A stretch of DNA of 64,000 bases from an uncultured Desulfobacterales bacterium. Lineage in GTDB: Bacteria; Desulfobacterota; Desulfobacteria; Desulfobacterales; SpSt-501. The translations under genes were made by a program, and so were the position numbers. The stretch lies in contig CALIUY010000001.1 in NCBI GenBank assembly GCA_938048455.1, positions 1-64,000 on the forward strand, in the 5' to 3' direction. Each line of letters opens with the position of its first letter. Within the stretch, counting starts at the first letter, position 1. Below are positions 1-64,000 of this stretch, one piece after another. The notes beneath the pieces were generated by a model, which was not told where the DNA came from, did no database searches, and saw only the letters and a program-made list of their open reading frames with translations.

Positions 1-1209
1 CTCCGCCAACGACTGCGCCGCACCCGAAACCTGCCCCGCCGCCGAGGCCACCTCCTCCGCCCCCTCGGACAGCCCCGCAATCACCCGCCGCAACGCCCCC
101 GTCACCGACCGCGTCACCCACAACCCCAAAAAAACCGCCAACAGCAGACCGGCGAGGCCGGATCCCACGGCGGCCCTTCGCAGCAGGTTCGCCAGCGACT
201 GCGCCCGGCCCCCGGCGGCTTGGGTGTTCTCCCGGATGAGTTGCAGCAGGGGTTCAAGCGCCCCGTTCGCCGCACGGCGCTTTTCGGTGACGGCCCCGAG
301 AAGCTGTTGCCGCAGGGCGCCGTAGCGCCCCTCGGCTTCCATCCGCTTCTGGTCGATCGCTTCGTTCAGCTGCAACATGGCGACCGTGGGACCGCGGTCG
401 ACCCCGCGCACGAGGCGGTCGACCTTTTTCCCGGTTTCGGGATCTGCGGCGTCGAACTGCTGGAGTCCTTCGCGATATTTCCTCCCCGCTTCCGTATGCT
501 GGGCCAGCGCCCGGCGAAACGGCTCGGGGTCCAGACCCAAGTCGGAAGCGAGCGCGGCGGCATCCTCGAGCAGGCGCCGCACCGTCTGCTCTTCCTGCTC
601 GAAGAGGGTCAGCCGGCGCCGGTATTGCTCCGGATCGTTGCCGCTGATCAGGATGTTCTTCCACTCCTGGACTTGGGTCTTGAAGGAGACGGCGGCCTGA
701 AGGGCCGACTCCTTGAGGGCGGCGAGCGCTTCGAGGTAGGGGGTCCGCCGACTGCGGTCGGTTTTTTCGTAATTCCGAACCAAATCCTCGATGGAGCGGG
801 CGGCTTCGAGGGCCGAATCGACCTCGGCTTCCCACGCCCGGAGCGCCGGGAGAAACGCCTGCCAGAGTTCTTCCTCTGGCGCCGAACGCACAAGCCCCTG
901 GTAGACGGAGATCGCCTCTTGGATCCGCTCCCGGGAGCGCTGGAGGTTCTCCCCCTGGCGCAGACGCATCTCCGGCGGCAGACCGGGGATGACGAGGGTT
1001 CGCAGCGCGGCCTGCGCGAACTCGGCCTGCTCTTTCAGAAGAAACAGGCTCTCCACCGCGGGAAGCCGCTGCAAGGCGAGCTCCTCGACGGTGAGGTCGT
1101 TCTGTAGGGAACCGTAGTAGGTGAACGCGCCGAGGAGGAGCGGGATCAACGCCGAAAGCGCAAAGCCCAGACGCAGCCGCGAGCCGATCGAAAAAGAAGA
1201 CGCCATCAT
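1..1209 (-). CDS. Methyl-accepting chemotaxis protein, 3' end outside window
   Basis: The frame is open from the ATG at 1209 to the window edge (403 codons). The protein has a first membrane segment at about residues 13-32, a long helical periplasmic sensor domain (about 33-345) with no Cys, a second membrane segment at about 349-367 (GLAGLLLAVFLGLWV), then a HAMP-like stretch and the start of the helical signalling domain (EGAEEVASAAGQVSGAAQSL). The family relays ligand signals to CheA/CheW. A GGAGG sits seven bases before the ATG; a second ATG follows immediately and is also possible. The ligand cannot be predicted. The signalling tip lies beyond base 1. Confidence 0.9.
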   Translation of the reverse strand, partial: MMASSFSIGSRLRLGFALSALIPLLLGAFTYYGSLQNDLTVEELALQRLPAVESLFLLKEQAEFAQAALRTLVIPGLPPEMRLRQGENLQRSRERIQEAISVYQGLVRSAPEEELWQAFLPALRAWEAEVDSALEAARSIEDLVRNYEKTDRSRRTPYLEALAALKESALQAAVSFKTQVQEWKNILISGNDPEQYRRRLTLFEQEEQTVRRLLEDAAALASDLGLDPEPFRRALAQHTEAGRKYREGLQQFDAADPETGKKVDRLVRGVDRGPTVAMLQLNEAIDQKRMEAEGRYGALRQQLLGAVTEKRRAANGALEPLLQLIRENTQAAGGRAQSLANLLRRAAVGSGLAGLLLAVFLGLWVTRSVTGALRRVIAGLSEGAEEVASAAGQVSGAAQSLAE

Positions 1210-1356
1210 GATTCAACCTCCGCCGGGGAATTTCTCCACCCCTATCGGCCGACGGAGCGAAGCACTTGAGAGGCAGGGAAAGACCGAGCCCGTGAGGATG
1301 GTCGAGGCGGGGAACCCGGCCCGCCGCAGCGCTCGGCGGCGGGCCGGCCGGGAGGG

Positions 1357-1854
1357 TCAGCTGACGCGGAAGAAGGCTTTTTTCTTCGCCTTGCAGACGG
1401 GACACTCTTCGGGGGCGTCTTTTTCGCAGGTGTAACCGCAGACCGAGCAGACCCAGTAATCGAAGTTCTCCTGAGGCTTTCCCAGGTTCTCGATCGCCTT
1501 CTGATAGAGGGCGGCGTGCACCTTTTCCACTTCATTGGCGTACGTGAAGGTGCGCACGGCGGCCTCGTCGCCTTCGGCTTTCGCCTGCTCGATCATCGGG
1601 GGATACATCGACTGGAACTCGTAGGTCTCCCCCCCCAGGGCCTCTTTCAGGTTTTCGAGCGTGCTGCGCACCCCCTTCAGCGCGCGCAGGTGGGTGTGGG
1701 CGTGCACCGTCTCGGCCTCGGCGGCCGCCCGGAAAAGCTTGGCCACCTGGGCGTAGCCTTCGGTCTGGGCCTTCTGGGCGAAGGCGAGATACTTGCGATT
1801 GGCCTGCGATTCGCCGGCGAAAGCTTCCTTCAGGTTCTTCTCGGTCTTGTTCAT
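1357..1854 (-). CDS. rbr: Rubrerythrin
   Basis: 165 aa, usual for a short rubrerythrin. The N-terminal four-helix ferritin-like domain carries diiron motifs (FAGESQANRKY near residue 13, ETVHAHTHL near 47, EVEKVHAALY near 108). The C-terminal rubredoxin-like site has Cys136, Cys139, Cys151 and Cys154. The family reduces hydrogen peroxide to water in anaerobes with electrons from rubredoxin. A GGAGGAGAAG directly precedes the ATG. It stands alone, with no partner gene in the same direction; related oxygen-defence genes lie at 30-35 kb. Confidence 0.95.
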   Translation of the reverse strand: MNKTEKNLKEAFAGESQANRKYLAFAQKAQTEGYAQVAKLFRAAAEAETVHAHTHLRALKGVRSTLENLKEALGGETYEFQSMYPPMIEQAKAEGDEAAVRTFTYANEVEKVHAALYQKAIENLGKPQENFDYWVCSVCGYTCEKDAPEECPVCKAKKKAFFRVS

Positions 1855-2380
1855 CTTCTCCTCCTTTTCTCCTCCTGGGCATGCAGATCAAGCCCGTTTC
1901 GACCACGGCACCGCCCGCGGCGGCTTCGGGGGAAAGACCAAAAATCGTGCCAAAGCGTGGGCCCGCTCCGGGAGCCGATCTTTCTTAGAAAACTCAGGGA
2001 GTTCCGTCATCCCGTGCTCCATCCCGCCCGACCGCCGCCCCCCCCCCCGCGAGACACCCCGGCATCGGATTCGGACAGCCCCTTTTCCGCACCGGCCCGC
2101 AAAACAGAGGCAACCCGCGGTCCAAGCCCGCTGTCTCCATGATTTGCGGAACACCGATGTCTCGTGGGACGCGCCATGAATTCCTCACCCCGGCGCTCGG
2201 ATCCCCCCGGCCGTCCGGATGCCTCAGGAATCCGGACGGGGAAAACGTGGGCTTTTTGTAACCCGACGGCAGTTGCGCGTCAAACCGATTGCGAGAGGGA
2301 GGGTTTTTGAAATCCATCGCTGACCGTGATAGGTAAGTGACCTCCGCGGCGAACCGCGGAACGCACTTCGGGAGGCCGCC
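1855..2380. other. Intergenic stretch, no gene recognised
   Basis: 526 bases between rubrerythrin and the small zinc-ribbon gene, transcribed away from each other. Open frames here have no recognisable protein and no good start signals. It holds a run of ten C (2039-2048) and an element at 2141-2173 that resembles one at 35114-35146. A GC-skewed, low-complexity middle part shows nothing further. Confidence 0.6.
2141..2173. repeat. Intergenic repeat, copy A
   Basis: 33 bases matching 35114-35146 at 25 positions by hand alignment, including the block GGGACGCG at its right end and a near-palindrome GTCTCGTGGGAC (2159-2170). Both copies lie in intergenic DNA, in the same orientation. The similarity fades on both sides. 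It may be a small dispersed element or chance in GC-rich DNA. Confidence 0.4.
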
Positions 2381-2653
2381 ATGAGCACGAACGAATCCTG
2401 GGAAAAGGCCCTGGCCTGCAGCATCTCCTGCACGCGCTGCGGCAAGAGTTTCGGTTCGAAGGAGGAACGGATCCTTTCGGTCTTCGACGACGGCGTGATC
2501 TGCACGGACTGCAAGCGGGAGGAGGAAAAACGGCCCGATTACGAGGACGCTTCCCGACGGATGGTCGCCCGCTGCATCGGCGAGACGGGCCGCCCCTGGG
2601 GAGACCCGGCCGGGTTCTGTTTCCACCACTTCGTCCCCTTCCGCTGCCGCTGA
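2381..2653 (+). CDS. Small zinc-ribbon-like protein of unknown function
   Basis: 90 aa with two CxxC pairs (CTRC at residues 17-20 and CTDC about 41-44) about 20 residues apart, the spacing of a treble-clef or zinc-ribbon knuckle, and further Cys and His near the C-terminus (CFHHF, FRC). The start is supported by GGGAGG seven bases before the ATG. No signal peptide. The fold suggests metal or nucleic-acid binding, but no function is recognised. It stands alone upstream of the thiolase, separated by a GC hairpin. Confidence 0.7.
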   Translation: MSTNESWEKALACSISCTRCGKSFGSKEERILSVFDDGVICTDCKREEEKRPDYEDASRRMVARCIGETGRPWGDPAGFCFHHFVPFRCR

Positions 2654-2681
2654 AGCGGGTCTCCCGTCGCGCAGAAAACCG

Positions 2682-2701
2682 CCGTCCCGGGCGCGGGACG
2701 G
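2682..2701 (+). terminator. Possible terminator hairpin
   Basis: Perfect 7-bp stem CCGTCCC/GGGACGG with a six-base loop, 28 bases after the stop of the small zinc-ribbon gene. A T-rich stretch (cttttcttct) follows eight bases later, so termination is possible but not typical. Confidence 0.4.
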
Positions 2702-2801
2702 TCGCAAGACGCTTTTCTTCTGAACTCCCGGGGAATCCGGCAGGCGCTTTCCCGGCCTCAGGGAAAGGAAAACTCCACCACCACCGGAAAGGAGATGCAC
2801 C

Positions 2802-4052
2802 ATGAAAGACGTCGTCATCGCCGCCGCATGCCGCACCGCCATCGGAGCCTTCGGGGGAAGCCTGCGCGACCTCCACGTGACCCGGATCGCCGCTGTCGCC
2901 ATGAAAGGCGCCGTCGAGCGCGCGGGCATCGATCCCGCCCTGATCGACGACGTGCGCTTCGGCTGCTGCCTCGAGCCGGTCGACAGCATGAACATGACCC
3001 GCATCGGCGCCCTTCTCGCGGGGATTCCCGAAACCGTGACCGCGGCCACGATCAACCGCGTTTGCATCTCGGGGATGGAGGCCGCGGTTTCGGGCATGGC
3101 CATGATCCAGGCCGGCATGGCGGAGGTCGTGCTCGCCGGAGGGGCCGAGCACATGTCGGGAGCGGCCTATTCGGTGTTCGGCGCCCGCTGGGGTTGTCGC
3201 CTGCAGGACCAGGTCTTCGTCGACAACATCACCCGCGGCCTGCACTGCGGCTCGCACCTCATTCCGCACCCGGAAGACGGGCCGGTCGACGCCTCGCAGC
3301 CGCCGCTCAGCCTCTATCGGGGCAAACCCTACATCATGGGTCTGACCGCCGAGTTCGTCGCCCAGCATTACGACATCAGCCGCGAGGCGATGGACGAGAT
3401 CGCGCTGCGAAGCCACAACAACGTCGAGCGCGCCACCCGGGAAGGGGATTTCCGTGAGGAGATCGTCCCCGTCGTGATTCCGCAGCGCAAGGGGGATCCG
3501 GTCGTCTTCGAGCGCGACGAGCATTTCCGGCCGGGGATCACCCTGGATCAACTGCGCCGACTTCCCCCGGCCTTCGTGCCCGAGATCGGCAAGGTGACCG
3601 CAGGCAACTCGAGCGGCATCAACGACGGGGCCGCGGCGCTGCTGCTGTTGTCGGCCGAGAAGGCCCAGGAGCTGGGCATCCGACCGTTGGCGCGCATCCG
3701 CGCGGTCGGCCGCGGCGCCTGCCACCCCTCGGTGATGGGCCTCTCGCCCGTGCCGGCGGTCCGCAACCTGCTCGCCCGCAGCGGGCTCGCGCTTTCCGAC
3801 TTCGAGCTGATCGAGGTGAACGAGGCCTTCGCCGCCCAGTACCTGGCGGTCGAGCGGGAACTGGGCCTCAACCGCGAGATCACCAACGTGAACGGCTCCG
3901 GAATCGGACTCGGCCATCCCGTGGGGGCCACCGGCGCGCGCATCCTCGTGACCCTGATATACGCCATGAAAAAACGCGGCAAAACCCTCGGTCTCGCCAC
4001 CCTCTGCGGCGGCGGCGGCGTCTCCATGGCCTGTGCGATCGAAATGCTCTGA
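2802..4052 (+). CDS. Acetyl-CoA acetyltransferase (thiolase)
   Basis: 416 aa, thiolase length. The acyl-accepting Cys is Cys88 (NRVCISGMEA). The C-terminal block has GLGHPVGATGAR with His372 and the second catalytic Cys402 in LCGGGG. Family reaction: reversible condensation of two acyl-CoA to 3-ketoacyl-CoA, or its thiolytic cleavage in fatty-acid or acetoacetyl-CoA metabolism. A GGAGATG lies before the ATG. No other beta-oxidation gene is adjacent; tamB follows 16 bases after the stop, so the three genes may be co-transcribed. Chain-length preference cannot be read. Confidence 0.93.
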   Translation: MKDVVIAAACRTAIGAFGGSLRDLHVTRIAAVAMKGAVERAGIDPALIDDVRFGCCLEPVDSMNMTRIGALLAGIPETVTAATINRVCISGMEAAVSGMAMIQAGMAEVVLAGGAEHMSGAAYSVFGARWGCRLQDQVFVDNITRGLHCGSHLIPHPEDGPVDASQPPLSLYRGKPYIMGLTAEFVAQHYDISREAMDEIALRSHNNVERATREGDFREEIVPVVIPQRKGDPVVFERDEHFRPGITLDQLRRLPPAFVPEIGKVTAGNSSGINDGAAALLLLSAEKAQELGIRPLARIRAVGRGACHPSVMGLSPVPAVRNLLARSGLALSDFELIEVNEAFAAQYLAVERELGLNREITNVNGSGIGLGHPVGATGARILVTLIYAMKKRGKTLGLATLCGGGGVSMACAIEML

Positions 4053-4068
4053 GGGCCGAGGACGTGCA

Positions 4069-7000
4069 TTGCCGTCGAAACGCCTCGCGGCCGGCCTGGC
4101 CATCATTGTCTCGGCGTTCCTGCTGCTCGCGGCGGCGGCGCTCTACGTCCTGCGCAACTCCGTGCTCGCCCCGTTCTTGATCGCGCGGGTCCAGGATGCC
4201 GCCCGGTCGTCTTGGGGCATCGAGTTCGAAATCGGCGCCGTAGGCGGCTCCTGGTTCTACGACCTCGAACTCCGCGATCTGCGCCTGCAAGCCGGGGGGA
4301 ACGAAGGCCCCGCCGTCGCGGCTTCCGCCGAGCGACTCCGGTTGCGCTACCGGCCGCTGGCCCTGCTTTCCCCGAAAGGAGCCTCCGCCTTTCTCGCCGC
4401 CGCGGAGATCGAAATCGAAGGCCTGAACACCGCCGTCACCCTGCGGCCGGCGCCTGCTTCCGCCGCAGAGGACCCCGCGCCGAAAAATTTTTTTCTTCCG
4501 CCCGCCCTGCCCGCGCTTCGGTTCCACGGGGCGGCCTTTCGCCTGGACCACCCCGGTCTCGAAGTCTCCGGCGGGGAGATCTCCGTCACGGCCGAAGGCT
4601 CGGGGAAGGAGCCGGGGGGAATCCGCCTCGCCGTGCCGGTCCTCGAAATCCGTCGCCCCGCCGCGGCCGCGGGCGAGACGCCGGAGCCGCTCCGCGGCCG
4701 GCTCGAGGTCTCCGGACTTCTCCGCCTGCCGCCGGGCCGGCCCGGAGAGGCGGCCCTCGCGCTCGATCTCGCCTTGGAGGCCTTCGAGCCCGCGGGCCGC
4801 CCGGTCGCGCTCCAGGCCAGGGCGGCATGCGACCGGCAGGCGCTGCGGGTCGATTCCCTGTCGGCCCGGGGTTGGGCGAGCCGCCTCGAGCTGCGCGGCG
4901 TCCGGGTGCCGGCGCAACCCCTGCTCTCCGGCGAAACCGACGCTCTGCTCCGCCAACTCGCCGTGGAGGGGGAGTTCTTCTCGGCCGAACCCGCCGAGCT
5001 TTTCTCGCTTTTCGGGGTCCCGCAGGGGCTCCGGTCGTTTCTGTCCGCGCCCGCCGTGCTTCGGCTTGAGGGACTTCTCCGGGAGGGCCGACTCGAGATC
5101 CCCCAGGGAGAGATCCTCTCGCCCGGCGGAAAAATCACGATCCGCGACCTGCGCACCGACCTCACCCGATTTCCGGATCCGGAAACCCCCCTCGAAGCCC
5201 GCCTGGAGATCGACTGGCGCGACCCCGTCGCGCTCGATCTTCCCCCGGGCCCGCCGCTGGCCGTCGCCGGCGGCTTGCGCGGCCGGATCGAGGCCGAAGG
5301 AACGCTTCGAGCCCCGTCCGGCCGAATCGCCCTCGGGGGCGCAGGACTCAGCCTCGGAGGCCGGAGCCTGGATGAGTTTCTTCTCGACGCCGAGGCCGAA
5401 GGCGGGCTTGTGCGCATCGCGCGCCTGTTCCTGCGCCGGGGGGAAAACCGGCTCACGGCCCGGGGGAGCCTCCGGCCCGGTTCCGCCCTCATCGAGCAGG
5501 GATCCGTCGAATTCGATCTCGCCGACCTGCGACTGCTGCAGGACCTTTATCCCTCCCTGCCTTTTCCCGAAGTGCAAGGCGTCCTTCGTGGACGGGCATC
5601 GCTTTCCGGTCCCTGGGTCGATCCCGACGGCGACCTCGAGGCCGAAATCTTCGCGCTCCGGCTCTCCGGCCGGGCCTTCGGGGAAGGCAAAACAGCGGTC
5701 GAAAAACGCGGTCCGCGGTTCGCCCTGCGGCGATTCGATCTCTTTCGAAGCCCGGATCGCCTCCACCTCCGCGGGGAGCTGGATCTCGCGCGGCGAACCT
5801 TGTCAGGAGCCCGCTTGGAGGTCTCCGCCGCGGAGATCGCCCCCTACCTCGAAGCCTGCCCGGCCGCTTCCGGGACGGCGGCCGGGCAGGCCCGAATGAT
5901 CGTCTCCGCGGCCGGCCCGCTCGCACGGCCGCAGATCGAAGGGGAGCTCCGTCTGGAGAAACTGCGCGTCGCCGCCCGGGAGTGGCGGGATCTCCATGCC
6001 CGCGGCGCAAGCCGGGGGGAAAGGGGGGAGATGGAAATCGTGGGCATCCGGACGCCGCTCGGGCAACTGCGGGCTTTCGCCCGCTGGGATATCCCTCGGC
6101 GGCAGGCGGCTGGGGAGCGTCTGGAGCTGGCCGGGGAGGAGTTTCATCTCGCCCTCGTCCGGCCCGCCCTCTTGCGGTGGGAGCCGGACGGCCGCCTCCG
6201 CCTGGAGGGTTTCGAAGCCGAAGGCACGCCGGGAAGGCTTCGGCTCGAAGGCCGCTGGACCCCGCCGGGGAGCTTTGAGGCGCGGCTCCGAATCGCGGAA
6301 GGAAGGCTCGGAAAAGGCACCTCGCTTTTTCCGCAGCTGCCCCTCGGGCTTGCCGGTATCGAAAGCGAAATCCACGCCGCGGGTCGGCGGGAAAGCCCCC
6401 GTTTGCAAATCCGCGGCGCGGTCCGCGAAGTCGCCCTCGGAGCTGAAGCGCTCGCGGGCCGGGCCTTCTTCGAGGGGGACTGGGGCGAGGGGAGGCTTTC
6501 GATCGGGGATTTACGACTCGAATTCCCGGGATGGGGGGCGCTCGAGGTCGCCGGGGTCGTACCCCTCGATCCGGTCCGCGGCGCCGCCGCGGAGGATGCG
6601 CACCTGCGAGGGTTTCTCCACGTGGAGGATCTCTCCCGGCTGCCGCCGCCGGCGGATCTTCCCCGACCGACGGCCGGCCGCCTCACGGCGCGCTGGGAAG
6701 CCGCCGGTTCTCCGGGCCGTCTCCGGGGCGGCATCGAGATCGAGGGGGCGGAGCTGCGCTTCGCCGAAGAAAGAGGATTTCCTTCCATCCGTCGGCTGCA
6801 GGCCGCCGTGCGGCTCGCCGACGACCGTCTCGAACTCCTCAAGGCGGAGCTTGCCGGGGAGGCCGGAGCACGGCTTTCCGCCCGCGGCGCCTGGACGGGG
6901 ATTCCCGACATCGCCTCGCTCCTCGGCTCCCCGCCGGAGGAGGAGGCCGGGGATCTCGCTTTGGAGATCCGCCTGGAGGCCGCCGATCTCGCCGGCCTGC

Positions 7001-8211
7001 TGCCGCCGCTCGCGGGGATCCGGCGCGTCGGCGGCCGCCTCGAGGCCGACCTCGCCCTTTCCGGCCCCGCCCGCCGGCCGAACCTCGAGGGCCTGCTCAC
7101 GGTGGCCGACGGCGGTCTGCGCTGGGAGACCGATGCGCCCCCGCTCCAGGATCTTCATCTCCGGGCGCGCCTCGCGGAAGACCGATTGGAGATCGTCGAG
7201 GGAAGAGGGCGGCTCGGAGGCGGACCGTTCGTCCTCTCCGGCCGGGTCACGGGACTGGCGAGCCGGGCGCCGGATTTCGCCCTGCGGCTGCAGGGGCAAA
7301 ACCTCCTGGTTTTCCGCAGCGACACACTCGGCCTGCGCACCGACGCCGACCTGAGGCTGGAAGGCCCGACGGCGGGGCTTTCCCTCAGCGGAGAGCTCAA
7401 GCTGACCGACGGTTTCTACAAGCGCAACGTGAGCCTCCTCGGGGGGCTCGCCTCCCGCGCCCCGCCGCGCCGCGGCGCGGGGGGGCGCGAAATCGCGCTT
7501 TTCTCGCTTCCCGGGGAAGCGTTGCGCTCGGCCGCGCTCGATGTGCGCATCGGCGCCGAGGAGCCGTTTCGCGTGCAGAACAACCTCCTGCGCGGGGCTT
7601 TCCGCCCCGATCTCCGCCTGGTCGGCACGGGGGAATTTCCCTTGCTCACGGGGCTGCTGCTCCTCGAACCGACCACGCTCACGCTCCCGGCCGGCCGGAT
7701 GCGCTTCGATCAGGGCTGGATCCGTTTCCGGCCCGAGGACCCCAACCGACCCTTTCTCGATACCGCGGGCGAAGCGAGGTTGCTCGGCTACGACATCCGC
7801 GCCGAGGTGCGGGGAGCCGCCGACGAGCCCTCGATCCTGCTCTCCTCCTCCCCCCCCCTCTCCGAGGAGGCTCTCGTCATGCTCCTGCTGACCGGACGGA
7901 TCCCGGCTTTCGCCTCCGGCGACTCGGAAACGGCCTCCACGGGGCACCTGAACACGGCGCTCTACCTGGGCCGGGATCTGCTCGCCGGGTGGAATGCGGG
8001 ACAAGGAGAGAGCCCGTTATCGCTCATCGAGGAACGCTTCGAGATACAGATCGGACGCGCCGTCACGCGCGGCGGCGAACGGACCCTCGAGGCCCGTTTT
8101 CGTCTCGCCGACCCGTGGCTGCGGGAAAACCTTTCGCTCTACCTGACCGGGGAAAAGGACGTCTTCGATCAGTACAACGCGGGGGTGCGGCTTGTCTTTC
8201 GCTTCCGCTGA
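4069..8211 (+). CDS. tamB: Translocation and assembly module TamB-like inner-membrane protein
   Basis: I choose the TTG at 4069 (1380 aa), which has GAGGA six bases upstream and puts an uncleaved membrane anchor at residues 7-28; an ATG at 4033 would overlap the thiolase. The long middle is repetitive beta-strand, as expected for the periplasm-spanning hydrophobic groove of the AsmA/TamB family. The last 400 residues have the TamB features LTDGFYKRNVSLLGG, LPAGRMRFDQGWIRF and a C-terminal FRFR. Family role: moving phospholipids and outer-membrane proteins between membranes with TamA, whose gene overlaps the 3' end by 20 bases. Confidence 0.9.
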   Translation: MPSKRLAAGLAIIVSAFLLLAAAALYVLRNSVLAPFLIARVQDAARSSWGIEFEIGAVGGSWFYDLELRDLRLQAGGNEGPAVAASAERLRLRYRPLALLSPKGASAFLAAAEIEIEGLNTAVTLRPAPASAAEDPAPKNFFLPPALPALRFHGAAFRLDHPGLEVSGGEISVTAEGSGKEPGGIRLAVPVLEIRRPAAAAGETPEPLRGRLEVSGLLRLPPGRPGEAALALDLALEAFEPAGRPVALQARAACDRQALRVDSLSARGWASRLELRGVRVPAQPLLSGETDALLRQLAVEGEFFSAEPAELFSLFGVPQGLRSFLSAPAVLRLEGLLREGRLEIPQGEILSPGGKITIRDLRTDLTRFPDPETPLEARLEIDWRDPVALDLPPGPPLAVAGGLRGRIEAEGTLRAPSGRIALGGAGLSLGGRSLDEFLLDAEAEGGLVRIARLFLRRGENRLTARGSLRPGSALIEQGSVEFDLADLRLLQDLYPSLPFPEVQGVLRGRASLSGPWVDPDGDLEAEIFALRLSGRAFGEGKTAVEKRGPRFALRRFDLFRSPDRLHLRGELDLARRTLSGARLEVSAAEIAPYLEACPAASGTAAGQARMIVSAAGPLARPQIEGELRLEKLRVAAREWRDLHARGASRGERGEMEIVGIRTPLGQLRAFARWDIPRRQAAGERLELAGEEFHLALVRPALLRWEPDGRLRLEGFEAEGTPGRLRLEGRWTPPGSFEARLRIAEGRLGKGTSLFPQLPLGLAGIESEIHAAGRRESPRLQIRGAVREVALGAEALAGRAFFEGDWGEGRLSIGDLRLEFPGWGALEVAGVVPLDPVRGAAAEDAHLRGFLHVEDLSRLPPPADLPRPTAGRLTARWEAAGSPGRLRGGIEIEGAELRFAEERGFPSIRRLQAAVRLADDRLELLKAELAGEAGARLSARGAWTGIPDIASLLGSPPEEEAGDLALEIRLEAADLAGLLPPLAGIRRVGGRLEADLALSGPARRPNLEGLLTVADGGLRWETDAPPLQDLHLRARLAEDRLEIVEGRGRLGGGPFVLSGRVTGLASRAPDFALRLQGQNLLVFRSDTLGLRTDADLRLEGPTAGLSLSGELKLTDGFYKRNVSLLGGLASRAPPRRGAGGREIALFSLPGEALRSAALDVRIGAEEPFRVQNNLLRGAFRPDLRLVGTGEFPLLTGLLLLEPTTLTLPAGRMRFDQGWIRFRPEDPNRPFLDTAGEARLLGYDIRAEVRGAADEPSILLSSSPPLSEEALVMLLLTGRIPAFASGDSETASTGHLNTALYLGRDLLAGWNAGQGESPLSLIEERFEIQIGRAVTRGGERTLEARFRLADPWLRENLSLYLTGEKDVFDQYNAGVRLVFRFR

Positions 8212-10300
8212 GACGGCGCGGCGACTGGCGGCGTGGGTCCTGGTCGCCCTCGGGCTCGCCGGCGCGATCCCGGCGGCCCGGGCCGCGGAGGTCGACATCC
8301 GCATCGAGGGCAACCGCTTTCTGTCCACGGAAGAACTCCGCCGCGAGGCGGCGCGCGAGCTCGAGCGTCTGCGGCCGCCCGCGCTGCGGCTCGCCGATGT
8401 GGACGACGCCGCCTTCCAGATGGAGCGCCGCTATCGGCGCGAAGGCTACGCTTTCGTCGAAATCGAGTTCGCGATCGAAGAGGGGGAAAGCCGGGTCGTT
8501 TTCCGTATCCGGGAGGGGCCGCGGCTCCGCGTCGGCCCCGTCTCCTTCCACGGCAACGAGGCGCTTTCCCGGCAGCGGCTTCTCGAGCTGGCCGAGGCCG
8601 AGCGTCCCGGCATCGGGGAGCCGGGGCGGGTCCCGTACGTGCGCGCCGAGATCGAAGCGATCGCCGAGGCTCTGCGCGCGGCCTACCTCGAAGAGGGCTT
8701 CCGCGATGCGGTCGTCGAAGTGCCCCCGGCCCCCTTTTCCGAGGAGGACGGCCTCGCGGATCTCCGTTTCCGCATCCACGAGGGACCGCGCTGGATCGTG
8801 GAAGCCCTCGAGCCGGCCGGCCCGCTTCCGCCGGAGACGTCCGCAGACTTCGAAGCCCTGAAAGGGGAAACCGTGGGCCGGCCCCACACCGCCCGCACGC
8901 GGGCCGAGCTCGCCGCCCGTCTGACGGCGATCTGCACCGAAGCCGGCTACCCGGACGCCACAGCGCACGTAACCGAGATCCGCGCCGCGCCGGGACGCGT
9001 GCGGCTCGAGGTCTCGGTCCAGACCGGTCCGCAGGTCCGCCTCGCCGGAATCGAGATCCGCGGGGTCGAACGCACCCGGGTGCAGACCGTCCGCAGCCGG
9101 ATCGCCCTGCGGGAGGGGGATCTCTACCGCCGCAGCCTTGCGGAGGAGACGCTGCGGGAGCTCTACCGCTTGGGGATCTTCCGCAGCGTGCGTCTCGAAC
9201 TCGAGGAGAGCGGCGAGGCCGGCCGCCGCATCCTCGCCGTCACCGTGGAGGAGGCCGAGGGGCGCCAAGTCTTTCTCGAGCCCGGCTGGGGCTCCTACGA
9301 GCGGCTGCGCCTCTCGGCCGGCGTGCGCGACACAAACCTTCTCGGCACGGCCCGGCCGGCGGCGCTCGAGGGGACGGTTTCGCTTCCGGCGCAACGCCTG
9401 GGGGCGAGCCTCGCCGACCCGCGCTTCCTGGGCACCCGCTGGCGTTCGGATTTCGGGCTCTCGGGATGGCGCCGCAGGGAGCCCTCCTTCACCCGCACCG
9501 AGGCCGAACTCGGCCTCTCCTTCTCCTATCCCCTGACCCCGGAGCTGACCGTGACCGCCGGTTCCGCACTTCGCCGCACGAAGCTTTCCGACCTCTCCGA
9601 CCCCGGGGGGGAACCCCAGGGCCGCGGCGCCTACGACACGGCCTCCCTGCGCGCGCAGCTCGCCTGGGACACGCGCGACGACTGGTTCTTCCCCCGCCGC
9701 GGGCTGGCGAGCTTCGCCGCGGTCGAGCATTCCGACACGCACTTGGGCAGCGAGGTCACCTTCACGCGGCTCACGGCCGGAAGCCGCCTCTTCCTATCCG
9801 TCGCCGCCGACACGGTGCTCGCGCTTCGCGCCCGCACGGGCTTTTTGCTCCCCGGACCGAAGGAAGAGGGGCTGCCGGTGGCGGAGCGTTTTTTCAACGG
9901 CGGGGAAAACTCGGTACGCAGTTTCCGCGAATCCGAACTCGGCCCGCGCGACGCCTCCGGGGAGCCGGCGGGCGGTTATGCCGCGACGACGCTGAGCGCC
10001 GAGCTGCGCCGCGCTCTCGTCGGCAAGCTTTCCGGCTCGCTCTTCGCCGACTGGGGGAACGTCGCCCCCAACCGGTCGCGGACCGATGAGGGCCGCCCGC
10101 CTTACCGCAGCCGCCGCGAAGTCGTGCGCGACACGGCACGGGATTTCTTCGGCGGCTTCCGGCCCGCCGTGGGGGCGGGGCTTCAGCTGCTTCTGCCCGT
10201 CGGCCCGGTGCGGCTCGATCTCGCCTTCAACCCCGACCGCGACCCCCGACGCGACGAGGAGCGGGCCGTGGTTCATTTCAGCGTCGGCATGGCGTTTTAG
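8192..10300 (+). CDS. tamA: Omp85-family outer-membrane assembly protein, TamA-like
   Basis: 702 aa from a TTG at 8192 that overlaps tamB by 20 bases. A signal peptide (cut near AARAAEV, residue about 32) is followed by POTRA-type repeats (VDIRIEGNRFLSTEEL, VGPVSFHGNEALSR, LAGIEIRGVERTR) and a C-terminal 16-strand surface-antigen barrel ending in Phe (SVGMAF). It carries about five POTRA units, closer to BamA than to the three of E. coli TamA, but pairing with tamB favours the TamA role. It sits in the outer membrane. Confidence 0.88.
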   Translation: MSFASAETARRLAAWVLVALGLAGAIPAARAAEVDIRIEGNRFLSTEELRREAARELERLRPPALRLADVDDAAFQMERRYRREGYAFVEIEFAIEEGESRVVFRIREGPRLRVGPVSFHGNEALSRQRLLELAEAERPGIGEPGRVPYVRAEIEAIAEALRAAYLEEGFRDAVVEVPPAPFSEEDGLADLRFRIHEGPRWIVEALEPAGPLPPETSADFEALKGETVGRPHTARTRAELAARLTAICTEAGYPDATAHVTEIRAAPGRVRLEVSVQTGPQVRLAGIEIRGVERTRVQTVRSRIALREGDLYRRSLAEETLRELYRLGIFRSVRLELEESGEAGRRILAVTVEEAEGRQVFLEPGWGSYERLRLSAGVRDTNLLGTARPAALEGTVSLPAQRLGASLADPRFLGTRWRSDFGLSGWRRREPSFTRTEAELGLSFSYPLTPELTVTAGSALRRTKLSDLSDPGGEPQGRGAYDTASLRAQLAWDTRDDWFFPRRGLASFAAVEHSDTHLGSEVTFTRLTAGSRLFLSVAADTVLALRARTGFLLPGPKEEGLPVAERFFNGGENSVRSFRESELGPRDASGEPAGGYAATTLSAELRRALVGKLSGSLFADWGNVAPNRSRTDEGRPPYRSRREVVRDTARDFFGGFRPAVGAGLQLLLPVGPVRLDLAFNPDRDPRRDEERAVVHFSVGMAF

Positions 10301-10786
10301 GGCCGCCCGACGGCGGGGCGGGCGCCTCCGGCAGTGGGGAAATCCCGGGACCTCTTCGACAGGGCGGGGTTCTCCCTCCGGGAGTGCCGGTTCACGGGCG
10401 GCCGCCGGGCGGAGGCCGGCCCGGGAATCCGCCACCTCGAGGCAGCGCGCCGGTCGACGTCGGGCGCAGAGGAGAACGCCGCCGCTGGCGAGCACGACGG
10501 CCGGATGCGCGGTGATCGGCCAAGAATGCCGCAGAGCGCGGCTCCCCCGAGAGGATCCCGAAGACCTCGACCCGCCATGGGGAACCTCCCGGCTCACCGT
10601 GACAAGCGAGCCGACCGATCCCTTTCCCGGAACCTAAGGAAACAACGGTCCTCTCCGCCTTCCACGGCGCGAAGCCCGTCGAGATGCCTCTCCGGCAGGG
10701 TTTTCCGCCTGGGCGGGTCCGCCGCAACGGGAGCAGGAAAGCGCCGATGTGCGATGGTTTCCCGGCGCGGAAAAAGATCGGCAGGT
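10301..10786. other. Intergenic stretch between tamA and a convergent gene
   Basis: 486 bases between two convergent genes. GC-rich, with imperfect inverted repeats just after the tamA stop (gccgcccgacggcggggcgg) but no T-tract. Open frames run through it on both strands but none shows a credible start, codon pattern or recognisable protein. It may be a decayed gene. Confidence 0.5.
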
Positions 10787-11359
10787 TCAGCGCGTCGACC
10801 ACTCCAGCAGATCGACGGCCTCGCGCCTGCGGGTCGGGCTCAAAGGGAATACCGGCTCCGGCGGCTCTTCCTCCAGGTCCTTCTGCAGCGCCTGGTTCGC
10901 CTGCCGCGCGAGCTCCGCATGGGAAAAGGTGAGTTTGAGGACCCCGGAATCCTCGTAGTGTTTGAGCTTGACGCGCGTCTGCCCGCTTTTCCAGGAATAC
11001 ACCGTCAACGTCCCCCGCGCCTGCATGCTGATCCGGGGCAGCCCCAGCCTTTCCTGGAGCTCCCGACGGACGGCGCCGAAATCGTCGACCCCTTCGAGCG
11101 CCGCATAGACCGCAAAAAGGCGATCGTCGAAAAAGCCGTAGATCAGCTCGCGCGGCTGCACGCCGAGCAGCCGGTAGGCCTGCCCGGGATGCACGAAATA
11201 GGCGACGCGGCCCCGCTCTCCCACGGGTACGAAGCCCTCGAATTCGGAGAGAGGGCTTCCCCAGGGTTTCCCCGCGATTTTCAGCCCGGCTTCCCCCTGG
11301 GCGAACCCGAGGCCGGCGAAGCACAACAGAACGACAACGGTGGCAACCCGCCAATGCAT
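10787..11359 (-). CDS. Exported protein of unknown function
   Basis: 190 aa with a clear signal peptide (residues 1-20, RVATVVVLLCFAGLGFAQ). The mature part is short and mixed alpha/beta, with KIAGKPWGSPLSEFEGF at its start, a pattern seen in small periplasmic proteins that begin with a G-x-x-W/F-G motif. The C-terminal third is charged and helical (HAELARQANQALQKDLEEE). No catalytic motif is seen. The upstream gene on the same strand is the metallo-hydrolase, 33 bases away, so both may form an operon. Confidence 0.7.
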   Translation of the reverse strand: MHWRVATVVVLLCFAGLGFAQGEAGLKIAGKPWGSPLSEFEGFVPVGERGRVAYFVHPGQAYRLLGVQPRELIYGFFDDRLFAVYAALEGVDDFGAVRRELQERLGLPRISMQARGTLTVYSWKSGQTRVKLKHYEDSGVLKLTFSHAELARQANQALQKDLEEEPPEPVFPLSPTRRREAVDLLEWSTR

Positions 11360-11392
11360 GATCCTCCCCTTTCCGGGATACGCGCTTTCCGT

Positions 11393-12487
11393 TCAGATCG
11401 CGACCGTGTCCCCGTGTTTCCAGTCGATGAAATGCGCATCCAACCCCGCCCGTTTCATCTCCTCGGCCACACGCCGCGGCGGATCCTCGACCGGCTCGTC
11501 GCCCAGCTGAAAGGTTCCCCAGTGGGCGACGAGCAGCTTTCGCGCCCGGAGTTCCCGAAAAGCGCGCACGGTCTCGGCGGGATCGATGTGGCTGGAGGCC
11601 ATGAACCAGCGCGGCTCGTAGGCGCCGACGTTGAAGACGGCGAGATCGATCGCGAAATCGGCGCCGATCTGCTCGAAGCCGTCGAAGTAAGCGGTATCCC
11701 CGGAGAGGAAGACCGCGGGGCCGGCGGCCGAGCGCACGAGGAAGGACCCCCAGAGTCCGCGGTTGGGTCCCTCCAGAGGGTTGCGCATGCTCCAGTGGTT
11801 GGCGGGGAGAAAGACCACCTCGCGCCGGCCGTCGGTCCAGGTATCGTACCAGTCGAGAACGAGGCGCCGCGAGAGTCCCGCCTCGTCGAGCAGTGCCTCG
11901 TAGCCGGGAGGACACAGGACCGTCGTCCCGGGCGGCAGACCTCGGAGCGAGGCGAGATCGAGATGGTCAAAATGACCGTGCGAAAGCAACACGAGGTCCG
12001 GAGCCGGCAGGCGGGCCGGATCAAAGTCCAGCGGCGTGTAATCGCGCAGGAACCAGAAGGGTCTTCCGAAGACCGGGTCGAGCAGCATGCGGAACCCCTC
12101 GTCGTGGAGAAGCAGGCTCGCGTGCTTGAGAAGCGTCAAGGAGAGCCCCCGGCGCGCGGCGAAAGCGGCGGCATCCAGCCGGAGCGGCCGCTCGCGCTGT
12201 CGGACGATCTCCTCGGCGTAGGGGTTGCGGTGCAAGAGCTTCCAGGAGAGCACCTGAAGCATCCTCCCCGAGCGGTCGAGCCCGACGGGGTTCACGAAGC
12301 GCCCCGGCCCATGGTGTTCCTTGCGCCGCGCGATCTCCCGCAGGCTTCGACCGCGCAGCGGACGGTAGTGCAGCGCAGAGGGCCCCTCGCGGGCTTGCTC
12401 TGCCAGAGCGGCGGGGGGAAGCAGCGACCAGGCGAACGCCGCCTTCCAGGAGGAAGAGAGCGCGGCGAGAAAGCGTCTGCGGGTCAT
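11393..12487 (-). CDS. Exported MBL-fold metallo-hydrolase, NAPE-PLD/RomA-like
   Basis: 364 aa. The N-terminus MTRRRFLAAL with a hydrophobic stretch to residue 29 is Tat-like. The metallo-beta-lactamase signature is HGHFDHLD (His170, His172, Asp174, His175), followed by NHWSMR, SGDTAYFDGF and AHWGTF. Layout and the long N-terminal part fit the NAPE-hydrolysing phospholipase D-like/outer-membrane RomA group, which act on phospholipid-like or lactone substrates. Substrate unknown. The following gene (10787-11359) may be co-transcribed. Confidence 0.85.
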   Translation of the reverse strand: MTRRRFLAALSSSWKAAFAWSLLPPAALAEQAREGPSALHYRPLRGRSLREIARRKEHHGPGRFVNPVGLDRSGRMLQVLSWKLLHRNPYAEEIVRQRERPLRLDAAAFAARRGLSLTLLKHASLLLHDEGFRMLLDPVFGRPFWFLRDYTPLDFDPARLPAPDLVLLSHGHFDHLDLASLRGLPPGTTVLCPPGYEALLDEAGLSRRLVLDWYDTWTDGRREVVFLPANHWSMRNPLEGPNRGLWGSFLVRSAAGPAVFLSGDTAYFDGFEQIGADFAIDLAVFNVGAYEPRWFMASSHIDPAETVRAFRELRARKLLVAHWGTFQLGDEPVEDPPRRVAEEMKRAGLDAHFIDWKHGDTVAI

Positions 12488-12588
12488 CTTCGGTTCCGCG
12501 TCGAAGGAAGGGCCACGACCGGGCGGTTTCGCCCGAGCGGTTCAGGGTAATCATCGCCGCGGATTCTGCCAACCTCCCGGGCGCGGGG

Positions 12589-13374
12589 TCACCACTCGGA
12601 GGAGAGCCTGCGCGCGACCCGGCTCCAGTTCGCGGCAAGCTGGGAGACGGCCTCCATGCCGATCTCGAGGTGGGTGTCCGTGTAGCGGGCGAAGATCTCC
12701 TCGGCGAGACGCTTGTCCTTGATGCCCCGGCGTTGCAGGGGCATGTCGGAAACCAGCATGATCGAGCCGATCGGCACCTCGTAGCGGTAGGCCACGGTGA
12801 AGAGAGTCGCCAGCTCCATCTCGATCGCCAGGATGCGCCGCCTCCGCAGGTAGTCAACGAATTCGGCGTCGAACTCCCAGAGCCGCCGGTCCGTGGTGTA
12901 GACGATCCCGCAATGCGGGGTGAGACCCTTTTTGCGGACCGCGCCGATGCAGTAGAGGTTGACCGAGGAGGCCGGGATGGCCGGGAACTCCGGGGGAAGG
13001 TAATGGCGGCTCGTGCCCTCGCCGCGGATCGCGGCCGAGGGCACGAGAAAGCGGCCGGTGTCGAGCGTGTCGTCGATCCCCCCGCACATGCCGAGCATGA
13101 TCACCGCTTTCAGGCGGTCCAGGTAGGCGAGGCAGTTGATGACGAGCGCCGCCTGCGGGGAGCCGATGCCGAAATCGATCATCGTGCAGTTCAGCTCCGG
13201 GGCGTTCACGAGGCGGAAATTGCCCTCCGAAAAACGCCCCCCCGTCTTCTCCTGGAAGCGCTGGATGTAGCGCCGGAAGTTGGTGATCAGGACGAACTCG
13301 CAGAACTCCTCGAGGGGGCAGTTCGTGTAGCGCTCGAGCGTCTGACGGATGTATTCGTGCTCCTTGAGGATCAT
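12589..13374 (-). CDS. AMP nucleosidase-like phosphorylase-family protein
   Basis: 261 aa of the purine/uridine phosphorylase superfamily: GIGSPQAALVINCL, MLGMCGGIDDTL and AIEMELATLFTVAYRY, the last with the Glu-Met-Glu pattern that binds the ribose. It resembles the short AMP nucleosidases of deltaproteobacteria, which split AMP to adenine and ribose 5-phosphate; it lacks the N-terminal regulatory domain of the E. coli enzyme. Cytoplasmic. It stops 10 bases after the upstream gene region begins, so may follow the 299-aa protein in one transcript. Confidence 0.78.
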   Translation of the reverse strand: MILKEHEYIRQTLERYTNCPLEEFCEFVLITNFRRYIQRFQEKTGGRFSEGNFRLVNAPELNCTMIDFGIGSPQAALVINCLAYLDRLKAVIMLGMCGGIDDTLDTGRFLVPSAAIRGEGTSRHYLPPEFPAIPASSVNLYCIGAVRKKGLTPHCGIVYTTDRRLWEFDAEFVDYLRRRRILAIEMELATLFTVAYRYEVPIGSIMLVSDMPLQRRGIKDKRLAEEIFARYTDTHLEIGMEAVSQLAANWSRVARRLSSEW

Positions 13375-13384
13375 GGCGAGGGCC

Positions 13385-14284
13385 TCACCCCCCGTATTTT
13401 CGCGCCAGCCGCTCGAGCTGGGCGAGATAGCCCCGGCTGTGGGTCAGCCCGCGGTGGCTTCGCAGCTCCGCCGTCGTGGCGGCGATCAGGGGTCGGATGT
13501 CGATCCCGTTGCGGTTCAGCTGCCGGTCGTTGGCGTGATCGAAGACCTGGATGCAGTAGTACTGGAGGAGAATGCGCAGGCGCGGCTCGCGACGCAAAAG
13601 ATAGCTCCGCCCGCCGAAGGTCTCCGTGAGGTAGCTCGCGTAGTCGTAGAGGACCGAGAATTCCGGCCGGCCCCGCAGCCGGTCCGACCCTTGGAGAAAC
13701 CAGAGGAAAAACGCCTCCAGGGCCGGTTCGAGCACGTCGGCTTCGCGGCGCAGGATCTCGGAGGCGAGCTGGATGCGCTTTTTGCCGAGCACGCGGTAGA
13801 AATAGGCCGTGTTGCGCAGCAGGTCGTAGAGGGAGTCGGTCTCGCGGGTCACGCGGGGCGGCTGGGCGGAGAGCGCCTCGAGGGCGCGCAGGTATTCGCC
13901 GTAGGTGCCCCCTTCCAGGCGGTAGGCCTGCACGTAGTCGCGACCGTCCAGGTAGCGGAAAAAGGCGAGAACGCGCGCTTCGATCTCCTCCGCAGAAAGC
14001 GGCCGGCCCGCCGCAGCGGGCGCGGGGCTTTCCCCGAAGACCTCGCGGACGCGTTCCTCCCCGGGGGTCGACTCGCGCGCGGCCTGAAGCTCCTGCTCGA
14101 GCTCGCCCAGCCGCCGGGTGAGCACCTCGGTCTGCTCCCGCCACTGGCGGCTTTCCTGCCGCCGCGCCTCCTCCAGGCGGCTCTCCTGCCAGGGGCCGAG
14201 CAGCAGCCAGAGGAAGACCCCGACCGCCGCGGCGACGAGCAGCGCGAGCAGGGGCAGAAAGGATCGCTCCCGTTTTTCTTTCAT
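13385..14284 (-). CDS. Membrane-anchored coiled-coil protein of unknown function
   Basis: 299 aa. One membrane segment at residues 9-30 (LLALLVAAAVGVFLWLLLG), then a charged coiled coil to about 70 (RLEEARRQESRQWREQTEVLTRRLGEL given here only as a helix-type description by composition), then a helical domain rich in Tyr, Leu and Arg with no known motif. The ATG overlaps the stop of the upstream CDF transporter in ATGA (14281-14284), so translation is probably coupled. Function unknown; topology suggests a periplasmic C-terminal domain. Confidence 0.75.
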   Translation of the reverse strand: MKEKRERSFLPLLALLVAAAVGVFLWLLLGPWQESRLEEARRQESRQWREQTEVLTRRLGELEQELQAARESTPGEERVREVFGESPAPAAAGRPLSAEEIEARVLAFFRYLDGRDYVQAYRLEGGTYGEYLRALEALSAQPPRVTRETDSLYDLLRNTAYFYRVLGKKRIQLASEILRREADVLEPALEAFFLWFLQGSDRLRGRPEFSVLYDYASYLTETFGGRSYLLRREPRLRILLQYYCIQVFDHANDRQLNRNGIDIRPLIAATTAELRSHRGLTHSRGYLAQLERLARKYGG

Positions 14285-15243
14285 CTGCGGCCTCCCGCGT
14301 TGGGGGTGACGGCGAAATCCCCGGAAACCGGCTGCGCCTCTTCGGGGGGTTCGATGTGCACGGTGACGTCGACCACGTCCTCGATCTCGCTCACCAGGCG
14401 ATCCTCGACCCCCTGGGCGATGGCATGGCCTTCCCGCACGGAGAGCGCTCCGTCCACGACCAGATGCAGATCGACCTGAAGGGCGGTGCCGATGGAACGG
14501 GTGCGCACACCGTGGACCTGAAGCACCCCGGGCTGGGCGGCGGCGAGGGTTTGGATCCGTCGGCGGATTTCCGGGGGGGCCCCGGCATCGATCAGTTCCT
14601 TCAGCCGGGGCCAGGTGATCCGGAAGGCGGCATGCAGGATGAACACCGACACCACGAAGGCCCCCAGATGATCGAGGAAGGTCCAGGAAGGAAGGAGAAT
14701 CGCGCCGCTCACGGCCACCAGCACGGGAACCGAACTCAGGGCGTCGGAGCGGTAATGCCAGGCGGCCGCCACCAAGGCGACACTGCGGATTCTTCTTCCG
14801 ATCGCGATCGTCCAGCGATAGAGCGCCTCCTTGCCCGCAATCGAGAGGAAGGCGGCCGCGGCCGCGATCCATCCCGGCGGCTCCGCATGGGGCTCCTGAA
14901 GCGTGGCCAGCGCCCGCCAGCCGATGCCGACGGCCGCGAGCACGAGCGACAGGCCGATGCCGACGGCGAAGAGGGTTTCCAGCCGCCCGTGGCCGTGGGG
15001 ATGGCTCTCGTCCGGCGGACGCGTCCACAGCCGCGCGCCGGCGTAGACCAAAGCGGCGGTAAAGACATCGAGCAGGGCTTCGACCCCGTCGGCCACAACC
15101 GCCTGGCTCTCGCCGGCGACACCGGCGCCCAGCTTGAGCACGGCCAGGGCGAAATTCGCCGCGATTCCGATGCGCGTCGCCCGGCCGATGGCCTCTCCGG
15201 CGACCATCGGAGGTTGCGTCTGCGGAGATCGGGGGGCTTCCAT
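14281..15243 (-). CDS. Cation diffusion facilitator family transporter
   Basis: 320 aa from ATG 15243; an in-frame extension further upstream would run into the promoter and dhfr leader. Six membrane segments are visible. Family metal-site patterns are ADGVEALLDV in helix 2 and HYRSDALSSVP in helix 5. The cytoplasmic C-terminal domain (residues about 225-320) carries HVEPP-type beta strands with several His. CDF proteins export Zn, Fe, Mn or Co by proton antiport; the helix-2 site reads A-D-x3-A-x-L-D, so metal choice is open. Translationally coupled to the next gene. Confidence 0.9.
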   Translation of the reverse strand: MEAPRSPQTQPPMVAGEAIGRATRIGIAANFALAVLKLGAGVAGESQAVVADGVEALLDVFTAALVYAGARLWTRPPDESHPHGHGRLETLFAVGIGLSLVLAAVGIGWRALATLQEPHAEPPGWIAAAAAFLSIAGKEALYRWTIAIGRRIRSVALVAAAWHYRSDALSSVPVLVAVSGAILLPSWTFLDHLGAFVVSVFILHAAFRITWPRLKELIDAGAPPEIRRRIQTLAAAQPGVLQVHGVRTRSIGTALQVDLHLVVDGALSVREGHAIAQGVEDRLVSEIEDVVDVTVHIEPPEEAQPVSGDFAVTPNAGGRR

Positions 15244-15339
15244 GAGCGGCCTCGCCGCCGCGCGGCAGCTGCCCCCCCGCCGAGGCAAACGCGGCGACGG
15301 CCTCGAGCGCCCGGAGCTTTTGATTGCGCGGCCATCCGG

Positions 15340-15368
15340 TTTATAGTCCACAGGGCCCCGCGCTTCAA
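15340..15368 (-). promoter_or_regulatory. Sigma-70 promoter for the CDF gene
   Basis: On the minus strand TTGAAG (15368-15363), 17-base spacer, TATAAA (15345-15340). It reads toward the CDF start at 15243. Confidence 0.6.
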
Positions 15369-15385
15369 CGCTTTTTCCTCCCGCC

Positions 15386-15412
15386 TTGACAGCCTGCGCC
15401 CCCTGGTATAGC
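15386..15412 (+). promoter_or_regulatory. Candidate promoter for dihydrofolate reductase
   Basis: A consensus TTGACA (15386-15391) followed by TATAGC (15407-15412); the spacer is only 15 bases, shorter than optimal. It faces away from the promoter at 15340-15368. Confidence 0.4.
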
Positions 15413-15481
15413 ACCGGAGCCGGAAGCCGGAGACCGCAAGCAGGACGGGGGCCGCCCGATATCCGCCTGGGGGCTCGTCGC

Positions 15482-16024
15482 ATGCGCCTGTCGCTCATCG
15501 CCGCCGTCGCCGAAGGGGGGGTCATCGGACGCGCCGGGACCATTCCCTGGAAAATCCCCGGCGAGCAGAAGCTCTTCCGGCGCATCACCTACGGGCATAC
15601 CCTGATCATGGGCCGCAAAACCCACGAGGACATCGGCCGTCCGCTGCCCGGCCGGGTCAACATCGTGGTCAGCCGCAACCCGGACTTCCGCCCGGCGGGC
15701 TGCCTGCGGGCGGGGAGTCTCGAAGAGGCGCTTGCGCTCCGGCCGCCGCAGGAGTCCGAGGTGTTCGTCATCGGCGGAGCGGAGCTCTTCCGCCGGGCGC
15801 TGCCGCTCGCCGACCGCATCTATCTTACGGAGATCCCCCTGAAGATCGCCGGCGATGTTTTCTTCCCGGAGATCCCCGAAGATTTCAGGCTCACGGAGAG
15901 TCGAACCTTCGCTGGAGCCTGCCCGTACACCCTCAAGATCTACGACCGCCCCCGCGATCGAGCCCGCGCGCCGGGCGGCGCCTCCGGCCTCGCCGGAAAC
16001 CAGGAAAGGTCAACCCGCGCATGA
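15482..16024 (+). CDS. folA: Dihydrofolate reductase
   Basis: 180 aa from ATG 15482; longer in-frame starts would overlap the promoter. Family blocks in order: LIAAVAEGGVIGRAGTIPWK, TLIMGRKTHEDIGRPLPGR (NADPH loop), VFVIGGAELFRRAL and LTEIPL. Reduces dihydrofolate to tetrahydrofolate with NADPH. The usual position-27 acidic residue is a Glu (IPGEQKLFRR). No thymidylate synthase gene is near. Its stop overlaps the next start in ATGA. The last 20 residues after the final strand are a low-complexity tail. Confidence 0.92.
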   Translation: MRLSLIAAVAEGGVIGRAGTIPWKIPGEQKLFRRITYGHTLIMGRKTHEDIGRPLPGRVNIVVSRNPDFRPAGCLRAGSLEEALALRPPQESEVFVIGGAELFRRALPLADRIYLTEIPLKIAGDVFFPEIPEDFRLTESRTFAGACPYTLKIYDRPRDRARAPGGASGLAGNQERSTRA

Positions 16025-16419
16025 TTTACATCGGAAAGTTCCTGCACACGGTCAACCAGCAAAAAAAGAAAGAGGTCCATCGCCGTCACGGGGAATTCCA
16101 CCTCTTGATCGAGGCCGAAGGCCGCGACGCGGCTCTTCAAAAATTCCGGGATCGCATCCGCGAGGCCCGGGAGAAGACCGATTTCTTCGAGGGCGAATGC
16201 CGGATCTACCTCATCCACCTGCTGGAGATGAGCGATCTTCCTCGGCGAAGGGCACGAATGTTTGATTTCCAGTCGATCGCCGGCGACCCCGCCATGCCGC
16301 TCATCCAATGCCACGCCCCCTCGGATGAAAGCGACGGCTGCCGCATCCTCGACTGGGAGAGAAACCGCCCGGGGATCGACGGCCGTTCGTCCACGCCGTT
16401 CATGTCCTTTGACGAGTGA
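16021..16419 (+). CDS. Unknown protein translationally coupled to dihydrofolate reductase
   Basis: 132 aa, start overlapping the folA stop (ATGA at 16021-16024). The first 60 residues form an alpha/beta unit (YIGKFLHTVNQQKK, FHLLIEAEGRDAALQKFRDRI) that resembles small proteins of unknown function in deltaproteobacteria in which a beta strand is followed by a long helix. The C-terminal half is polar and contains CHAPSDESDGCRILDWER. No known catalytic motif. Coupling suggests steady co-production with FolA. Confidence 0.7.
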   Translation: MIYIGKFLHTVNQQKKKEVHRRHGEFHLLIEAEGRDAALQKFRDRIREAREKTDFFEGECRIYLIHLLEMSDLPRRRARMFDFQSIAGDPAMPLIQCHAPSDESDGCRILDWERNRPGIDGRSSTPFMSFDE

Positions 16420-16438
16420 AACGTTTGCGATGTTAATC

Positions 16439-16481
16439 TTTCGTTAACGATTTACATCAAATATTCACGTTTCGTTAACAA
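16439..16481 (+). promoter_or_regulatory. Two spaced palindromic sites, possible activator binding region
   Basis: TTTCGTTAAC occurs at 16439-16448 and again at 16470-16479. The first lies in a perfect palindrome TCGTTAACGA (16441-16450), the second in a near-perfect one (16472-16481). Centres are 31 bases apart, three helical turns, so two dimers would bind the same DNA face. They lie about 120-160 bases upstream of a sigma-54-like promoter, the usual place for enhancer sites. The surroundings are much richer in AT than the neighbouring genes. Confidence 0.6.
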
Positions 16482-16598
16482 AACCAACGCCTCCACGATT
16501 TAAGCTTCGAGCCCTGCGAACGCAGACCTTCTCATTTCAGGAAACAAGAACCGCAGGTTGGATGGACGAGGGGCACCTAGCGGTCTTGCGCCCTGCTC

Positions 16599-16614
16599 TG
16601 GCAAAGTTTTTGCC
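16599..16614 (+). promoter_or_regulatory. Sigma-54-like promoter for the octaheme cytochrome operon
   Basis: TGGCAAAGTTTTTGCC has the invariant GG (16600-16601) and GC (16612-16613) of a -24/-12 element with the required 10 bases between them. Transcription would start near 16625, about 80 bases before the cytochrome ATG. No good sigma-70 promoter is seen here. Confidence 0.55.
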
Positions 16615-16706
16615 TGAAGATTTTCAAAGATGCGTTCGCTGCGAGGAAACGTTAGCGCGCTACCGTAATGCCCGATAAGATCGTCTTCGGCTGGATGGAG
16701 GATGCC

Positions 16707-18356
16707 ATGCGTTTTCGAAGAACCCTCCCGAGCGGGGCGGCCGCGGTGATCTGGCTTATGGGCGTCATCGCCCAAGCCGCCCCCGACCCGACGGCCGGGG
16801 GCCCGCCCGCGGCGCCTGGCCGCGAAATGGCCCAGCAGGCGACGCGCGGCCCCCAGCGATGGATCACCTCCGATCATTCCAAGCACGAGGCGCTCAAGCA
16901 GCCCTTCGCCTCGGGGCCGGAGGTGACGCGCGCCTGCCTGAGCTGCCACACCGAGGCCGCCGCCCAGATCCACCGCACCATCCACTGGACCTGGGTCGAC
17001 CCCGCCTCGCCGCCGGAGAAGCCGATGGGCAAGGGGGCGCTCACGGTGAACAATTACTGCGTGAGCATCCACAGCAACGAGCCGCGCTGCACCTCCTGCC
17101 ACATCGGTTACGGCTGGCAGGACAACACCTTCGACTTCCGCGACCCCACGAAAGTGGACTGTCTCGTCTGCCACGAGCGCACCGGCACCTACAAGAAGTT
17201 CCCCGCCGGCGCCGGCAACCCCGCCGCCAAGCCGACCGTTTTCCCCGGCGACGGCAAGACCTACGAACCTCCCGATTGGAACCGGGTGGCCCAGAGCGTG
17301 GGCCGCCCCACCCGCGACAACTGCGGGATGTGCCATTTCTACGGCGGCGGCGGCGATGCGGTGAAGCACGGGGATCTCGACTCCTCGATGCACAAGCCGA
17401 ACCGCGCGCTCGACGTCCACATGGGCGTGGACGGCAAGAACTTCGACTGCACCCGCTGCCACACGACGCGCGCCCACCAGGTGGCGGGCCGCATCTACTC
17501 GACCCCGGCGGCCACGGAGCGCACGCCGCTTACGCGCGACGATCTGACGCCGCGGATCACCTGCGAGTCCTGCCACACCGCCACCCCGCACAAGCCGGGC
17601 ATCAAGGCGAACGACCACACCGACAAGGTCGCCTGTCAGAGCTGTCACATCCCCGAGTTCGCGCGGGTGCTGCCCACCAAGATGCGCTGGGACTGGTCGA
17701 CGGCCGGGAAGATGAAGGACGGAAAGCCTTACAAGGAAAAGGGACCGCTCGGCTTTCCCGTCTACGACACGCAGAAGGGGGATTTCCTCTGGGAGAAAAA
17801 CGTGCGGCCGGCCTACTTCTGGTACAACGGCACGATCGACGCCCTATCGCTCAAGGACGCCGTCGATCCCAGCCGCCCGGTCGCCATCAACTGGCCGGTC
17901 GGAAGCCCGCAGGACCCCAACTCCCGCATCGCCCCCTTCAAGCTGCATGCGGGCAAGCAGCCTTACGACACGGTGCACAAGACGCTGCTCGTGCCGCATC
18001 TCTTCGGGCCGCCGGGCTCGGAGGCCTACTGGCAGAAATACGACTGGCGGGCGGCGCTCGAGAGCGGCATGCGGCGGGCGGGGCTGCCCTTCAGCGGGGA
18101 GTTCGACTTCGTCGAAACCACCTATGTTTTTCCGACCACGCACATGGTCGCCCCCAAGGAGCGGGCGGTCGCCTGCAGCGAGTGCCACACCCGCGAAAAC
18201 GGCCGCATGGCCGGCATCTCCGGCGTCCACCTCCCCGGCCGGGACGCGAACCGGGTAATCGAAGTGCTCGGTTGGGCGACGGTGCTGGCTTCGTTCGTCG
18301 GGGTGGGGGTCCACGGCATCGGCCGGGCGGTGAGCCGCCGACGCAAGGAGGGCTGA
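16707..18356 (+). CDS. Tetrathionate reductase family octaheme cytochrome c (OTR-like)
   Basis: 549 aa from ATG 16707, which has GGAGG five bases upstream; a longer start at 16668 lacks one. After a signal peptide there are exactly eight CxxCH haem sites (from residues 77, 128, 152, 206, 248, 286, 310 and 490). The family conserves NNYC just before haem 2, whose iron has a lysine ligand in Shewanella OTR, which reduces tetrathionate, nitrite and hydroxylamine. Unlike soluble OTR, it ends in a membrane segment (about 517-537) with a basic tail, so it is probably tethered to the inner membrane facing the periplasm, next to the cytochrome b encoded 3 bases downstream. Confidence 0.9.
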   Translation: MRFRRTLPSGAAAVIWLMGVIAQAAPDPTAGGPPAAPGREMAQQATRGPQRWITSDHSKHEALKQPFASGPEVTRACLSCHTEAAAQIHRTIHWTWVDPASPPEKPMGKGALTVNNYCVSIHSNEPRCTSCHIGYGWQDNTFDFRDPTKVDCLVCHERTGTYKKFPAGAGNPAAKPTVFPGDGKTYEPPDWNRVAQSVGRPTRDNCGMCHFYGGGGDAVKHGDLDSSMHKPNRALDVHMGVDGKNFDCTRCHTTRAHQVAGRIYSTPAATERTPLTRDDLTPRITCESCHTATPHKPGIKANDHTDKVACQSCHIPEFARVLPTKMRWDWSTAGKMKDGKPYKEKGPLGFPVYDTQKGDFLWEKNVRPAYFWYNGTIDALSLKDAVDPSRPVAINWPVGSPQDPNSRIAPFKLHAGKQPYDTVHKTLLVPHLFGPPGSEAYWQKYDWRAALESGMRRAGLPFSGEFDFVETTYVFPTTHMVAPKERAVACSECHTRENGRMAGISGVHLPGRDANRVIEVLGWATVLASFVGVGVHGIGRAVSRRRKEG

Positions 18357-18359
18357 TCG

Positions 18360-19034
18360 ATGAACGCCGCAACCGCAAACGCCTGCCGCACGGTGAACGT
18401 CTACCTCTATACCCGCTACGAGCGCTTCTGGCACTGGCTGCAGAGCGGCTTGATCCTCATTCTGCTCGTCACGGGATTCGAAACCCACGGTCTCTTCGAG
18501 CTCCTCGGCTTCAAACGGGCCTATGAAATCCACAACTACGCCGGCATCTTCTGGCTGATCGCCTTCGCCTTCTTCGTCTTCTGGATCTTCACCACGGGCG
18601 AGTGGCGCCAGTATGTCCCCACCACGCGCAAGCTCTTGGCCGTAGTCCGCTACTACCTCTTCGGCATCTTCCGCGGCGAGCCGCACCCCGTGCCCAAGCG
18701 CAAGGAGGCCAAACACAACCCCCTGCAGCGCCTGGTCTACCTGGGTCTCGCGGCCTTTCTGCTGCCGATTCAGATGGCCAGCGGATTCCTCTACTGGAGT
18801 TACAACTCCTGGGCCGACTGGGGCCTGGGTTGGCTCTCCCTTCCGGTGGTGGCGGCCGTCCATCTGGCCGGGGCCTTCGCCGTCCTCTCCTTCCTCGTCG
18901 TCCACCTCTACATGATCACGACCGGTCACAGCCTGACGGCGCACACTCGGGCCATGATCTGCGGCTGGGAGGAGGTCGAGGAACGGGAAGCGATCGAAGA
19001 CTGGGAAGTCAAGGCCCGCCGCTCGCCGGCTTGA
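18360..19034 (+). CDS. Membrane cytochrome b, electron donor to the octaheme cytochrome
   Basis: 224 aa with four membrane segments and His pairs suited to two b haems: RYERFWHWLQSG (helix 1), YEIHNYAGIFW (helix 2), VHLAGAF and VVHLYMITTGHS (helix 4). This is the cytochrome b561/thiosulfate-reductase-like type that passes electrons from menaquinol to a periplasmic partner. It begins three bases after the octaheme gene and is surely in the same operon. GAGGG lies just before the start. It offers a direct quinol route to the octaheme protein. Confidence 0.9.
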   Translation: MNAATANACRTVNVYLYTRYERFWHWLQSGLILILLVTGFETHGLFELLGFKRAYEIHNYAGIFWLIAFAFFVFWIFTTGEWRQYVPTTRKLLAVVRYYLFGIFRGEPHPVPKRKEAKHNPLQRLVYLGLAAFLLPIQMASGFLYWSYNSWADWGLGWLSLPVVAAVHLAGAFAVLSFLVVHLYMITTGHSLTAHTRAMICGWEEVEEREAIEDWEVKARRSPA

Positions 19035-19047
19035 ACGCTTTCCCCGT

Positions 19048-21210
19048 TCAGCGCGCCCCGCGGGGGCACTCCCGACGGAGGCGCGCGATCGCCTCCCGGC
19101 GGCCGAGCACCACGAGTCGGTCCTCGGCCTCGATCCTCTCCGCCGCCGCCGGAAAGAGGATCTTTCTCGCCCCGCGGCGGATGCCCACCACGGTCACTGC
19201 ATAACGCTGGCGGAAGCGGATCTCGGCGAAACTGCGGCCGACGAGGTCGCTGTCGCAAGGGATGGGGATCTCTTCGACGACGAATTCGCCTTCCTCCGGC
19301 GGCGGGGACGCCGCCTCCGCCCGACCGAGCAGCTCTTCGGCCGCCCGCAATCCGCCCGGCGGGCCCACCACGACGAGCCGATCGCCGGGAAAGAGGCGAA
19401 AGCCGGGATCCGGGTCATAGATCACCCGCCCGGCACGGCTCACCGCCAGGATCGAGGTCCCGGTCTCCGCCCGGAGCGGAACCTCCCGCACCGGGCGGCC
19501 GGCGAAGAGCGAACCGGACCGCAGACGGATTTCGCGGAAGCCGATCGGCCAATCGATCCCCCGCGGGAACACCTCCATGGCGTGGGTGAGGGCGTCGGCC
19601 GCCTGCTCGGCGGCGTCGACGAAAGGCCGGAAGACGACATGGGCCCCGGCCTCTTCGTAACGCCGCGCTTCCTCGGGGCCGGCGGCCGTCAGGGCGATCC
19701 TCCCCGGGAAACCGCGCCGGGTGAGGAAATCCACGAGCGCGAGGTTGAGCTCGCGGCTGCGCACGGTGCTCACGATCCAGCGGGCCTCTTCCAGCGGAAG
19801 GCCCTCGAGGAGCTCGGGATCCCCCAGATCGCCGTAGAGCACCGCCGCCTCCTTCTCCTGCATGGCCTCGATCGCCCGGGGGTCGAAATCCACGACGAGC
19901 AGACGGTTTCCCCGCGCCAGCAGGTGCTCGGCCACGGCCCGGCCGTAGGTCCCGGCGCCGAAGAGAATCACGTCGACGCCGCGCGCCGGTCCGGCCTGGC
20001 CCGCCGGGGACTCGCGGTAGGGATGCCGGCGTTCGAACACCCGCAGGGGACCCGAGAGCAGGCGGTAAAGGGGCTCGGAGTAGAGAATCATGTAAGTGGA
20101 GGCGAAGATCGTCACCACCCCCACGAGAGTGATCAGGCCCATCGTCTCCGCCTGGATGTGCCCGAGCTGCAACCCCGCCGCGGCGACGATCAGGGAAAAC
20201 TCGCTGATCTGCGCGACCGTGAGACCCGCCAGAAAGCCCGTCCGCCGCCGATAGCCCATCGCGCCCATGATCGCCAGGACGATCAGGGGGTTGCCCGCGA
20301 GGACGAAGACCGAGAAGATCAGCGCTCCCCCGAGCTGCGCGCCGACCGTGCTCCAGTCCAGGCGCGCGCCGAGGTCGATGAAGAAAAAGAGCAAAAGAAA
20401 GTCGCGCACCCCCGTCAGCCGCGCGCCGATCGCATCCCGGAAAGGCGTGGAGGCGAGGGAAACCCCGGCGAGGAAGGCGCCGACCTCCTTGGTGAAGTGG
20501 AGCGTGTCGCTGGCGGCCCCGAGGAAGACCGCCCAGGCCACGGCGAAAACGTTCAACAGCTCGGGGGAGGCCGAAAGACGCCGCAGCAGCGGCGGCAGAA
20601 GAAAGCGCATCGCCAGCCCCGTGAAGGCGAGCAGCCCCACGCCGGCGGCGAGGACGCGGAGGGCGGCCGCAGCCGGCGGAAGATCGGCGGAAAGCGGCGA
20701 GCCGATCGTCGTCAGCCCCACGAGGGCGAGCACGGCGGCGATGTCCTGAACGATCAGGAATCCCACGGCGATGCGGCCGTGGAGCGAGTCGATCTCCTTC
20801 TTGTCGGAAAGGAGCTTGACGATGATGATCGTGCTCGAAAAGGTGAGCGCCACCGCGACGTACGCCGCCGGCAGCGGTTCCATGCCGAGGCCGAGCGCGA
20901 TCCCCCAGCCGATGATCGAGGTGAAGACGATCTGCCCCAGCCCGGTCGCGAGCGCCACCGGCCCGGTGGTGCGGATGAGTTCCAGGTCGAGCCGCAGCCC
21001 GACGATGAAGAGCAGAAGCGCGATGCCGATCTGGGCGAGGAGCTCGATCTGCGGGTGGCTCGCCACGATCCGCAACCCGGAGGGTCCGGCGGCGATCCCC
21101 GCGGCGAGGAACATGATGATCTGCGGCTGGCGCAACAGAAGCCCGAGGGCCCCGAACGCCGCAGCCAGCGCGAGGATCGCGGCGATTTCGGCGAAGGTGC
21201 TCGCGAACAT
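19048..21210 (-). CDS. CPA2-type cation:proton antiporter with RCK domains (Kef-like)
   Basis: 720 aa. The first 400 residues hold about 12 membrane segments of the Na+/H+ exchanger fold. Then comes a TrkA-N/RCK domain (VILFGAGTYGRAVAEHLLA, a GxGxxG NAD-binding motif, with YGDLGDPELLEGL) and two TrkA-C domains near residues 570-640 and 660-715. The family exports K+ or Na+ in exchange for protons and is gated by nucleotides. It lies 58 bases after feoB on the same strand and could be in the same transcript. Confidence 0.9.
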   Translation of the reverse strand: MFASTFAEIAAILALAAAFGALGLLLRQPQIIMFLAAGIAAGPSGLRIVASHPQIELLAQIGIALLLFIVGLRLDLELIRTTGPVALATGLGQIVFTSIIGWGIALGLGMEPLPAAYVAVALTFSSTIIIVKLLSDKKEIDSLHGRIAVGFLIVQDIAAVLALVGLTTIGSPLSADLPPAAAALRVLAAGVGLLAFTGLAMRFLLPPLLRRLSASPELLNVFAVAWAVFLGAASDTLHFTKEVGAFLAGVSLASTPFRDAIGARLTGVRDFLLLFFFIDLGARLDWSTVGAQLGGALIFSVFVLAGNPLIVLAIMGAMGYRRRTGFLAGLTVAQISEFSLIVAAAGLQLGHIQAETMGLITLVGVVTIFASTYMILYSEPLYRLLSGPLRVFERRHPYRESPAGQAGPARGVDVILFGAGTYGRAVAEHLLARGNRLLVVDFDPRAIEAMQEKEAAVLYGDLGDPELLEGLPLEEARWIVSTVRSRELNLALVDFLTRRGFPGRIALTAAGPEEARRYEEAGAHVVFRPFVDAAEQAADALTHAMEVFPRGIDWPIGFREIRLRSGSLFAGRPVREVPLRAETGTSILAVSRAGRVIYDPDPGFRLFPGDRLVVVGPPGGLRAAEELLGRAEAASPPPEEGEFVVEEIPIPCDSDLVGRSFAEIRFRQRYAVTVVGIRRGARKILFPAAAERIEAEDRLVVLGRREAIARLRRECPRGAR

Positions 21211-21268
21211 CGTCCTCTTGGCTCCCGCCGGTCGGGGATCGCGGCCGGCCGCGGCGTCGCGCCCGCGG

Positions 21269-23380
21269 TCAGGCGTAGCCGAGCAGGCGGCCGCCCTGGT
21301 AGACGGCGAACGAGACGAGCCAGGCGACCGCCGTGTTGTAGCCGATGCTGAAGAGCATCCACTTCGTGGAGCCCGTCTCCCGCCGGATCGCGGTCACCGT
21401 GGCGAGGCAGGGGAGATAGAGGAGCACGAAAACCATCATCGCCAGCCCGGAAAGCGGGGTCATGCCCGAGGAAAGCAGCGCCCGCTCGAGGGCGCCCTCG
21501 GTCTGCCCCGCCTCCCCCACGGCGTGCAATACCCCGAGGGTGCTGACCACGATTTCCTTGGCGATGAAGCCCGAAAGCAGGGCGACCGCGCCGCGCCAGT
21601 CGATTCCCAGAGGGGCGAAAAGCGGCTCCGCCGCCCGACCGATCTTTCCCAGCCAGGACTCCCGGATCTGCGATCCGCGCGCCTCCACGGCGTCTTGACC
21701 TCCAGCGGCTTCCTCGGCCGCCGCGGCCGGGGAAGAATCCGGCGGCGAGGCCTGGGGAAAGGAGGAGAGCACCCAGACGACCGCCGAGCCGATGAGGATG
21801 ACGTTGCCCATCTTGCGCAGAAAGATCCGGCTGCGGTCCCACATGTGAATGAGCAGGCTCTTGACCATCGGCATGCGGTAAGGGGGCAGTTCCATGACGA
21901 AGGGGGCGTCCGCACCCGCCAGCAGGGTCGAACGCAGCAGGCGGCCGGTCAGGATCGAAAGCAGGATCCCCAGGAGGTAGAGCGCGAAGATCACGTTTCC
22001 CGCCCGCTCGCCGAAAAAGGCTCCGGCCAGAACGACGTAGACCGGAAGCTTGGCCGAGCAAGACATGAAGGGGGTGATGAGAATGGTCAGGATCCGGTCC
22101 CGGGGGCTCTCGAGCGTACGGGCGGCCATCACCGCCGGGACGTTGCAGCCGAATCCCATGAGCATGGGGATGAACGACTTCCCGTGCAGGCCGATCAGAT
22201 GCATGATCCGGTCCATCAGGAAGGCCGTGCGCGCCATGTAGCCGGTGTCCTCGAAGAGCGCGATGCAGAAGAAGAGGATCAGGATGTTGGGCAGGAACTT
22301 GAGCACGCTGCCCACCCCGGCGATGACGCCCTCCACGATCAGCCCCTGCAACGGTCCCTCGGGGAGAAGCGCCGCGGCGGCCTGGGCCGCCCGTCCCACC
22401 CCGGCCTCGATCCAGGAGACCGGCGTCTCGCCCAGGGTGAAGGTGAGCTGGAACATGGCCCAGATGAAGAACAGAAAGATCGGAAAGCCGAGGAAGCGGT
22501 GCGTCAGGACGAGATCGATGTTGCGCGAGACGTCGACGCGCCGGCGGGCGTCGGCGCGTTGCACCTCGCGCACGATGCCGGCGATGAACCCGTAGCGCTC
22601 GTCGGTGAGCACGATCTGGGGGTCCTCGTCGTAGCGCTCGGAAAGGTGCCGGCGCAACTTCGCCGCCGCCTCCAGCACGAAACGCGCCGCCTCGGGCGCG
22701 GCGGCGACGAGCCGCTCTTTGACGACTTCGTCGTCTTCGAGCAGCTTGATCGCCGTCCAGCGCGGCAGCCAGGCGAGCCGATCCCCGATGCGGGATTCGA
22801 GAAAGCCGGAAAGCCGGCCGATCGCCTCCTCGAGGTCGCGCGAATATTTCACGCGGCGGGTACGATCCGGCGGCTTCGGCGAATCCGCCAGTCGGATCGC
22901 CTCCTCGAGCAGCTCCTCCATTCCTTCGGCGCGGTTGGCGACGGTGAAGACGACGGGGACGTCGAGCAGCTGGGAGAGCTTGGCGGCGTCGATGGTCAGC
23001 CCCCGCGCCCGCGCCATGTCGGCCATGTTCAGGGCGAAGAGGACCTTGCAGTCGAGTTCGCGGATCTGCGTGGCCAGGTAGAGGCTCCGCTCGAGGTTGG
23101 TCGCGTCGATCACGACGACCCCGACGTCGGGCCGCTCGTCGAGGAGGTAGTTGCGGGCGATCACTTCCTCGAGCGAAAACGGGGTCAGGCTGTAGGTGCC
23201 CGGCAGATCGACGACGATGATCTCGCGGTCGCCGCGGCGGATGCGCCCTTCCTTTTTTTCCACCGTGACGCCGGGCCAGTTGCCGACTTTCTGGCGGGTG
23301 CCGGTCAGGTTGTTGAAAATGGAAGTTTTCCCCGAATTGGGGTTGCCGGCCAGCGCGAGGGTGATGGGCCTGGGAACCAT
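21269..23380 (-). CDS. feoB: Ferrous iron transport protein B
   Basis: 703 aa. N-terminal small GTPase: P-loop [16 protein letters not shown] (G1), VTVEKKEG (G2), DLPGTYSL (G3) and NMAD (G4, in place of NKxD, usual for FeoB). A helical inhibitory domain follows to about residue 275, then the membrane core with two Gate segments and the conserved LPC ([15 protein letters not shown]). It imports Fe2+ through the inner membrane. FeoA starts nine bases upstream of it on the same strand. Confidence 0.96.
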
Positions 23381-23389
23381 GGGAGGGCT

Positions 23390-23617
23390 TCAGTCGGCCT
23401 TCTCGACCTCGATCTGCTCGGCCTCCTCGACCCGCAGCGAGAGGTGCACTCCCTTGGCCACCAGTTCCAGGGGATCCTTGAGCGGCGCGTATTTTTCGAC
23501 GCGGAGGCGGGTTCCCTTGACGAGCCCCATCTCGAGGACACGGCGGCGCAGACGGCTGTTCCCCCCGACATGCACGACCGTCGCGCTCTCCCCTTCTTTG
23601 AGCTCGCTCAAGCGCAT
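23390..23617 (-). CDS. feoA: Ferrous iron transport protein A
   Basis: 75 aa, an SH3-like FeoA domain: MRLSELKEGESATVVHV, RRRVLEMGLVKGTRLRVE and DPLELVAKGVHLSLRVEEAEQI. Small cytoplasmic partner that supports FeoB. The start is the ATG at 23617; an upstream in-frame extension lacks FeoA similarity. The stop is nine bases before feoB. A sigma-70-type promoter lies at 23670-23698; no clear Fur box is seen. Confidence 0.93.
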   Translation of the reverse strand: MRLSELKEGESATVVHVGGNSRLRRRVLEMGLVKGTRLRVEKYAPLKDPLELVAKGVHLSLRVEEAEQIEVEKAD

Positions 23618-23669
23618 GGGGTCTGGCTCCCGATGGAAGAAAGCGTCGCCGGCGACCCGGCGGAAGCCG

Positions 23670-23698
23670 AACCTAAGCCGCCGGGAAACGAAAGTCAA
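23670..23698 (-). promoter_or_regulatory. Candidate promoter for feoAB
   Basis: Minus strand TTGACT (23698-23693), 17-base spacer, TAGGTT (23675-23670), about 50 bases before the feoA start. Confidence 0.4.
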
Positions 23699-23763
23699 CC
23701 GCGGCCGCGGGGGATCAGGGAACGGCGGAACCGGGGCCGGGGCGGGTTTCCCGCCCTCCGTCC

Positions 23764-24021
23764 TCAAGGGGCGACGACGAGCCGCTCGAGCAAGGCATCG
23801 AGCCGCCGCGAAAATTCCTCGGGGATCGGCTGAGGCGCGGCCCAGCGGCAGAGGGCGATCGTGCGCCGCAGCGTCTCCACACAGCAGGCGCACTCCAGGC
23901 ATGCACCGAGGTGCTCCTCGAGCTCGCGGCGTCCGGCCGCGTCCAGCTCGCCGTCAAGGTAGGCGGAAATGCGGTCGGCGAGCTCGCGGCAGTGCCGAGG
24001 TTCAGGTTCCCTGCATTCCAT
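23764..24021 (-). CDS. Zinc-binding anti-sigma factor
   Basis: 85 aa. The Cys/His pattern of a ZAS domain is present: HCRELADRISAYLDGEL at residues 10-26 and HLGACLECACC near 37-47, giving H-x3-C-x2-C. No membrane segment follows, so this is a short soluble anti-sigma factor, which usually senses redox or metal stress. Its start overlaps the end of the ECF sigma gene by 20 bases, the classic arrangement for a sigma factor and its inhibitor. Confidence 0.85.
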   Translation of the reverse strand: MECREPEPRHCRELADRISAYLDGELDAAGRRELEEHLGACLECACCVETLRRTIALCRWAAPQPIPEEFSRRLDALLERLVVAP

Positions 24022-24634
24022 GCCGGAAGTATCCTTTCAGACGCTCGCGGAGATACAGCCGGGCCCGGTGCAGCCGCACCTTGACGTTCCCCGGGGTGAG
24101 CCGGAGCAGCCGCGCGGTCTCCTCGGTGCTGAACTCCTCGATGTCCCTCAAGAGCAGCACGACACGGTACTTCTCCGGCAGCGACCAGATCGCCTCGTGC
24201 ACCTGGGCGATCAATTCCTCGCTCAGAAGGCGCTCCAGCGGCAGCCGCGCCCAGAGGGGCACGGCCGCCGTCCGCGCGGTCTCTTCCGGCAATCGCTTCT
24301 CGAGATCCTCGAGCGGCAGTTCCTCCTCCGCGGCTTGCCGCAGGCGGCGGTGCCGCTTGCGGCAAACGTTGACGGCGATGCGGTAGAGCCAGTTCTTGAA
24401 ACGGGACTCGAAGCGGAACTCGGGAAGATGCCGGAAGGCGTTGAACAGGGTCTCCTGCACGAGATCCTCGGCGTCGGCTTCGTTGCGGCACATCCGCCGG
24501 CCGAAGGTGTAGAGCCGCGGGGCGTAACGCTCCACGAGCACGCGGAAGAGCTCGCGCTCACCGGCGACGATGCGCTGCACGAGCGCCGTGTCCTCATCGG
24601 CGACCGCGGCGGCGGGAATCGGATTGTTCTTCAT
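24002..24634 (-). CDS. ECF-type RNA polymerase sigma factor
   Basis: 210 aa. Region 2 is clear at residues 28-95 (DAEDLVQETLFNAFRHLPEF, RFKNWLYRIAVNVCRK) and region 4 at about 145-205 (LPEKYRVVLLLRDIEEFS, GNVKVRLHRARLYLRE). An unusual spacer of some 45 residues joins them. It probably directs stress genes and is held by the overlapping anti-sigma factor. Its target promoters cannot be identified here. Confidence 0.93.
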   Translation of the reverse strand: MKNNPIPAAAVADEDTALVQRIVAGERELFRVLVERYAPRLYTFGRRMCRNEADAEDLVQETLFNAFRHLPEFRFESRFKNWLYRIAVNVCRKRHRRLRQAAEEELPLEDLEKRLPEETARTAAVPLWARLPLERLLSEELIAQVHEAIWSLPEKYRVVLLLRDIEEFSTEETARLLRLTPGNVKVRLHRARLYLRERLKGYFRHGMQGT

Positions 24635-24749
24635 CGGCCTGCTCCTCTGACGGAGGGCCTCACGCGTCAGGTCTTTCGGATCCGTGGGGATCGCAAACCA
24701 TGCTAAACACTTCCTCCCGCTCCGTCCACCCCGGGGTTTCGCCTGTGCC

Positions 24750-27203
24750 TCAGCGGTCCTGCCAACGGGAGAGCCGCAGGCTGTTGGCCACGACCGACAG
24801 GCTGCTCAGGGACATGGCGCCGGCGGCGAGAATGGGGTGGAGGTCACGCAGAAAGCCGGGCAGCGCCTCGAAAGGGTGGAGCACCCCTGCGGCGACGGGG
24901 ACGAGAAGGAGGTTGTAGCCGAAGGCCCAGAGGAGGTTTTCGCGGATCGTGCGCCGGGTGCGGCGGCTGAGCCGTATCGCCCGCGGCACCCCCTGAAGGC
25001 TTCCCCCGGCGAGGATCACGCCGGCGCTTTCGATCGCCACATCGGTGCCGGTGCCGATGGCGAAGCCCACGTCGGCCTGGGCGAGCGCCGGGGCGTCGTT
25101 GATGCCGTCGCCCACCATGCCGACCCGGCGGCCCTCGGCCTGCAGGCGCGCGATCACGCGCGCTTTCCCCTCGGGGGGGATCGCGGCGAAGACGCGGGGG
25201 ATCCCCACGCGCGCGGCGATCGCCTGCGCCGTGGTCTCGTTGTCGCCCGTCAAGAGCACCGTTTCCAGGCCCAGCGCCTGAAGCCGCGCCACCGCTGCGG
25301 CCGAATCCTCCTTCGGTCGGTCCTCGAGCGCGATCAGGCCCGCCAACTGTTTCCCGCGGGCGACGGCGATGACGGTCCGGCCCTCGGCCGACAGCCGGCC
25401 GAGAGCCTCCGCCGCCGCCGTGAGATCGACCCCCTCTTCGCGCAACCAGTCCGGCTTGCCCACGCGGATCCAGTGTCCGTCGATCCGCGCCTCGGCGCCG
25501 CTTCCGGAGACTGCCCGGAAGGACTCGGGAATCCCGGGGAGTCCGCCGTGACCGCCGGCGGCGGCGAGCAGCGCGCGGCCGATCGGATGCTCGGAGCCTT
25601 TCTCGACGGCGGCCGCCAGGCGCAGCAGCTCTTCGCGGGAGCCGCCCTCCGGCCCGAGCGGCAGCACCTCGGCGACAGCGGGTTTTCCGGTCGTCACGGT
25701 GCCGGTCTTGTCGAGGACGATCGTGGTGAGGGAGCCTGCGGCCTCGAGGCTCTCGCTGTTGCGGAAGAGGATGCCCAACTCCGCTCCCTTGCCGGTTCCG
25801 GCCATGATGGCGGTCGGCGTCGCCAAGCCCAGGGCGCAGGGGCAGGCGATGACGAGAACGGCGACCATGCGGATCATGCCCGCCACCGGATCCCCGGCGA
25901 GCACCCACCAGAGGACGAACACGCCGGCGGCCACGGCGACGATCGCCGGCACGAACACGGCGGAGACGCGGTCGACCAGCGCCTGGATCGGCGCCCGGCC
26001 GCTCTGAGCTTCCCGCACCAGGCGGATGATCTGCGCGAGCACGGTCGCCGCGCCGACGGCGGTGGCCTGAACGGTGATCAGCCCTTCGCCGTTTACGCTG
26101 CCGCCCACGACCCGATCCCCCGGGCCCTTGTCGACCGGGATCGGCTCGCCGCTCAGCATGGATTCGTCGATCGCCGAGCGACCCTGCAGGACCACCCCGT
26201 CCACGGGGATGCTCTCGCCGGGTCGCACGAGGAGGAGATCGCCTTCGCGCACGGCGGCAAGGGGCACGGCCTCCTCCCGGCCCTGCGCGTCGAGCCGTAC
26301 GGCGGTGCGCGGCCGCAGGCCGAGCAGGCGGCGGATCGCTCCGCCGGTGCGGCCCTTGGTGCGCGATTCGAGGAGCTTGCCGATCCGGATCAGGGTGAGG
26401 ATCACGGCGGAGGTCTCGAAGTAGACGTGGTGGCCCGGCCCGGAGAAGACCAACACGGCGACCGAGTAGGCATAGGCGGCCGTGGCGCCGAGGACGACCA
26501 GGACGTCCATGTTCGCGCTGCGGTTCCTCAGGCTCATCCAAGCGCCGCGGTAGAAATCGAGACCGGTGTAAAACTGGACCGGCGTGGCGAGCAGCAGGAA
26601 GAGGACATCGATCCCGGCGGCATGGCTCCAGGGGCCGGTCAGTCCGAAGTCGCGCCCCATGCTGAGCAGCAAGAGCGGCAGCGCGCACGCGGCGCCGACC
26701 GCGACTTTCCGGATCTGGTCTTCGGTCTCCCGCCGCCGTGCCCGGGCCTCGGCGTCCTCGGCCTCCGTCTCCTCCCCGGAGAAGGGCTCGGCGCGGTAGC
26801 CCGCCTCTCCGACCGCGCGCACGAGATCGGCGATCGAGCCGAGCGCCGGCACCACCTCGACGGTCGCCATCTCGGCGGCGAAATTGACCTCGGCGTGCAG
26901 AACCCCGGGGACCTTGTGGCGCAACGCCCGCTCGACCGCGGCGCGGCAGTTGGCGCAGCTCATCCCGAAAATCCGCAGGGGGACCCGGGTCGTCGGCACC
27001 GTGTAACCGGCCGCGATCACCTGCGCGAGAATCCGCCCCGGGGCGAGAACGGCGGGATCGTAGCGCAGGAGCGCCTCCTCGGAGGCGAAATCGACCCGCA
27101 CTTCGGCTACCCCCGCAAGCGAGCGCAAGGCCCGCTCGAGGCCGGAAGCGCAGTTCGTACAGCTCATGCCCCGGATGGGGAGCCGAAGCTCGGCGAGGCT
27201 CAT
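24750..27203 (-). CDS. copA: Cu+-exporting P-type ATPase
   Basis: 817 aa from ATG 27203. Two N-terminal heavy-metal domains with GMSCTNC (Cys15, Cys18) and GMSCANC (Cys83, Cys86), eight membrane segments, the transmembrane CPC metal site in [16 protein letters not shown], the phosphorylation motif DKTGTVT and the hinge [11 protein letters not shown]. The family pumps Cu+ (or Ag+) out of the cytoplasm with ATP. Its start overlaps the cysQ stop (ATGA at 27200-27203), so it is the last gene of a coupled operon beginning at 30038. Confidence 0.95.
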
Positions 27204-28072
27204 GCCGGCGGGGCTCCGGGACGGAAGGCTCGGCCCAGGACCTCCGGGCGACCCGCGAGATGCCAGGGGTTGCGCAAGTCTTCCTTGTTGTAGGTGAGGG
27301 GCTCGCCCGTGTCCTGCCGTACCACGAGGCCGCCTGCGGCTTCGACGACCGCCTGCCCGGCGGCCGTATCCCACTCCATCGTGGACCCCAGCCGGGGGTA
27401 GAGATCGGCACGGTCTTCGGCGACGAGGCAATACTTGAGCGCGCTGCCGGCGGGCACGAATTCGACCTCCCCGAGTTCGCGGCGCTTCTGCGCCACGAAG
27501 GCCTCGAGCTCGGGGGTGGCATGGGAGCGGCTGCCGACGATGACCAGGCTCGAGCCGCGCTCCCGCGGCAGGGGAAGCTTGCGGGCGACCGGCTCGAGTC
27601 GGGTCAGGCCCCCCGGCTCCGCAAGCCGTGGGGCAAGCCCCGCGGCGGCGTCGATGCGGAAAGCCCCCTTGCCCCGCAGGCCGAAATAGATCCGGTCGGG
27701 GACGGGAAGAAAGACCACCCCGAAGAGGGGGCGGCCCTCTTCGACCAAAGCGACGTTCACGGTGAATTCTCCGCGGCGGCCGATGAACTCCTTGGTGCCG
27801 TCCAGCGGATCGACGATCCACAGCCGGCGCCAACACCGGCGCTCGGCCCAGGGGATCTCGCGGCCCTCCTCGCTCAGCACCGGAAGCCCGGTCGTACGGA
27901 GTGCACGCTCAAGGATCGCGTGCGCCCGCCGGTCGGCCAGCGTAAGCGGCGAGCGGTCTTCCTTGTAGACGACCTCGGCCGCGGGGGAGTCGTAGACCTC
28001 GAGGGCCGCCGCCCCGGCGGCGAGCGCCGCCTGAAGTCCGGTTTGCAGAAGGGCCTCGAGCAAAGGGCTCAT
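27200..28072 (-). CDS. cysQ: 3'(2'),5'-bisphosphate nucleotidase CysQ
   Basis: 290 aa of the inositol-phosphatase fold. Metal ligands are in [23 protein letters not shown] (Asp, Asp) and [17 protein letters not shown] near the end. CysQ hydrolyses 3'-phosphoadenosine 5'-phosphate left over from sulfate activation. It overlaps the metal chaperone gene upstream and copA downstream by four bases each, so all three are coupled. A siroheme protein lies in the same operon, in line with a sulfur role. Confidence 0.92.
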
Positions 28073-28272
28073 GTCGGGGGGTAGCCGATCGCGCGCAGAC
28101 GCGCGCGGATCGTCTCCTCGTCCGCCGGGGCTTCCCACTCGACGGTGACACTCTTGCCGCCGGGGTCGCCTGCGATACGCCGCACCCCCTCCAGTGCCTG
28201 CAGCTCGCGCTCGATCGTGCGCACGCAATGGCCGCAGGAAATGTTGGGTACCTGGAACGTCTGCCGCTTCAT
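28069..28272 (-). CDS. Copper chaperone-like heavy-metal-associated protein
   Basis: 67 aa single HMA domain. The metal motif is NISCGHC, with Cys12 and Cys15 (GHC rather than the common MxCxxC: the Met before the first Cys is replaced by Ile-Ser). A beta-alpha-beta-beta-alpha pattern ends in AIGYPPT. It likely hands Cu+ to CopA, coded two genes downstream. The start ATG is 28272; the stop overlaps cysQ in ATGA. Confidence 0.88.
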   Translation of the reverse strand: MKRQTFQVPNISCGHCVRTIERELQALEGVRRIAGDPGGKSVTVEWEAPADEETIRARLRAIGYPPT

Positions 28273-28276
28273 CAGT

Positions 28277-29116
28277 TCATCCCTCCTGGCGCTCGGAGCC
28301 GCCACCTTCCCGTTCGCCGCAGAAGCGCCGGGTCCACGCCGCAACCTCTTCTTCCCCGAAAAGTCGGGCGAATCGCTCCCCGCCCCGGCTGCGGCGCTTG
28401 TAGAACTCCAGGCATTCCTGGAGGATCTCCACCACCCGGTCCTCCTCGAAAATGCCCGGAAGCTCGAAGGCGAGCCGCGGGTGACGCCCGAGCCGCCCGC
28501 CGAGCAGCACGCGGTATCCGCTCCAGGCCTCGGCGAGGGTTCCCGTCGGGCAACGGCGGATGCAGAGCCCGCAGTTCAGACATCGGTCGAGAGCGATCGT
28601 CGGCGGCCGCCCCTCTTCGGTGGCCAGGCGGATCGCCTGCTCGGGGCAGGCATCGCGGCAGGCGCCGCAGCGCGAGCAGACCTCGGCGGTGGTCTCGGGG
28701 ACGCAGACGCCGATGATGCCCACATCGCGGATCTGGGGCTGGGAGCAGGCGTTCGGGCAGTCGGCGAGGGCGACCCGGAACTCGTGGTGGAACTTGAGCC
28801 CCCCCTTGACTTCGCGACGCAGAAAGTCGTAGAGCTGGGCCGCCTGGAGGACGCGCTCGAGACGGCCGACGAGGCGCTCGGTCGGAAGCGCCCGCTGGGG
28901 GCACCCCCCGGACCCGAAGCAGGTCTCGAGTTGCCAGCCTTTGATTTCGGCCGCCTGACCGGAAAGATAACGCGCCTGGGCGGCGCGGACTTCGGTTAGG
29001 GTCACACGGCGTTTTCCTTCGGCGGCCGCCTCTTCCTCGACCCGGGCGCGCACGCGGCGGCGCACGAAAAAGGGAACGCGCTTGAGCGCCTCCTCGGCTT
29101 CAGCCGTCCACTCCAT
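28277..29116 (-). CDS. Siroheme/4Fe-4S sulfite-nitrite reductase-like protein with PCP-red domain
   Basis: 279 aa. Residues 1-50 match the PCP-red domain (WTAEAEEALKRVPFF, RRVTLTEVRAA). Residues 60-135 have the siroheme-4Fe-4S signature Cys66, Cys72, Cys120 and Cys124 (CX5C then CX3C). Residues 147-189 hold two ferredoxin clusters (CSRCGACRDACP, CLNCGLCIRRCP). The pair of siroheme and ferredoxin domains is typical of half-length sulfite or nitrite reductases and their relatives. The substrate is unknown. It overlaps the HEAT gene by 17 bases and precedes the chaperone by four. Confidence 0.8.
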   Translation of the reverse strand: MEWTAEAEEALKRVPFFVRRRVRARVEEEAAAEGKRRVTLTEVRAAQARYLSGQAAEIKGWQLETCFGSGGCPQRALPTERLVGRLERVLQAAQLYDFLRREVKGGLKFHHEFRVALADCPNACSQPQIRDVGIIGVCVPETTAEVCSRCGACRDACPEQAIRLATEEGRPPTIALDRCLNCGLCIRRCPTGTLAEAWSGYRVLLGGRLGRHPRLAFELPGIFEEDRVVEILQECLEFYKRRSRGGERFARLFGEEEVAAWTRRFCGEREGGGSERQEG

Positions 29117-29843
29117 GGTGCTCCTGCAGGCCCCCGGAAAGGAGCGACGGGGTTGCCGCCGCGGCCATCGCCGCGACGGTCGTCTCGAACAGCCTCGCGC
29201 CGTCGAACCAGAGCAGCCGTGACTCGTCGGAGGCGAGCTCGGCCAGCCGGCGCGCATGGCCTTCGGGGTCGATCCGCCGCGCCGCCCGGGCCGCAAGCCC
29301 CCGGCAGGCGGCGTCCCCGGAGTCGAGGAAAGGACCCAGAAGCGGCCCCGCCGGAGCGGCGACGACGGGTCGGGCCTCGGCCAGGCGGCCCAGAGCCCAA
29401 AGCACCCCGAGTTGGAGGCCGGGATGGTCGAGGAAAGCCGCGGCGGGATCGAGAAACGAGACGATCAGCCGGCCGTACTCGGCGGCGAGCCGCTCGCTTC
29501 GCGCCGCCGCCTCCCCCAGAGCCTCGACGCAACCCCAGCCGATCCCGCCGGACTCGTCGTTCAGATTCCAGAGCAGCCGGCGCATCACCACGCGCGCGGA
29601 CTCCGGATCTTGTTCCGCCAGCCGTGCGGCCGCCGCCCCCACGGCGACCGCAGCCCGCCAGCGAAGCAGCGCCTCGCGACTGCAAAAAAGTCCGATCAAA
29701 GGGCTGACCACCCGACGCAGGGGAAGAGCGAGAATGCGCGCAAGGCCCTCCTCAAAGGGTTCCCGGCCGAGCCGGGCGGCGAGCGCGGACCGCAGCGCAC
29801 GGCCGGAGAGGCGCGCCCCGTTTTCCGCGACCAAGGCTTCCAC
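29100..29843 (-). CDS. HEAT-repeat protein, DVU0298-like
   Basis: 247 aa from a GTG at 29843, with GGAGGAG eight bases upstream. Paired helices repeat throughout (WRAAVAVGAAAARLAEQ, GVLWALGRLAEARPV, CRGLAARAARRI), with LLWNLNDESGGIGWGCVEALGE as a family block. Such proteins are found in deltaproteobacterial redox operons and are thought to be scaffolds. It overlaps the siroheme protein and follows the ferredoxin by one codon, so it belongs to the operon. Confidence 0.78.
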   Translation of the reverse strand: MEALVAENGARLSGRALRSALAARLGREPFEEGLARILALPLRRVVSPLIGLFCSREALLRWRAAVAVGAAAARLAEQDPESARVVMRRLLWNLNDESGGIGWGCVEALGEAAARSERLAAEYGRLIVSFLDPAAAFLDHPGLQLGVLWALGRLAEARPVVAAPAGPLLGPFLDSGDAACRGLAARAARRIDPEGHARRLAELASDESRLLWFDGARLFETTVAAMAAAATPSLLSGGLQEHHGVDG

Positions 29844-29846
29844 GAA

Positions 29847-30038
29847 TCACTCCTCCTCCCAGCGGATGCAGTGCGCCGGGCAGTTCTTGATCGCCTCGTC
29901 GACCTGCTCCACGGGGTAGGAATCCAACTCCACCGCCTCCAGGAACCCCGCCTGATTCACGCGAAAGACCCCCGGGCAGAGGGCGATGCAACCCTCGCAG
30001 CGGGTGCACTCCGCAAGATCGATCCCCGGCCGCTTCAT
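29847..30038 (-). CDS. 4Fe-4S ferredoxin (single-cluster)
   Basis: 63 aa. One cluster motif CTRCEGCIALCPGVF (CX2CX2CX3C) with a fourth ligand and Cys further on in KNCPAHCIRW. Cytoplasmic electron carrier of the small monocluster type. First gene of the operon that runs through the HEAT protein, siroheme protein, chaperone, CysQ and CopA; starts at ATG 30038, 25 bases from the end of the flavodiiron gene, so the two may share a transcript. Confidence 0.88.
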   Translation of the reverse strand: MKRPGIDLAECTRCEGCIALCPGVFRVNQAGFLEAVELDSYPVEQVDEAIKNCPAHCIRWEEE

Positions 30039-30063
30039 GGTGCGCCGCCCGGCCTTTCGGCTC

Positions 30064-31266
30064 TCAGGAGGAAGCCCCCGGACTTTCGGCCACCGCTCGG
30101 CCGATCGCCCGCCCGAAGGCATGGCAGGCGGCGATCGTCTCCGCATCGGGGACGAAGGTCACGCGCAGACCCTCCTGGACGCGGGGGATCTTCATGCGCT
30201 CGAGTTCTTCCTCGATCTGCCGCACCGCTTCGCCGCTCCAGCCGTAAGAGCCGAAAGCGGCTCCGATTTTGTTCTGCGGCTTGAGCCCCTTGAGATAGCA
30301 GAGAAAATCGGCCACGGTCGGAAACAGGCCGTTGTTCAGGGTCGGCGAGCCTACGACCAGCGCGCGGGCATCGAAGACCTCGGTCACGATTTCGCTCCTG
30401 TGCCAGGCGCGCAGATGCATGGGCCGGGAGGGCACCCCTGCGGAGAGGATCCCTTCGTTGATGGCCTCGGCCATCTTCTCCGTGCTGTGCCACATGGTAT
30501 CGTAAACCACGACGGCGCTCCGGCCGGGCTCCTGGCGGCACCAGGTGCGGTAGGCCTCGAGAATCTTTGTCGGATTGGAGCGCCAGAGAACGCCGTGGTC
30601 GGGGCAGATCATGCGGATGTCGAGCCGAAGCTCCGCCACCTGTTGCAGCAGCTTCGCGATCAGCCCCGTATAGGGCAAAAGGATGTTGGCGAAGTATTTC
30701 TTCGCGTGGTGGAGAATGCGATCCCCCACTTCATCGTCGAAGGTTTCGGGGCCTGCATAATGCTGCCCGAAGCCGTCGCTCGAGAACAAGATACCGTCCT
30801 CCAGGGCGTAGGTGAACATGCTGTCCGGCCAGTGGATCATACGCGTTTCAAGGAAGCGCAGCGTCCTGCGGCCCAGCCGGACCTCCTCACCGGATCCCAC
30901 GGCCCGATAGTTCCATTTCTGAGGAAAGTGACGCGCGAGATTTTTCGCCCCCATCTTCGAGCAGATCAGAGGCTTGTCCTCCCCGATGCGATGCATCACC
31001 CGCGCCAGACTTCCGGCATGGTCGAGCTCGGTGTGGTTGCTGATCACGAAATCGATTCGCCGCGGGTCGATCACGCGCGAAATGTTCGCGAGCAGCTCGT
31101 CGGCGAACTCTTTTTTCACCGAATCGATCAGCGCCACCTTCTCGTCGAGGATCAGAAAGGCGTTGTAGGTCGTCCCCAGGTCGGTCGAGTACCCGTGAAA
31201 ATCCCGAATGTTCCAGTCGCGCACCCCTACGGAATAGATCCCCGGGGCGACCTGCAGCGGTTCCAT
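30064..31266 (-). CDS. Flavodiiron protein (A-type flavoprotein)
   Basis: 400 aa from ATG 31266, which follows GGAGAG. N-terminal metallo-beta-lactamase-like diiron domain with the FDP ligand block NHTELDHAG (His78, Glu80, Asp82, His83) and a later conserved Asp-His set; C-terminal flavodoxin domain with VVVYDTMWHSTEKMAEAI (FMN phosphate loop). The family reduces O2 to water and/or NO to N2O, with electrons from rubredoxin. Two rubredoxin genes lie just upstream, 150 bases away on the same strand. Confidence 0.93.
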   Translation of the reverse strand: MEPLQVAPGIYSVGVRDWNIRDFHGYSTDLGTTYNAFLILDEKVALIDSVKKEFADELLANISRVIDPRRIDFVISNHTELDHAGSLARVMHRIGEDKPLICSKMGAKNLARHFPQKWNYRAVGSGEEVRLGRRTLRFLETRMIHWPDSMFTYALEDGILFSSDGFGQHYAGPETFDDEVGDRILHHAKKYFANILLPYTGLIAKLLQQVAELRLDIRMICPDHGVLWRSNPTKILEAYRTWCRQEPGRSAVVVYDTMWHSTEKMAEAINEGILSAGVPSRPMHLRAWHRSEIVTEVFDARALVVGSPTLNNGLFPTVADFLCYLKGLKPQNKIGAAFGSYGWSGEAVRQIEEELERMKIPRVQEGLRVTFVPDAETIAACHAFGRAIGRAVAESPGASS

Positions 31267-31341
31267 CAAAGCTCTCCTTTCGGCAGTTGTCCGATCTTTG
31301 TCCCTCGCAACCTAATCACCCCGGCGAAGGAAACAAGCGGC

Positions 31342-31368
31342 AAAAAAAAGGGGAATGCGCCCCCTTTT
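31342..31368 (-). terminator. Intrinsic terminator after the rubredoxin gene
   Basis: On the minus strand AAAAGGGG (31368-31361), loop GCGCATT, CCCC (31353-31350) and then eight T (31349-31342). A strong hairpin with T-tract, 54 bases past the rubredoxin stop. It ends the nine-gene operon before the flavodiiron gene. Confidence 0.85.
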
Positions 31369-31421
31369 CCCCGCCGGCGAGGCGGAGACGGGGGCCATCC
31401 CCCGAATTGAACCCCGGAAGA

Positions 31422-31583
31422 TCAATCCTCGGGGGCGAAATCGGCCTTGGAAGCACCGCAGACGGGGCATTCCCAACTGTCGGGCAGCTTTTCGAAAGGG
31501 GTGCCGGCGGCGATGCCGTTGTCGGGGTCGCCCTGGGCGGGATCGTAGACGTAGCCGCAGACCTGACAGACATAGCGTTTCAT
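31422..31583 (-). CDS. Rubredoxin
   Basis: 53 aa with the two CPxCG knuckles of a classic rubredoxin: [10 protein letters not shown] (Cys6, Cys9) and [11 protein letters not shown] (Cys39, Cys42), with [15 protein letters not shown] between. One-electron carrier for the flavodiiron protein, rubrerythrin or desulfoferrodoxin. Last gene of the operon; a terminator follows. Confidence 0.96.
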
Positions 31584-31620
31584 GTTCTCTTTCCTCCTTG
31601 AGGGGGTTGGGGATCCGAAT

Positions 31621-31866
31621 TCAGGCTTCGACGAAGCCTGCCTCATCCTGGACCGACCCGGGTCCACGGAGCGGCCGGAACATGCGTTTGCCCGCGCCGC
31701 AGACGGGACAGCACCAGGATTCGGGAAGTTCTTCGAAGCGGGTGCCTTTCGCGATCTTGCCGCGGCGGTCGCCCCGCTGCGGGTCGTAGAGACAACCGCA
31801 GTTCACGGTCTGGCACTGATAGATCTCTTCCGGCTTGGACATGGACCCGGACTCCTTCGTCGTCAT
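31621..31866 (-). CDS. Rubredoxin 2-type protein with CX4C site
   Basis: 81 aa from the ATG at 31866, which overlaps the upstream stop in ATGA; a later ATG at 31842 with a GGAG nine bases ahead is equally possible (73 aa). The first knuckle reads [12 protein letters not shown]: four residues separate the metal cysteines, as in the second rubredoxin of Desulfovibrio desulfuricans. The second knuckle is the usual CPVCG. The four residues shift the iron environment; the redox potential is likely altered. A tail of about 15 residues follows. Confidence 0.88.
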
Positions 31867-32834
31867 CGCTGCCCGGCCTCACGGCCGAGGAAATCGTCCA
31901 CCCGCGCCTCGAGAGCATCCCGCAGACGGGTGAGCGGCTCGGTCTCCGCGGGGGCCAGCTCCCAGAATTCGTGTCGCGCCCCCTCCAGCCGCACGGCGGC
32001 CGCCTCGGCATCCAAGGCCACAACCACATCGGGGCGGCCGTGAGCCAGCGCCTCTTCCAGGCTCCGGGGCCGCTCGAAGCCGATGTCGATGCCCTTTTCG
32101 GCCATCGCCTCCGCTACCCCCGGCTGAAGCGCCGCCGCAGGCCGCAACCCCGCCGCGAGAACCTGCCAGGCGTCCGCCGCGCGCCGGCCGGCGAAAGCCG
32201 CCGCCATCGGGCTGCGGCGACCGTTCTCCCCGCCGAGAAAGAGAAGCCGCTTGCGGGCGAGCAGCGGGGCGAGAAGGCTCTCGACCGCGGCCTCGACCTC
32301 CTCGCGCACGGAGCCGTGTCGGGCCATGTCGCCCGGGGCCTCGATGCCGCGGTAAAGAAGGCTTCCGGCCAGCGGGGCGTCGATCGCGTCGAGGAAATAG
32401 CGGGCCGAGAGCAGCAGACCCTCGAAAAGGTTTTTCCCGCGCGTCGCCCCGACGCTCAGAACGAACCCCCGGCGGGTCGTCCGGCGCGGATCGGCGAGAC
32501 CCAGCCGGTATTTGCGGGCCCAGAACACCTGGCAGCGGTCGACCAGCGCCTTGATCTGGGCGGTCATCCCGTAAAAGAAAACCGGCGAGGCGAGCGCCAC
32601 GACCTCCGCCTCCCGGATCAAACCGTAGACCTCGCGCGAGACGTCGTCCCGGATGGGGCAGATGCCCCGCCTCTCGCAGACGCCCAGCTCCCGGCAAGGT
32701 TGGATGTCGGCCTCGTTCACCGAGACGGTGCGGGTCAGCGCGCCGCGCCGCGCGGCCGCTTCGAGAAAGGCCGATAGCAGGAAATGCGTGTTGCCTTTGC
32801 GGCGCGGACTGCCCTGGAGTCCCAGAACGAGCAT
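31863..32834 (-). CDS. FMN reductase fused to an inactive low-molecular-weight phosphatase domain
   Basis: 323 aa. Residues 1-185 are an NADPH-dependent FMN reductase/flavodoxin-like domain (LQGSPRRKGNTHFLLSA, VALASPVFFYGMTAQIKALVDRC, SVGATRGKN). Residues 195-323 match the low-molecular-weight tyrosine phosphatase/arsenate reductase fold, but its nucleophile loop reads FLGGENGRRSPM where the family has FLCxGNxCRS: the catalytic Cys is Gly201, though the Arg is kept. The domain cannot act as a phosphatase and may bind a ligand instead. It lies between the cytochrome and rubredoxin 2 genes of the redox operon. Confidence 0.85.
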   Translation of the reverse strand: MLVLGLQGSPRRKGNTHFLLSAFLEAAARRGALTRTVSVNEADIQPCRELGVCERRGICPIRDDVSREVYGLIREAEVVALASPVFFYGMTAQIKALVDRCQVFWARKYRLGLADPRRTTRRGFVLSVGATRGKNLFEGLLLSARYFLDAIDAPLAGSLLYRGIEAPGDMARHGSVREEVEAAVESLLAPLLARKRLLFLGGENGRRSPMAAAFAGRRAADAWQVLAAGLRPAAALQPGVAEAMAEKGIDIGFERPRSLEEALAHGRPDVVVALDAEAAAVRLEGARHEFWELAPAETEPLTRLRDALEARVDDFLGREAGQR

Positions 32835-32847
32835 CGGAGCATCCGTG

Positions 32848-33216
32848 TCAGGTCTTGCGGTGGCAGGTCGTGCAGGCGGTCGGCCCCGCGGGCTTTCCCT
32901 GCTGCTTTCTCTCGCGGTGGCAGCGGGTGCACTGCTCGTTCATCACCTGCTTCCGGGCGAGCGTCCCCTGGGCCTTGAGCGCTTCGATCGCCCCGCGGCG
33001 CTGCGGGAAGACCGCGTGGCAGAGCTGGCAGTCCTCGAGCTTCTCCTGGTGCAACGCGTGCGGAAAAGGGACCGGACCGCTCGTCCCCCCTTCGAGCACG
33101 AGCTCGGCCGCCCCCCGGTCGTCGGCGGCAAAAGCCAGCAACGCGGCGACGGCGCAATAGAGGCCCGCCGCGCAAAACAAACCCCTTCCCCAGGCATGAG
33201 CCCCGGCCGTCGGCAT
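32848..33216 (-). CDS. Triheme cytochrome c7-type protein
   Basis: 122 aa. A signal peptide (residues 1-30) is followed by three CxxCH haem sites: CQLCH (63-67), CTRCH (96-100) and CTTCH (115-119), with His53 and His56 in FPHALH as distal ligands. This is the c7/PpcA-like periplasmic cytochrome of the class III family. It carries electrons in the periplasm and sits in an operon of otherwise cytoplasmic redox proteins. GGAAGGGA lies before the ATG. Confidence 0.9.
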   Translation of the reverse strand: MPTAGAHAWGRGLFCAAGLYCAVAALLAFAADDRGAAELVLEGGTSGPVPFPHALHQEKLEDCQLCHAVFPQRRGAIEALKAQGTLARKQVMNEQCTRCHRERKQQGKPAGPTACTTCHRKT

Positions 33217-33271
33217 GAGCGTCCCTTCCTCTTCGCCCGCAGCGGATTTCGGCCCCGATTTCTCCGACGGC

Positions 33272-33487
33272 TCAGCGCGGGCTGAGGCTTTTGCCTTCGC
33301 CGACCAGCGTGCAGGTCGTGAAGTCGATCGTCGTCCCGCAGGCGCTGCAGCGGTGCGGACGGTCGAACTCGTCGGAGAAGATCTCCTTTTCCGCGCCGCA
33401 CTCCTGGCATTTGCAGACGAAAGACTTCAAGGTCTTAAAAGTGGCGTAACCCGGGCAATGCTGCGGGGTGGTCTCCTGTCCGGCCAT
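33272..33487 (-). CDS. Zinc-ribbon-like small protein of unknown function
   Basis: 71 aa from ATG 33487, preceded at nine bases by GAGAGG; an upstream in-frame ATG at 33496 has less room for a binding site. Two knuckles CKCQEC and CSAC are 20 residues apart, with HCPGY near the N-terminus and TTCTLVG near the end, so a rubredoxin-like or zinc site is likely. It lies between the flavodoxin and cytochrome genes. Possibly a redox-operon accessory protein; function unknown. Confidence 0.75.
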   Translation of the reverse strand: MAGQETTPQHCPGYATFKTLKSFVCKCQECGAEKEIFSDEFDRPHRCSACGTTIDFTTCTLVGEGKSLSPR

Positions 33488-33514
33488 GGCGGTCATCCTC
33501 TCGCGGATCGGGTT

Positions 33515-33952
33515 TCAGGATTTCAGTTTCCGGGCAAGCTGACGGCCGTACTCGTGGGCCATCTGCAGCCCGCCGCCCAGACGGCTCGACTTGAGGCGCA
33601 GACAGTCGCCGAGCATGTCCATGCGGAAGATGTTCTTCATCGTCTGAAAAATGCGGTCGTTGGCTTCCCCGCTCCAGCCGAAGGCTCCGAAGGCGCCGCC
33701 GACTCGGCCCTCCAGATCGGCCTTCTCGGCCAGAAAGAGCAGCGTTTTCATCGCCGGAAGCATGTCGCCGTGGTAGGTGGCCGAACCGAAGGCGTAGCCG
33801 TCGTAGCCGCGGAGATCGGCTTCGTTTTGAACCGCACGCGCATCCAGCACTCGCGCGGCGTGCCCCTCCAGGCGCACGCCCTCGGCGATCAGTTCGGCGA
33901 TGTCCCGGGTCTCCCCGGTGCGCGTGGCGTAAACGACCAACACCTTGCCCAT
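33515..33952 (-). CDS. Flavodoxin
   Basis: 145 aa, short-chain flavodoxin length. The FMN phosphate loop is VVYATRTGETRDIAE; the other FMN loops contain GSATYHGDMLP and FGAFGWSGEAND. Cytoplasmic low-potential carrier. In the operon after the rubredoxin-like gene; it could feed the flavodiiron or desulfoferrodoxin systems. Confidence 0.93.
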   Translation of the reverse strand: MGKVLVVYATRTGETRDIAELIAEGVRLEGHAARVLDARAVQNEADLRGYDGYAFGSATYHGDMLPAMKTLLFLAEKADLEGRVGGAFGAFGWSGEANDRIFQTMKNIFRMDMLGDCLRLKSSRLGGGLQMAHEYGRQLARKLKS

Positions 33953-34006
33953 CGGGCCTCCATCCGAAGGCCCCGGGGCGGCTCCGCCCGCGGGGCCTCC
34001 CGCCTG

Positions 34007-34174
34007 TTACCGGTCCTTGCGGGCGATCCGGGGGTCGATACCCTCGGCCGTGCACTCCGGCGTGTAGCAGGTGTTGTCGAGGAACTCGCATTTCTCCTTA
34101 CAGGACGGACACTGGTTCGGGTACTCGTCCGCCTGAAAGGTGTAGCCGCAGTTTGCGCATTTCCAGCTGGGCAT
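34007..34174 (-). CDS. Short rubredoxin-like iron/zinc protein
   Basis: 55 aa, too short to be found by length-limited gene calling, but supported by context and motif. It reads from ATG 34174: MPSWKCANCGYTFQAD, then CPSC, so it has the rubredoxin-type pairs CANCG and CPSC but a shorter middle than rubredoxin. A C-terminal CYTPEC adds two more Cys. A GGAGGGTGCCC sits before the ATG, 15 bases from the desulfoferrodoxin stop. Clearly part of the operon. Confidence 0.85.
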   Translation of the reverse strand: MPSWKCANCGYTFQADEYPNQCPSCKEKCEFLDNTCYTPECTAEGIDPRIARKDR

Positions 34175-34189
34175 GGGCACCCTCCGGAT

Positions 34190-34564
34190 TCAGGCTTTCC
34201 ACAAGCCGTGCAGGTTGCAATACTCGCGGGCGCTCACCTGTTCGGCCCGGATGCAGAAGACCGCCTCGGGCGCCTGCCCCGGCTTGAGGTGCTGCCGGTA
34301 GACCTTGCCGTCGACGACCAGCTCGATCCACTCGATCCAGTGCTTCTCCTCCATCGGGTGGGCAACGCTGCCGACCTTGACTTGAAACCCGTCGGCGGTC
34401 TTCTCGATCACCGGCACGTGCTTTTCCTTGGCGGCATCGACCGTGTTCTCCGCGAAGCGCTTCATCGGCTGGCCGCAGCAGACCAGCTCGCCCTTTCCTC
34501 CGTGGACGACCTCGACGATGTTGCCGCAGAGGTCACACTTGTAGATTTCCAGCAGTTCCGGCAT
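34190..34564 (-). CDS. dfx: Desulfoferrodoxin (two-iron superoxide reductase)
   Basis: 124 aa. Centre I cysteines are Cys10, Cys13, Cys29 and Cys30 (CDLCG and CC), centre II ligands are His49, His69, His75, Cys116 and His119 ([25 protein letters not shown]). This is the complete 2Fe superoxide reductase that converts superoxide to hydrogen peroxide with rubredoxin electrons. The rubrerythrin at 1357 could finish peroxide removal. Confidence 0.96.
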
Positions 34565-34643
34565 GTGCGTCTCCTTTCCTTCGCGTTCCGCGCTTTTCGG
34601 TGTTGCAGGGCGGAAGCGGCAATCGCAGCTCCCCGCCTTGCGT

Positions 34644-34865
34644 TCATGGGGTCTCCTGGGAATCCTCGGTCCACCAGCCCTTGCGGATGTGTCGCTCCCG
34701 CTCGGCCTCGGCCAGGCGCCGGAGCTTGCAGCCGGCGTCCCGGAGCACGCCGAAGAGAACGCCGCACCCGCGGTCTTCGCGGTCGTTTTCGCCGCGGTCC
34801 GCAAGCCGGATCATCTCCTCGGCGAGCCTAAGCGTGTCCACAATGTGACGATTACAAGGCCTCAC
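34644..34865 (-). CDS. Conserved small protein at the head of the redox operon
   Basis: 73 aa from a GTG at 34865 with GGAAGGA just upstream; an in-frame GTG at 34841 is a second option. A helical protein with [49 protein letters not shown], a pattern common to short unknown proteins beside desulfoferrodoxin genes in deltaproteobacteria. Two Cys (in GCGVL and AGCKL). First gene of the operon, 79 bases before dfx. Role unknown. Confidence 0.72.
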
Positions 34866-35083
34866 GATCCTTCCCCCGTCTCCGGCGGGTAAACCGACGA
34901 GGACCTAAACAAAATTCGTGCCGGGAGGCGGACGAGGGTGCAGGACGGAAGGTTCTTTTCTTGATTTCGTTGGGTTGCTTCGACCAGCGTCGCTTCGGGA
35001 CCCTCGTGCGTCTCGCCCGCGCGCCGAGGCGCGCGGGGAGGCACGGCCCGGGAGCCGAAACCCGAAGCCGTGCATATCACGGT

Positions 35084-35122
35084 AAAAAACGGATTGCAAT
35101 CCCATCTCGGATGGAATTGCGA
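35084..35122 (-). terminator. Intrinsic terminator after the ferredoxin-domain gene
   Basis: On the minus strand a 12-bp stem (35122-35111 with 35105-35094, two G-T pairs) with loop CCGAG is followed within ten bases by six T (complement of 35084-35089). Good hairpin plus T-tract, about 60 bases after the stop of the 260-aa gene. Confidence 0.7.
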
Positions 35123-35146
35123 GACGCTGCTGTCCCGCGGGACGCG
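35114..35146. repeat. Intergenic repeat, copy B
   Basis: Matches 2141-2173 at 25 of 33 positions, with GGGACGCG shared at the right end. It overlaps the right arm of the terminator hairpin and contains the palindrome at 35132-35143. Same orientation as copy A. Confidence 0.4.
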
Positions 35147-35181
35147 GCGAGGCGGGGCCGGGAGATTGCGGCGCTCTCTCT

Positions 35182-35964
35182 TCAGGGTCGGAGGGCGGGT
35201 TTGCGCTCGAGGATCTTTCCCCGCACGCTGATCACCATCTCGTCGAGCGCGATCTCCGCCCCCGAGCGCCGAAGCGCCTGCCTGACGATCTGCGGCAGTC
35301 CGCCGCAACAGGGAACCTCCATCGTGACGCAGGTGATGCGGCGGATTCCGGCTTCGCGGAAGATGCGGGTGAACTTCTCGAGGTAGGCCTCGCGGTCGTC
35401 GAACTTCGGGCAGCCGATCATGACGCTGCGCCCGCGCAGCAGCTCGCGGTGCAGCGAAGGGAAAGCGACCGGGACGCAATCGGCCATCACCAGCAGATCG
35501 GCCCCCCGGAGAAAGGGGGCGTCGGGGGGGACGAGATGGATCTGGACCGGCCAGTGGCTGAGGGCCGATTCCTCTCCGCCGGTACCGGCCGCCTCCAGGG
35601 CGCCCGGCACTGCGCCGGCGGGCGGATCGAACGCGCGCACCATGCGCCGCGAGGGGCAGCCCTCGCCCGCCAGCGGGAAGATCCGGCCTTCCGGCGCCTG
35701 CGGTGAGACGGCCGGGGGCCGGGCCGCAAGCCGCTTCTCGACCGCATGCTCGTCGAACTCCTCGGCCTCGCGTTCGACGAGCGTGAGGGCCCCCTGCGGG
35801 CATTCCCCGAGACAGGCTCCCAGGCCGTCACAGTAAATGTCGGCGACCACGCGCGCCTTGCCGTCCACGATTTCGATCGCGCCCTCGGCACAGGCGGGGA
35901 CACAGTTGCCGCAGCCGTCGCAGAGATTTTCGTCGATCTGGATGATTTTGCGGATGACCTTCAT
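35182..35964 (-). CDS. Ferredoxin-domain iron-sulfur protein
   Basis: 260 aa. N-terminal two-cluster ferredoxin: CDGCGNCVPACAEGAI (complete CX2CX2CX3C) and CDGLGACLGECPQGAL, in which the second Cys is Leu, as in a recurrent deltaproteobacterial group. The remaining 190 residues have conserved Cys (MADCVPVAFPSL, MIGCPKFDDREAYLEKF, ITCVTMEVPCCGGL) and resemble the group of ferredoxin-like proteins that contain a metal-binding C-terminal domain. Role not known; it shares the operon with the zinc-ribbon/HD-like gene just upstream. Confidence 0.83.
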   Translation of the reverse strand: MKVIRKIIQIDENLCDGCGNCVPACAEGAIEIVDGKARVVADIYCDGLGACLGECPQGALTLVEREAEEFDEHAVEKRLAARPPAVSPQAPEGRIFPLAGEGCPSRRMVRAFDPPAGAVPGALEAAGTGGEESALSHWPVQIHLVPPDAPFLRGADLLVMADCVPVAFPSLHRELLRGRSVMIGCPKFDDREAYLEKFTRIFREAGIRRITCVTMEVPCCGGLPQIVRQALRRSGAEIALDEMVISVRGKILERKPALRP

Positions 35965-35970
35965 GAATCT

Positions 35971-36645
35971 TCACCTCACAGGTTCCGAGCCGGATTTTTC
36001 CTCGACCGCGTTGCGGCCGGCGACGGTGAGCAGCGCCTCGCGCCGAACGCCCTCCGTCCCTTTTTCGCCGGCAATTCCCGGAGCCTCGAGCCGCCAGGCG
36101 TCGTGGAGCACCCGCCATTCGAGGGGATCGCCGGGGCCGGCGGACGCAAACCGGGCCACCGCCTCTGCCGCCGCGGCGGCGAGCGCGGGATCGACCCCCA
36201 GCTCCCCGAGCAGGCCGCGCACCTCGGCCGCCGGGTCCTCGCCGCCGATCTCATGGAGCAACGCGGCACACAGGACCACCGCCAGGTCGGCCCGCTCCGC
36301 GCGGCCGAGGCGCTCGGCCCGGCGCACCACCCGGCCCGCGCGGCCGATACGGCCGAAGTCCTTGCCGTAGCGCCGTTTCATCGCCGCGGCGACCCGCTCC
36401 CGCAGAAGCTCGTTGCGCCGCTCGATCAGCCCTTCGGGCAGGCCGCCGAGGCACTGGGCCGCATGCGGGCACCAGGCGGCACAGCCGAAATCCAGCCTCG
36501 GGTTCACGAAACGCAAGCCGCAGCCGCCGCAGGTCCGCGCCGGGTCGTCCTTGAAGAACTCGACCGGACGGCCGCAACGCGGGCAGTCCACCTCGAAGAT
36601 GGAACCCGGCTTCCAGTATTGCATGTCCTGTCCCGGGCAGCGCAT
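35971..36645 (-). CDS. Zinc-ribbon protein with HD-like domain
   Basis: 224 aa. Residues 17-65 hold paired cysteines (CPRCG, CGGCGLRF, CAAWCPHAAQC), as in a zinc ribbon followed by a second metal site. Residues 85-224 form a helical domain with ADLAVVLCAALLHEIGGEDP, where LLHEIG resembles the HD phosphohydrolase core (usually HD, here HE), and VLHDAWRLE near the end with HDA. It is probably a degenerate or variant HD protein. It begins 6 bases before the ferredoxin gene and 72 bases from the HcpR-type box. Confidence 0.75.
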   Translation of the reverse strand: MRCPGQDMQYWKPGSIFEVDCPRCGRPVEFFKDDPARTCGGCGLRFVNPRLDFGCAAWCPHAAQCLGGLPEGLIERRNELLRERVAAAMKRRYGKDFGRIGRAGRVVRRAERLGRAERADLAVVLCAALLHEIGGEDPAAEVRGLLGELGVDPALAAAAAEAVARFASAGPGDPLEWRVLHDAWRLEAPGIAGEKGTEGVRREALLTVAGRNAVEEKSGSEPVR

Positions 36646-36716
36646 GGGAGCGTCTCCTCGAACGGGGGGAGGAGGATTTCGGTCGCCATCCTACCCGCAG
36701 GGGTCGCAGGATGTCC

Positions 36717-36730
36717 TTGACCTGGGTCAA
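36717..36730. promoter_or_regulatory. HcpR-type Crp/Fnr operator
   Basis: CCTTGACCTGGGTCAAGG (36715-36732) is a palindrome broken only at its two central bases and fits TTGACC-N2-GGTCAA, the motif I recall for the nitrosative-stress regulator HcpR in Desulfovibrio. It lies between a Crp/Fnr gene (start 36788) and the divergent zinc-ribbon gene, so either or both may be controlled. Confidence 0.6.
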
Positions 36731-36787
36731 GGGTTGGGTTTTGATGGGCTCCGCACCTCGATCCCTTTACCGTTCGGAGACCCCGGC

Positions 36788-37477
36788 TTGGAAAAAACCC
36801 TCCTCGCCCTCAGCCGGATCCCTCTCTTCCACGGCCTGAGCCGGGAGGAGCTTCTGCGTTTCCACGCGATCGGCCAGGAGAAAAGTTTCGCTCGCGGCGA
36901 GTGGATCTTCAGCGACGGAGACGAGGGGGAGGGCTTCTTCGTCATCCTGGAGGGCGGGGTCAAAATCTTCAAGCTCTCCCCCGCCGGAAAAGAGCAGATC
37001 CTGCATCTCTTCGGACCGGGGGACTCCTTCGGCGAGGTGGCCGTCTTCGAGGGCGGCTCGTTTCCGGCCAACGCGCAGACCCTGCAGAAAACCCGCGTCG
37101 TCTTCTTTCCGCGCACGGCCTTCCGCGCGCTGCTTCGCCGCCACCCCGACCTCGCGCTCAAGCTCCTCGCCGATCTTTCGCGCAAGCTGCGCGAATTCAC
37201 GCTGCAGATCGAAAGCCTCGCTTTGAAGGAGATCCCCTCGCGGCTCGCCTCCTACCTTCTCTATCTCGCCCGCGAACAGGCGGGAAACGGCAAAGAGGTG
37301 ACGCTCGGCATCTCCAAGGGGGAGCTCGCGCGCCTTCTGGGGACGATCCCCGAAACCCTCTCGCGCATCTTCGGCCGGCTTTCGGGCCAGGGACTGATCC
37401 GGGTCACGGGCCGCCGCATCGCGCTTCTCGACCCCGTCGGGTTGGAGGCCCTGGCCCGCGAGGGGAAAGCCCCCTGA
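36788..37477 (+). CDS. Crp/Fnr-family transcription regulator, HcpR-like
   Basis: 229 aa from a TTG at 36788 with CGGAGA eight bases upstream. Cyclic-nucleotide-type sensor domain (residues 1-130: GEWIFSDGDEGEGFFVILEGGVK, FGEVAVFEG), dimer helix, and an HTH (about 165-205: TLGISKGELARLLGTIPETL, SRIFGRLSGQGLIRVTGRR). No N-terminal Cys set, so it is not an iron-sulfur Fnr; HcpR of Desulfovibrio uses haem or NO sensing. The recognition helix PETLSRIFGRL matches this type, and the perfect box upstream suggests autoregulation. Confidence 0.85.
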   Translation: MEKTLLALSRIPLFHGLSREELLRFHAIGQEKSFARGEWIFSDGDEGEGFFVILEGGVKIFKLSPAGKEQILHLFGPGDSFGEVAVFEGGSFPANAQTLQKTRVVFFPRTAFRALLRRHPDLALKLLADLSRKLREFTLQIESLALKEIPSRLASYLLYLAREQAGNGKEVTLGISKGELARLLGTIPETLSRIFGRLSGQGLIRVTGRRIALLDPVGLEALAREGKAP

Positions 37478-37501
37478 CCCATCGCCGGCGGCGGGCCGGC
37501 C

Positions 37502-38407
37502 TCATTCGAGCGCCTGCGAGCCCACGGCGAGCACCGGGCAAGGAGCGCGGCGCACCACGCGGTCGGTCGTCGATCCGAGCAAAAGCGACTTGACCAGGCC
37601 GTGCCCGCGGACGCCGATCACGATCATGTCCATCTCGTGGGCCACGGCGTAGGCGACGAGCTCCTCGTAGGGCTGGCCGCGCAGCACGGTCACCCGCGGC
37701 GTGCACCACAGGCGGGCCTCTTGCGGCACCAGCGCCTCGAGTTTTTCCTTGACCACGTCCACCTGCAAGAGGTCCTGCGTCTGCTCGGAGGGGGTGAGAA
37801 ATTCCGGGTAGACGGGCGGCTCCATGACGTGCAGCATGTGCACCTCGGCCTCGAATTCCTGGGCGAGGCTCAGGCCGTAGCGCAGGGCGTTTTCGGAATC
37901 GGCGGAAAAGTCGATCCCGACGAGAAGCCGCTGGAGGCGGATCCCGCCGCGCTCGGGGTCGATGAGGCCCTCGGGGGGGCTCTGCACGGCGAGCACGGGG
38001 CAGGAAAGCGTGCGGATCAGCCGCTGGGTCACCGAGCCGAGGATCAGCCGCTTCAATCCCGAGTGCCCGCGGGTCGCAGCAATGACGAGGTCGAGATCTT
38101 TTTCCTCGACGAGCCGCGCGATCTCGCTTGCGGGGTGGCCGAAGCGGATCACCGGCTCCCAGGCGACGTCCCGAAGGCCCGGCGTCCTTTGCAAAAGCTC
38201 CCGGGCCTGGCGCTCGATCCGCTCCTGCTGGCCGACCGGATCGAGCTGGAACTCCCCGTAGATCGCCACGGCGGAGAGATCGACGACATGGACGACGAAG
38301 AGCTTGGCGCCGAACTCCCGCGCGATCGCCACCCCGTAAGGGATCGTGCGGTTGGCGTGTTCGGAGAAATCGGTCGCACAGAGGATGTTTTGGAAATGCA
38401 CGCGCAT
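37502..38407 (-). CDS. Tandem universal stress protein
   Basis: 301 aa from ATG 38407 (GGAGGAGG upstream). Two UspA domains: residues 1-150 start with NILCATDFSEHANRTIPYG and end with the ATP-binding loop ATRGHSGLKRLILGSVTQRL; residues 155-301 start with RLLVGIDFSADSENALRYG and end with GVRGHGLVKSLLLGSTTDRV. Both loops keep G-x2-G-x9-G-S/T, so ATP binding is expected. General stress role; no linked gene gives further clues. Confidence 0.92.
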   Translation of the reverse strand: MRVHFQNILCATDFSEHANRTIPYGVAIAREFGAKLFVVHVVDLSAVAIYGEFQLDPVGQQERIERQARELLQRTPGLRDVAWEPVIRFGHPASEIARLVEEKDLDLVIAATRGHSGLKRLILGSVTQRLIRTLSCPVLAVQSPPEGLIDPERGGIRLQRLLVGIDFSADSENALRYGLSLAQEFEAEVHMLHVMEPPVYPEFLTPSEQTQDLLQVDVVKEKLEALVPQEARLWCTPRVTVLRGQPYEELVAYAVAHEMDMIVIGVRGHGLVKSLLLGSTTDRVVRRAPCPVLAVGSQALE

Positions 38408-38457
38408 CGGTCCACCTCCTCCCTTTCCGCCTGCAGACACTGCCGCCGGATCCCGGC

Positions 38458-39897
38458 CTACCCCTTGATGACCGCCAGCGGGACGAGCCGGGCGACCCGC
38501 CGGGCGATCCCCGCGCCGTGGACGATGTCGACCACGCGGTCGACATCCTTGTACGCCGCGGGAGCCTCCTCGGCAAGCCCGGCCAGGCTGCCGGCGCGGA
38601 CCCGGATGCCGTTCTCCTCCAGCGCGCGCCGGAGACCCGCTCCCTGGACGTTGCGCTTGGCCTGGTGGCGGCTGAGCATCCGACCGGCGCCGTGGCAGCT
38701 CGAGCCGAAGGTCTGGCGCATGGCCTCGGCGGTGCCGACGAGCACCCAGCTCGAAGTGCCCATCGAACCCGGAACCAGCACCGGCTGTCCCAGGTCGCGG
38801 AAGGCGGCAGGCAGTTCAGGGGCGCCGGGTCCGAAGGCCCGCGTGGCCCCCTTGCGGTGCACGCACAGGGTCCGCCGGCGTCCTTCGATCTCGTGCGTTT
38901 CCATCTTGGCGATGTTGTGGGCGATATCGTAGAGCTGGAAAAGTTGGAACGGGATCCCTGCCGGTCCGAGCACGCGCTCGAAGCTGCCGCGGATGCGGTG
39001 CGCCAACACCTGCCGGTTGGCGAAGGCATAGTTGGCCGCCGCTTTCATGGCCGCCAGGTAGGCCCGGCCCTCGGGGCTCTCCACCGGCGCGCAAACGAGC
39101 TCCCGGTCCGGCAAGCGGTAGCCGTAGGCGCGGGCGGCCTGCTGCAGCCGGTTCACCGCGTCGGTACACACCTGGTGCCCCAGGCCCCGCGAGCCGCAGT
39201 GGATCTGGACCACGATCTGATCGGGGAAGAGACCGAAGCGGCGGGCGAGGGCCTCGTCCTCGATCCGCTCGACGCGATCGACCTCGATGAAGTGGTTGCC
39301 CGCCCCGAGTGTGCCCATCTGGTCCCGGCCCCGGGAGCGGGCGCGGTCGCTCACCTCGCCGGGATCGGCTCCCTCGAGGCATCCGCCCTCCTCGGTGTGC
39401 TCGAGATCCTCCGCGGAGCCCAACCCGCGGCGCACGGCCCAGCGGGCGCCCTCCCCCATCACCCGGTCGAGTTCGGCCCCGGAAAGCCGCAGATCTCCGC
39501 CGCGGCCGACTCCGCTCGGGCAGTCGCTGAAGAGGGCGGAAGCGAGCGCCTCGAGGTGGTCCGAAACCTCCCGCGCCGTCATGCGCCCGGCGAGCAGGCG
39601 GACCCCGCAGTTGATATCGTAGCCGACCCCGCCGGGGGAAATCACGCCCTCGGGCGGCTCGGTCGCCACGACCCCGCCGATCGGAAACCCGTATCCCTGG
39701 TGCATGTCGGGCATCGCGAGCACGTGTCCGACGACGCCGGGCAGCGTGGCCGTGTTGATCAGCTGTTCGAGACTGCGGTCGGCCCGCGCCGCCGCGGCGA
39801 GGGCCTCGTCGGCATAAAAGCGTGCGGGAACGCGCATGTCGGCGCGGTGGCTCCGGGGGATCTCGAAGAGAAAGGGGGCGATCTGCCGGATCTCCAT
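38458..39897 (-). CDS. rtcB: RNA-splicing ligase RtcB
   Basis: 479 aa. Metal and guanylate site motifs: [13 protein letters not shown] (Asp94, Cys97), [29 protein letters not shown] and [10 protein letters not shown], the last carrying the His that takes GMP. RtcB joins 2',3'-cyclic phosphate or 3'-phosphate RNA ends to 5'-hydroxyl ends and serves RNA repair or tRNA splicing. The archease gene lies 34 bases upstream in the same direction. Confidence 0.96.
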
Positions 39898-39931
39898 GGT
39901 CTGGGCTCCCTTCCGCCCGGCGTTCCGGGCC

Positions 39932-40363
39932 TCAGACGTCGAAAACGATCGTCGCCGAATATTGTCCGCCTTCGCGGCGGATGGCGAGGTTGTGGTAGGT
40001 GACGGCCTTGACGGCCTTTTCCATTTCCGCCGCCTTCCGACCGAACCCCACGGCCGAAAGCGCCGTCGGCGAAAAACGCTCGAATTCGAAGCGCTCGAAG
40101 CCGAGGGATTCGGTTTCCGCGAAATAGGCGAGTTCGCTCAGCCAGGAAACGAGCAGGCTCTCGGGGTCGATGGCTTCGAGGTCGATGCGCCGGGTTTGCC
40201 TCTCCCCCCGGGGCTCGGGGCGGAAACCGAGGAGGCGGTTCATGCCGCAGGCGGCATTCCGGAAGAGTTCCTCGAGACTGCGCCCGCGGACGACCAGGGC
40301 CCGGTCGGCGGTGTGATCCACCTCCTCGAAAGCGGGCGGTCGGCTCCGTCCGGGCGGCGACAT
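39932..40363 (-). CDS. Archease (RtcB activator)
   Basis: 143 aa. Family blocks: [38 protein letters not shown] and [24 protein letters not shown], with acidic metal-binding residues Asp16 and, at the end, Asp142. Archease lets RtcB turn over many times and widens NTP use. It is first in the rtcB operon. Confidence 0.92.
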
Positions 40364-40431
40364 GATCGGCTCTCCGGTGATGAGGGGTTTGGATCTTGCG
40401 ACAGGCGGAAAAAGCCGCTACGTTTTTCCTG

Positions 40432-40459
40432 ACCGTAAGGTCGGGAAGCTTTTTGTCAA
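40432..40459 (-). promoter_or_regulatory. Candidate promoter with inverted repeat for archease-rtcB
   Basis: Minus strand TTGACA (40459-40454), 16-base spacer, TACGGT (40437-40432). The -10 region lies inside a short inverted repeat GACC-gtaa-GGTC (40431-40442), a possible repressor site. No sigma-54 element as in E. coli rtcBA is seen. Confidence 0.4.
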
Positions 40460-40534
40460 GAAAACCGAAACCTTCGCAAAGGCTCCGGAGGCGGGCAAAA
40501 CGCTTCGTCGCCACCGATTCAAGGAGCAAGCGCC

Positions 40535-41566
40535 ATGAAAGCCGTCTACTTCGAAACCCACGGGGAAAGCGAGGTTCTGCGCTACGGCGAGGTGCCCGAG
40601 CCGCAGGCGGGACCGGGCGAGGTGGTGGTCCGGGTCCGGGCCTGCGCCTTGAACTACCTCGACATCTGGGTGCGCCGCGGTTGGCCGGGGTTGAAGCTGT
40701 CGCTGCCCCACTGGTGCGGCGCGGACGTCGCCGGCGAGGTGGCCGCGACCGGCCCCGGCGTTGAAGGCTGGCCGGTCGGGACCCGCGTGGTCGTCGACCC
40801 GGGGATCAGCTTGACCGAAGACGAGTTCACCCGCCGCGGGGAGGATTCGCTCAGCCCGGGCTACCACATTTTGGGGGAGCATCGCCGGGGCGGGGCCGCG
40901 GAGTTCGTCGCCGTTCCTGCACGCAACCTGCACCGGCTGCCCGAGGGCGTAGGCTATGCCGAGGCCGCAGCCCCGTTGCTCGTCGGCCTGACTGCCTGGC
41001 GCATGCTGATCCACCGCGCCGCCCTGCGCCCGGCCGAGACCGTCCTCGTCGTCGGCGCGGGCGGCGGGGTGAACACGATGGCCATTCAAATCGCGCGTCT
41101 CGCCGGCGCGCGGGTCTTCGTGGTCGCGGGATCGGCCGACAAAGCGGAAGCCGCGCGCGGGCTCGGAGCCGAGGAGGTGTTCGACCGCACGCAGGGGGAT
41201 TGGGTGCGGGAGCTGCTCGCGCGGACGGAGAAGCGCGGCGTGGACGTGGTCGTCGACAACGTGGGCCGAGCGACGCTCGCCTCGAGTCTCAAGGCCGTGG
41301 CCCGCGGCGGCCGGATCGTCATCGTCGGCAACACGAGCGGGCCGCTGACCGAAATCGACCTGCGCTTTCTTTTCGCCAAGCAGGTGAGCCTGATCGGCAG
41401 CACCATGGGCAGCCACCAGGATTTCCGCGTCGTGACCGCGCTGCTGTGGAGCGGAAAGCTCCGTCCGGTGATCGACCGCACCTTTCCCTTGCGCGAGGGG
41501 GTCGCGGCCTATCGCCACCTGGAGGAGGGCAGGCACTTCGGAAAGATTCTCCTGCGGCCCGACTGA
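40535..41566 (+). CDS. Zinc-type alcohol dehydrogenase/quinone oxidoreductase
   Basis: 343 aa of the MDR superfamily. MKAVYFETHGESEVLRYGEVPEPQ start, HWCGADVAGEVAATGPGV catalytic region, then a Rossmann motif VLVVGAGGGVNTMAIQIARL with GxGxxG-like spacing. The residue pattern lacks the Cys loop of zinc alcohol dehydrogenases (DPGISLTEDE-type) but the zinc-site Cys is not excluded. Probably NADPH:quinone or enone reductase-like. Stands alone, divergent from archease. Confidence 0.85.
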   Translation: MKAVYFETHGESEVLRYGEVPEPQAGPGEVVVRVRACALNYLDIWVRRGWPGLKLSLPHWCGADVAGEVAATGPGVEGWPVGTRVVVDPGISLTEDEFTRRGEDSLSPGYHILGEHRRGGAAEFVAVPARNLHRLPEGVGYAEAAAPLLVGLTAWRMLIHRAALRPAETVLVVGAGGGVNTMAIQIARLAGARVFVVAGSADKAEAARGLGAEEVFDRTQGDWVRELLARTEKRGVDVVVDNVGRATLASSLKAVARGGRIVIVGNTSGPLTEIDLRFLFAKQVSLIGSTMGSHQDFRVVTALLWSGKLRPVIDRTFPLREGVAAYRHLEEGRHFGKILLRPD

Positions 41567-41587
41567 AGCCTGGGGCGGAAAGGCCCC

Positions 41588-42739
41588 TCAATCCCCGCGG
41601 CGCGCGAGCGCCTCGCGGAAGATCACCCATTTCTGCACGTCCTGAGTCCCCTCTCCGAGGGAGGCGGCCCAAGCGTCGAGCGGGAAAGGGTGGATCGGGT
41701 GGTTCCGCAGGAGAGAAGCCGCCCCGAAGAGATCCGCCGCCCACTGCGTCACGCGCCGCGCCGCGTCGACCGCCAGGTATTTCGCCGTCGCCGCCGCCGC
41801 CCGCGGCTCGCTTCCCCGGTCCGCCTCCCAGGCGGCGCGCCACACCATCCACCGCGCCGCCTCCAGGCGGGCATGCAGGTCGGCGGCCTCGAAGGCCTTG
41901 GCTTGAAATTCGAGCAGCGGGCGACCGAAGGCGCGGCGCCGACCGCCGTGAGCCAGGGCGAGATCGAAGGCCCCCTGCGCCGTGCCCACGGCGAGAGCGG
42001 CGATCGGCACCCGCGAGGCGGTGAAGACCCGGAGCACCTGCGCCAGGCCGCGGCCGCGTTGCCCGAGCAGGTGGTTCGCCGGGACGGGCACGCCGTCAAA
42101 CTCGAGACGGGTCAGGTCCGAGGGCGACCAGGCCGCCTTGGTGAGCGGCAGGCGGCGGATGCCCGGCGTGTTCAGCTCCACGAGGAACATGGAAATCCTT
42201 TGCCGGCGCGGGGCCGCAGGATCGGTGACCGCCGTCACGACCGCCAGATCGGCGAGCGCACCGTTGGTCACGTAAGCTTTGGCGCCCGAAAGGCGGAAGC
42301 CCCCGCCGTCCGGCTCCGCCGCGAGACGGATCGCCGCAGCGTCGCTTCCGGCGTGTGCCTCGGTGTTCGCCAGACAAAGGATAGCCCGCCCCGCGGCCGC
42401 CTCCGGACCGTAGCGCTCCAGAAGCGCGGGAGACCCGAAACGCCACAACGCCGTAAGCCCGAGGTCCGCATGGGCGAGGGCCGCGATCGCCGCGCCGGCG
42501 GCGACCCGCGCGAACTCCTCGAAGAGCAACGTCTCGCGCAGCACCCCTCGGTGGACGAGCCGCCCCCCCTCTAAGGCGAACCCGTAAGCGCCCGCATCGC
42601 CCAGGTCGGTGAAGAAACGGCGATCGAGGAAACCCTCCGCCCGTCGGGCCGCAAGGGCTGGGGCGAAAGCGCTTCCGGTCAGGAAGCGGCGGAAACGGTC
42701 GCGCTCGGCGACCAGCGCTTCAGGCAAAGCGAAATCCAC
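41588..42739 (-). CDS. Acyl-CoA dehydrogenase family protein
   Basis: 383 aa. Family parts: N-terminal helical domain, middle beta domain with CLANTEAHAGSDAAAIR and YVTNGALADLAVVTAVTD, and C-terminal helical domain with FGRPLLEFQAKAFEAADLHARLEAARWM. The catalytic base is not clearly the usual Glu near residue 365 (PFPLDAWAASLGEGTQ region), so the exact substrate is unclear. Uses FAD to make alpha,beta-enoyl-CoA, with electron-transfer flavoprotein. No ETF gene nearby. Convergent with the oxidoreductase. Confidence 0.88.
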   Translation of the reverse strand: MDFALPEALVAERDRFRRFLTGSAFAPALAARRAEGFLDRRFFTDLGDAGAYGFALEGGRLVHRGVLRETLLFEEFARVAAGAAIAALAHADLGLTALWRFGSPALLERYGPEAAAGRAILCLANTEAHAGSDAAAIRLAAEPDGGGFRLSGAKAYVTNGALADLAVVTAVTDPAAPRRQRISMFLVELNTPGIRRLPLTKAAWSPSDLTRLEFDGVPVPANHLLGQRGRGLAQVLRVFTASRVPIAALAVGTAQGAFDLALAHGGRRRAFGRPLLEFQAKAFEAADLHARLEAARWMVWRAAWEADRGSEPRAAAATAKYLAVDAARRVTQWAADLFGAASLLRNHPIHPFPLDAWAASLGEGTQDVQKWVIFREALARRGD

Positions 42740-42902
42740 GATTTTTCCTTTGCGGCCGGCCTCAGGCGCTCTTTTGAATCCGGATCCGGGGCCTCGGGTT
42801 CCGGCCGAACGGCAGCCTTCCCGACCGGCTCCGGGTCCCCTCTAAACCAACGGCGCTGAAAAGACAAGATTTGATGAACGACGTTCCGCGACTAGAGAAA
42901 CC

Positions 42903-42931
42903 TTGAACTCCGCGCCGAGCTGGGCTAATCT
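42903..42931 (+). promoter_or_regulatory. Promoter for khpA
   Basis: TTGAAC (42903-42908), 17-base spacer, TAATCT (42926-42931). Transcription would start near 42938, leaving a leader of about 113 bases. Confidence 0.6.
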
Positions 42932-42937
42932 GCCCGC

Positions 42938-43050
42938 TGCCGGCCTGTGCGGCCGGCGAGGAGGGCGGAGTCCCTCCGAAAGGCGTCGGCCGCGCCGGCC
43001 GGCATCCGGCGACCTGCGGAACGGAAGCGCTTACGGAAGGGGGAGACGCC
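42938..43050 (+). ncRNA. Structured GC-rich 5' leader of khpA
   Basis: The leader can form a hairpin at 42939-42957 (7-bp stem, loop TGTGC) and a second long pairing around GGCCGCGCCGGCCGGC (42986-43006 region). No match to a riboswitch motif that I know. It may be a translation-control element or just GC-rich. Confidence 0.3.
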
Positions 43051-43281
43051 ATGAAAGAGCTGATCGAGTATATCGCCAAGGCCCTGGTCGACCATCCGGA
43101 ACAGGTGAGCGTGCATGTCCTCGAAGGCAGCCAGGCGACCGTTCTCGAGCTGAGCGTCGCCAAGACGGATCTCGGCAAGGTCATCGGCAAGCAGGGAAGA
43201 ACCGCCAAGGCCATCCGCACCATCCTCGGAGCCGCGGCCGCTAAAGAAAAAAAACGCGCCGTCCTGGAAATCGTGGAGTAA
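43051..43281 (+). CDS. khpA: KH-domain RNA-binding protein KhpA
   Basis: 76 aa single KH domain: [18 protein letters not shown], then the nucleic-acid loop [18 protein letters not shown] (GxxG) and KRAVLEIVE. Family role: small RNA-chaperone that pairs with KhpB and affects cell size and translation. GGAAGGGGGAG precedes the ATG. In many bacteria khpA lies after rpsP; here it stands alone upstream of the pyruvate dehydrogenase operon. Confidence 0.93.
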
Positions 43282-43353
43282 CAGAGACCCCGTTCGCTCT
43301 CCTTCGCGCCCTCGCCGCGGCAAGGCTCTCCCCGTCGCTTTCCGCTCGCTCCC

Positions 43354-43381
43354 TTGACGGGGCGGAGGGCGGTCTCATATT
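43354..43381 (+). promoter_or_regulatory. Candidate promoter for the pyruvate dehydrogenase operon
   Basis: TTGACG (43354-43359), 16-base spacer, CATATT (43376-43381), about 60 bases before the E1 alpha start at 43444. Confidence 0.5.
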
Positions 43382-43443
43382 CATCCGAACCGTGCGGCAG
43401 GCCGCCGCAGGAGGAGCCGACTTTCGCCGCCGAGGGAGGGCCG

Positions 43444-44550
43444 ATGCCCCGAGCGAACATCGAACTGCCTGAAGCGATCGCCTATCTCTCCATTCTGGAC
43501 GAGCAGGGCCGTCTCGACCGCGAGCTCGAGCCCCGCATCGACGAGGGACTTCTCCTTCGACTCTACCGGACGATGCTCCTCGCCCGGCGCTTCGACGAGC
43601 GCCTTCTCAGCCTCCAGCGTCAGGGCCGCATCGGGACCTTTCCTCCGAGCTCAGGTCAGGAAGCCGCCCATCTCGGGGCGGTGGCGGTGCTGGAGCCGGA
43701 TGACTGGATGGTCCCGGCCTTCCGTGAGCTCGCCGCGGAGCTCTGGCGCGGCCGAACCCTCGAGAGCGTTCTGCTTTACAACGCCGGCTTCAACGAGGGT
43801 GCGCGCATCCCTCCGGAGCGCAACGACCTGCCGATCTCCATCCCCGTCGGCTCGCAGATTCTGCACGCCGTCGGCATCGCCTGGGCGCTGCGTTACCGGA
43901 AGACGGACCGGGTGGCGATGGTCTTCTTCGGCGACGGAGCGACCTCCCAGGGCGACTTCCACGAGGGCCTGAATTTCGCCGGGGTCTTTTCGCTTCCGGT
44001 CGTGTTCGTCTGCCAGAACAACCAGTGGGCGATCTCCCATCCCCGCTCCCGCCAGACCCGCTCCCGCACCCTCGCCCAGAAGGCCCTCGCTTACGGGATC
44101 CGCGGCATCCAGGTCGACGGCAACGATCTGCTCGCCGTGTACGCCGCGGCCGGCGAGGCGGTCGCGCGCGCCCGCGCCGGCGAAGGCGCCACCCTGATCG
44201 AGTGCGTCACCTACCGTCTCTCCGTGCACACCACCGCCGACGACCCCCGCCGCTACCGCACCGACGAAGAGGTCGAGGCTTGGCGCCGGCGGGACCCGCT
44301 GACCCGCTTCCAGAACTACCTCGCCGAGCGCGGGATCCTTTCCGAGGAGAAGATCCGGGGGAGCGAAGAGGAGGTCGGACGCGAAATCCAGCAGGCCGTC
44401 GAGCGCGCCGAGGAAGAGATGAAGAGACTTGCGGACCCGCTCGCCCTTTTTGATCACCTCTGGGCCGAAATGCCCGCTTCGCTGCGCGAGCAGCGCGAGG
44501 AATTCATCGCCGCAATGTCGGCCCCTCCCAGGGAGGACAGGCATGGCTAA
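43444..44550 (+). CDS. pdhA: Pyruvate dehydrogenase (acetyl-transferring) E1 alpha subunit
   Basis: 368 aa from ATG 43444 with GGAGG upstream. Thiamin-diphosphate motif GDGATSQGDFHEGLNFA...NN (Gly-Asp-Gly to Asn-Asn, about 30 residues) and family blocks GRIGTFPPSSGQEAA, PAFRELAAELWRG, YRLSVHTTADDPRRY. Decarboxylates pyruvate, or a branched-chain 2-oxo acid: the alpha2beta2 form is shared by both. The operon with E2 and E3 and one lipoyl domain points to pyruvate. Overlaps pdhB by 8 bases. Confidence 0.88.
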   Translation: MPRANIELPEAIAYLSILDEQGRLDRELEPRIDEGLLLRLYRTMLLARRFDERLLSLQRQGRIGTFPPSSGQEAAHLGAVAVLEPDDWMVPAFRELAAELWRGRTLESVLLYNAGFNEGARIPPERNDLPISIPVGSQILHAVGIAWALRYRKTDRVAMVFFGDGATSQGDFHEGLNFAGVFSLPVVFVCQNNQWAISHPRSRQTRSRTLAQKALAYGIRGIQVDGNDLLAVYAAAGEAVARARAGEGATLIECVTYRLSVHTTADDPRRYRTDEEVEAWRRRDPLTRFQNYLAERGILSEEKIRGSEEEVGREIQQAVERAEEEMKRLADPLALFDHLWAEMPASLREQREEFIAAMSAPPREDRHG

Positions 44551-45526
44551 ACGGAATCTGGTCCAGGCCCTGAACCTCGCCCTCCGCCAGGAAATGGAGC
44601 GGGACGACCGGGTCATCGTGCTGGGGGAAGATGTCGGCCGCGACGGTGGGGTCTTCCGTGTGACCGAAGGCTTGATCGAGCGCTTCGGCGAAGAGCGCGT
44701 GGTGGACACGCCGCTGGCCGAGTCGGCGATCGTCGGCGCCTCGATCGGCATGGCCGTGGCCGGACTGCGTCCGGTGTGCGAGATTCAGTTCGACGGGTTC
44801 ACCTATTACGCCATGCACCAGATCGAGTCCCACGCCGCCCGCCTGCGCTGGCGCTCCCAGGGCCGCCACGAGGTCCCGCTGGTCGTCCGAGCGCCCTACG
44901 GCGGCGGGGTGCGCGCGCTCGAGCACCACTCCGAGAGCCGCGAGGCCCTGTGGGCCCACCTGCCCGGGCTGAAGACGGTGATTCCCTCGGGGCCCCGCAA
45001 CGCACGCGCCTTGCTGGTGAGCGCGATCCGCGACCCCGATCCGGTGATGTTCTTCGAGCCGAAAGCCCTCTACCGCGCTTTCCGCGAGGAGGTTCCCGAA
45101 GCGGAGGAAACCTTGCCCCTGGGCCGCTCGCGGGTCGCCCGCGAAGGCACCGACCTCACCCTCGTCGCCTACGGGGCGATGCTGCGCCCGACGCTCGAAG
45201 CGGCCGAAGAGCTCAAGCGCTCGCGGGGCGCCGAGGCCGAAGTGATCGATCTGCTCACGATCTCGCCCCTCGACGACACGCTGCTCGTCGCCTCGGCCCG
45301 CAAGACGGGTCGGGTGGCCGTGGTCCACGAAGCCCCGCGGAGCTTCGGACCGGGGGCGGAAATCGTGGCCCGGCTCGTGGAAAAGGCGTTCTACCATCTC
45401 GAGGCCCCCGTGGCACGGGTGACGGGCTACGACGTCATCATCCCCCTCTTCAGCCGCGAACGCTACTACCTCCCCGATGTCCCGCGCATCGTGCAGGCGG
45501 CGCAACGGCTTCTGGAAGCGCCCTGA
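44543..45526 (+). CDS. pdhB: Pyruvate dehydrogenase E1 beta subunit
   Basis: 327 aa from ATG 44543, inside the last codons of pdhA. Family blocks: VIVLGEDVGRDGGVFRVTEGL, VVDTPLAESAIVGASIGMAVAG, PVVVRAPYGGG-like VVRAPYGGGVRALEHHSES and PVARVTGYDVIIPLF. It completes the alpha2beta2 E1 active site and binds E2. The E2 gene begins 30 bases later. Confidence 0.92.
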   Translation: MAKRNLVQALNLALRQEMERDDRVIVLGEDVGRDGGVFRVTEGLIERFGEERVVDTPLAESAIVGASIGMAVAGLRPVCEIQFDGFTYYAMHQIESHAARLRWRSQGRHEVPLVVRAPYGGGVRALEHHSESREALWAHLPGLKTVIPSGPRNARALLVSAIRDPDPVMFFEPKALYRAFREEVPEAEETLPLGRSRVAREGTDLTLVAYGAMLRPTLEAAEELKRSRGAEAEVIDLLTISPLDDTLLVASARKTGRVAVVHEAPRSFGPGAEIVARLVEKAFYHLEAPVARVTGYDVIIPLFSRERYYLPDVPRIVQAAQRLLEAP

Positions 45527-45555
45527 TCCGGAAGAAAGGAAAGGTCTCCAGCGCC

Positions 45556-46839
45556 ATGATCCGCGAATTCAAATTGCCCGACCTGGGCGAAGGGGTTCAC
45601 GAGGGCGAAATTCTCTCCGTCCGGATCGCCGCGGGGCAGGCCGTGCGGGAGGGGGAAATCCTCCTCGAAGTCGAAACCGACAAGGCGGCGGTCGAAATCC
45701 CCTCGCCGTTCACCGGCACCGTGATCGAGGTCCGCGTCCGCCCGGGACAAACGGTTCACGTGGGTGAGGTCCTGGTCACCGTCGAAACCGGGGAAGCGAG
45801 TCCGGAGGACAAACCCGCGCCGGCGGCCGCGGCGGAGAAATCCCCGCCGGAGCCCGCGGCGCCTTCCGCCCCGCCGGGGGAACCCCGCCGCGGTCCGGTA
45901 CCCGCCTCGCCCGCCACGCGGCGGCTCGCGCGCGAGCTCGGGGTCGATCTTTCCCGGGTTCCGGGGAGCGGTCCCGCCGGGCTGGTCACGGCGGAAGACG
46001 TGCGGGCGTTTGCGGCGCGGATCCCTTCTGCCGCCTCGCCGGCCGCCGCCGCGCAACCGTCGGCTGCGCCGGCCTCCCCCGCGGTCGAGGAGGCGGACGC
46101 GCTGCCGGACTTTTCCCGCTGGGGACCCGTCGAACGCATCCCGTTCCGCTCGCTGCGGCGGGCGACGGCGCGGCGCATGACCCTTTCCTGGTCGCGCATC
46201 CCGCATGTGACCAGCCTGGAGATGATCGATGTGACCCGCCTGGAGGCCTTCCGCAAAAAACACAAGGGGCCGGTGGAGGCTCTCGGCGGCCGGCTCACCC
46301 TCACCGTCTTTGCGCTCAAGGCGGCCGCGACCGTGCTCAAGGGCCATCCGCGGATCAACGCTTCGCTCGACGAGGCCGCAGGCGAGATCGTACTCAAAAA
46401 ACACTACCACCTCGGGGTCGCCGTCAACACCGAGGAGGGCCTGGTCGTCCCCGTGGTGCGCCATGTCGACGACAAGAGCCTCAAGGAAATCGCCGTCGAG
46501 CTGAAGGGGCTGATCGAGCGCGCTCATGCCCGCAAGCTCACCCGCGAGGAGCTCCAGGGCGGAACCTTCACCCTCACCAACGCCGGGGCCCTCGGCGGCT
46601 GGAGTTTCACACCCATCATCCACTATCCCCAAGCGGCGATCCTGGGGCTGGGCGAAGCGCGACTCGAGCCCGTGGTCATCTCCGAGGGCGGGCGGCCGCG
46701 CCTGGCGGCGCGGCTGCGAATGCCCGCCGTGCTGAGCATCGACCACCGGCTGCTCGACGGCGCCGACGCCGTGGGGTTCCTGCGGGCCTTCCGGCGGATG
46801 CTCGAGGATCCCGACGAACTGCTGCTCTCGCTCGTCTAG
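45556..46839 (+). CDS. pdhC: Dihydrolipoyl acyltransferase (E2) of the pyruvate dehydrogenase complex
   Basis: 427 aa. One lipoyl domain (residues 1-78) with lipoyl Lys43 in VETDKAAVEI, a Pro/Ala linker, a peripheral-subunit-binding domain (about 112-155: ASPATRRLARELGVDLSRVP), a second linker, and the catalytic domain ending in SIDHRLLDGADAVGF (His and Asp of the acyltransferase). It moves the acyl group to CoA. A single lipoyl domain suits a small E2. Confidence 0.93.
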   Translation: MIREFKLPDLGEGVHEGEILSVRIAAGQAVREGEILLEVETDKAAVEIPSPFTGTVIEVRVRPGQTVHVGEVLVTVETGEASPEDKPAPAAAAEKSPPEPAAPSAPPGEPRRGPVPASPATRRLARELGVDLSRVPGSGPAGLVTAEDVRAFAARIPSAASPAAAAQPSAAPASPAVEEADALPDFSRWGPVERIPFRSLRRATARRMTLSWSRIPHVTSLEMIDVTRLEAFRKKHKGPVEALGGRLTLTVFALKAAATVLKGHPRINASLDEAAGEIVLKKHYHLGVAVNTEEGLVVPVVRHVDDKSLKEIAVELKGLIERAHARKLTREELQGGTFTLTNAGALGGWSFTPIIHYPQAAILGLGEARLEPVVISEGGRPRLAARLRMPAVLSIDHRLLDGADAVGFLRAFRRMLEDPDELLLSLV

Positions 46840-46871
46840 CCCGCCCCGGCCGAAACGAAAGGGCGATTTTC

Positions 46872-48308
46872 ATGGTCATGGGGGAATTGAGTCAGGAGAC
46901 CGAAGTTCTGGTGATCGGCGGCGGCCCCGGGGGCTACGCCGCGGCCTTCCGCGCGGCCGATCTCGGCCTCGAAGTGACGCTCGTAGACACCGCCCCCCGG
47001 CCGGGAGGCGTCTGCCTCTATCGGGGATGCATCCCCTCGAAGACGTTTCTGCACCTGGCCGAACTCGTCCTCGACGCGGCCGCGGCGGCCGGCCGCGGGA
47101 TCCGCTTCGGCGCCCCGCGGATCGATCCCGAGGGGCTGCGGCGGTGGAAGGCCCAGGTGATCGAAAAAATGGCCGAGGGGCTCACCGCACTCGCCCGGCG
47201 GCGCAACGTCCAGCTCATCCAGGGGCGTGCCGAGTTCGAATCCTCCGCGTCCGTTCTCCTGCACGACGCCGAAATCCGCCGCCTCCGCTTCCGCCATGCG
47301 GTGATCGCCACGGGGTCGCGCCCGATCGCACCGCCCGGCGTGGAGTTCCGGCCCGGGGGACGGATCATGAGCTCAACCGGAGCTCTCGCCCTAGCCGACA
47401 TCCCCGAATCGCTGCTCGTGATCGGCGGCGGCTATGTCGGACTCGAGCTGGGCATGGTCTACGCCGCCTTCGGGTCCCGGGTGACGCTCGTCGAGCGGCA
47501 GGAGCGGATCCTCGCCGGGGTCGACGGTGATCTCGCCCGACCGCTTTTCGAACGCCTCCGGGGTCTGTTCGCCGCGATGCACTTCCGGACCCGGGTGGTC
47601 GAGCTCGTCGAAGAAGAAGAAAGCGTGCGGGCGCGACTGTCGGGGGAATCCGGGGAAATCGAGGAGCGTTTTTCGCGCGCGCTCGTCGCCGTCGGGCGCC
47701 GACCGGCCACCGAGGGGCTGGGTTTGGAGAAGACGGGGGTGGAGCGCGACGAGCGGGGTTTCATCCGCGTCGACGCCCGGATGGCGACCGCCGAGCCGCG
47801 GATTCGGGCCGTGGGCGATGCGGTCGGCGGCCTGATGCTCGCCCACAAGGCCAGCGCCGAGGGCAAGGTGGCCGCCGAGGCGATCGCGGGAAAGCCCGCG
47901 CAGTTCGACGCCCGCGCCGTGCCGGCCGTCGTCTACACCGACCCGCAGGTCGCCTGGTGCGGACTGACCGAGGAAGAGGCCCGGCGCCTCGGCATCGAGG
48001 TGCAGGTAACCCGCTTTCCCTGGAGATTTTCCGGTCGCGCCGTGACCCTGGGAGCTTCCGAAGGCTTGACCAAACTGATCGTCGAGCCGGGAACCGGCCG
48101 CATTCTCGGCCTGGGCGTCTGCGGCCGACATGCCGAAGGGCTGATCGCCGAGGGGGTGCTGGCCGTGGAGATGGGGGCGCTCGCCGAGGATCTCGCCGCC
48201 ATCCTGCATCCGCACCCCACGCTTTCCGAAACCGAGGGCGAGGCCGCCGAGCTCTTCTTCGGCAACGCCGTCCACCTCCTGGGAAAGACGCCCTCGCCTG
48301 CCCGCTGA
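46872..48308 (+). CDS. lpdA: Dihydrolipoyl dehydrogenase (E3)
   Basis: 478 aa. FAD motif VLVIGGGPGGYAAAFRAADLG, redox disulfide in GGVCLYRGCIPSK, NAD-binding SLLVIGGGYVGLELGMVYAA, and at the C-terminus the catalytic HPHPTLSETEG with His-Pro-Thr. Re-oxidises lipoyl groups and makes NADH. An alternative ATG lies two codons later (46878). Last gene of the operon, 32 bases after the E2 stop. Confidence 0.95.
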   Translation: MVMGELSQETEVLVIGGGPGGYAAAFRAADLGLEVTLVDTAPRPGGVCLYRGCIPSKTFLHLAELVLDAAAAAGRGIRFGAPRIDPEGLRRWKAQVIEKMAEGLTALARRRNVQLIQGRAEFESSASVLLHDAEIRRLRFRHAVIATGSRPIAPPGVEFRPGGRIMSSTGALALADIPESLLVIGGGYVGLELGMVYAAFGSRVTLVERQERILAGVDGDLARPLFERLRGLFAAMHFRTRVVELVEEEESVRARLSGESGEIEERFSRALVAVGRRPATEGLGLEKTGVERDERGFIRVDARMATAEPRIRAVGDAVGGLMLAHKASAEGKVAAEAIAGKPAQFDARAVPAVVYTDPQVAWCGLTEEEARRLGIEVQVTRFPWRFSGRAVTLGASEGLTKLIVEPGTGRILGLGVCGRHAEGLIAEGVLAVEMGALAEDLAAILHPHPTLSETEGEAAELFFGNAVHLLGKTPSPAR

Positions 48309-48321
48309 ACCCGCGACGGCT

Positions 48322-48807
48322 TCAGCGCAAATAGCGCGCGATCCAGGCGTCGTTCACCTGCACCGCCGTCACCTCGCCGCGGGCGCATTCCTCCCCGGCG
48401 GCCAGCACGCGGATCGCGATCTGGGCCCGGCGGCCCTCGAGCGCCTTCACCCGGCCGCGCAGCTCAAGTTCGGCCGCAAGCGGCGTGGGACGGAGGTAAT
48501 CGACGTGCAGGGAGGCGGTGACGAAACGCACGGGCGGATCGGATCCCGGCTCGCGCCCCTCCGCCCGGAGTTTCGCCGCCGCCGCCGTTCCCGTGCCGTG
48601 GCAGTCGATCAGGGAGGCGATCAACCCCCCATAGACGGTCCCCGGCAACGCCGTGTGGTAGGGCTGCGGCCGGAAACGGCATACGCTCTCCTCGCCTTCC
48701 CAGAAGCTGCGGATCTTCAAGCCCTGGGGGTTGAGACGGCCGCAGCCGTAGCAGTGGCTGAACGCCTCGGGGTAGAAATCCTGGAACGCTTTCGGCTCTT
48801 CCGTCAC
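48322..48807 (-). CDS. PaaI-type hotdog thioesterase
   Basis: 161 aa, single hotdog domain: YGCGRLNPQGLKIRSFWEGEESVCRF, LPGTVYGGLIASLIDCHGTGTAAA (active-site region GGxxxxxxD) and RPTPLAAELELRGRV. Hydrolyses acyl-CoA-like thioesters. Substrate unknown. Converges on the E3 gene, 13 bases apart. Start ATG 48807. Confidence 0.88.
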   Translation of the reverse strand: MTEEPKAFQDFYPEAFSHCYGCGRLNPQGLKIRSFWEGEESVCRFRPQPYHTALPGTVYGGLIASLIDCHGTGTAAAAKLRAEGREPGSDPPVRFVTASLHVDYLRPTPLAAELELRGRVKALEGRRAQIAIRVLAAGEECARGEVTAVQVNDAWIARYLR

Positions 48808-48814
48808 GGAAGGC

Positions 48815-49030
48815 TCAATCCTCCTTCTGGTACTTGAAGGAAAGGCTGACCCGGGCGCGGTAGGCGACGACCTTTCCTTTCTCGATTTTCATGTCGAGTT
48901 TGCTGATCTCGGCGACGCGCAGGTCGCGAAGCGAGCGCGAGGCGGTCTCGACCGCCTGCCGGGCCGCATCCTCCCAGGACGTGGGGCTGGTTCCGACGAG
49001 TTCGATGATCTTGTAGACGCTCTCGGCCAT
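48815..49030 (-). CDS. Dodecin family protein
   Basis: 71 aa. The dodecin signature reads VYKIIELVGTSPTSWEDAARQAV, then RSLRDLRVAEISKLDMKI and VAYRARVSLSFKYQ. Twelve copies form a hollow shell that binds FMN or flavin pairs and limits free flavin. The Trp in TSWEDA stacks with flavin. ATG at 49030 with AGGAGG. Flavin storage would suit the flavoprotein-rich neighbourhood. Confidence 0.92.
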   Translation of the reverse strand: MAESVYKIIELVGTSPTSWEDAARQAVETASRSLRDLRVAEISKLDMKIEKGKVVAYRARVSLSFKYQKED

Positions 49031-49303
49031 GGGGTCCTCCTTTTCCGAAACGGTTCGGACCGGTGAAGGGTTGGGGGGAGTCACCGCGGGCGGCCGGGGG
49101 CCGCTGCGCGGCGAAAGGCCGAATCGCCTGCATCCGCTGCCGCCGCCCGGGCCCGGAGGATCGAGGGAAGGGCTCGGGGTCACCGCCGGTGCGCAAATCG
49201 TCACCGCTTCGGGGGCCCGGGGCAAAGAGAAAAACCGCTTGCGGCGGCGGGACCGATAGCCGCCGCATAGCGGAAAGCGGCCCCGCAAGTCAAGGCCGGG
49301 CTT

Positions 49304-49891
49304 TCAGGCAAGAAAATAGGTGTGCGTGGGACAGAGCAGATGGGGTCGCGCCTTCGTGGGGCGGTTGGTGGTACACCGGCTGCGCTTCATGTTCCGCAGG
49401 CGGTGGGAGTCGAAGAAATAAATCTCTTTTTCGCTGATCGCATGCGAGACGGTCCAGTGGTCCCAAAAGCGTCCTCCCACGCCGATCAGGACGGCGCGCT
49501 TTTCCCCCGCGGCGAGGAAGGCCATGGCCTCGTTCCAGAAATCGTCGAGGGAGGTTTCCGGGCGGTGCTTGAAGGGCATGGTGCGCTCGGGAATGCGGCT
49601 GCCGGCGACCTCCCGCAGAATGCTGCCCACGGTGTTGAGGGTGATTCCTTCGGTGAGGACTTTGGCCAGGTCCTCGTTTTCGTCCAGCCAGGCCAGGATT
49701 TCGCCGAAAAGCCGCTTCGCCTCCTCGGCGCTCAGATCCGAGATGATGCGTGCGGCGTTGACGATGCTGTAGACGGCACAGAGTCCGTCCAACGCCCCCT
49801 GATGAAAAGGCTTCAACTCCTTGCCCCGAATGTAGAGGGCCCCCTTGCGCCGCGTGGAACGCGGGCAAGGATTCGGCGGTGTCGGAGACAT
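49304..49891 (-). CDS. Papain-like cysteine-peptidase-fold protein of unknown function
   Basis: 195 aa. Possible catalytic triad in correct order: Cys38 in ALDGLCAVYSIVNA, His145 in FWDHWTVSH and Asp161 in EIYFFDSH. The C39/papain fold is usual for peptidases that remove leader peptides or ubiquitin-like tails, or act as toxins. No signal peptide. Codon use is less GC-biased than in the neighbours, and the upstream DNA is AT-rich with a near-consensus promoter. No substrate gene is seen near. Confidence 0.7.
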   Translation of the reverse strand: MSPTPPNPCPRSTRRKGALYIRGKELKPFHQGALDGLCAVYSIVNAARIISDLSAEEAKRLFGEILAWLDENEDLAKVLTEGITLNTVGSILREVAGSRIPERTMPFKHRPETSLDDFWNEAMAFLAAGEKRAVLIGVGGRFWDHWTVSHAISEKEIYFFDSHRLRNMKRSRCTTNRPTKARPHLLCPTHTYFLA

Positions 49892-50258
49892 TGCGGTTGA
49901 ACTCCCGGGTGGTATGGATCTCCAGCGGTCGAAAGAGGATCGCCTGAAGCAGGAAAGGGCCCAGTCGTGGGCCCATAGGGAAACACCTGTATCGTTTCGC
50001 GCCGCAACCGCCCCTTTCCGCGCGCATGCACACCGGACGGCCGCAGCGTCGATCGCCGAAATTGCGATCGACGGCTCGATTATAGCGCAACGGGAGGGAA
50101 AAGCAAGGATTCTCTCCGAAAACAGAATCCCAATGATATTTCCAATAGTTAGGACTTAACCAGGCGTTGTCTCGGCGCTTCGGGATTGAGCTTTCGGACG
50201 ATCCCCGCTATGAGGATCGCTTTCCGCCCGAAAAGCTGCGAGCTCAAGGAGGCGAACG
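49892..50258. other. Intergenic region with AT-rich promoter segment
   Basis: 367 bases. The right part (50090-50165) is AT-rich, unlike the surroundings, and has the promoter of the papain-like gene at 50079-50106. The 180 bases after the promoter are an untranslated leader with no clear structure. The plus-strand gene at 50259 has an AAGGAGG just before it. Confidence 0.6.
50079..50106 (-). promoter_or_regulatory. Promoter for the papain-like gene
   Basis: Minus strand TTGCTT (50106-50101), 16-base spacer, consensus TATAAT (50084-50079). It is among the best sigma-70 promoters in the window and reads toward 49891. Confidence 0.65.
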
Positions 50259-51296
50259 GTGGATTTCCGAACGCGGCGGGCAAGCCGTGAAGCCGAATTT
50301 GAAATCGAGCGCCCCGCCGCGGCGATCGCGGCCATGCAGCGACCCGACGGGGATATTCCCTGGAGCCCCGGCATGAAGACCGACCCTTGGGATCTCGTCG
50401 AGGCGGCCATGGGCCTCGCCGTGGCCGGCCGCATCGATCTCGCCCGCCGTGCCTATCGCTGGCTGGCCGAGCGCCAGCTCGCCGACGGAAGCTGGTACAG
50501 CGCCTATCGGCAGGGCGTTCCCATCGACCGCACGCGCGAGGCCCATTTCGCCGCCTATCCGGCGGTCGGCATCTACCAGGACTTCCTGCTCACCTCCGAC
50601 CGCGGCTTCCTGGCGGAGATGTGGCCGACGGTCGCCTCCGGCATCGAGTTCGCGCTGCGCCTGCAGGCCGCGGGCGGGGAGATCCGGTGGGCGATCAGCC
50701 CCGAAGGCGCCGTCGACCCCATGGCGTTGCTTACGGCCTCGAGTTCAGTCTTTTTCAGCCTGCGTTGCGCCCTCGCCGTGGGCGAGCTTCTCGGCAAGCG
50801 GCGGCCGCTCTGGACGGAGGCCCTCCGGCGACTGGGGGAAGCCATCCGTTTTCGTCCGCGCCTGTTCAACGTGGCCAAGGCACGCTATTCGATGGACTGG
50901 TTCTACCCCGTGCTGGCCGGAGTGCGGACCGGTGCGGACGCGGAGCGGCGGATCGCGCGCGGATGGCGCAAATTCGTCGTCGAAGGTCTCGGGGTGCGCT
51001 GCGTCGCCGACCGGCCCTGGATCACGATCGCCGAAACCTCGGAGCTGGCGCTCGCTCTTGCGGCCATGGGGCGTCTGGATCGGGCGCGCCTCGTCTTCCA
51101 GTGGATCGCCGAGCGCCGCTTCGCCGACGGCTCCTACATCGCCGGATTCACCTTCCCCGACATGACCGTCTGGCCGACGGAGTCCTTTTCCTGGACCAAC
51201 GCCGGGGTGCTGCTCGCCGCCGACGCCCTCTTCGGGATCACCTCCGCCTCGGGCCTCTTTCATCACCGGCCCGGGGCCCCGGGACTTTCGCGCTGA
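50259..51296 (+). CDS. Alpha/alpha-toroid protein (prenyltransferase/glycosidase-like fold)
   Basis: 345 aa from a GTG at 50259 with AAGGAGG. Repeated paired helices with Asp-Gly-Ser-Trp-type turns (LADGSWYSAY, FADGSYIAGFTF), as in squalene-cyclase-like and glycosidase (alpha/alpha)6 toroids. Blocks DPWDLVEAAMGLAVAG, AAYPAVGIYQDFL and RPRLFNVAKARYSMDWFYPVL recur in deltaproteobacterial proteins of unknown role. No signal peptide. Its 3' end overlaps the converging MFS gene by 34 bases. Confidence 0.8.
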   Translation: MDFRTRRASREAEFEIERPAAAIAAMQRPDGDIPWSPGMKTDPWDLVEAAMGLAVAGRIDLARRAYRWLAERQLADGSWYSAYRQGVPIDRTREAHFAAYPAVGIYQDFLLTSDRGFLAEMWPTVASGIEFALRLQAAGGEIRWAISPEGAVDPMALLTASSSVFFSLRCALAVGELLGKRRPLWTEALRRLGEAIRFRPRLFNVAKARYSMDWFYPVLAGVRTGADAERRIARGWRKFVVEGLGVRCVADRPWITIAETSELALALAAMGRLDRARLVFQWIAERRFADGSYIAGFTFPDMTVWPTESFSWTNAGVLLAADALFGITSASGLFHHRPGAPGLSR

Positions 51297-52492
51297 GTTC
51301 CCGCCGGCGCCCCCTCGCCCCCGCCCCGCCGCTTGCCGGCCGCATACAACCCGAAGAGCAGCCCGCCGGCGAGAGCGATCCCGGCGCTGACCGCAAAGAG
51401 GCCGAAGGATCCCAACCGGGCAAAGAGCGCCCCCTGAAGAAAGAATCCCGCCATCAACCCCAGGCCGTAGGTGAGGGCGTTGTTGAGCGCCTGCCCCAGG
51501 TTCTTCCCCCCCGCAGGGGCGAGCCGATCCATGTAGAGCAGGCTCGCCATGTGGAAGGCGCCGTAGGTCAGCGCGTGCAGGACTTGCGAAGCCAGCAAAG
51601 CCGCGGTCGATACGGTCAGGGCGAGCATTGTCCAGCGCAGCACGGCGGCGGCGAAGGCGACGAGGAGCACCCGCTCCAAAGAGAAGCGGCGAAACAGGGC
51701 GGAGGAGGCCGTCATGGCCACGATTTCGGCCGCCGAAGCGAGTGCCCAGGCGGCGCCGATGAAGGCCGTGGTGCGGCCCTGGGCGGCCAAATGAATCGAA
51801 AAAAAGCCGTAGTACGCCCCGTGGCTGGCCAGCATGAGAAAGGCGCTCGCCAGAAACACGAGGACCTCCCCGCGCACAAGCCGCCGAACGGTGCCGGGCG
51901 GCGGGGGATGGCGGCGCGGACTCTCCCGCGGCAAACCGAGGGCCGCAAGCGCCATGGCGCAGGAGCCCCCGGCGACGGCGGCGACGACGACCCGCTCCGT
52001 GGAGGCGTCGATCAGCGGGCCGAAGAGCAGCACCATGGCGATGAAACTGATCGACCCCCAGAGGCGGACGCGGCCGTAGGCGCTTTTTTCGCCGCCGAGG
52101 ATCTCGAGGCTCGCCGCCTCGAGAAAGGAGATGATCGGCGCGTAAAACATGGCGTAGAGCACCATGAGGACGGCCATGACGGCAAAACGCTCGGTGAAGA
52201 GAAAGCCCGTCCAGGCCGCGGTGCTCGCCGCATGGCACAGCAGCACGATCGCGCGGCGGCGCCCCGTCCGGTCGGCGAGCGCTCCCCAGAGCAGCGGGAA
52301 GAGTACCCAGGCGGCCGAGCGCAACGAGGAGAGCACACCGACTTCAAAGCCGGAAAGCCCGAGGTGATAGCCGTAGAGGTTGAAATAGGGGAGGTAGATC
52401 CCCATCACCCCGAAATAGAGAAAATACTGCAACGCGAGAACCGCCTTGCGGCGGGCCGCCGTTTCAGAGCGCAGGGAGATCTTCCGGTTCAC
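51263..52492 (-). CDS. Major facilitator superfamily transporter
   Basis: 409 aa with about 12 membrane segments. The motif between helices 2 and 3 is ADRTGRRRAIVLL. It resembles the group with a 3-phenylpropionate/nucleoside-permease-like N-terminus (YFLYFGVMGIYLPYFNLYGYHLGLS). Substrate unknown. Its C-terminus converges with and overlaps the toroid gene. Divergent from rlpA. Confidence 0.9.
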   Translation of the reverse strand: MNRKISLRSETAARRKAVLALQYFLYFGVMGIYLPYFNLYGYHLGLSGFEVGVLSSLRSAAWVLFPLLWGALADRTGRRRAIVLLCHAASTAAWTGFLFTERFAVMAVLMVLYAMFYAPIISFLEAASLEILGGEKSAYGRVRLWGSISFIAMVLLFGPLIDASTERVVVAAVAGGSCAMALAALGLPRESPRRHPPPPGTVRRLVRGEVLVFLASAFLMLASHGAYYGFFSIHLAAQGRTTAFIGAAWALASAAEIVAMTASSALFRRFSLERVLLVAFAAAVLRWTMLALTVSTAALLASQVLHALTYGAFHMASLLYMDRLAPAGGKNLGQALNNALTYGLGLMAGFFLQGALFARLGSFGLFAVSAGIALAGGLLFGLYAAGKRRGGGEGAPAGTQRESPGAPGR

Positions 52493-52581
52493 CGGCCGGC
52501 CTTGCGTTCGGGGCCCCTCCCGGTCGGCGGGACCGGGGGGGCGCCTTTCTCGACGAAAACGATGGACGACGGACGCGGGCG

Positions 52582-52610
52582 TTTACAGAAAACGAGGGGC
52601 GTGCTACGTT
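52582..52610 (+). promoter_or_regulatory. Promoter for rlpA
   Basis: TTTACA (52582-52587), 17-base spacer, TACGTT (52605-52610), giving a start about 60 bases before the rlpA ATG. Confidence 0.5.
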
Positions 52611-52673
52611 TGCGAACAAGCCGCGAAATCGCCCGCAAGCGCTTTCGGCATCACCGTCATGCGAAGGACCGCC

Positions 52674-53462
<789 letters not shown>

Positions 53463-53480
53463 ACCGAAGAGGAATCGGCG

Positions 53481-54173
53481 ATGCGCCGCAGGGTCGTTTT
53501 TCTGGACCGCGACGGGGTGATCAACCGCGATCTCCCCGAGGCCGTCACCCGTCCCGAGGACTTCGCGTTTCTCCCCCGCAGCTTGGATGCCCTGCGCCGT
53601 CTCGCGCAGGGCGGCTTCGCCTGCGTCGTCGTCACCAATCAGTCGGCCGTAGGGCGGGGTCGGCTCGCTGCGGAAACCTTGGCCGAAATCCACCGCCGCA
53701 TGGTCGCGGGGATCCGCGCCGCGGGAGGGGATCTGCTCGACATTCTCGCCTGCCCGCACCCGCCCGATGCGGGCTGCGCCTGCCGCAAACCTGCAGCCGG
53801 CATGCTGCTCGAGGCGGCCCGGCGGCATGGGATCGACCTTTCCGCCGCAGGCCTGGTGGGGGACCGCGCCGGCGACATCCTGAGCGCCCGGCGCGCGGGG
53901 CTGGCCTATGCGCTGCTGGTGCGCACGGGCCAGGGCGAAACCGCGCTCGCGGAGCTCTCCGCGCTCGGCGTCCAGCCCGATGCGGTGGTCGCGGATCTCG
54001 CCGCGGCGGCGGAGTGGATTCTCGCGCGGGCGGGGCGGGAAGAGGTTCAGGAATCGGTTTCGGTCGAGGGGGGCAGCGGCACCTTGAGGAAGGCCACTCC
54101 TTCCTCGACCAACAACCGTTCTTCCTGCGGGGTGCTGACGCCGCGGATGTTCCGCGGCTCCGAGACCCCGTAG
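53481..54173 (+). CDS. gmhB: D-glycero-alpha-D-manno-heptose 1,7-bisphosphate 7-phosphatase
   Basis: 230 aa. HAD catalytic motif VVFLDRDGVINRD (Asp9, Asp11), zinc loop CPHPPDAGCACRKP and VGDRAGDILSARRAG. Makes ADP-heptose precursors for lipopolysaccharide. The usual length is about 190 aa; here the frame runs on for 127 bases into the converging DUF1178 gene, giving a Ser/Thr-rich tail that is probably not conserved. Start ATG with GAGGAA. Confidence 0.87.
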   Translation: MRRRVVFLDRDGVINRDLPEAVTRPEDFAFLPRSLDALRRLAQGGFACVVVTNQSAVGRGRLAAETLAEIHRRMVAGIRAAGGDLLDILACPHPPDAGCACRKPAAGMLLEAARRHGIDLSAAGLVGDRAGDILSARRAGLAYALLVRTGQGETALAELSALGVQPDAVVADLAAAAEWILARAGREEVQESVSVEGGSGTLRKATPSSTNNRSSCGVLTPRMFRGSETP

Positions 54174-54475
54174 TGGATCTTCAAAGCCTCCTTGGCGAAA
54201 TCGCTTCCCACATCCTCGAAATGGTTCTGGACGTAAGCGGCGATCCGCCGCTGCAAACGGCGGAGCAACCGCGGCGGATCGAGGTCTTCGGCCTCCGCCG
54301 GCGGGGGCTGGGAAGCGCGGATCGCAAAGCGCGAGGGCAGCCGCTCGATCCGGGTGTCGTTGCACACCGGGCAAGCGATGAGGCCCCGACGCTGCTGATC
54401 GAGAAAGGCCTCTGCGTCCTCGAACCAGCCCTCGAAGCCATGCCCCTTCGCGCACCGAAGGTCGTAGGCGATCAT
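54047..54475 (-). CDS. DUF1178 family protein
   Basis: 142 aa from ATG 54475. Family pattern: MIAYDLRCAKGHGFEGWF, CPVCNDTRIERLP (zinc-type CxxC; with RCAKGH upstream it makes two pairs), HFEDVGSDFAKEALKIHYGVSEPRNIRG. Small conserved proteobacterial protein of unknown role. Its 3' end overlaps gmhB. Confidence 0.85.
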   Translation of the reverse strand: MIAYDLRCAKGHGFEGWFEDAEAFLDQQRRGLIACPVCNDTRIERLPSRFAIRASQPPPAEAEDLDPPRLLRRLQRRIAAYVQNHFEDVGSDFAKEALKIHYGVSEPRNIRGVSTPQEERLLVEEGVAFLKVPLPPSTETDS

Positions 54476-54590
54476 GGCCCGCCGCTCTTTTGCCTCTGGA
54501 TTCCCGCAATCAATTGCGATAAAGGTCAGAATAACCGATTCGCTGCGCTCCGTCAAACCGGATAGATGGGTTCGCAAGGTGATTTCCCTC

Positions 54591-55223
54591 ATGCGGGTAG
54601 GATTGCTCACGCTCGTTCTCCTGGGGGTCGCCCCCGGCGGCCTCCACGCCGCCACGAACGCCTACATCACCGACACCCTTCGTCTCGCGCTGCGGGCGGG
54701 ACCGGCGGCCGACCAGAAATCGCTGGGGGTGGTGGAGAGCGGCCAGGCGGTGGAAATCCTGAAGGCGGGCGAGGAGTGGACGCTGGTTCGTTCCGCCGCA
54801 GGCATCGAAGGCTGGGTCCAGACGCGCTTTCTCACCGAGCAGCCGCCGCCTAAGCTCCTGGCCGCCCGCTTGCTGGAGAAGAGCCACGAGCTTGAGGCGC
54901 GTGCGGCGGCGCTTTCCGCGGAAAACGCCCGTCTGGAGGAAGAGAACCGCTCCTGGGCGGATCGCTTCGCCGCCCTGCAGGAGGAGTTCGCATCGTTCCG
55001 GCGCGATGCGGCCGAGGTCGAAACCCTGCGCGCCCGCCTGGAGCACGTTCAGAGCGAGCTCGCCGCGAAGGACAAGCTGCTCCGGCACCTCGGAGATCTC
55101 CCGGCGAGGTTCCTGCGCCCGGAGACGCTTACCGCCTTCCTCGCCGGCGCCGGGGTCCTGCTGGCGGGATTTCTCCTCGGTTTCTACGCGCGGCGCAAAC
55201 GCCGCTGGTCTTCGCTCGATTAG
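54591..55223 (+). CDS. SH3-domain membrane protein (TIGR04211-like)
   Basis: 210 aa from ATG 54591. Signal sequence (residues 1-22), bacterial SH3 domain (about 25-80: DTLRLALRAGPAADQKSLGVV, EGWVQTRFL), a coiled coil (about 95-170, LEEENRSWADRFAALQEEF) and a C-terminal membrane segment (FLAGAGVLLAGFLLGFYA) with a basic tail. The layout is that of the proteobacterial SH3-TIGR04211 family. Probably a periplasmic protein anchored at its C-terminus. Confidence 0.85.
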   Translation: MRVGLLTLVLLGVAPGGLHAATNAYITDTLRLALRAGPAADQKSLGVVESGQAVEILKAGEEWTLVRSAAGIEGWVQTRFLTEQPPPKLLAARLLEKSHELEARAAALSAENARLEEENRSWADRFAALQEEFASFRRDAAEVETLRARLEHVQSELAAKDKLLRHLGDLPARFLRPETLTAFLAGAGVLLAGFLLGFYARRKRRWSSLD

Positions 55224-55401
55224 CCCGCCGCACCGCAGCGGGCCGGAGCGGCACGGCCGCTCTCCGGCTCCCGGGGAAGCTTTACGGGAATCGCGGAACG
55301 CAGGAGAAAGACGGAGGAGGGGGGCGGTGTTTCACGACCTGGGGTTACGTCGGCGCCCTCTCCGACCCGCCCCCCGCAATGCTTTATCGCCGGTCGGGGG
55401 G

Positions 55402-55671
55402 CTACTTCACCGCATCTTTCAGGGCTTTGCCGGCGACAAACTTCGGGGCTTTGGAGGCGCTGATCTTGATTTCGGCGCCGGTCTGGGGGTTGCGGCCTTT
55501 GCGGGCCTTGCGCTTGACCACCTTGAAGGTGCCGAAGCCGACGAGGGTCACCGGCTGGCCTTTCTTGAGGGTCTTGGTGATCGACTCGAGGACGCAGTCG
55601 ACCGCGGCCTGGGCCTCTTTCTTGGTGCTGACCACCTTGGCGACTTCCTGAACCAACTCCGCTTTGTTCAT
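55402..55671 (-). CDS. hup: HU-family DNA-binding protein
   Basis: 89 aa. [24 protein letters not shown], then [28 protein letters not shown] with the beta arm, and [13 protein letters not shown] at the end. Bends DNA in the nucleoid. A strong AAGGAGCC-type binding site lies upstream. An imperfect GC hairpin overlaps its stop, but no T-tract follows. Confidence 0.96.
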
Positions 55672-55712
55672 CGCAGGCTCCTTTCTTCGCGTAGGTGAAA
55701 GATTCCGCCGTC

Positions 55713-55925
55713 TCAGATGCTGTCCCGACAACTCTGGCAGTACTTCCGCGGAACCCCTCGTCCGATCCAGTGAAAGTTCATGACGTGCTTCTTGCCGCAC
55801 TTGGGGCAGATGCATTCCACCTTGCTCTTGTCGTGGTCGAAGAGCGCCTCGCACTCGTCCGGTGCGTTTTCCTTGGCGGGCCGCTTGACGGCCCCGGCGG
55901 GTTCACGGCGTTTGGCGGACGGCAT
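55713..55925 (-). CDS. Small zinc-ribbon protein
   Basis: 70 aa with a basic N-terminus, then [20 protein letters not shown] and CQSC at the end (CPKC and CQSC). It fits a zinc ribbon, perhaps a nucleic-acid binder. Lies between HU and DksA/TraR on the same strand. No family recognised. Confidence 0.7.
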
Positions 55926-55983
55926 GGGTCATCACTCCTGAGAGCGACTCCGGGCCTGCAAACGGGAGCCTTCGGCCCGGCGT

Positions 55984-56346
55984 TCAGGTGCCCGTCTGTT
56001 TTTCGCGCGCCTCGAGCCGGGTCTTGCAACGGATGCAATGGCGCGTGACCGGACGGGCCTTGAGTCGTTCGATCGCGATTTCCTCCCCGCAGGATTCGCA
56101 AATCCCGTAGATCCCCTCCTCGATGTCCTCGAGCGAGCGGCGGATCTTGTTGATGAGCATAGTTTCCCGGTCGCGGATGCGCAAGGTGAAATTGCGCTCG
56201 GAGTCGAACACGGCGCGGTCGAGCGGATCCGGCGGCAGGTCATCGCCTTCGCGCAGCCCGATGCGGGTTCGATCCGCGTGGGTGAGCAGTTCGTTCAGCC
56301 ATCGGGTGAGCAGTTGCTTGAAGAACTGGCGGTCTTTTTCTTTCAT
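55984..56346 (-). CDS. dksA: DksA/TraR-family transcription factor
   Basis: 120 aa. Coiled-coil N-terminus with DPLDRAVFDSERNFTLRIRDRE, and the four-Cys zinc finger ICESCGEEIAIERLKARPVTRHCIRC. The loop DPLD(R) between helices fits a DksA-like tip (usually DxxDxA). Binds RNA polymerase through the secondary channel and works with ppGpp. Start is ATG 56346. Confidence 0.92.
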   Translation of the reverse strand: MKEKDRQFFKQLLTRWLNELLTHADRTRIGLREGDDLPPDPLDRAVFDSERNFTLRIRDRETMLINKIRRSLEDIEEGIYGICESCGEEIAIERLKARPVTRHCIRCKTRLEAREKQTGT

Positions 56347-56489
56347 GGAACGCAAGCCTCAAGCGCATCCCCCGGGCCGGGGTCGCCTCTCCCGCGCCGT
56401 TTCCGGCGGCGGCGGGAAACCTTTTATTCCCGATGCCGTTGTTTTTTTCAAGAGCTTTTTTCGTCTCCGCTCCTTCGGCGCCGCCGCAT

Positions 56490-56518
56490 TTGACTTCTTG
56501 CACCGAGCCGCTTAGAGT
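56490..56518 (+). promoter_or_regulatory. Promoter for the PilZ gene
   Basis: TTGACT (56490-56495), 17-base spacer, TAGAGT (56513-56518), 26 bases before the PilZ ATG. Confidence 0.6.
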
Positions 56519-56543
56519 CGTGTTCAAACATGGAGAACGATCG

Positions 56544-56861
56544 ATGGCCCCGTTTACCGAAAAACGCCGCGAACCCCGCGTTGCCTGCGACGCCGCCGTG
56601 GAGTGGGCACTGTTCAACCGCTTCGAATTCCATCCCGCCCGACTGCGCAACGTGAGTCCGGCCGGAGGATACCTCGAGTGCGGTCAGCGCCTGAACGAGG
56701 GGTCCACGCTTCAGATCCGCCTTCGGCAGTGCCTGGCGCCCGCGGCCGCAAACGGCTGCCTGAGCGTGCGCACCAACGTCCTCTGCGAGGTGAAGTGGTG
56801 CCGCGAGCTCGAGGCCGGCGGAGCCTTCGGCGTCGGCGTGCGCTATCATTTCCCCGTGTGA
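56544..56861 (+). CDS. PilZ-domain cyclic-di-GMP effector
   Basis: 105 aa, single PilZ domain. The cyclic-di-GMP motifs are present: RREPR (RxxxR, near residue 8) and NVSPAGGYLE (N/DxSxxG). Family role: binding c-di-GMP to control motility or surface traits. The YitT-like gene follows 13 bases later, so the two may be linked. Start ATG 56544. Confidence 0.88.
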   Translation: MAPFTEKRREPRVACDAAVEWALFNRFEFHPARLRNVSPAGGYLECGQRLNEGSTLQIRLRQCLAPAAANGCLSVRTNVLCEVKWCRELEAGGAFGVGVRYHFPV

Positions 56862-56874
56862 AGCGTCCCCTCCC

Positions 56875-57735
56875 ATGACCCTTCGGTTCCTACACGGGCG
56901 CAGGCTCGCCGAAAACGTCCTGCTGATCGTCTCCGGCGCCCTGCTGTGCGCCTACGCGATCCAGGCGATCCTCGTGCCCAGCCGCTTTCTGGCCGGGGGC
57001 ATCGGCGGTCTGAGCCTGTTTCTTCATTACCTCGTTCCCGCTTTGCCGGTCGGCGTCCTCTATTTCGTGCTGAACATCCCGCTCTTCGCCGTGGGCTGGA
57101 AGTTCGTCGGCCGCCGGTTCTTCGCCTACAGCCTCTTCGGCATGGGCATGCTCTCCGCCTTGCTCTTGATCCCCTTTTCCCCCTGCCCCGTTTCGGACCC
57201 GCTGCTCCAGGCGATCGCCGCCGGCATCCTCTCGGGGGTGGGCAGCGGCCTGATGCTGCGCTCCTTCGGCTCCGGAGGCGGCCTCGACATCCTGTCGGTG
57301 ATTCTGCTCAAGAGCTGGTCCGTCCGGATCGGGACCACGGTCATGGCCTTCAACACGCTCTTGCTGCTCGTGGCCCTGTTCCGCTTTCCGCTGGAGATCG
57401 TGCTCTATACCCTGATCTATTTTTTCGTCACCTCGCAGCTGATCAACCTCGTGGTGACCGGCCTCAACCAGCGCAAAGCCGTCATGGTGATTTCTTCGCG
57501 CTGGGAGGAGATCGCCCGCGAGATCATGGAATCGATGCATCGCGGCGTGACCATCGTCAACGGCGAGGGAGGCTATACGGGACGGCCGCTCAAGATCCTC
57601 TACGCGGTGATCACCTTTCAAGAGCTCTCCCGCTTCAAGGACATGGTGCGCTCGTATGACCCGCAGGCCTTTCTCGTGGTGAGCGAAACCCTCGAGGTCA
57701 TGGGCAAGGGAATCGGCAATCAGCCGCACTGGTAG
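56875..57735 (+). CDS. YitT family membrane protein (DUF161/DUF2179)
   Basis: 286 aa. Six membrane segments with AIQAILVPSRFLAGGIGGLSL (DUF161), then the cytoplasmic DUF2179 domain (about 210-286: RKAVMVISSRWEEIAREIM, GVTIVNGEGGYTGRP, FLVVSETLEVMGKGI). Putative transporter of unknown substrate. Its end overlaps the converging ligase gene by 38 bases. Confidence 0.9.
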   Translation: MTLRFLHGRRLAENVLLIVSGALLCAYAIQAILVPSRFLAGGIGGLSLFLHYLVPALPVGVLYFVLNIPLFAVGWKFVGRRFFAYSLFGMGMLSALLLIPFSPCPVSDPLLQAIAAGILSGVGSGLMLRSFGSGGGLDILSVILLKSWSVRIGTTVMAFNTLLLLVALFRFPLEIVLYTLIYFFVTSQLINLVVTGLNQRKAVMVISSRWEEIAREIMESMHRGVTIVNGEGGYTGRPLKILYAVITFQELSRFKDMVRSYDPQAFLVVSETLEVMGKGIGNQPHW

Positions 57736-58786
57736 GCGCCCCCGCAGGCGGCCCCGGCAGCGCCTCCTCGAGTATGCGGCCGATCGCCTCGGTGAAGGAA
57801 ATTCCCGAGGCCTCGAGGGCGGCCGCAAATCCGGCGTCCGGGGCCAGGCAGGGGTTGGCGTTCACCTCGAGGATCCAGGGATCCCCGCGTCCGTCCACGC
57901 GGAAATCGACCCGCGCCCAGCCTTTCAACCCGAAACCCCGCCAGCAGTCGCAGGCCAGAGCGGAGAGCCGCGTCAGCAGCGCCTTCTCCGCCGCCGGGAA
58001 GGCGAAGCGCCGCGGGGTGTGGAGGAACTCGAAGGAGTCCGGGACCCACTTGGCGCGGTAGCCGACGACGGCGGGGGCGCCCTCCGGATAGCCCTCGAAG
58101 AGGATCTCCGCCGGCGCGAGCACCTGCGGTCCGCCGCCGCCCCCCAGCAGGGAGAGGTTGAACTCCCGGCCGGGGATGAAGCGCTCGGCGAAGCAGGCCC
58201 CGCCCAATGCGGGCGCGCGACGGGCGAGCTCTTCCCGCGCCTGCCCGGCGCGTTCGCAGAGCGGCAGCCGCCTTTCGTCCAGCCCGATCGAGGCGTGTTC
58301 CCAGAGCGATTTGATGAGCCAGGGTCCCGGCGCCGGATCCTCCGGGGGGGCGCAGGGGGCGATTCGCGGCGGCCCGGCCGGCGCGGGGTCGATCCAGGCG
58401 GGGGTGGGCAGACCGAGCAGCACGAGCCGTTCCTTGGCCAGCACCTTGTGCGAGGTGGTCCGCACGGCCTCGGCGGGCGAGCCGGTGAACGGCACCCCCA
58501 GAGTCTCGAGCAGCTCGGGCACCCAATGAATCAGGCAGCCGCGGCCGTCCAACGACTCGACGAGGTTGAAGACCAGATCGGGAGCGGTTTTTTCGAGGCG
58601 ACGGCGAAAGCGTTCGAGATCGAGATCGCACTCCAGACGGAACGCGGTGTGGCCGAGACGCCGCAGGGCCCGGCCGACGGCCGCGACCTGCGCCAGGACG
58701 TCGCGCTCCTCGGGGCCCGCCCTCTCCGTCAAGGCGTTATGGACGATCGCGACCCGCATCGCCTCGGGCGGCGCCGGAGGCTTCAT
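57698..58786 (-). CDS. ATP-grasp ligase, D-alanine-D-alanine ligase-like (second of two)
   Basis: 362 aa (an ATG at 58759 is a possible start). ATP-grasp parts: LVFNLVESLDGRGCLIHWVPELL, GSPAEAVRTTSHKVLAKERL, GREFNLSLLGG, and WARVDFRVDGRGDPWILEVNANPCLAPDAGF (metal and ATP site, N-x-N). The N-terminal part is diverged from true Ddl. Overlaps the other ligase gene by 50 bases. In one operon with kamA. Substrate unknown. Confidence 0.87.
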   Translation of the reverse strand: MKPPAPPEAMRVAIVHNALTERAGPEERDVLAQVAAVGRALRRLGHTAFRLECDLDLERFRRRLEKTAPDLVFNLVESLDGRGCLIHWVPELLETLGVPFTGSPAEAVRTTSHKVLAKERLVLLGLPTPAWIDPAPAGPPRIAPCAPPEDPAPGPWLIKSLWEHASIGLDERRLPLCERAGQAREELARRAPALGGACFAERFIPGREFNLSLLGGGGGPQVLAPAEILFEGYPEGAPAVVGYRAKWVPDSFEFLHTPRRFAFPAAEKALLTRLSALACDCWRGFGLKGWARVDFRVDGRGDPWILEVNANPCLAPDAGFAAALEASGISFTEAIGRILEEALPGPPAGAPTSAADCRFPCP

Positions 58787-59765
58787 CGATCCGCCGCCCG
58801 GCCGATTCGAGCACCCCGGAGATCAGCCGCTCGTAGGAAACCCCTGCCAACCGGCAAAGGATCGGCAGATCGGAATGCTCGGGATGCAGACCGGCCAGCG
58901 GGTTGACCTCGAGAAAGCAGGGTCTTCCCCGGCGGTCGCAGCGGACATCCAGGCGGCCGGCGTCGCGGCAGCCGAGAACGCGCCAGGCCTCGAGGGCGAC
59001 CCGCTCCACCTCTCCGATCAGGGGGTCTTCCCGGGGGGTGACCCGCCGGTAGCGGACCAGCTCCTCGAAGTGCTCCTTGTTGTAAAAGGAATAGACCGCC
59101 TCCTCGGCGCCGGCGAGCAGCAGCACCTCGACGGTGGCGATCACGCGCGCCTCGCGGCCGGTTCCGACCAGACCGACCGTGAATTCACGTCCCGGGAGAA
59201 AAGCCTCGACCAGGGCGGGCTGGCGGTAGTCGCGGATCAGCCGGCCGCAGATCTCGACGAGATCTTTCCGTTTTCGGACTACGGAGCGCGCCGTGACGCC
59301 CTTTCCGGTCCCCTCGGCCACGGGCTTGACGAAATAGGGTCCGCGGAAGCGCACCTGCGCGGCCTCCTCGGGGAATTCCACGACGGCAAACGGAGCGGTC
59401 GGAATCCGCGCATCGCGCACCACCCGTTTGGCCATCGCCTTGTGCAGGGTCAGGCTGAGCACCAGCGGGTCGGAAAAGGTGTAAGGGATTTGGTAGGCGT
59501 CGAGCAGCGCGGGCACCTGGGCCTCCCGCCCCATGCCGTAGAGCCCCTCGGCGATGTTGAAGACGAGGTCCCAGCGGCGTCCTGCGGCCAGTCGTTCGAC
59601 CAGCCGCCGGAGGTTGCCGATGCGCTCGGTCTGGTGACCCAGCCCCTGCAGGGTACGCTCGATCGCCTCGATCGTCTCCTCGCGGTCGAACTCGGCGACC
59701 TCCTCCTCCGCGAAGCCGAGCGCGCGGTACTCCGAGCGCAGATCGTAGGTGAGCCCGATGCGCAC
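58737..59765 (-). CDS. ATP-grasp ligase, D-alanine-D-alanine ligase-like (first of two)
   Basis: 342 aa from a GTG at 59765, nine bases after the kamA stop. ATP-grasp parts: WDLVFNIAEGLYGMGREAQVPALLD, FRGPYFVKPVAEGTGKGVT, LPGREFTVGLVG and RLDVRCDRRGRPCFLEVNPLAGLHPEHSDLP. Its second half resembles Ddl but lacks its full substrate signature. It could join two amino acids, one perhaps from KamA. Shares the start/stop overlap with the second ligase. Confidence 0.87.
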   Translation of the reverse strand: MRIGLTYDLRSEYRALGFAEEEVAEFDREETIEAIERTLQGLGHQTERIGNLRRLVERLAAGRRWDLVFNIAEGLYGMGREAQVPALLDAYQIPYTFSDPLVLSLTLHKAMAKRVVRDARIPTAPFAVVEFPEEAAQVRFRGPYFVKPVAEGTGKGVTARSVVRKRKDLVEICGRLIRDYRQPALVEAFLPGREFTVGLVGTGREARVIATVEVLLLAGAEEAVYSFYNKEHFEELVRYRRVTPREDPLIGEVERVALEAWRVLGCRDAGRLDVRCDRRGRPCFLEVNPLAGLHPEHSDLPILCRLAGVSYERLISGVLESAGRRIDEASGAARGDAGRDRP

Positions 59766-59773
59766 GATGCGCC

Positions 59774-61117
59774 TCAGTTCTCCGGTTCCCCGAAAACATC
59801 CGGATAACGGCAGGTGCGGCCGCGGAAGTTGCGCAGCAAAAGATCCCCCCCTTCGCGGCCCGCGACGCCGTTCGGCATGAGGGGGATCTTGCCCCCGCCG
59901 CCCGGAGCGTCGACGACGAAGGTCGGAACGGCGTAGCCCGAGGTGTGGCCGCGCAACCCCTCCAGGATCTCGAGCCCGCGGCGCACGGGGGTGCGGAAGT
60001 GCGCCGAACCGGTGATCGGGTCGCACTGGTAGAGGTAGTAGGGCCGCACCCGCATCCGGAGCAGCCGCTGGCAGAGATCCTTCATCACCGGCACACTGTC
60101 GTTGATCCCCTTGAGCAGCACGGTCTGGGAGCCGAGCGGGATGCCGGCGTTGGCCAGCCGTTCGCAGGCGCGCATCGCCTCCGGCGTGCACTCGGCGGGA
60201 TGCGTGAAGTGCAGGCTCATCCAGAGCGGATGGTAGTGGCGCAGCATGCGCACGAGCGCCGGCGTGATGCGCTGGGGCAGGACGGCGGGGATCTTGGTCC
60301 CGATGCGGATGATCTCCACGTGCGGTACGGCGCGCAGCCGCGAGAGCAGCCACGCCAGGCGCTCGTCGTTCAGCGTGAGCGGGTCGCCGCCGGAGATCAG
60401 CACATCGCGCACGGCGGGCGTGCGGCGGATGTACTCGATCGCCTGCTCGAGGCGCGAGCGGCTGGGGTAGATGGCCCCGTGGCCGACGATCCGCGAGCGG
60501 GTGCAGTAGCGGCAATAGGTGGAACAGAAATCGAGAACCAGCAGCAGCACGCGGTCGGGATAACGATGCACCAGGCCGCGGACCGGGCTCTGGTGCTCCT
60601 CGCTCAAGGGATCGTCGTCCTCGCCGGGGGAGGCGACGAACTCCTCCAGGGTCGGGATCACCGTACGCCGCAGCGGATCGGCCGGATCTTCGCGCGAAAT
60701 CAGGCTCATGAAATAGGGGGTGATCCCCAGGGGCAGCTTGGCCTGGGCCTGCAGCACGGCACGGCGCTCGGAGTCGGACAGAACGATCATCCGTTCCAGC
60801 TGCTCGAGGCTGCGGATGCGGTTGCGGACCTGCCACTGCCAGTCGTTCCATTCCTTCTCGGTCGCCGCGGGAAAATGGGCGCGGCGGAAAGCCGTCGCAC
60901 GCGGGGAAGACGGGGTACGCGAGCGGAAAAAGGGAACGACGGTCAGCCGGGGTGTCGGACTCGAAAGCGGGGGCGGGGAAGGTGGGGGTTCGGAGGAAAC
61001 GGGTGAACCCGGAGGCTCCTCATCGTTTTCGGAGCCTGCCTCGTTTCGGGATGCGGGCAGGGAGGACAACCCGCTCGAGCGCATTTTTGCGGCGTCGGGT
61101 TTCATGGAAACCTGCAT
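59774..61117 (-). CDS. kamA: Lysine 2,3-aminomutase family radical SAM enzyme (KamA)
   Basis: 447 aa. Radical SAM motif CSTYCRYC (Cys198, Cys202, Cys205), PLP Lys410 in DAPGGGGKIPLMP, and the lysine-selecting Asp340 (GIND) and Asp366 (QCDP) that match the two Asp of Clostridium lysine aminomutase rather than the Lys/Asn of the glutamate enzyme. So L-lysine to beta-lysine is the likely reaction. The first 80 residues are an unusual Pro/Ser-rich extension. First gene of the operon with two ATP-grasp ligases. Confidence 0.88.
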   Translation of the reverse strand: MQVSMKPDAAKMRSSGLSSLPASRNEAGSENDEEPPGSPVSSEPPPSPPPLSSPTPRLTVVPFFRSRTPSSPRATAFRRAHFPAATEKEWNDWQWQVRNRIRSLEQLERMIVLSDSERRAVLQAQAKLPLGITPYFMSLISREDPADPLRRTVIPTLEEFVASPGEDDDPLSEEHQSPVRGLVHRYPDRVLLLVLDFCSTYCRYCTRSRIVGHGAIYPSRSRLEQAIEYIRRTPAVRDVLISGGDPLTLNDERLAWLLSRLRAVPHVEIIRIGTKIPAVLPQRITPALVRMLRHYHPLWMSLHFTHPAECTPEAMRACERLANAGIPLGSQTVLLKGINDSVPVMKDLCQRLLRMRVRPYYLYQCDPITGSAHFRTPVRRGLEILEGLRGHTSGYAVPTFVVDAPGGGGKIPLMPNGVAGREGGDLLLRNFRGRTCRYPDVFGEPEN

Positions 61118-61299
61118 TCTCCTTTCCGGCGGTAAGTCTTGACTGATGACTCCGCTTTAGGACGTTTTTTTTTCGCCCAGCGATTACACCGGCCGGCGCT
61201 TGTGAAATCCGGCGATCAAGGAAACCATGAGCAAATCTGCAACGGAATCGGTGATCTGGTAATTTTTGAAACCCTTCCTGTTGTGTTTTCTATGGCCGA

Positions 61300-61328
61300 A
61301 TAATACAACCAATCGTGGTTGTCAACAA
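61300..61328 (-). promoter_or_regulatory. kamA promoter with operator in the spacer
   Basis: Minus strand TTGTTG (61328-61323), 17-base spacer, TATTAT (61305-61300). The spacer is almost filled by ACAACCA-ATCG-TGGTTGT (61305-61322), a perfect 7-bp inverted repeat; a repressor there would block polymerase. Start near 61293, leaving a leader of about 175 bases. Confidence 0.55.
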
Positions 61329-61461
61329 CAAAATGCGCCTCAGGGATGCTGAAATATTCCATTCTCTTCATTGGTTATGGGAAATTATACCCTTTTCCGG
61401 CGAAAAAGCAACGCCATTTTGGCAGTTGAAAAAAACTACTTGGGGCCATCGAGGACTTGCG

Positions 61462-61485
61462 ATATGTATCAAAAGAGATACATAT
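61462..61485. repeat. Perfect inverted repeat, possible operator
   Basis: ATATGTATC (61462-61470), six-base spacer AAAAGA, GATACATAT (61477-61485). An operator-like palindrome about 160 bases upstream of the kamA promoter. Confidence 0.6.
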
Positions 61486-61487
61486 GG

Positions 61488-61511
61488 GGTGCAAGAGATG
61501 GTGCAAAAGAT
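61488..61511. repeat. Tandem 12-bp direct repeat
   Basis: GGTGCAAGAGAT (61488-61499) followed at once by GGTGCAAAAGAT (61500-61511), one mismatch. Two adjacent sites with one-turn spacing could bind a regulator. Confidence 0.5.
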
Positions 61512-61556
61512 ATAGATCCAAGGCTATCGGCAGGCGAACGATGAGGGGATTCGATC

Positions 61557-62369
61557 TCAGGGTTTGCGCCCCGCGGCCAAGCGGCGCGAGATGCGGAGGC
61601 AGAGGCGATCGAGCTCGGCGAGGCGATCGATGACGAAATGCGCCCCGGCCGCCCGCAAAACACGTCGGGCTTCCCCGATGGCCGACCGACGCCTCGCCGC
61701 CGGCAGGCGCGAGGCCTCCTCTTCGCTCCATCCGACGAGGTTGCCGGTGGCCGCCACTCCGACCGACCAGCAGCCGGCGTTCCGCCCGGCGGCCGCATCC
61801 GGAAGCGTGTCCCCCACGGCAACGGCCGCGGCAGGGGGCCAGACGGAAAGCCGCTCCAGACACCGGAAAATCATCCAGGGGGCGGGCCGGCCGGCGGGAA
61901 CGTCCTCGACGCAGACCGCGGCCTCGGGATGAAACCCCTGGCGGGCGGCCTCGCCGAGAACCACCTCCATCATCGTGCGGCTGTAGCCGGTCGTGACCCC
62001 GACCCGGATTCCCTCGGCACCAAGCCTCTCCACGGCCTCAAGTGCGCCCGGGATGAGCCGGCTCGAGCCCGGCAGCAACTCGATTTGCAGCGGCACAAAC
62101 TCCCGGTAGAGTTCCTCGATGTCCGCGGTCCCCGGCGCTCTGCCGTAAAGGGCGCGCCAACGCGCCGCGATTTCGGGCTGAGCGAGCAGGGCGGCGATGT
62201 GCTCGCGCTTGCCCAGGCCCATCGGCTCGCGGGCGCTCGCGAAGTCGAGGGCGATCCCGCGGCGTCGGAAGAGTTCGACGAAGGCCTCAAGCGGGGCCCG
62301 GCTGCCGTAGTCGACGCAGGTGCCCGCCAGATCGAGGATTACGGCCCGCAGCGTGATTTTCGATTGCAT
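61557..62369 (-). CDS. phnX: Phosphonoacetaldehyde hydrolase-like HAD protein
   Basis: 270 aa. Nucleophile Asp13 in VILDLAGTCVDYG; the Schiff-base Lys54 in MGLGKREHIAALL is specific to phosphonatase; VGDTLPDAAAGRNAGC is the last HAD motif. Splits phosphonoacetaldehyde to acetaldehyde and phosphate. The C-terminal 60 residues (LPAARRRSAIGEARRVLRAAGAHFV) are typical. No 2-aminoethylphosphonate transaminase gene is beside it. Start ATG 62369. Confidence 0.85.
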   Translation of the reverse strand: MQSKITLRAVILDLAGTCVDYGSRAPLEAFVELFRRRGIALDFASAREPMGLGKREHIAALLAQPEIAARWRALYGRAPGTADIEELYREFVPLQIELLPGSSRLIPGALEAVERLGAEGIRVGVTTGYSRTMMEVVLGEAARQGFHPEAAVCVEDVPAGRPAPWMIFRCLERLSVWPPAAAVAVGDTLPDAAAGRNAGCWSVGVAATGNLVGWSEEEASRLPAARRRSAIGEARRVLRAAGAHFVIDRLAELDRLCLRISRRLAAGRKP

Positions 62370-62416
62370 CCTTGCTCCTTTTCCCGTATTCGGGACGGCT
62401 ACGCCGGAAAAGGGTG

Positions 62417-62446
62417 TTTATACCCCCATCCAACGGCAGGAGGCAA
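62417..62446 (-). promoter_or_regulatory. Candidate promoter for the phnX-like gene
   Basis: Minus strand TTGCCT (62446-62441), 18-base spacer, TATAAA (62422-62417), about 50 bases before the start at 62369. Confidence 0.5.
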
Positions 62447-62555
62447 ACCTTCCCGGACGCTTCCGACCGGCCGGCGGGCGGGACTTTCTTTTGCCGGCCG
62501 AAAGCCTTAGATTCAGCGCCGCCTTCGAAAACGCCCGGCGGGCCGGTTCGATCCC

Positions 62556-63770
62556 ATGCCCATGCACGATCGGCATGTTCTCGAAAAACTCCAGGCGGTG
62601 AACCCGCGGGCCGAAATCTGGTGGGACTCGGCCCCGATGGTCTACGCCTCGTGGGCCGAACGCGTGGTCGCCGCCGCTCCGCCCGCCAAGCGCGACCGCT
62701 GGCGCGACCAGCTCGCGCGGCTCTTCAATCCCGCTGCGCCCGAGCGCAGTCTCTTCCGCGGCGTAACCACCAACCCGCCGCTCAGCCTGGCCGCCTTGCG
62801 CCAAGACCTCTCGCGCTGGACCGAAATCGTTCGCGCCTTCATCCGCGAAGACGCCGCGCAGGGGGTGGAAGCCGTTTACTGGCGCACCTATCGCGAAATC
62901 ATCCGCCAGGGCGCGCAGTTCATGCGTCCTCTCTGGGAAGCCAGCGGCGGCCGCTTCGGCTTTCTGTGCGCCCAGGTCGACCCGCGGGACTGCTTCGACG
63001 CCGAGCGCATGCTCGCCCAAGGGCTCGACCTCGCCCTTCTCGCCCCGAACCTTCTGATCAAGGTGCCGGGAACGCGCGAAGGCTACCGGGTCATCGAGGA
63101 ACTCGCCGCCCGGGGCATCGGCGTGAACAACACCCTCTCCTTCACCGTGCCCCAGTTTGCGGCCTGCCTCGACGCCCTCGAACGCGGCCTCGCCCGCGCC
63201 CGCCGGGACGGCGTCGATCTCTCGCGGTTCCGCTCCGTCATCACCCACATGTCGGGCCGCTACGGACGGCTGGGCGACCTCCCCGCCCAGGCCGAGGCGC
63301 GAGGGATCCCGCTCGAGGAGGCCGACTTGCGCTGGGCCGAGATCACGATTTTCCAGCGCGCCTACCGCCTCGTCCGTGCGCGGGGCCTGCCGGTCAAGCT
63401 TTTGATCAGCAGCATGTGCATCGGGCCCTGCAACGGCCCGGGCGGCGGCGCGAGCTGGCACCTCGAGAAGACATCGGGCGCGGAGGTCGTCTACGCCTGC
63501 CCGCCGCCGTTCATCGAAGCGCTCATGGCGATCGAGGACGACCTGGGGCCGTTCCGCCCCGACGCGGTGGAAGAAGAGGCCCCGCCGGCGACGCTGGCGA
63601 AACTGCGCCGCCTGCCCTACTTCGTCGAAGCCTGCGAGCCCGACGGGTTGAAACCCGAACAATTCAACCGGCACGCGGCCCTGATCGCGACCGCAGCCGA
63701 ATTCGCCCGCGCCACCCGCCACACCGTGGACTTCATCGCCCGGCAGTTCGAGGCGCTGCACACCGGCTGA
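62556..63770 (+). CDS. tal: Transaldolase family protein
   Basis: 404 aa. Transaldolase core with Schiff-base Lys169 in [29 protein letters not shown] near residue 70, and the C-terminal region [11 protein letters not shown]. It is longer than classic transaldolase, fitting the group found beside transketolase in deltaproteobacteria. Transfers dihydroxyacetone groups between sugar phosphates. Followed by the start of transketolase 43 bases later. Confidence 0.88.
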
Positions 63771-63813
63771 GACGCGCACGCGGCCGACCTCCGGGGAAAG
63801 GAGGGGATCGATC

Positions 63814-64000
63814 ATGCCAGGATCCCGCGCCCATCTCGACACCGTCTGCATCCACACCATCCGCGCCCTGGCGATGGACATGGTGGAGGCGGCCCGTTCC
63901 GGACACCCCGGCGCGCCGATGGGGCTCGCCCCTGCAGGCTACGTGCTCTTTACGCGCCTTCTGCGCCACGACCCCGCCGATCCCGCCTGGCCCGACCGGG
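63814..64000 (+). CDS. tkt: Transketolase, 5' part only
   Basis: 62 codons to the window edge. AAAGGAGGGG precedes the ATG. The protein starts with a helix containing [31 protein letters not shown], the N-terminal transketolase signature (SGHPGAPMG). With transaldolase it completes the non-oxidative pentose phosphate steps. Confidence 0.93.

What the first reader, a model, noticed from the sequence alone, without database searches (positions are those of the whole stretch)
58737..61117. Lysine 2,3-aminomutase with two tandem ATP-grasp ligases in one operon
KamA keeps the two Asp (340, 366) matching those that bind the lysine side chain in clostridial lysine aminomutase, so beta-lysine is a likely product. 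The two adjacent overlapping Ddl-like ATP-grasp genes suggest that beta-lysine is joined to one or two other molecules. No acetyltransferase (AblB) for the known N-acetyl-beta-lysine osmolyte is present. This could be an undescribed beta-lysine peptide, osmolyte or modification pathway.
Basis: partly seen in the sequence, partly recalled or inferred. Interest (0 to 1): 0.75.

Follow-up and report, generated by a model that had tools for sequence, protein, structure and literature searches.

The report
Beta-lysine pathway with twin ligases
Many sulfate-reducing and related bacteria carry a conserved set of genes that appears to turn lysine into beta-lysine, join it to other molecules with two related enzymes and cap it with an acetyl group, making a small molecule that the papers we could search do not describe.

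Summary
KamA and two Ddl-like ATP-grasp genes are real, intact and in operon order. They form a conserved module: KamA plus both ligases in 71 of 80 loci kept from a genome scan. In 395 genomes of the phylum, 132 of 140 with ligase 1 have a KamA, against 44 of 255 without it. An acetyltransferase is missing at this locus but belongs to the module: a specific GNAT is in 126 of 140 ligase-1 genomes and 2 of 255 others, and this genome has it unlinked (G000:C12:81240). Of the 80 loci, 13 fuse it to ligase 2 and 30 to an acetylpolyamine-amidohydrolase-like deacetylase. Ligase pairs without a nearby KamA sit beside arginine decarboxylase in 8 of 11 loci. Best reading: lysine becomes beta-lysine, is extended by amide bonds and N-acetylated, perhaps with a polyamine partner. 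The product is unproven. By curated cut-offs it is not AblA/AblB, Ddl or EpmB. Ten paper searches found no description.

The parts
59774..61117 (-). KamA-type radical SAM/PLP aminomutase, 447 aa; CxxxCxxC at residues 198-205, lysine-binding Asp pair D366 and D403, PLP lysine K410; N-terminal extension of about 80 residues with a DEEPP motif
58737..59765 (-). Ligase 1 (G1): Ddl-fold ATP-grasp enzyme, GTG start, 342 aa
57698..58786 (-). Ligase 2 (G2): Ddl-fold ATP-grasp enzyme, 362 aa (or start at 58759); fused to a GNAT domain in some relatives
61119..61127 (-). Shine-Dalgarno-like stretch (GGAAAGGAG) just upstream of the KamA start
   Evidence: sequence

Best explanation
The three genes are the core of a small-molecule pathway. 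KamA moves the amino group of L-lysine from C2 to C3, giving beta-lysine. The two ligases, a related pair built on the D-Ala-D-Ala ligase fold, each activate a carboxylate with ATP as an acyl phosphate and form an amide bond, so beta-lysine is joined in sequence to one or two partners. A specific GNAT, unlinked in this genome but linked or fused in many relatives, acetylates a free amine of the product or of its precursor. Many relatives add an acetylpolyamine-amidohydrolase-like deacetylase that could remove the acetyl group for turnover. The most likely product is a soluble N-acetylated beta-lysyl amide or short peptide, used as a compatible solute or polyamine-like metabolite. Shown by sequence: gene content, conserved catalytic residues, linkage, fusions and co-occurrence. 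Inferred: every reaction, the order of steps, the partner molecules and the physiological role.
For: KamA is closest to lysine AM: 497.7 bits for AblA against 427 for the glutamate and 386 for the arginine enzyme. The Asp pair, the cluster cysteines and the PLP lysine are invariant in 80 of 80 cassette KamAs aligned. Both ligases keep the Arg, Asp, Glu and Asn of the Ddl metal/phosphate site (roles recalled) and fold as Ddl. KamA, G1 and G2 occur together in 71 of 80 loci, with a GNAT domain in 62 of 80; of the 18 without it, 10 have under 2.5 kb left after ligase 1. In 395 phylum genomes: G1 in 140; KamA in 132 of those against 44 of 255 others; KamA within 8 kb of G1 in at least 107 of 140; the GNAT in 126 of 140 against 2 of 255. 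The GNAT is fused to G2 in 13 of the 80 loci and shares an open frame with a deacetylase domain in 30. In 20 further loci the gene order varies but the partners recur. KamAs linked to the ligases come from more than one lineage, one grouping with 2a5h (97/95), which is consistent with beta-lysine as the shared input.
Against: No reaction has been tested. KamA falls below the curated AblA cut-off (497.7 against 525.4). Some G1-G2 loci have no KamA nearby, and 8 of 140 G1 genomes gave no KamA at the threshold used; 14 of 140 gave no GNAT. Eight of the 80 loci have no GNAT although 7.9 kb or more follows ligase 1. The genome also has EpmA and no other complete KamA, so this KamA may serve EF-P as well or instead. 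G1 and G2 may not use beta-lysine at all. Co-occurrence counts are not corrected for shared ancestry, although G1, KamA and GNAT each occur in many genera (91, 119 and 81 of 246).
Confidence: 0.55

Rival explanations
1. The ligases join beta-lysine to a polyamine (agmatine, putrescine or homospermidine), so the module makes acetylated beta-lysyl polyamines. This is a special case of the best explanation.
For: Ligase pairs without adjacent KamA lie beside pyruvoyl-dependent arginine decarboxylase in 8 of 11 inspected loci (L216, L219, L220, L222, L241, L243, L244, L245), five with agmatinase and five with deoxyhypusine synthase; in six of the eight the GNAT is also next to them. All 16 such genomes probed for KamA have it elsewhere, in two pieces in G289. 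In L120 the GNAT is in one open frame with an arginase-family (agmatinase-like) enzyme. The deacetylase domain is closest to acetylpolyamine amidohydrolases (E 4e-75).
Against: Of the 80 main-type loci only L120 has any of these polyamine genes within the stretch held. The decarboxylase could supply an unrelated polyamine need.
Confidence: 0.25
2. KamA serves EF-P beta-lysylation and the neighbouring ligases are unrelated to it.
For: EpmA is present (301 bits over a 286.9 cut-off) and neither this genome nor G001-G006 of the same genus showed another full-length KamA (some of these assemblies are incomplete). In G002, G004 and G006 EpmA lies about 4-5.5 kb from the cassette.
Against: KamA is linked to G1 across many families, and KamAs of several lineages are. 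TIGR03821 gives 258 bits against a 369 cut-off. E. coli EpmB has Glu where cassette KamAs have the second Asp.
Confidence: 0.1
3. The ligases make D-Ala-D-Ala or a variant for the cell wall.
For: Sequence and fold similarity to Ddl.
Against: Both are far below the Ddl cut-offs (138 and 96 bits against 243) and have no Pfam match to the Ddl N-terminal domain. A Ddl with both domains is at G000:C7:3604-4569.
Confidence: 0.04
4. KamA acts on glutamate or arginine rather than lysine.
For: The KamA superfamily includes such enzymes; their models score 427 and 386 bits.
Against: The lysine-type Asp pair is invariant (80 of 80) and the lysine model scores best.
Confidence: 0.06

Closest known systems
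AblA/AblB N-epsilon-acetyl-beta-lysine osmolyte pathway
   Same: A lysine 2,3-aminomutase working with a GNAT acetyltransferase
   Different: Two ATP-grasp ligases are added; the GNAT is another family (no TIGR03827 match in this genome); often an added deacetylase
D-alanine--D-alanine ligase (Ddl)
   Same: Fold and metal/phosphate-site residues
   Different: Below cut-offs; different N-terminal substrate region; the invariant Lys-Trp of G2 stands where Ddl 1iov has Lys-Tyr
EpmB/EpmA beta-lysylation of EF-P
   Same: KamA-type enzyme making beta-lysine; EpmA is present in the genome
   Different: KamA is not EpmB by cut-off and is linked to ligases, in relatives also to GNAT
Streptothricin-type beta-lysine peptide assembly
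   Same: Beta-lysine is activated and built into amides (passage in PMC8359417)
   Different: There stand-alone NRPS adenylation domains and carrier proteins do it; here two ATP-grasp ligases would
N-acetylglutaminylglutamine amide osmolyte pathway (recalled, not tested)
   Same: ATP-grasp ligase combined with a GNAT, making an acetylated dipeptide solute
   Different: No beta-lysine and no KamA; not a tandem ligase pair
Acetylpolyamine amidohydrolases (6phr, 3q9b)
   Same: Closest solved relatives of the deacetylase domain of L061
   Different: Here usually in one open frame with GNAT domains; not at this window's locus

Membership tests
AblA lysine 2,3-aminomutase (TIGR03820) | score over the curated cut-off 525.4 | tested here: not met
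   497.7 bits
AblA lysine 2,3-aminomutase (TIGR03820) | radical SAM cysteines, PLP lysine, lysine-binding Asp pair | tested here: met
   C198/C202/C205, K410, D366 and D403; equivalents invariant in 80 of 80 aligned cassette KamAs; roles recalled
AblA/AblB osmolyte pathway | AblB (TIGR03827) in the genome | tested here: not met
   0 matches in G000; over cut-off in 4 of the 40 genomes searched, G000 included
KamA family (TIGR00238) | score over cut-off 199.2 | tested here: met
   356.3 bits
D-Ala-D-Ala ligase | score over NF002378/TIGR01205 cut-offs | tested here: not met
   137.9 and 96.3 against 243 (NF002378); 107 and 74.2 against 245.65 (TIGR01205)
D-Ala-D-Ala ligase | Ddl N-terminal domain PF01820 | tested here: not met
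   no match in either ligase; present in the separate Ddl of this genome
D-Ala-D-Ala ligase | ligation of D-alanine | not testable with these tools
   needs an enzyme assay
EpmB (TIGR03821) | score over cut-off 369.3 | tested here: not met
   258.3 bits
EF-P beta-lysylation system | EpmA/GenX in the genome | tested here: met
   G000:C18:9391-10254, 301 bits
Glutamate 2,3-aminomutase (TIGR04368) | score over cut-off 650 | tested here: not met
   427.2 bits

The most novel reading that the evidence does not exclude
A widespread, undescribed class of conjugated polyamines: beta-lysine joined by two Ddl-derived ligases to an arginine-derived polyamine and reversibly N-acetylated, made by about a third of the sampled genomes of this phylum.
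Probability: 0.2. Interest if true: 0.85.

Novelty: new variant of a known kind. Interest (0 to 1): 0.7.

Why it matters
Lysine 2,3-aminomutase is known in lysine catabolism, in the acetyl-beta-lysine osmolyte and in EF-P modification. A conserved module that pairs it with two ligases, a specific acetyltransferase and often a deacetylase would add another fate of beta-lysine, in organisms that include sulfate reducers. The ligase 1 profile is in 140 of 395 sampled genomes of the phylum, so a metabolite of wide occurrence may be going unseen. Named strains carry the module (Desulfosarcina widdelii PP31, Desulfosarcina cetonica JCM 12296, Desulfatitalea alkaliphila M08but), so it can be tested now.

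Tried and rejected
Considered and rejected: chance neighbourhood (conserved in 71 of 80 loci); cell-wall Ddl (and a separate Ddl); glutamate or arginine aminomutase. A second KamA-like fragment at G000:C10 is a stub on a contig whose other open frames look foreign by eye; it was set aside. Rfam found no RNA element in window 57000-62600. Foldseek listed, for both models, only D-Ala-D-Ala or D-Ala:D-Lac ligases among the 50 rows shown, so it does not tell the substrates.

Papers. Ten searches of an open-licence library. One search found 57 papers with two of three terms, 40 listed; three of those listed hold ATP-grasp with aminomutase or beta-lysine. Their passages were read: PMC11641026 and PMC6150868 meet the term ATP-grasp only in reference lists, PMC8359417 in passages apart from beta-lysine. 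None describes this set in what was read. Passages only were also read in PMC3543383, PMC2821294, PMC11201294 and PMC13422317, on AblA/AblB, acetyl-beta-lysine or EF-P. All other papers were seen in listings only.

Results against the reading: 8 of 140 G1 genomes without KamA at E 1e-100 and 14 of 140 without the GNAT at E 1e-25. In G029 (L042) only the first 67 residues of G1 were matched although KamA and G2-GNAT are whole. Polyamine genes were near only 1 of the 80 main-type loci. In L216 and L245 the GNAT is not beside the ligases. The first domain of the large deacetylase protein matched GNAT in L230 (30.5 bits) but not in L059 or L061.

Full report
OBSERVATION. The window holds, on the - strand, KamA (61117-59774, 447 aa), ligase 1 (GTG 59765 to 58737, 342 aa) and ligase 2 (58786 to 57698, 362 aa). 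KamA and ligase 1 are 8 bases apart; ligases 1 and 2 overlap by 23 or 50 bases depending on the start of ligase 2. The finding's interval leaves out ligase 2.

KAMA. The protein aligns with lysine 2,3-aminomutase 2a5h over 359 residues, E 1.5e-141. NCBIfam: AblA 497.7 bits (cut-off 525.4), glutamate AM 427.2, arginine AM 385.9, EpmB 258.3 (cut-off 369.3), KamA family 356.3 (cut-off 199.2). So it is a KamA-family enzyme nearest to lysine AM, not an AblA by the curated cut-off. The Asp residues of 2a5h that hold the lysine side chain (D293, D330; roles recalled) correspond to D366 and D403. In 80 distinct cassette KamAs (those over 600 bits) the cluster cysteines, R134, D293, D330 and K337 (2a5h numbering) are invariant; E. 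coli EpmB has Glu at 330.

LIGASES. Both match Dala_Dala_lig_C (76.7 and 54 bits) and neither matches the Ddl N-terminal domain. They score 137.9 and 96.3 bits on NF002378 against a cut-off of 243. They are related to each other (profile comparison 99.9%, 28% identity). AlphaFold2 models (mean pLDDT 86.1 and 85.1) match Ddl structures best. The Arg, Asp, Glu and Asn of the Ddl metal/phosphate site (roles recalled) are kept. The genome has a separate Ddl with both Pfam domains at C7.

CONSERVATION. Ligase 2 at 35% identity or more is in 21 of the 40 genomes searched among relatives, this one included. Most are labelled Desulfobacterales, Desulfobacteraceae or Deltaproteobacteria; a few are labelled Planctomycetota, Calditrichota and others (labels are record titles). 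In those 80 loci KamA, G1 and G2 occur together in 71; a GNAT domain is found in 62: 13 fused to G2, 28 in proteins over 700 aa, 21 in other forms. Of the 18 without it, 10 have under 2.5 kb left after ligase 1 and 8 have 7.9 kb or more.

FOURTH PART. All 28 large proteins carry a deacetylase domain, as do the shorter frames of L105 and L124; a deacetylase frame is present in 34 of the 80 loci (Pfam-checked in L059, L061, L062, where it precedes the GNAT). A separate deacetylase protein in L230, a phylum locus, has a GNAT match in its first domain. The L061 deacetylase domain is closest to acetylpolyamine amidohydrolases (6phr, E 4e-75); its GNAT is closest to 2r7h, a 'putative D-alanine N-acetyltransferase' (E 1e-43). 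In this genome the same GNAT is a single gene on another contig, C12:81240-81710; in G002 and G003 it is also away from the cassette. AblB gave no match in this genome.

CO-OCCURRENCE. Among 395 genomes of the phylum, this one included, ligase 1 (E<=1e-60) is in 140, KamA (E<=1e-100) in 176, GNAT (E<=1e-25) in 128. Ligase 1 with KamA: 132 of 140, against 44 of 255 (Fisher p 5e-55). KamA lies within 8 kb in at least 107 of 140; this is a lower bound, because the list of KamA places was capped and only one of two ligase-1 copies of G204 was entered. Ligase 1 with GNAT: 126 of 140, against 2 of 255 (p 4e-84); all three in 120. One of the two exceptions, G029, has KamA and G2-GNAT but a ligase 1 matched only over 67 residues. 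The p values ignore shared ancestry.

VARIANTS. Of 20 phylum loci that I chose from the 140, KamA is in the stretch in 15 (in L214 and L215 a few kb from G1) and GNAT in 16; order varies (G1-G2-GNAT-KamA in L217, L218, L221) and G1-G2 are one protein in L212 and apparently in L246. Sixteen ligase-1 genomes without a KamA found within 8 kb all have one elsewhere, in two pieces in G289. Eight of 11 inspected KamA-less loci have pyruvoyl-dependent arginine decarboxylase beside the ligases, five of them agmatinase and five deoxyhypusine synthase; L242 was cut by the contig end, L212 and L246 have none. In L120 the GNAT shares a frame with an arginase-family enzyme. No other of the 80 main-type loci showed these genes in the stretch held.

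KAMA TREE. The 25 cassette KamAs sampled fall in one clade (98/100), with L225, L227, L236 and CTRL_L151. Those of L211, L213 and L224 group with 2a5h and non-cassette controls (97/95); L217, L218, L221 and L223 are unresolved. The ligase-GNAT set has therefore been combined with more than one KamA lineage. CTRL_L151, meant as a control, belongs to G024, which has ligase 2 on another contig. EpmB is a very long branch, so its place is unsure.

MECHANISM. The parsimonious reading is lysine to beta-lysine, two ATP-driven amide ligations, N-acetylation, and optional deacetylation. Which molecule is donor or acceptor is not shown. An acetylated beta-lysyl peptide acting as a solute and an acetylated beta-lysyl polyamine both fit; the polyamine context makes the second worth direct testing. 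In this genome KamA is also the only complete candidate found to supply EpmA with beta-lysine.

NOVELTY. Ten paper searches in an open-licence library found no description of the set; the three listed papers that hold ATP-grasp with aminomutase or beta-lysine do not concern it in the passages read. Components are known kinds; the combination looks new.

Noticed in passing
window 61010-61024 (KamA residues 32-36): N-terminal DEEPP motif; [DE]PP[SGDE] occurs upstream of the catalytic domain in 49 of 56 cassette KamAs tested and in none of three non-cassette KamAs (L146, L147, L150); a similar EPPS stretch appears in ligase 1 of L217 and L218. Possibly a docking motif.
   Followed up: partly
between KamA and ligase 1 in relatives, e.g. 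L087:7378-7899: A small Cys-rich protein clusters in 19 of 101 loci, in nearly all inside the operon (L067 is an exception); the one tested weakly matches CxxCxxCC (PF03692, 21.1 bits, below cut-off 23).
   Followed up: partly
L162 (G000:C10:1-6000): Contig with a truncated KamA fragment and foreign-looking frames; possible contamination of the assembly.
   Followed up: partly
L051:9266-10300 (G000:C12:201266-202300): A third Ddl-like ATP-grasp protein, 345 aa, about a third identical to ligases 1 and 2, with similar matches in several same-genus genomes; function unknown.
   Followed up: no
G002:C52, G004:C30, G006:C150: EpmA lies about 4-5.5 kb from the cassette, with a gene that reads like lon protease (by eye) between.
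   Followed up: partly
L042 (G029): KamA and G2-GNAT whole, but ligase 1 matched only over its first 67 residues.
   Followed up: no
L250 (G000:C33) and G000:C3:232281: Two matches to the pyruvoyl-dependent arginine decarboxylase family in this genome (195 and 89 bits); the weaker type is also in G002-G006.
   Followed up: no
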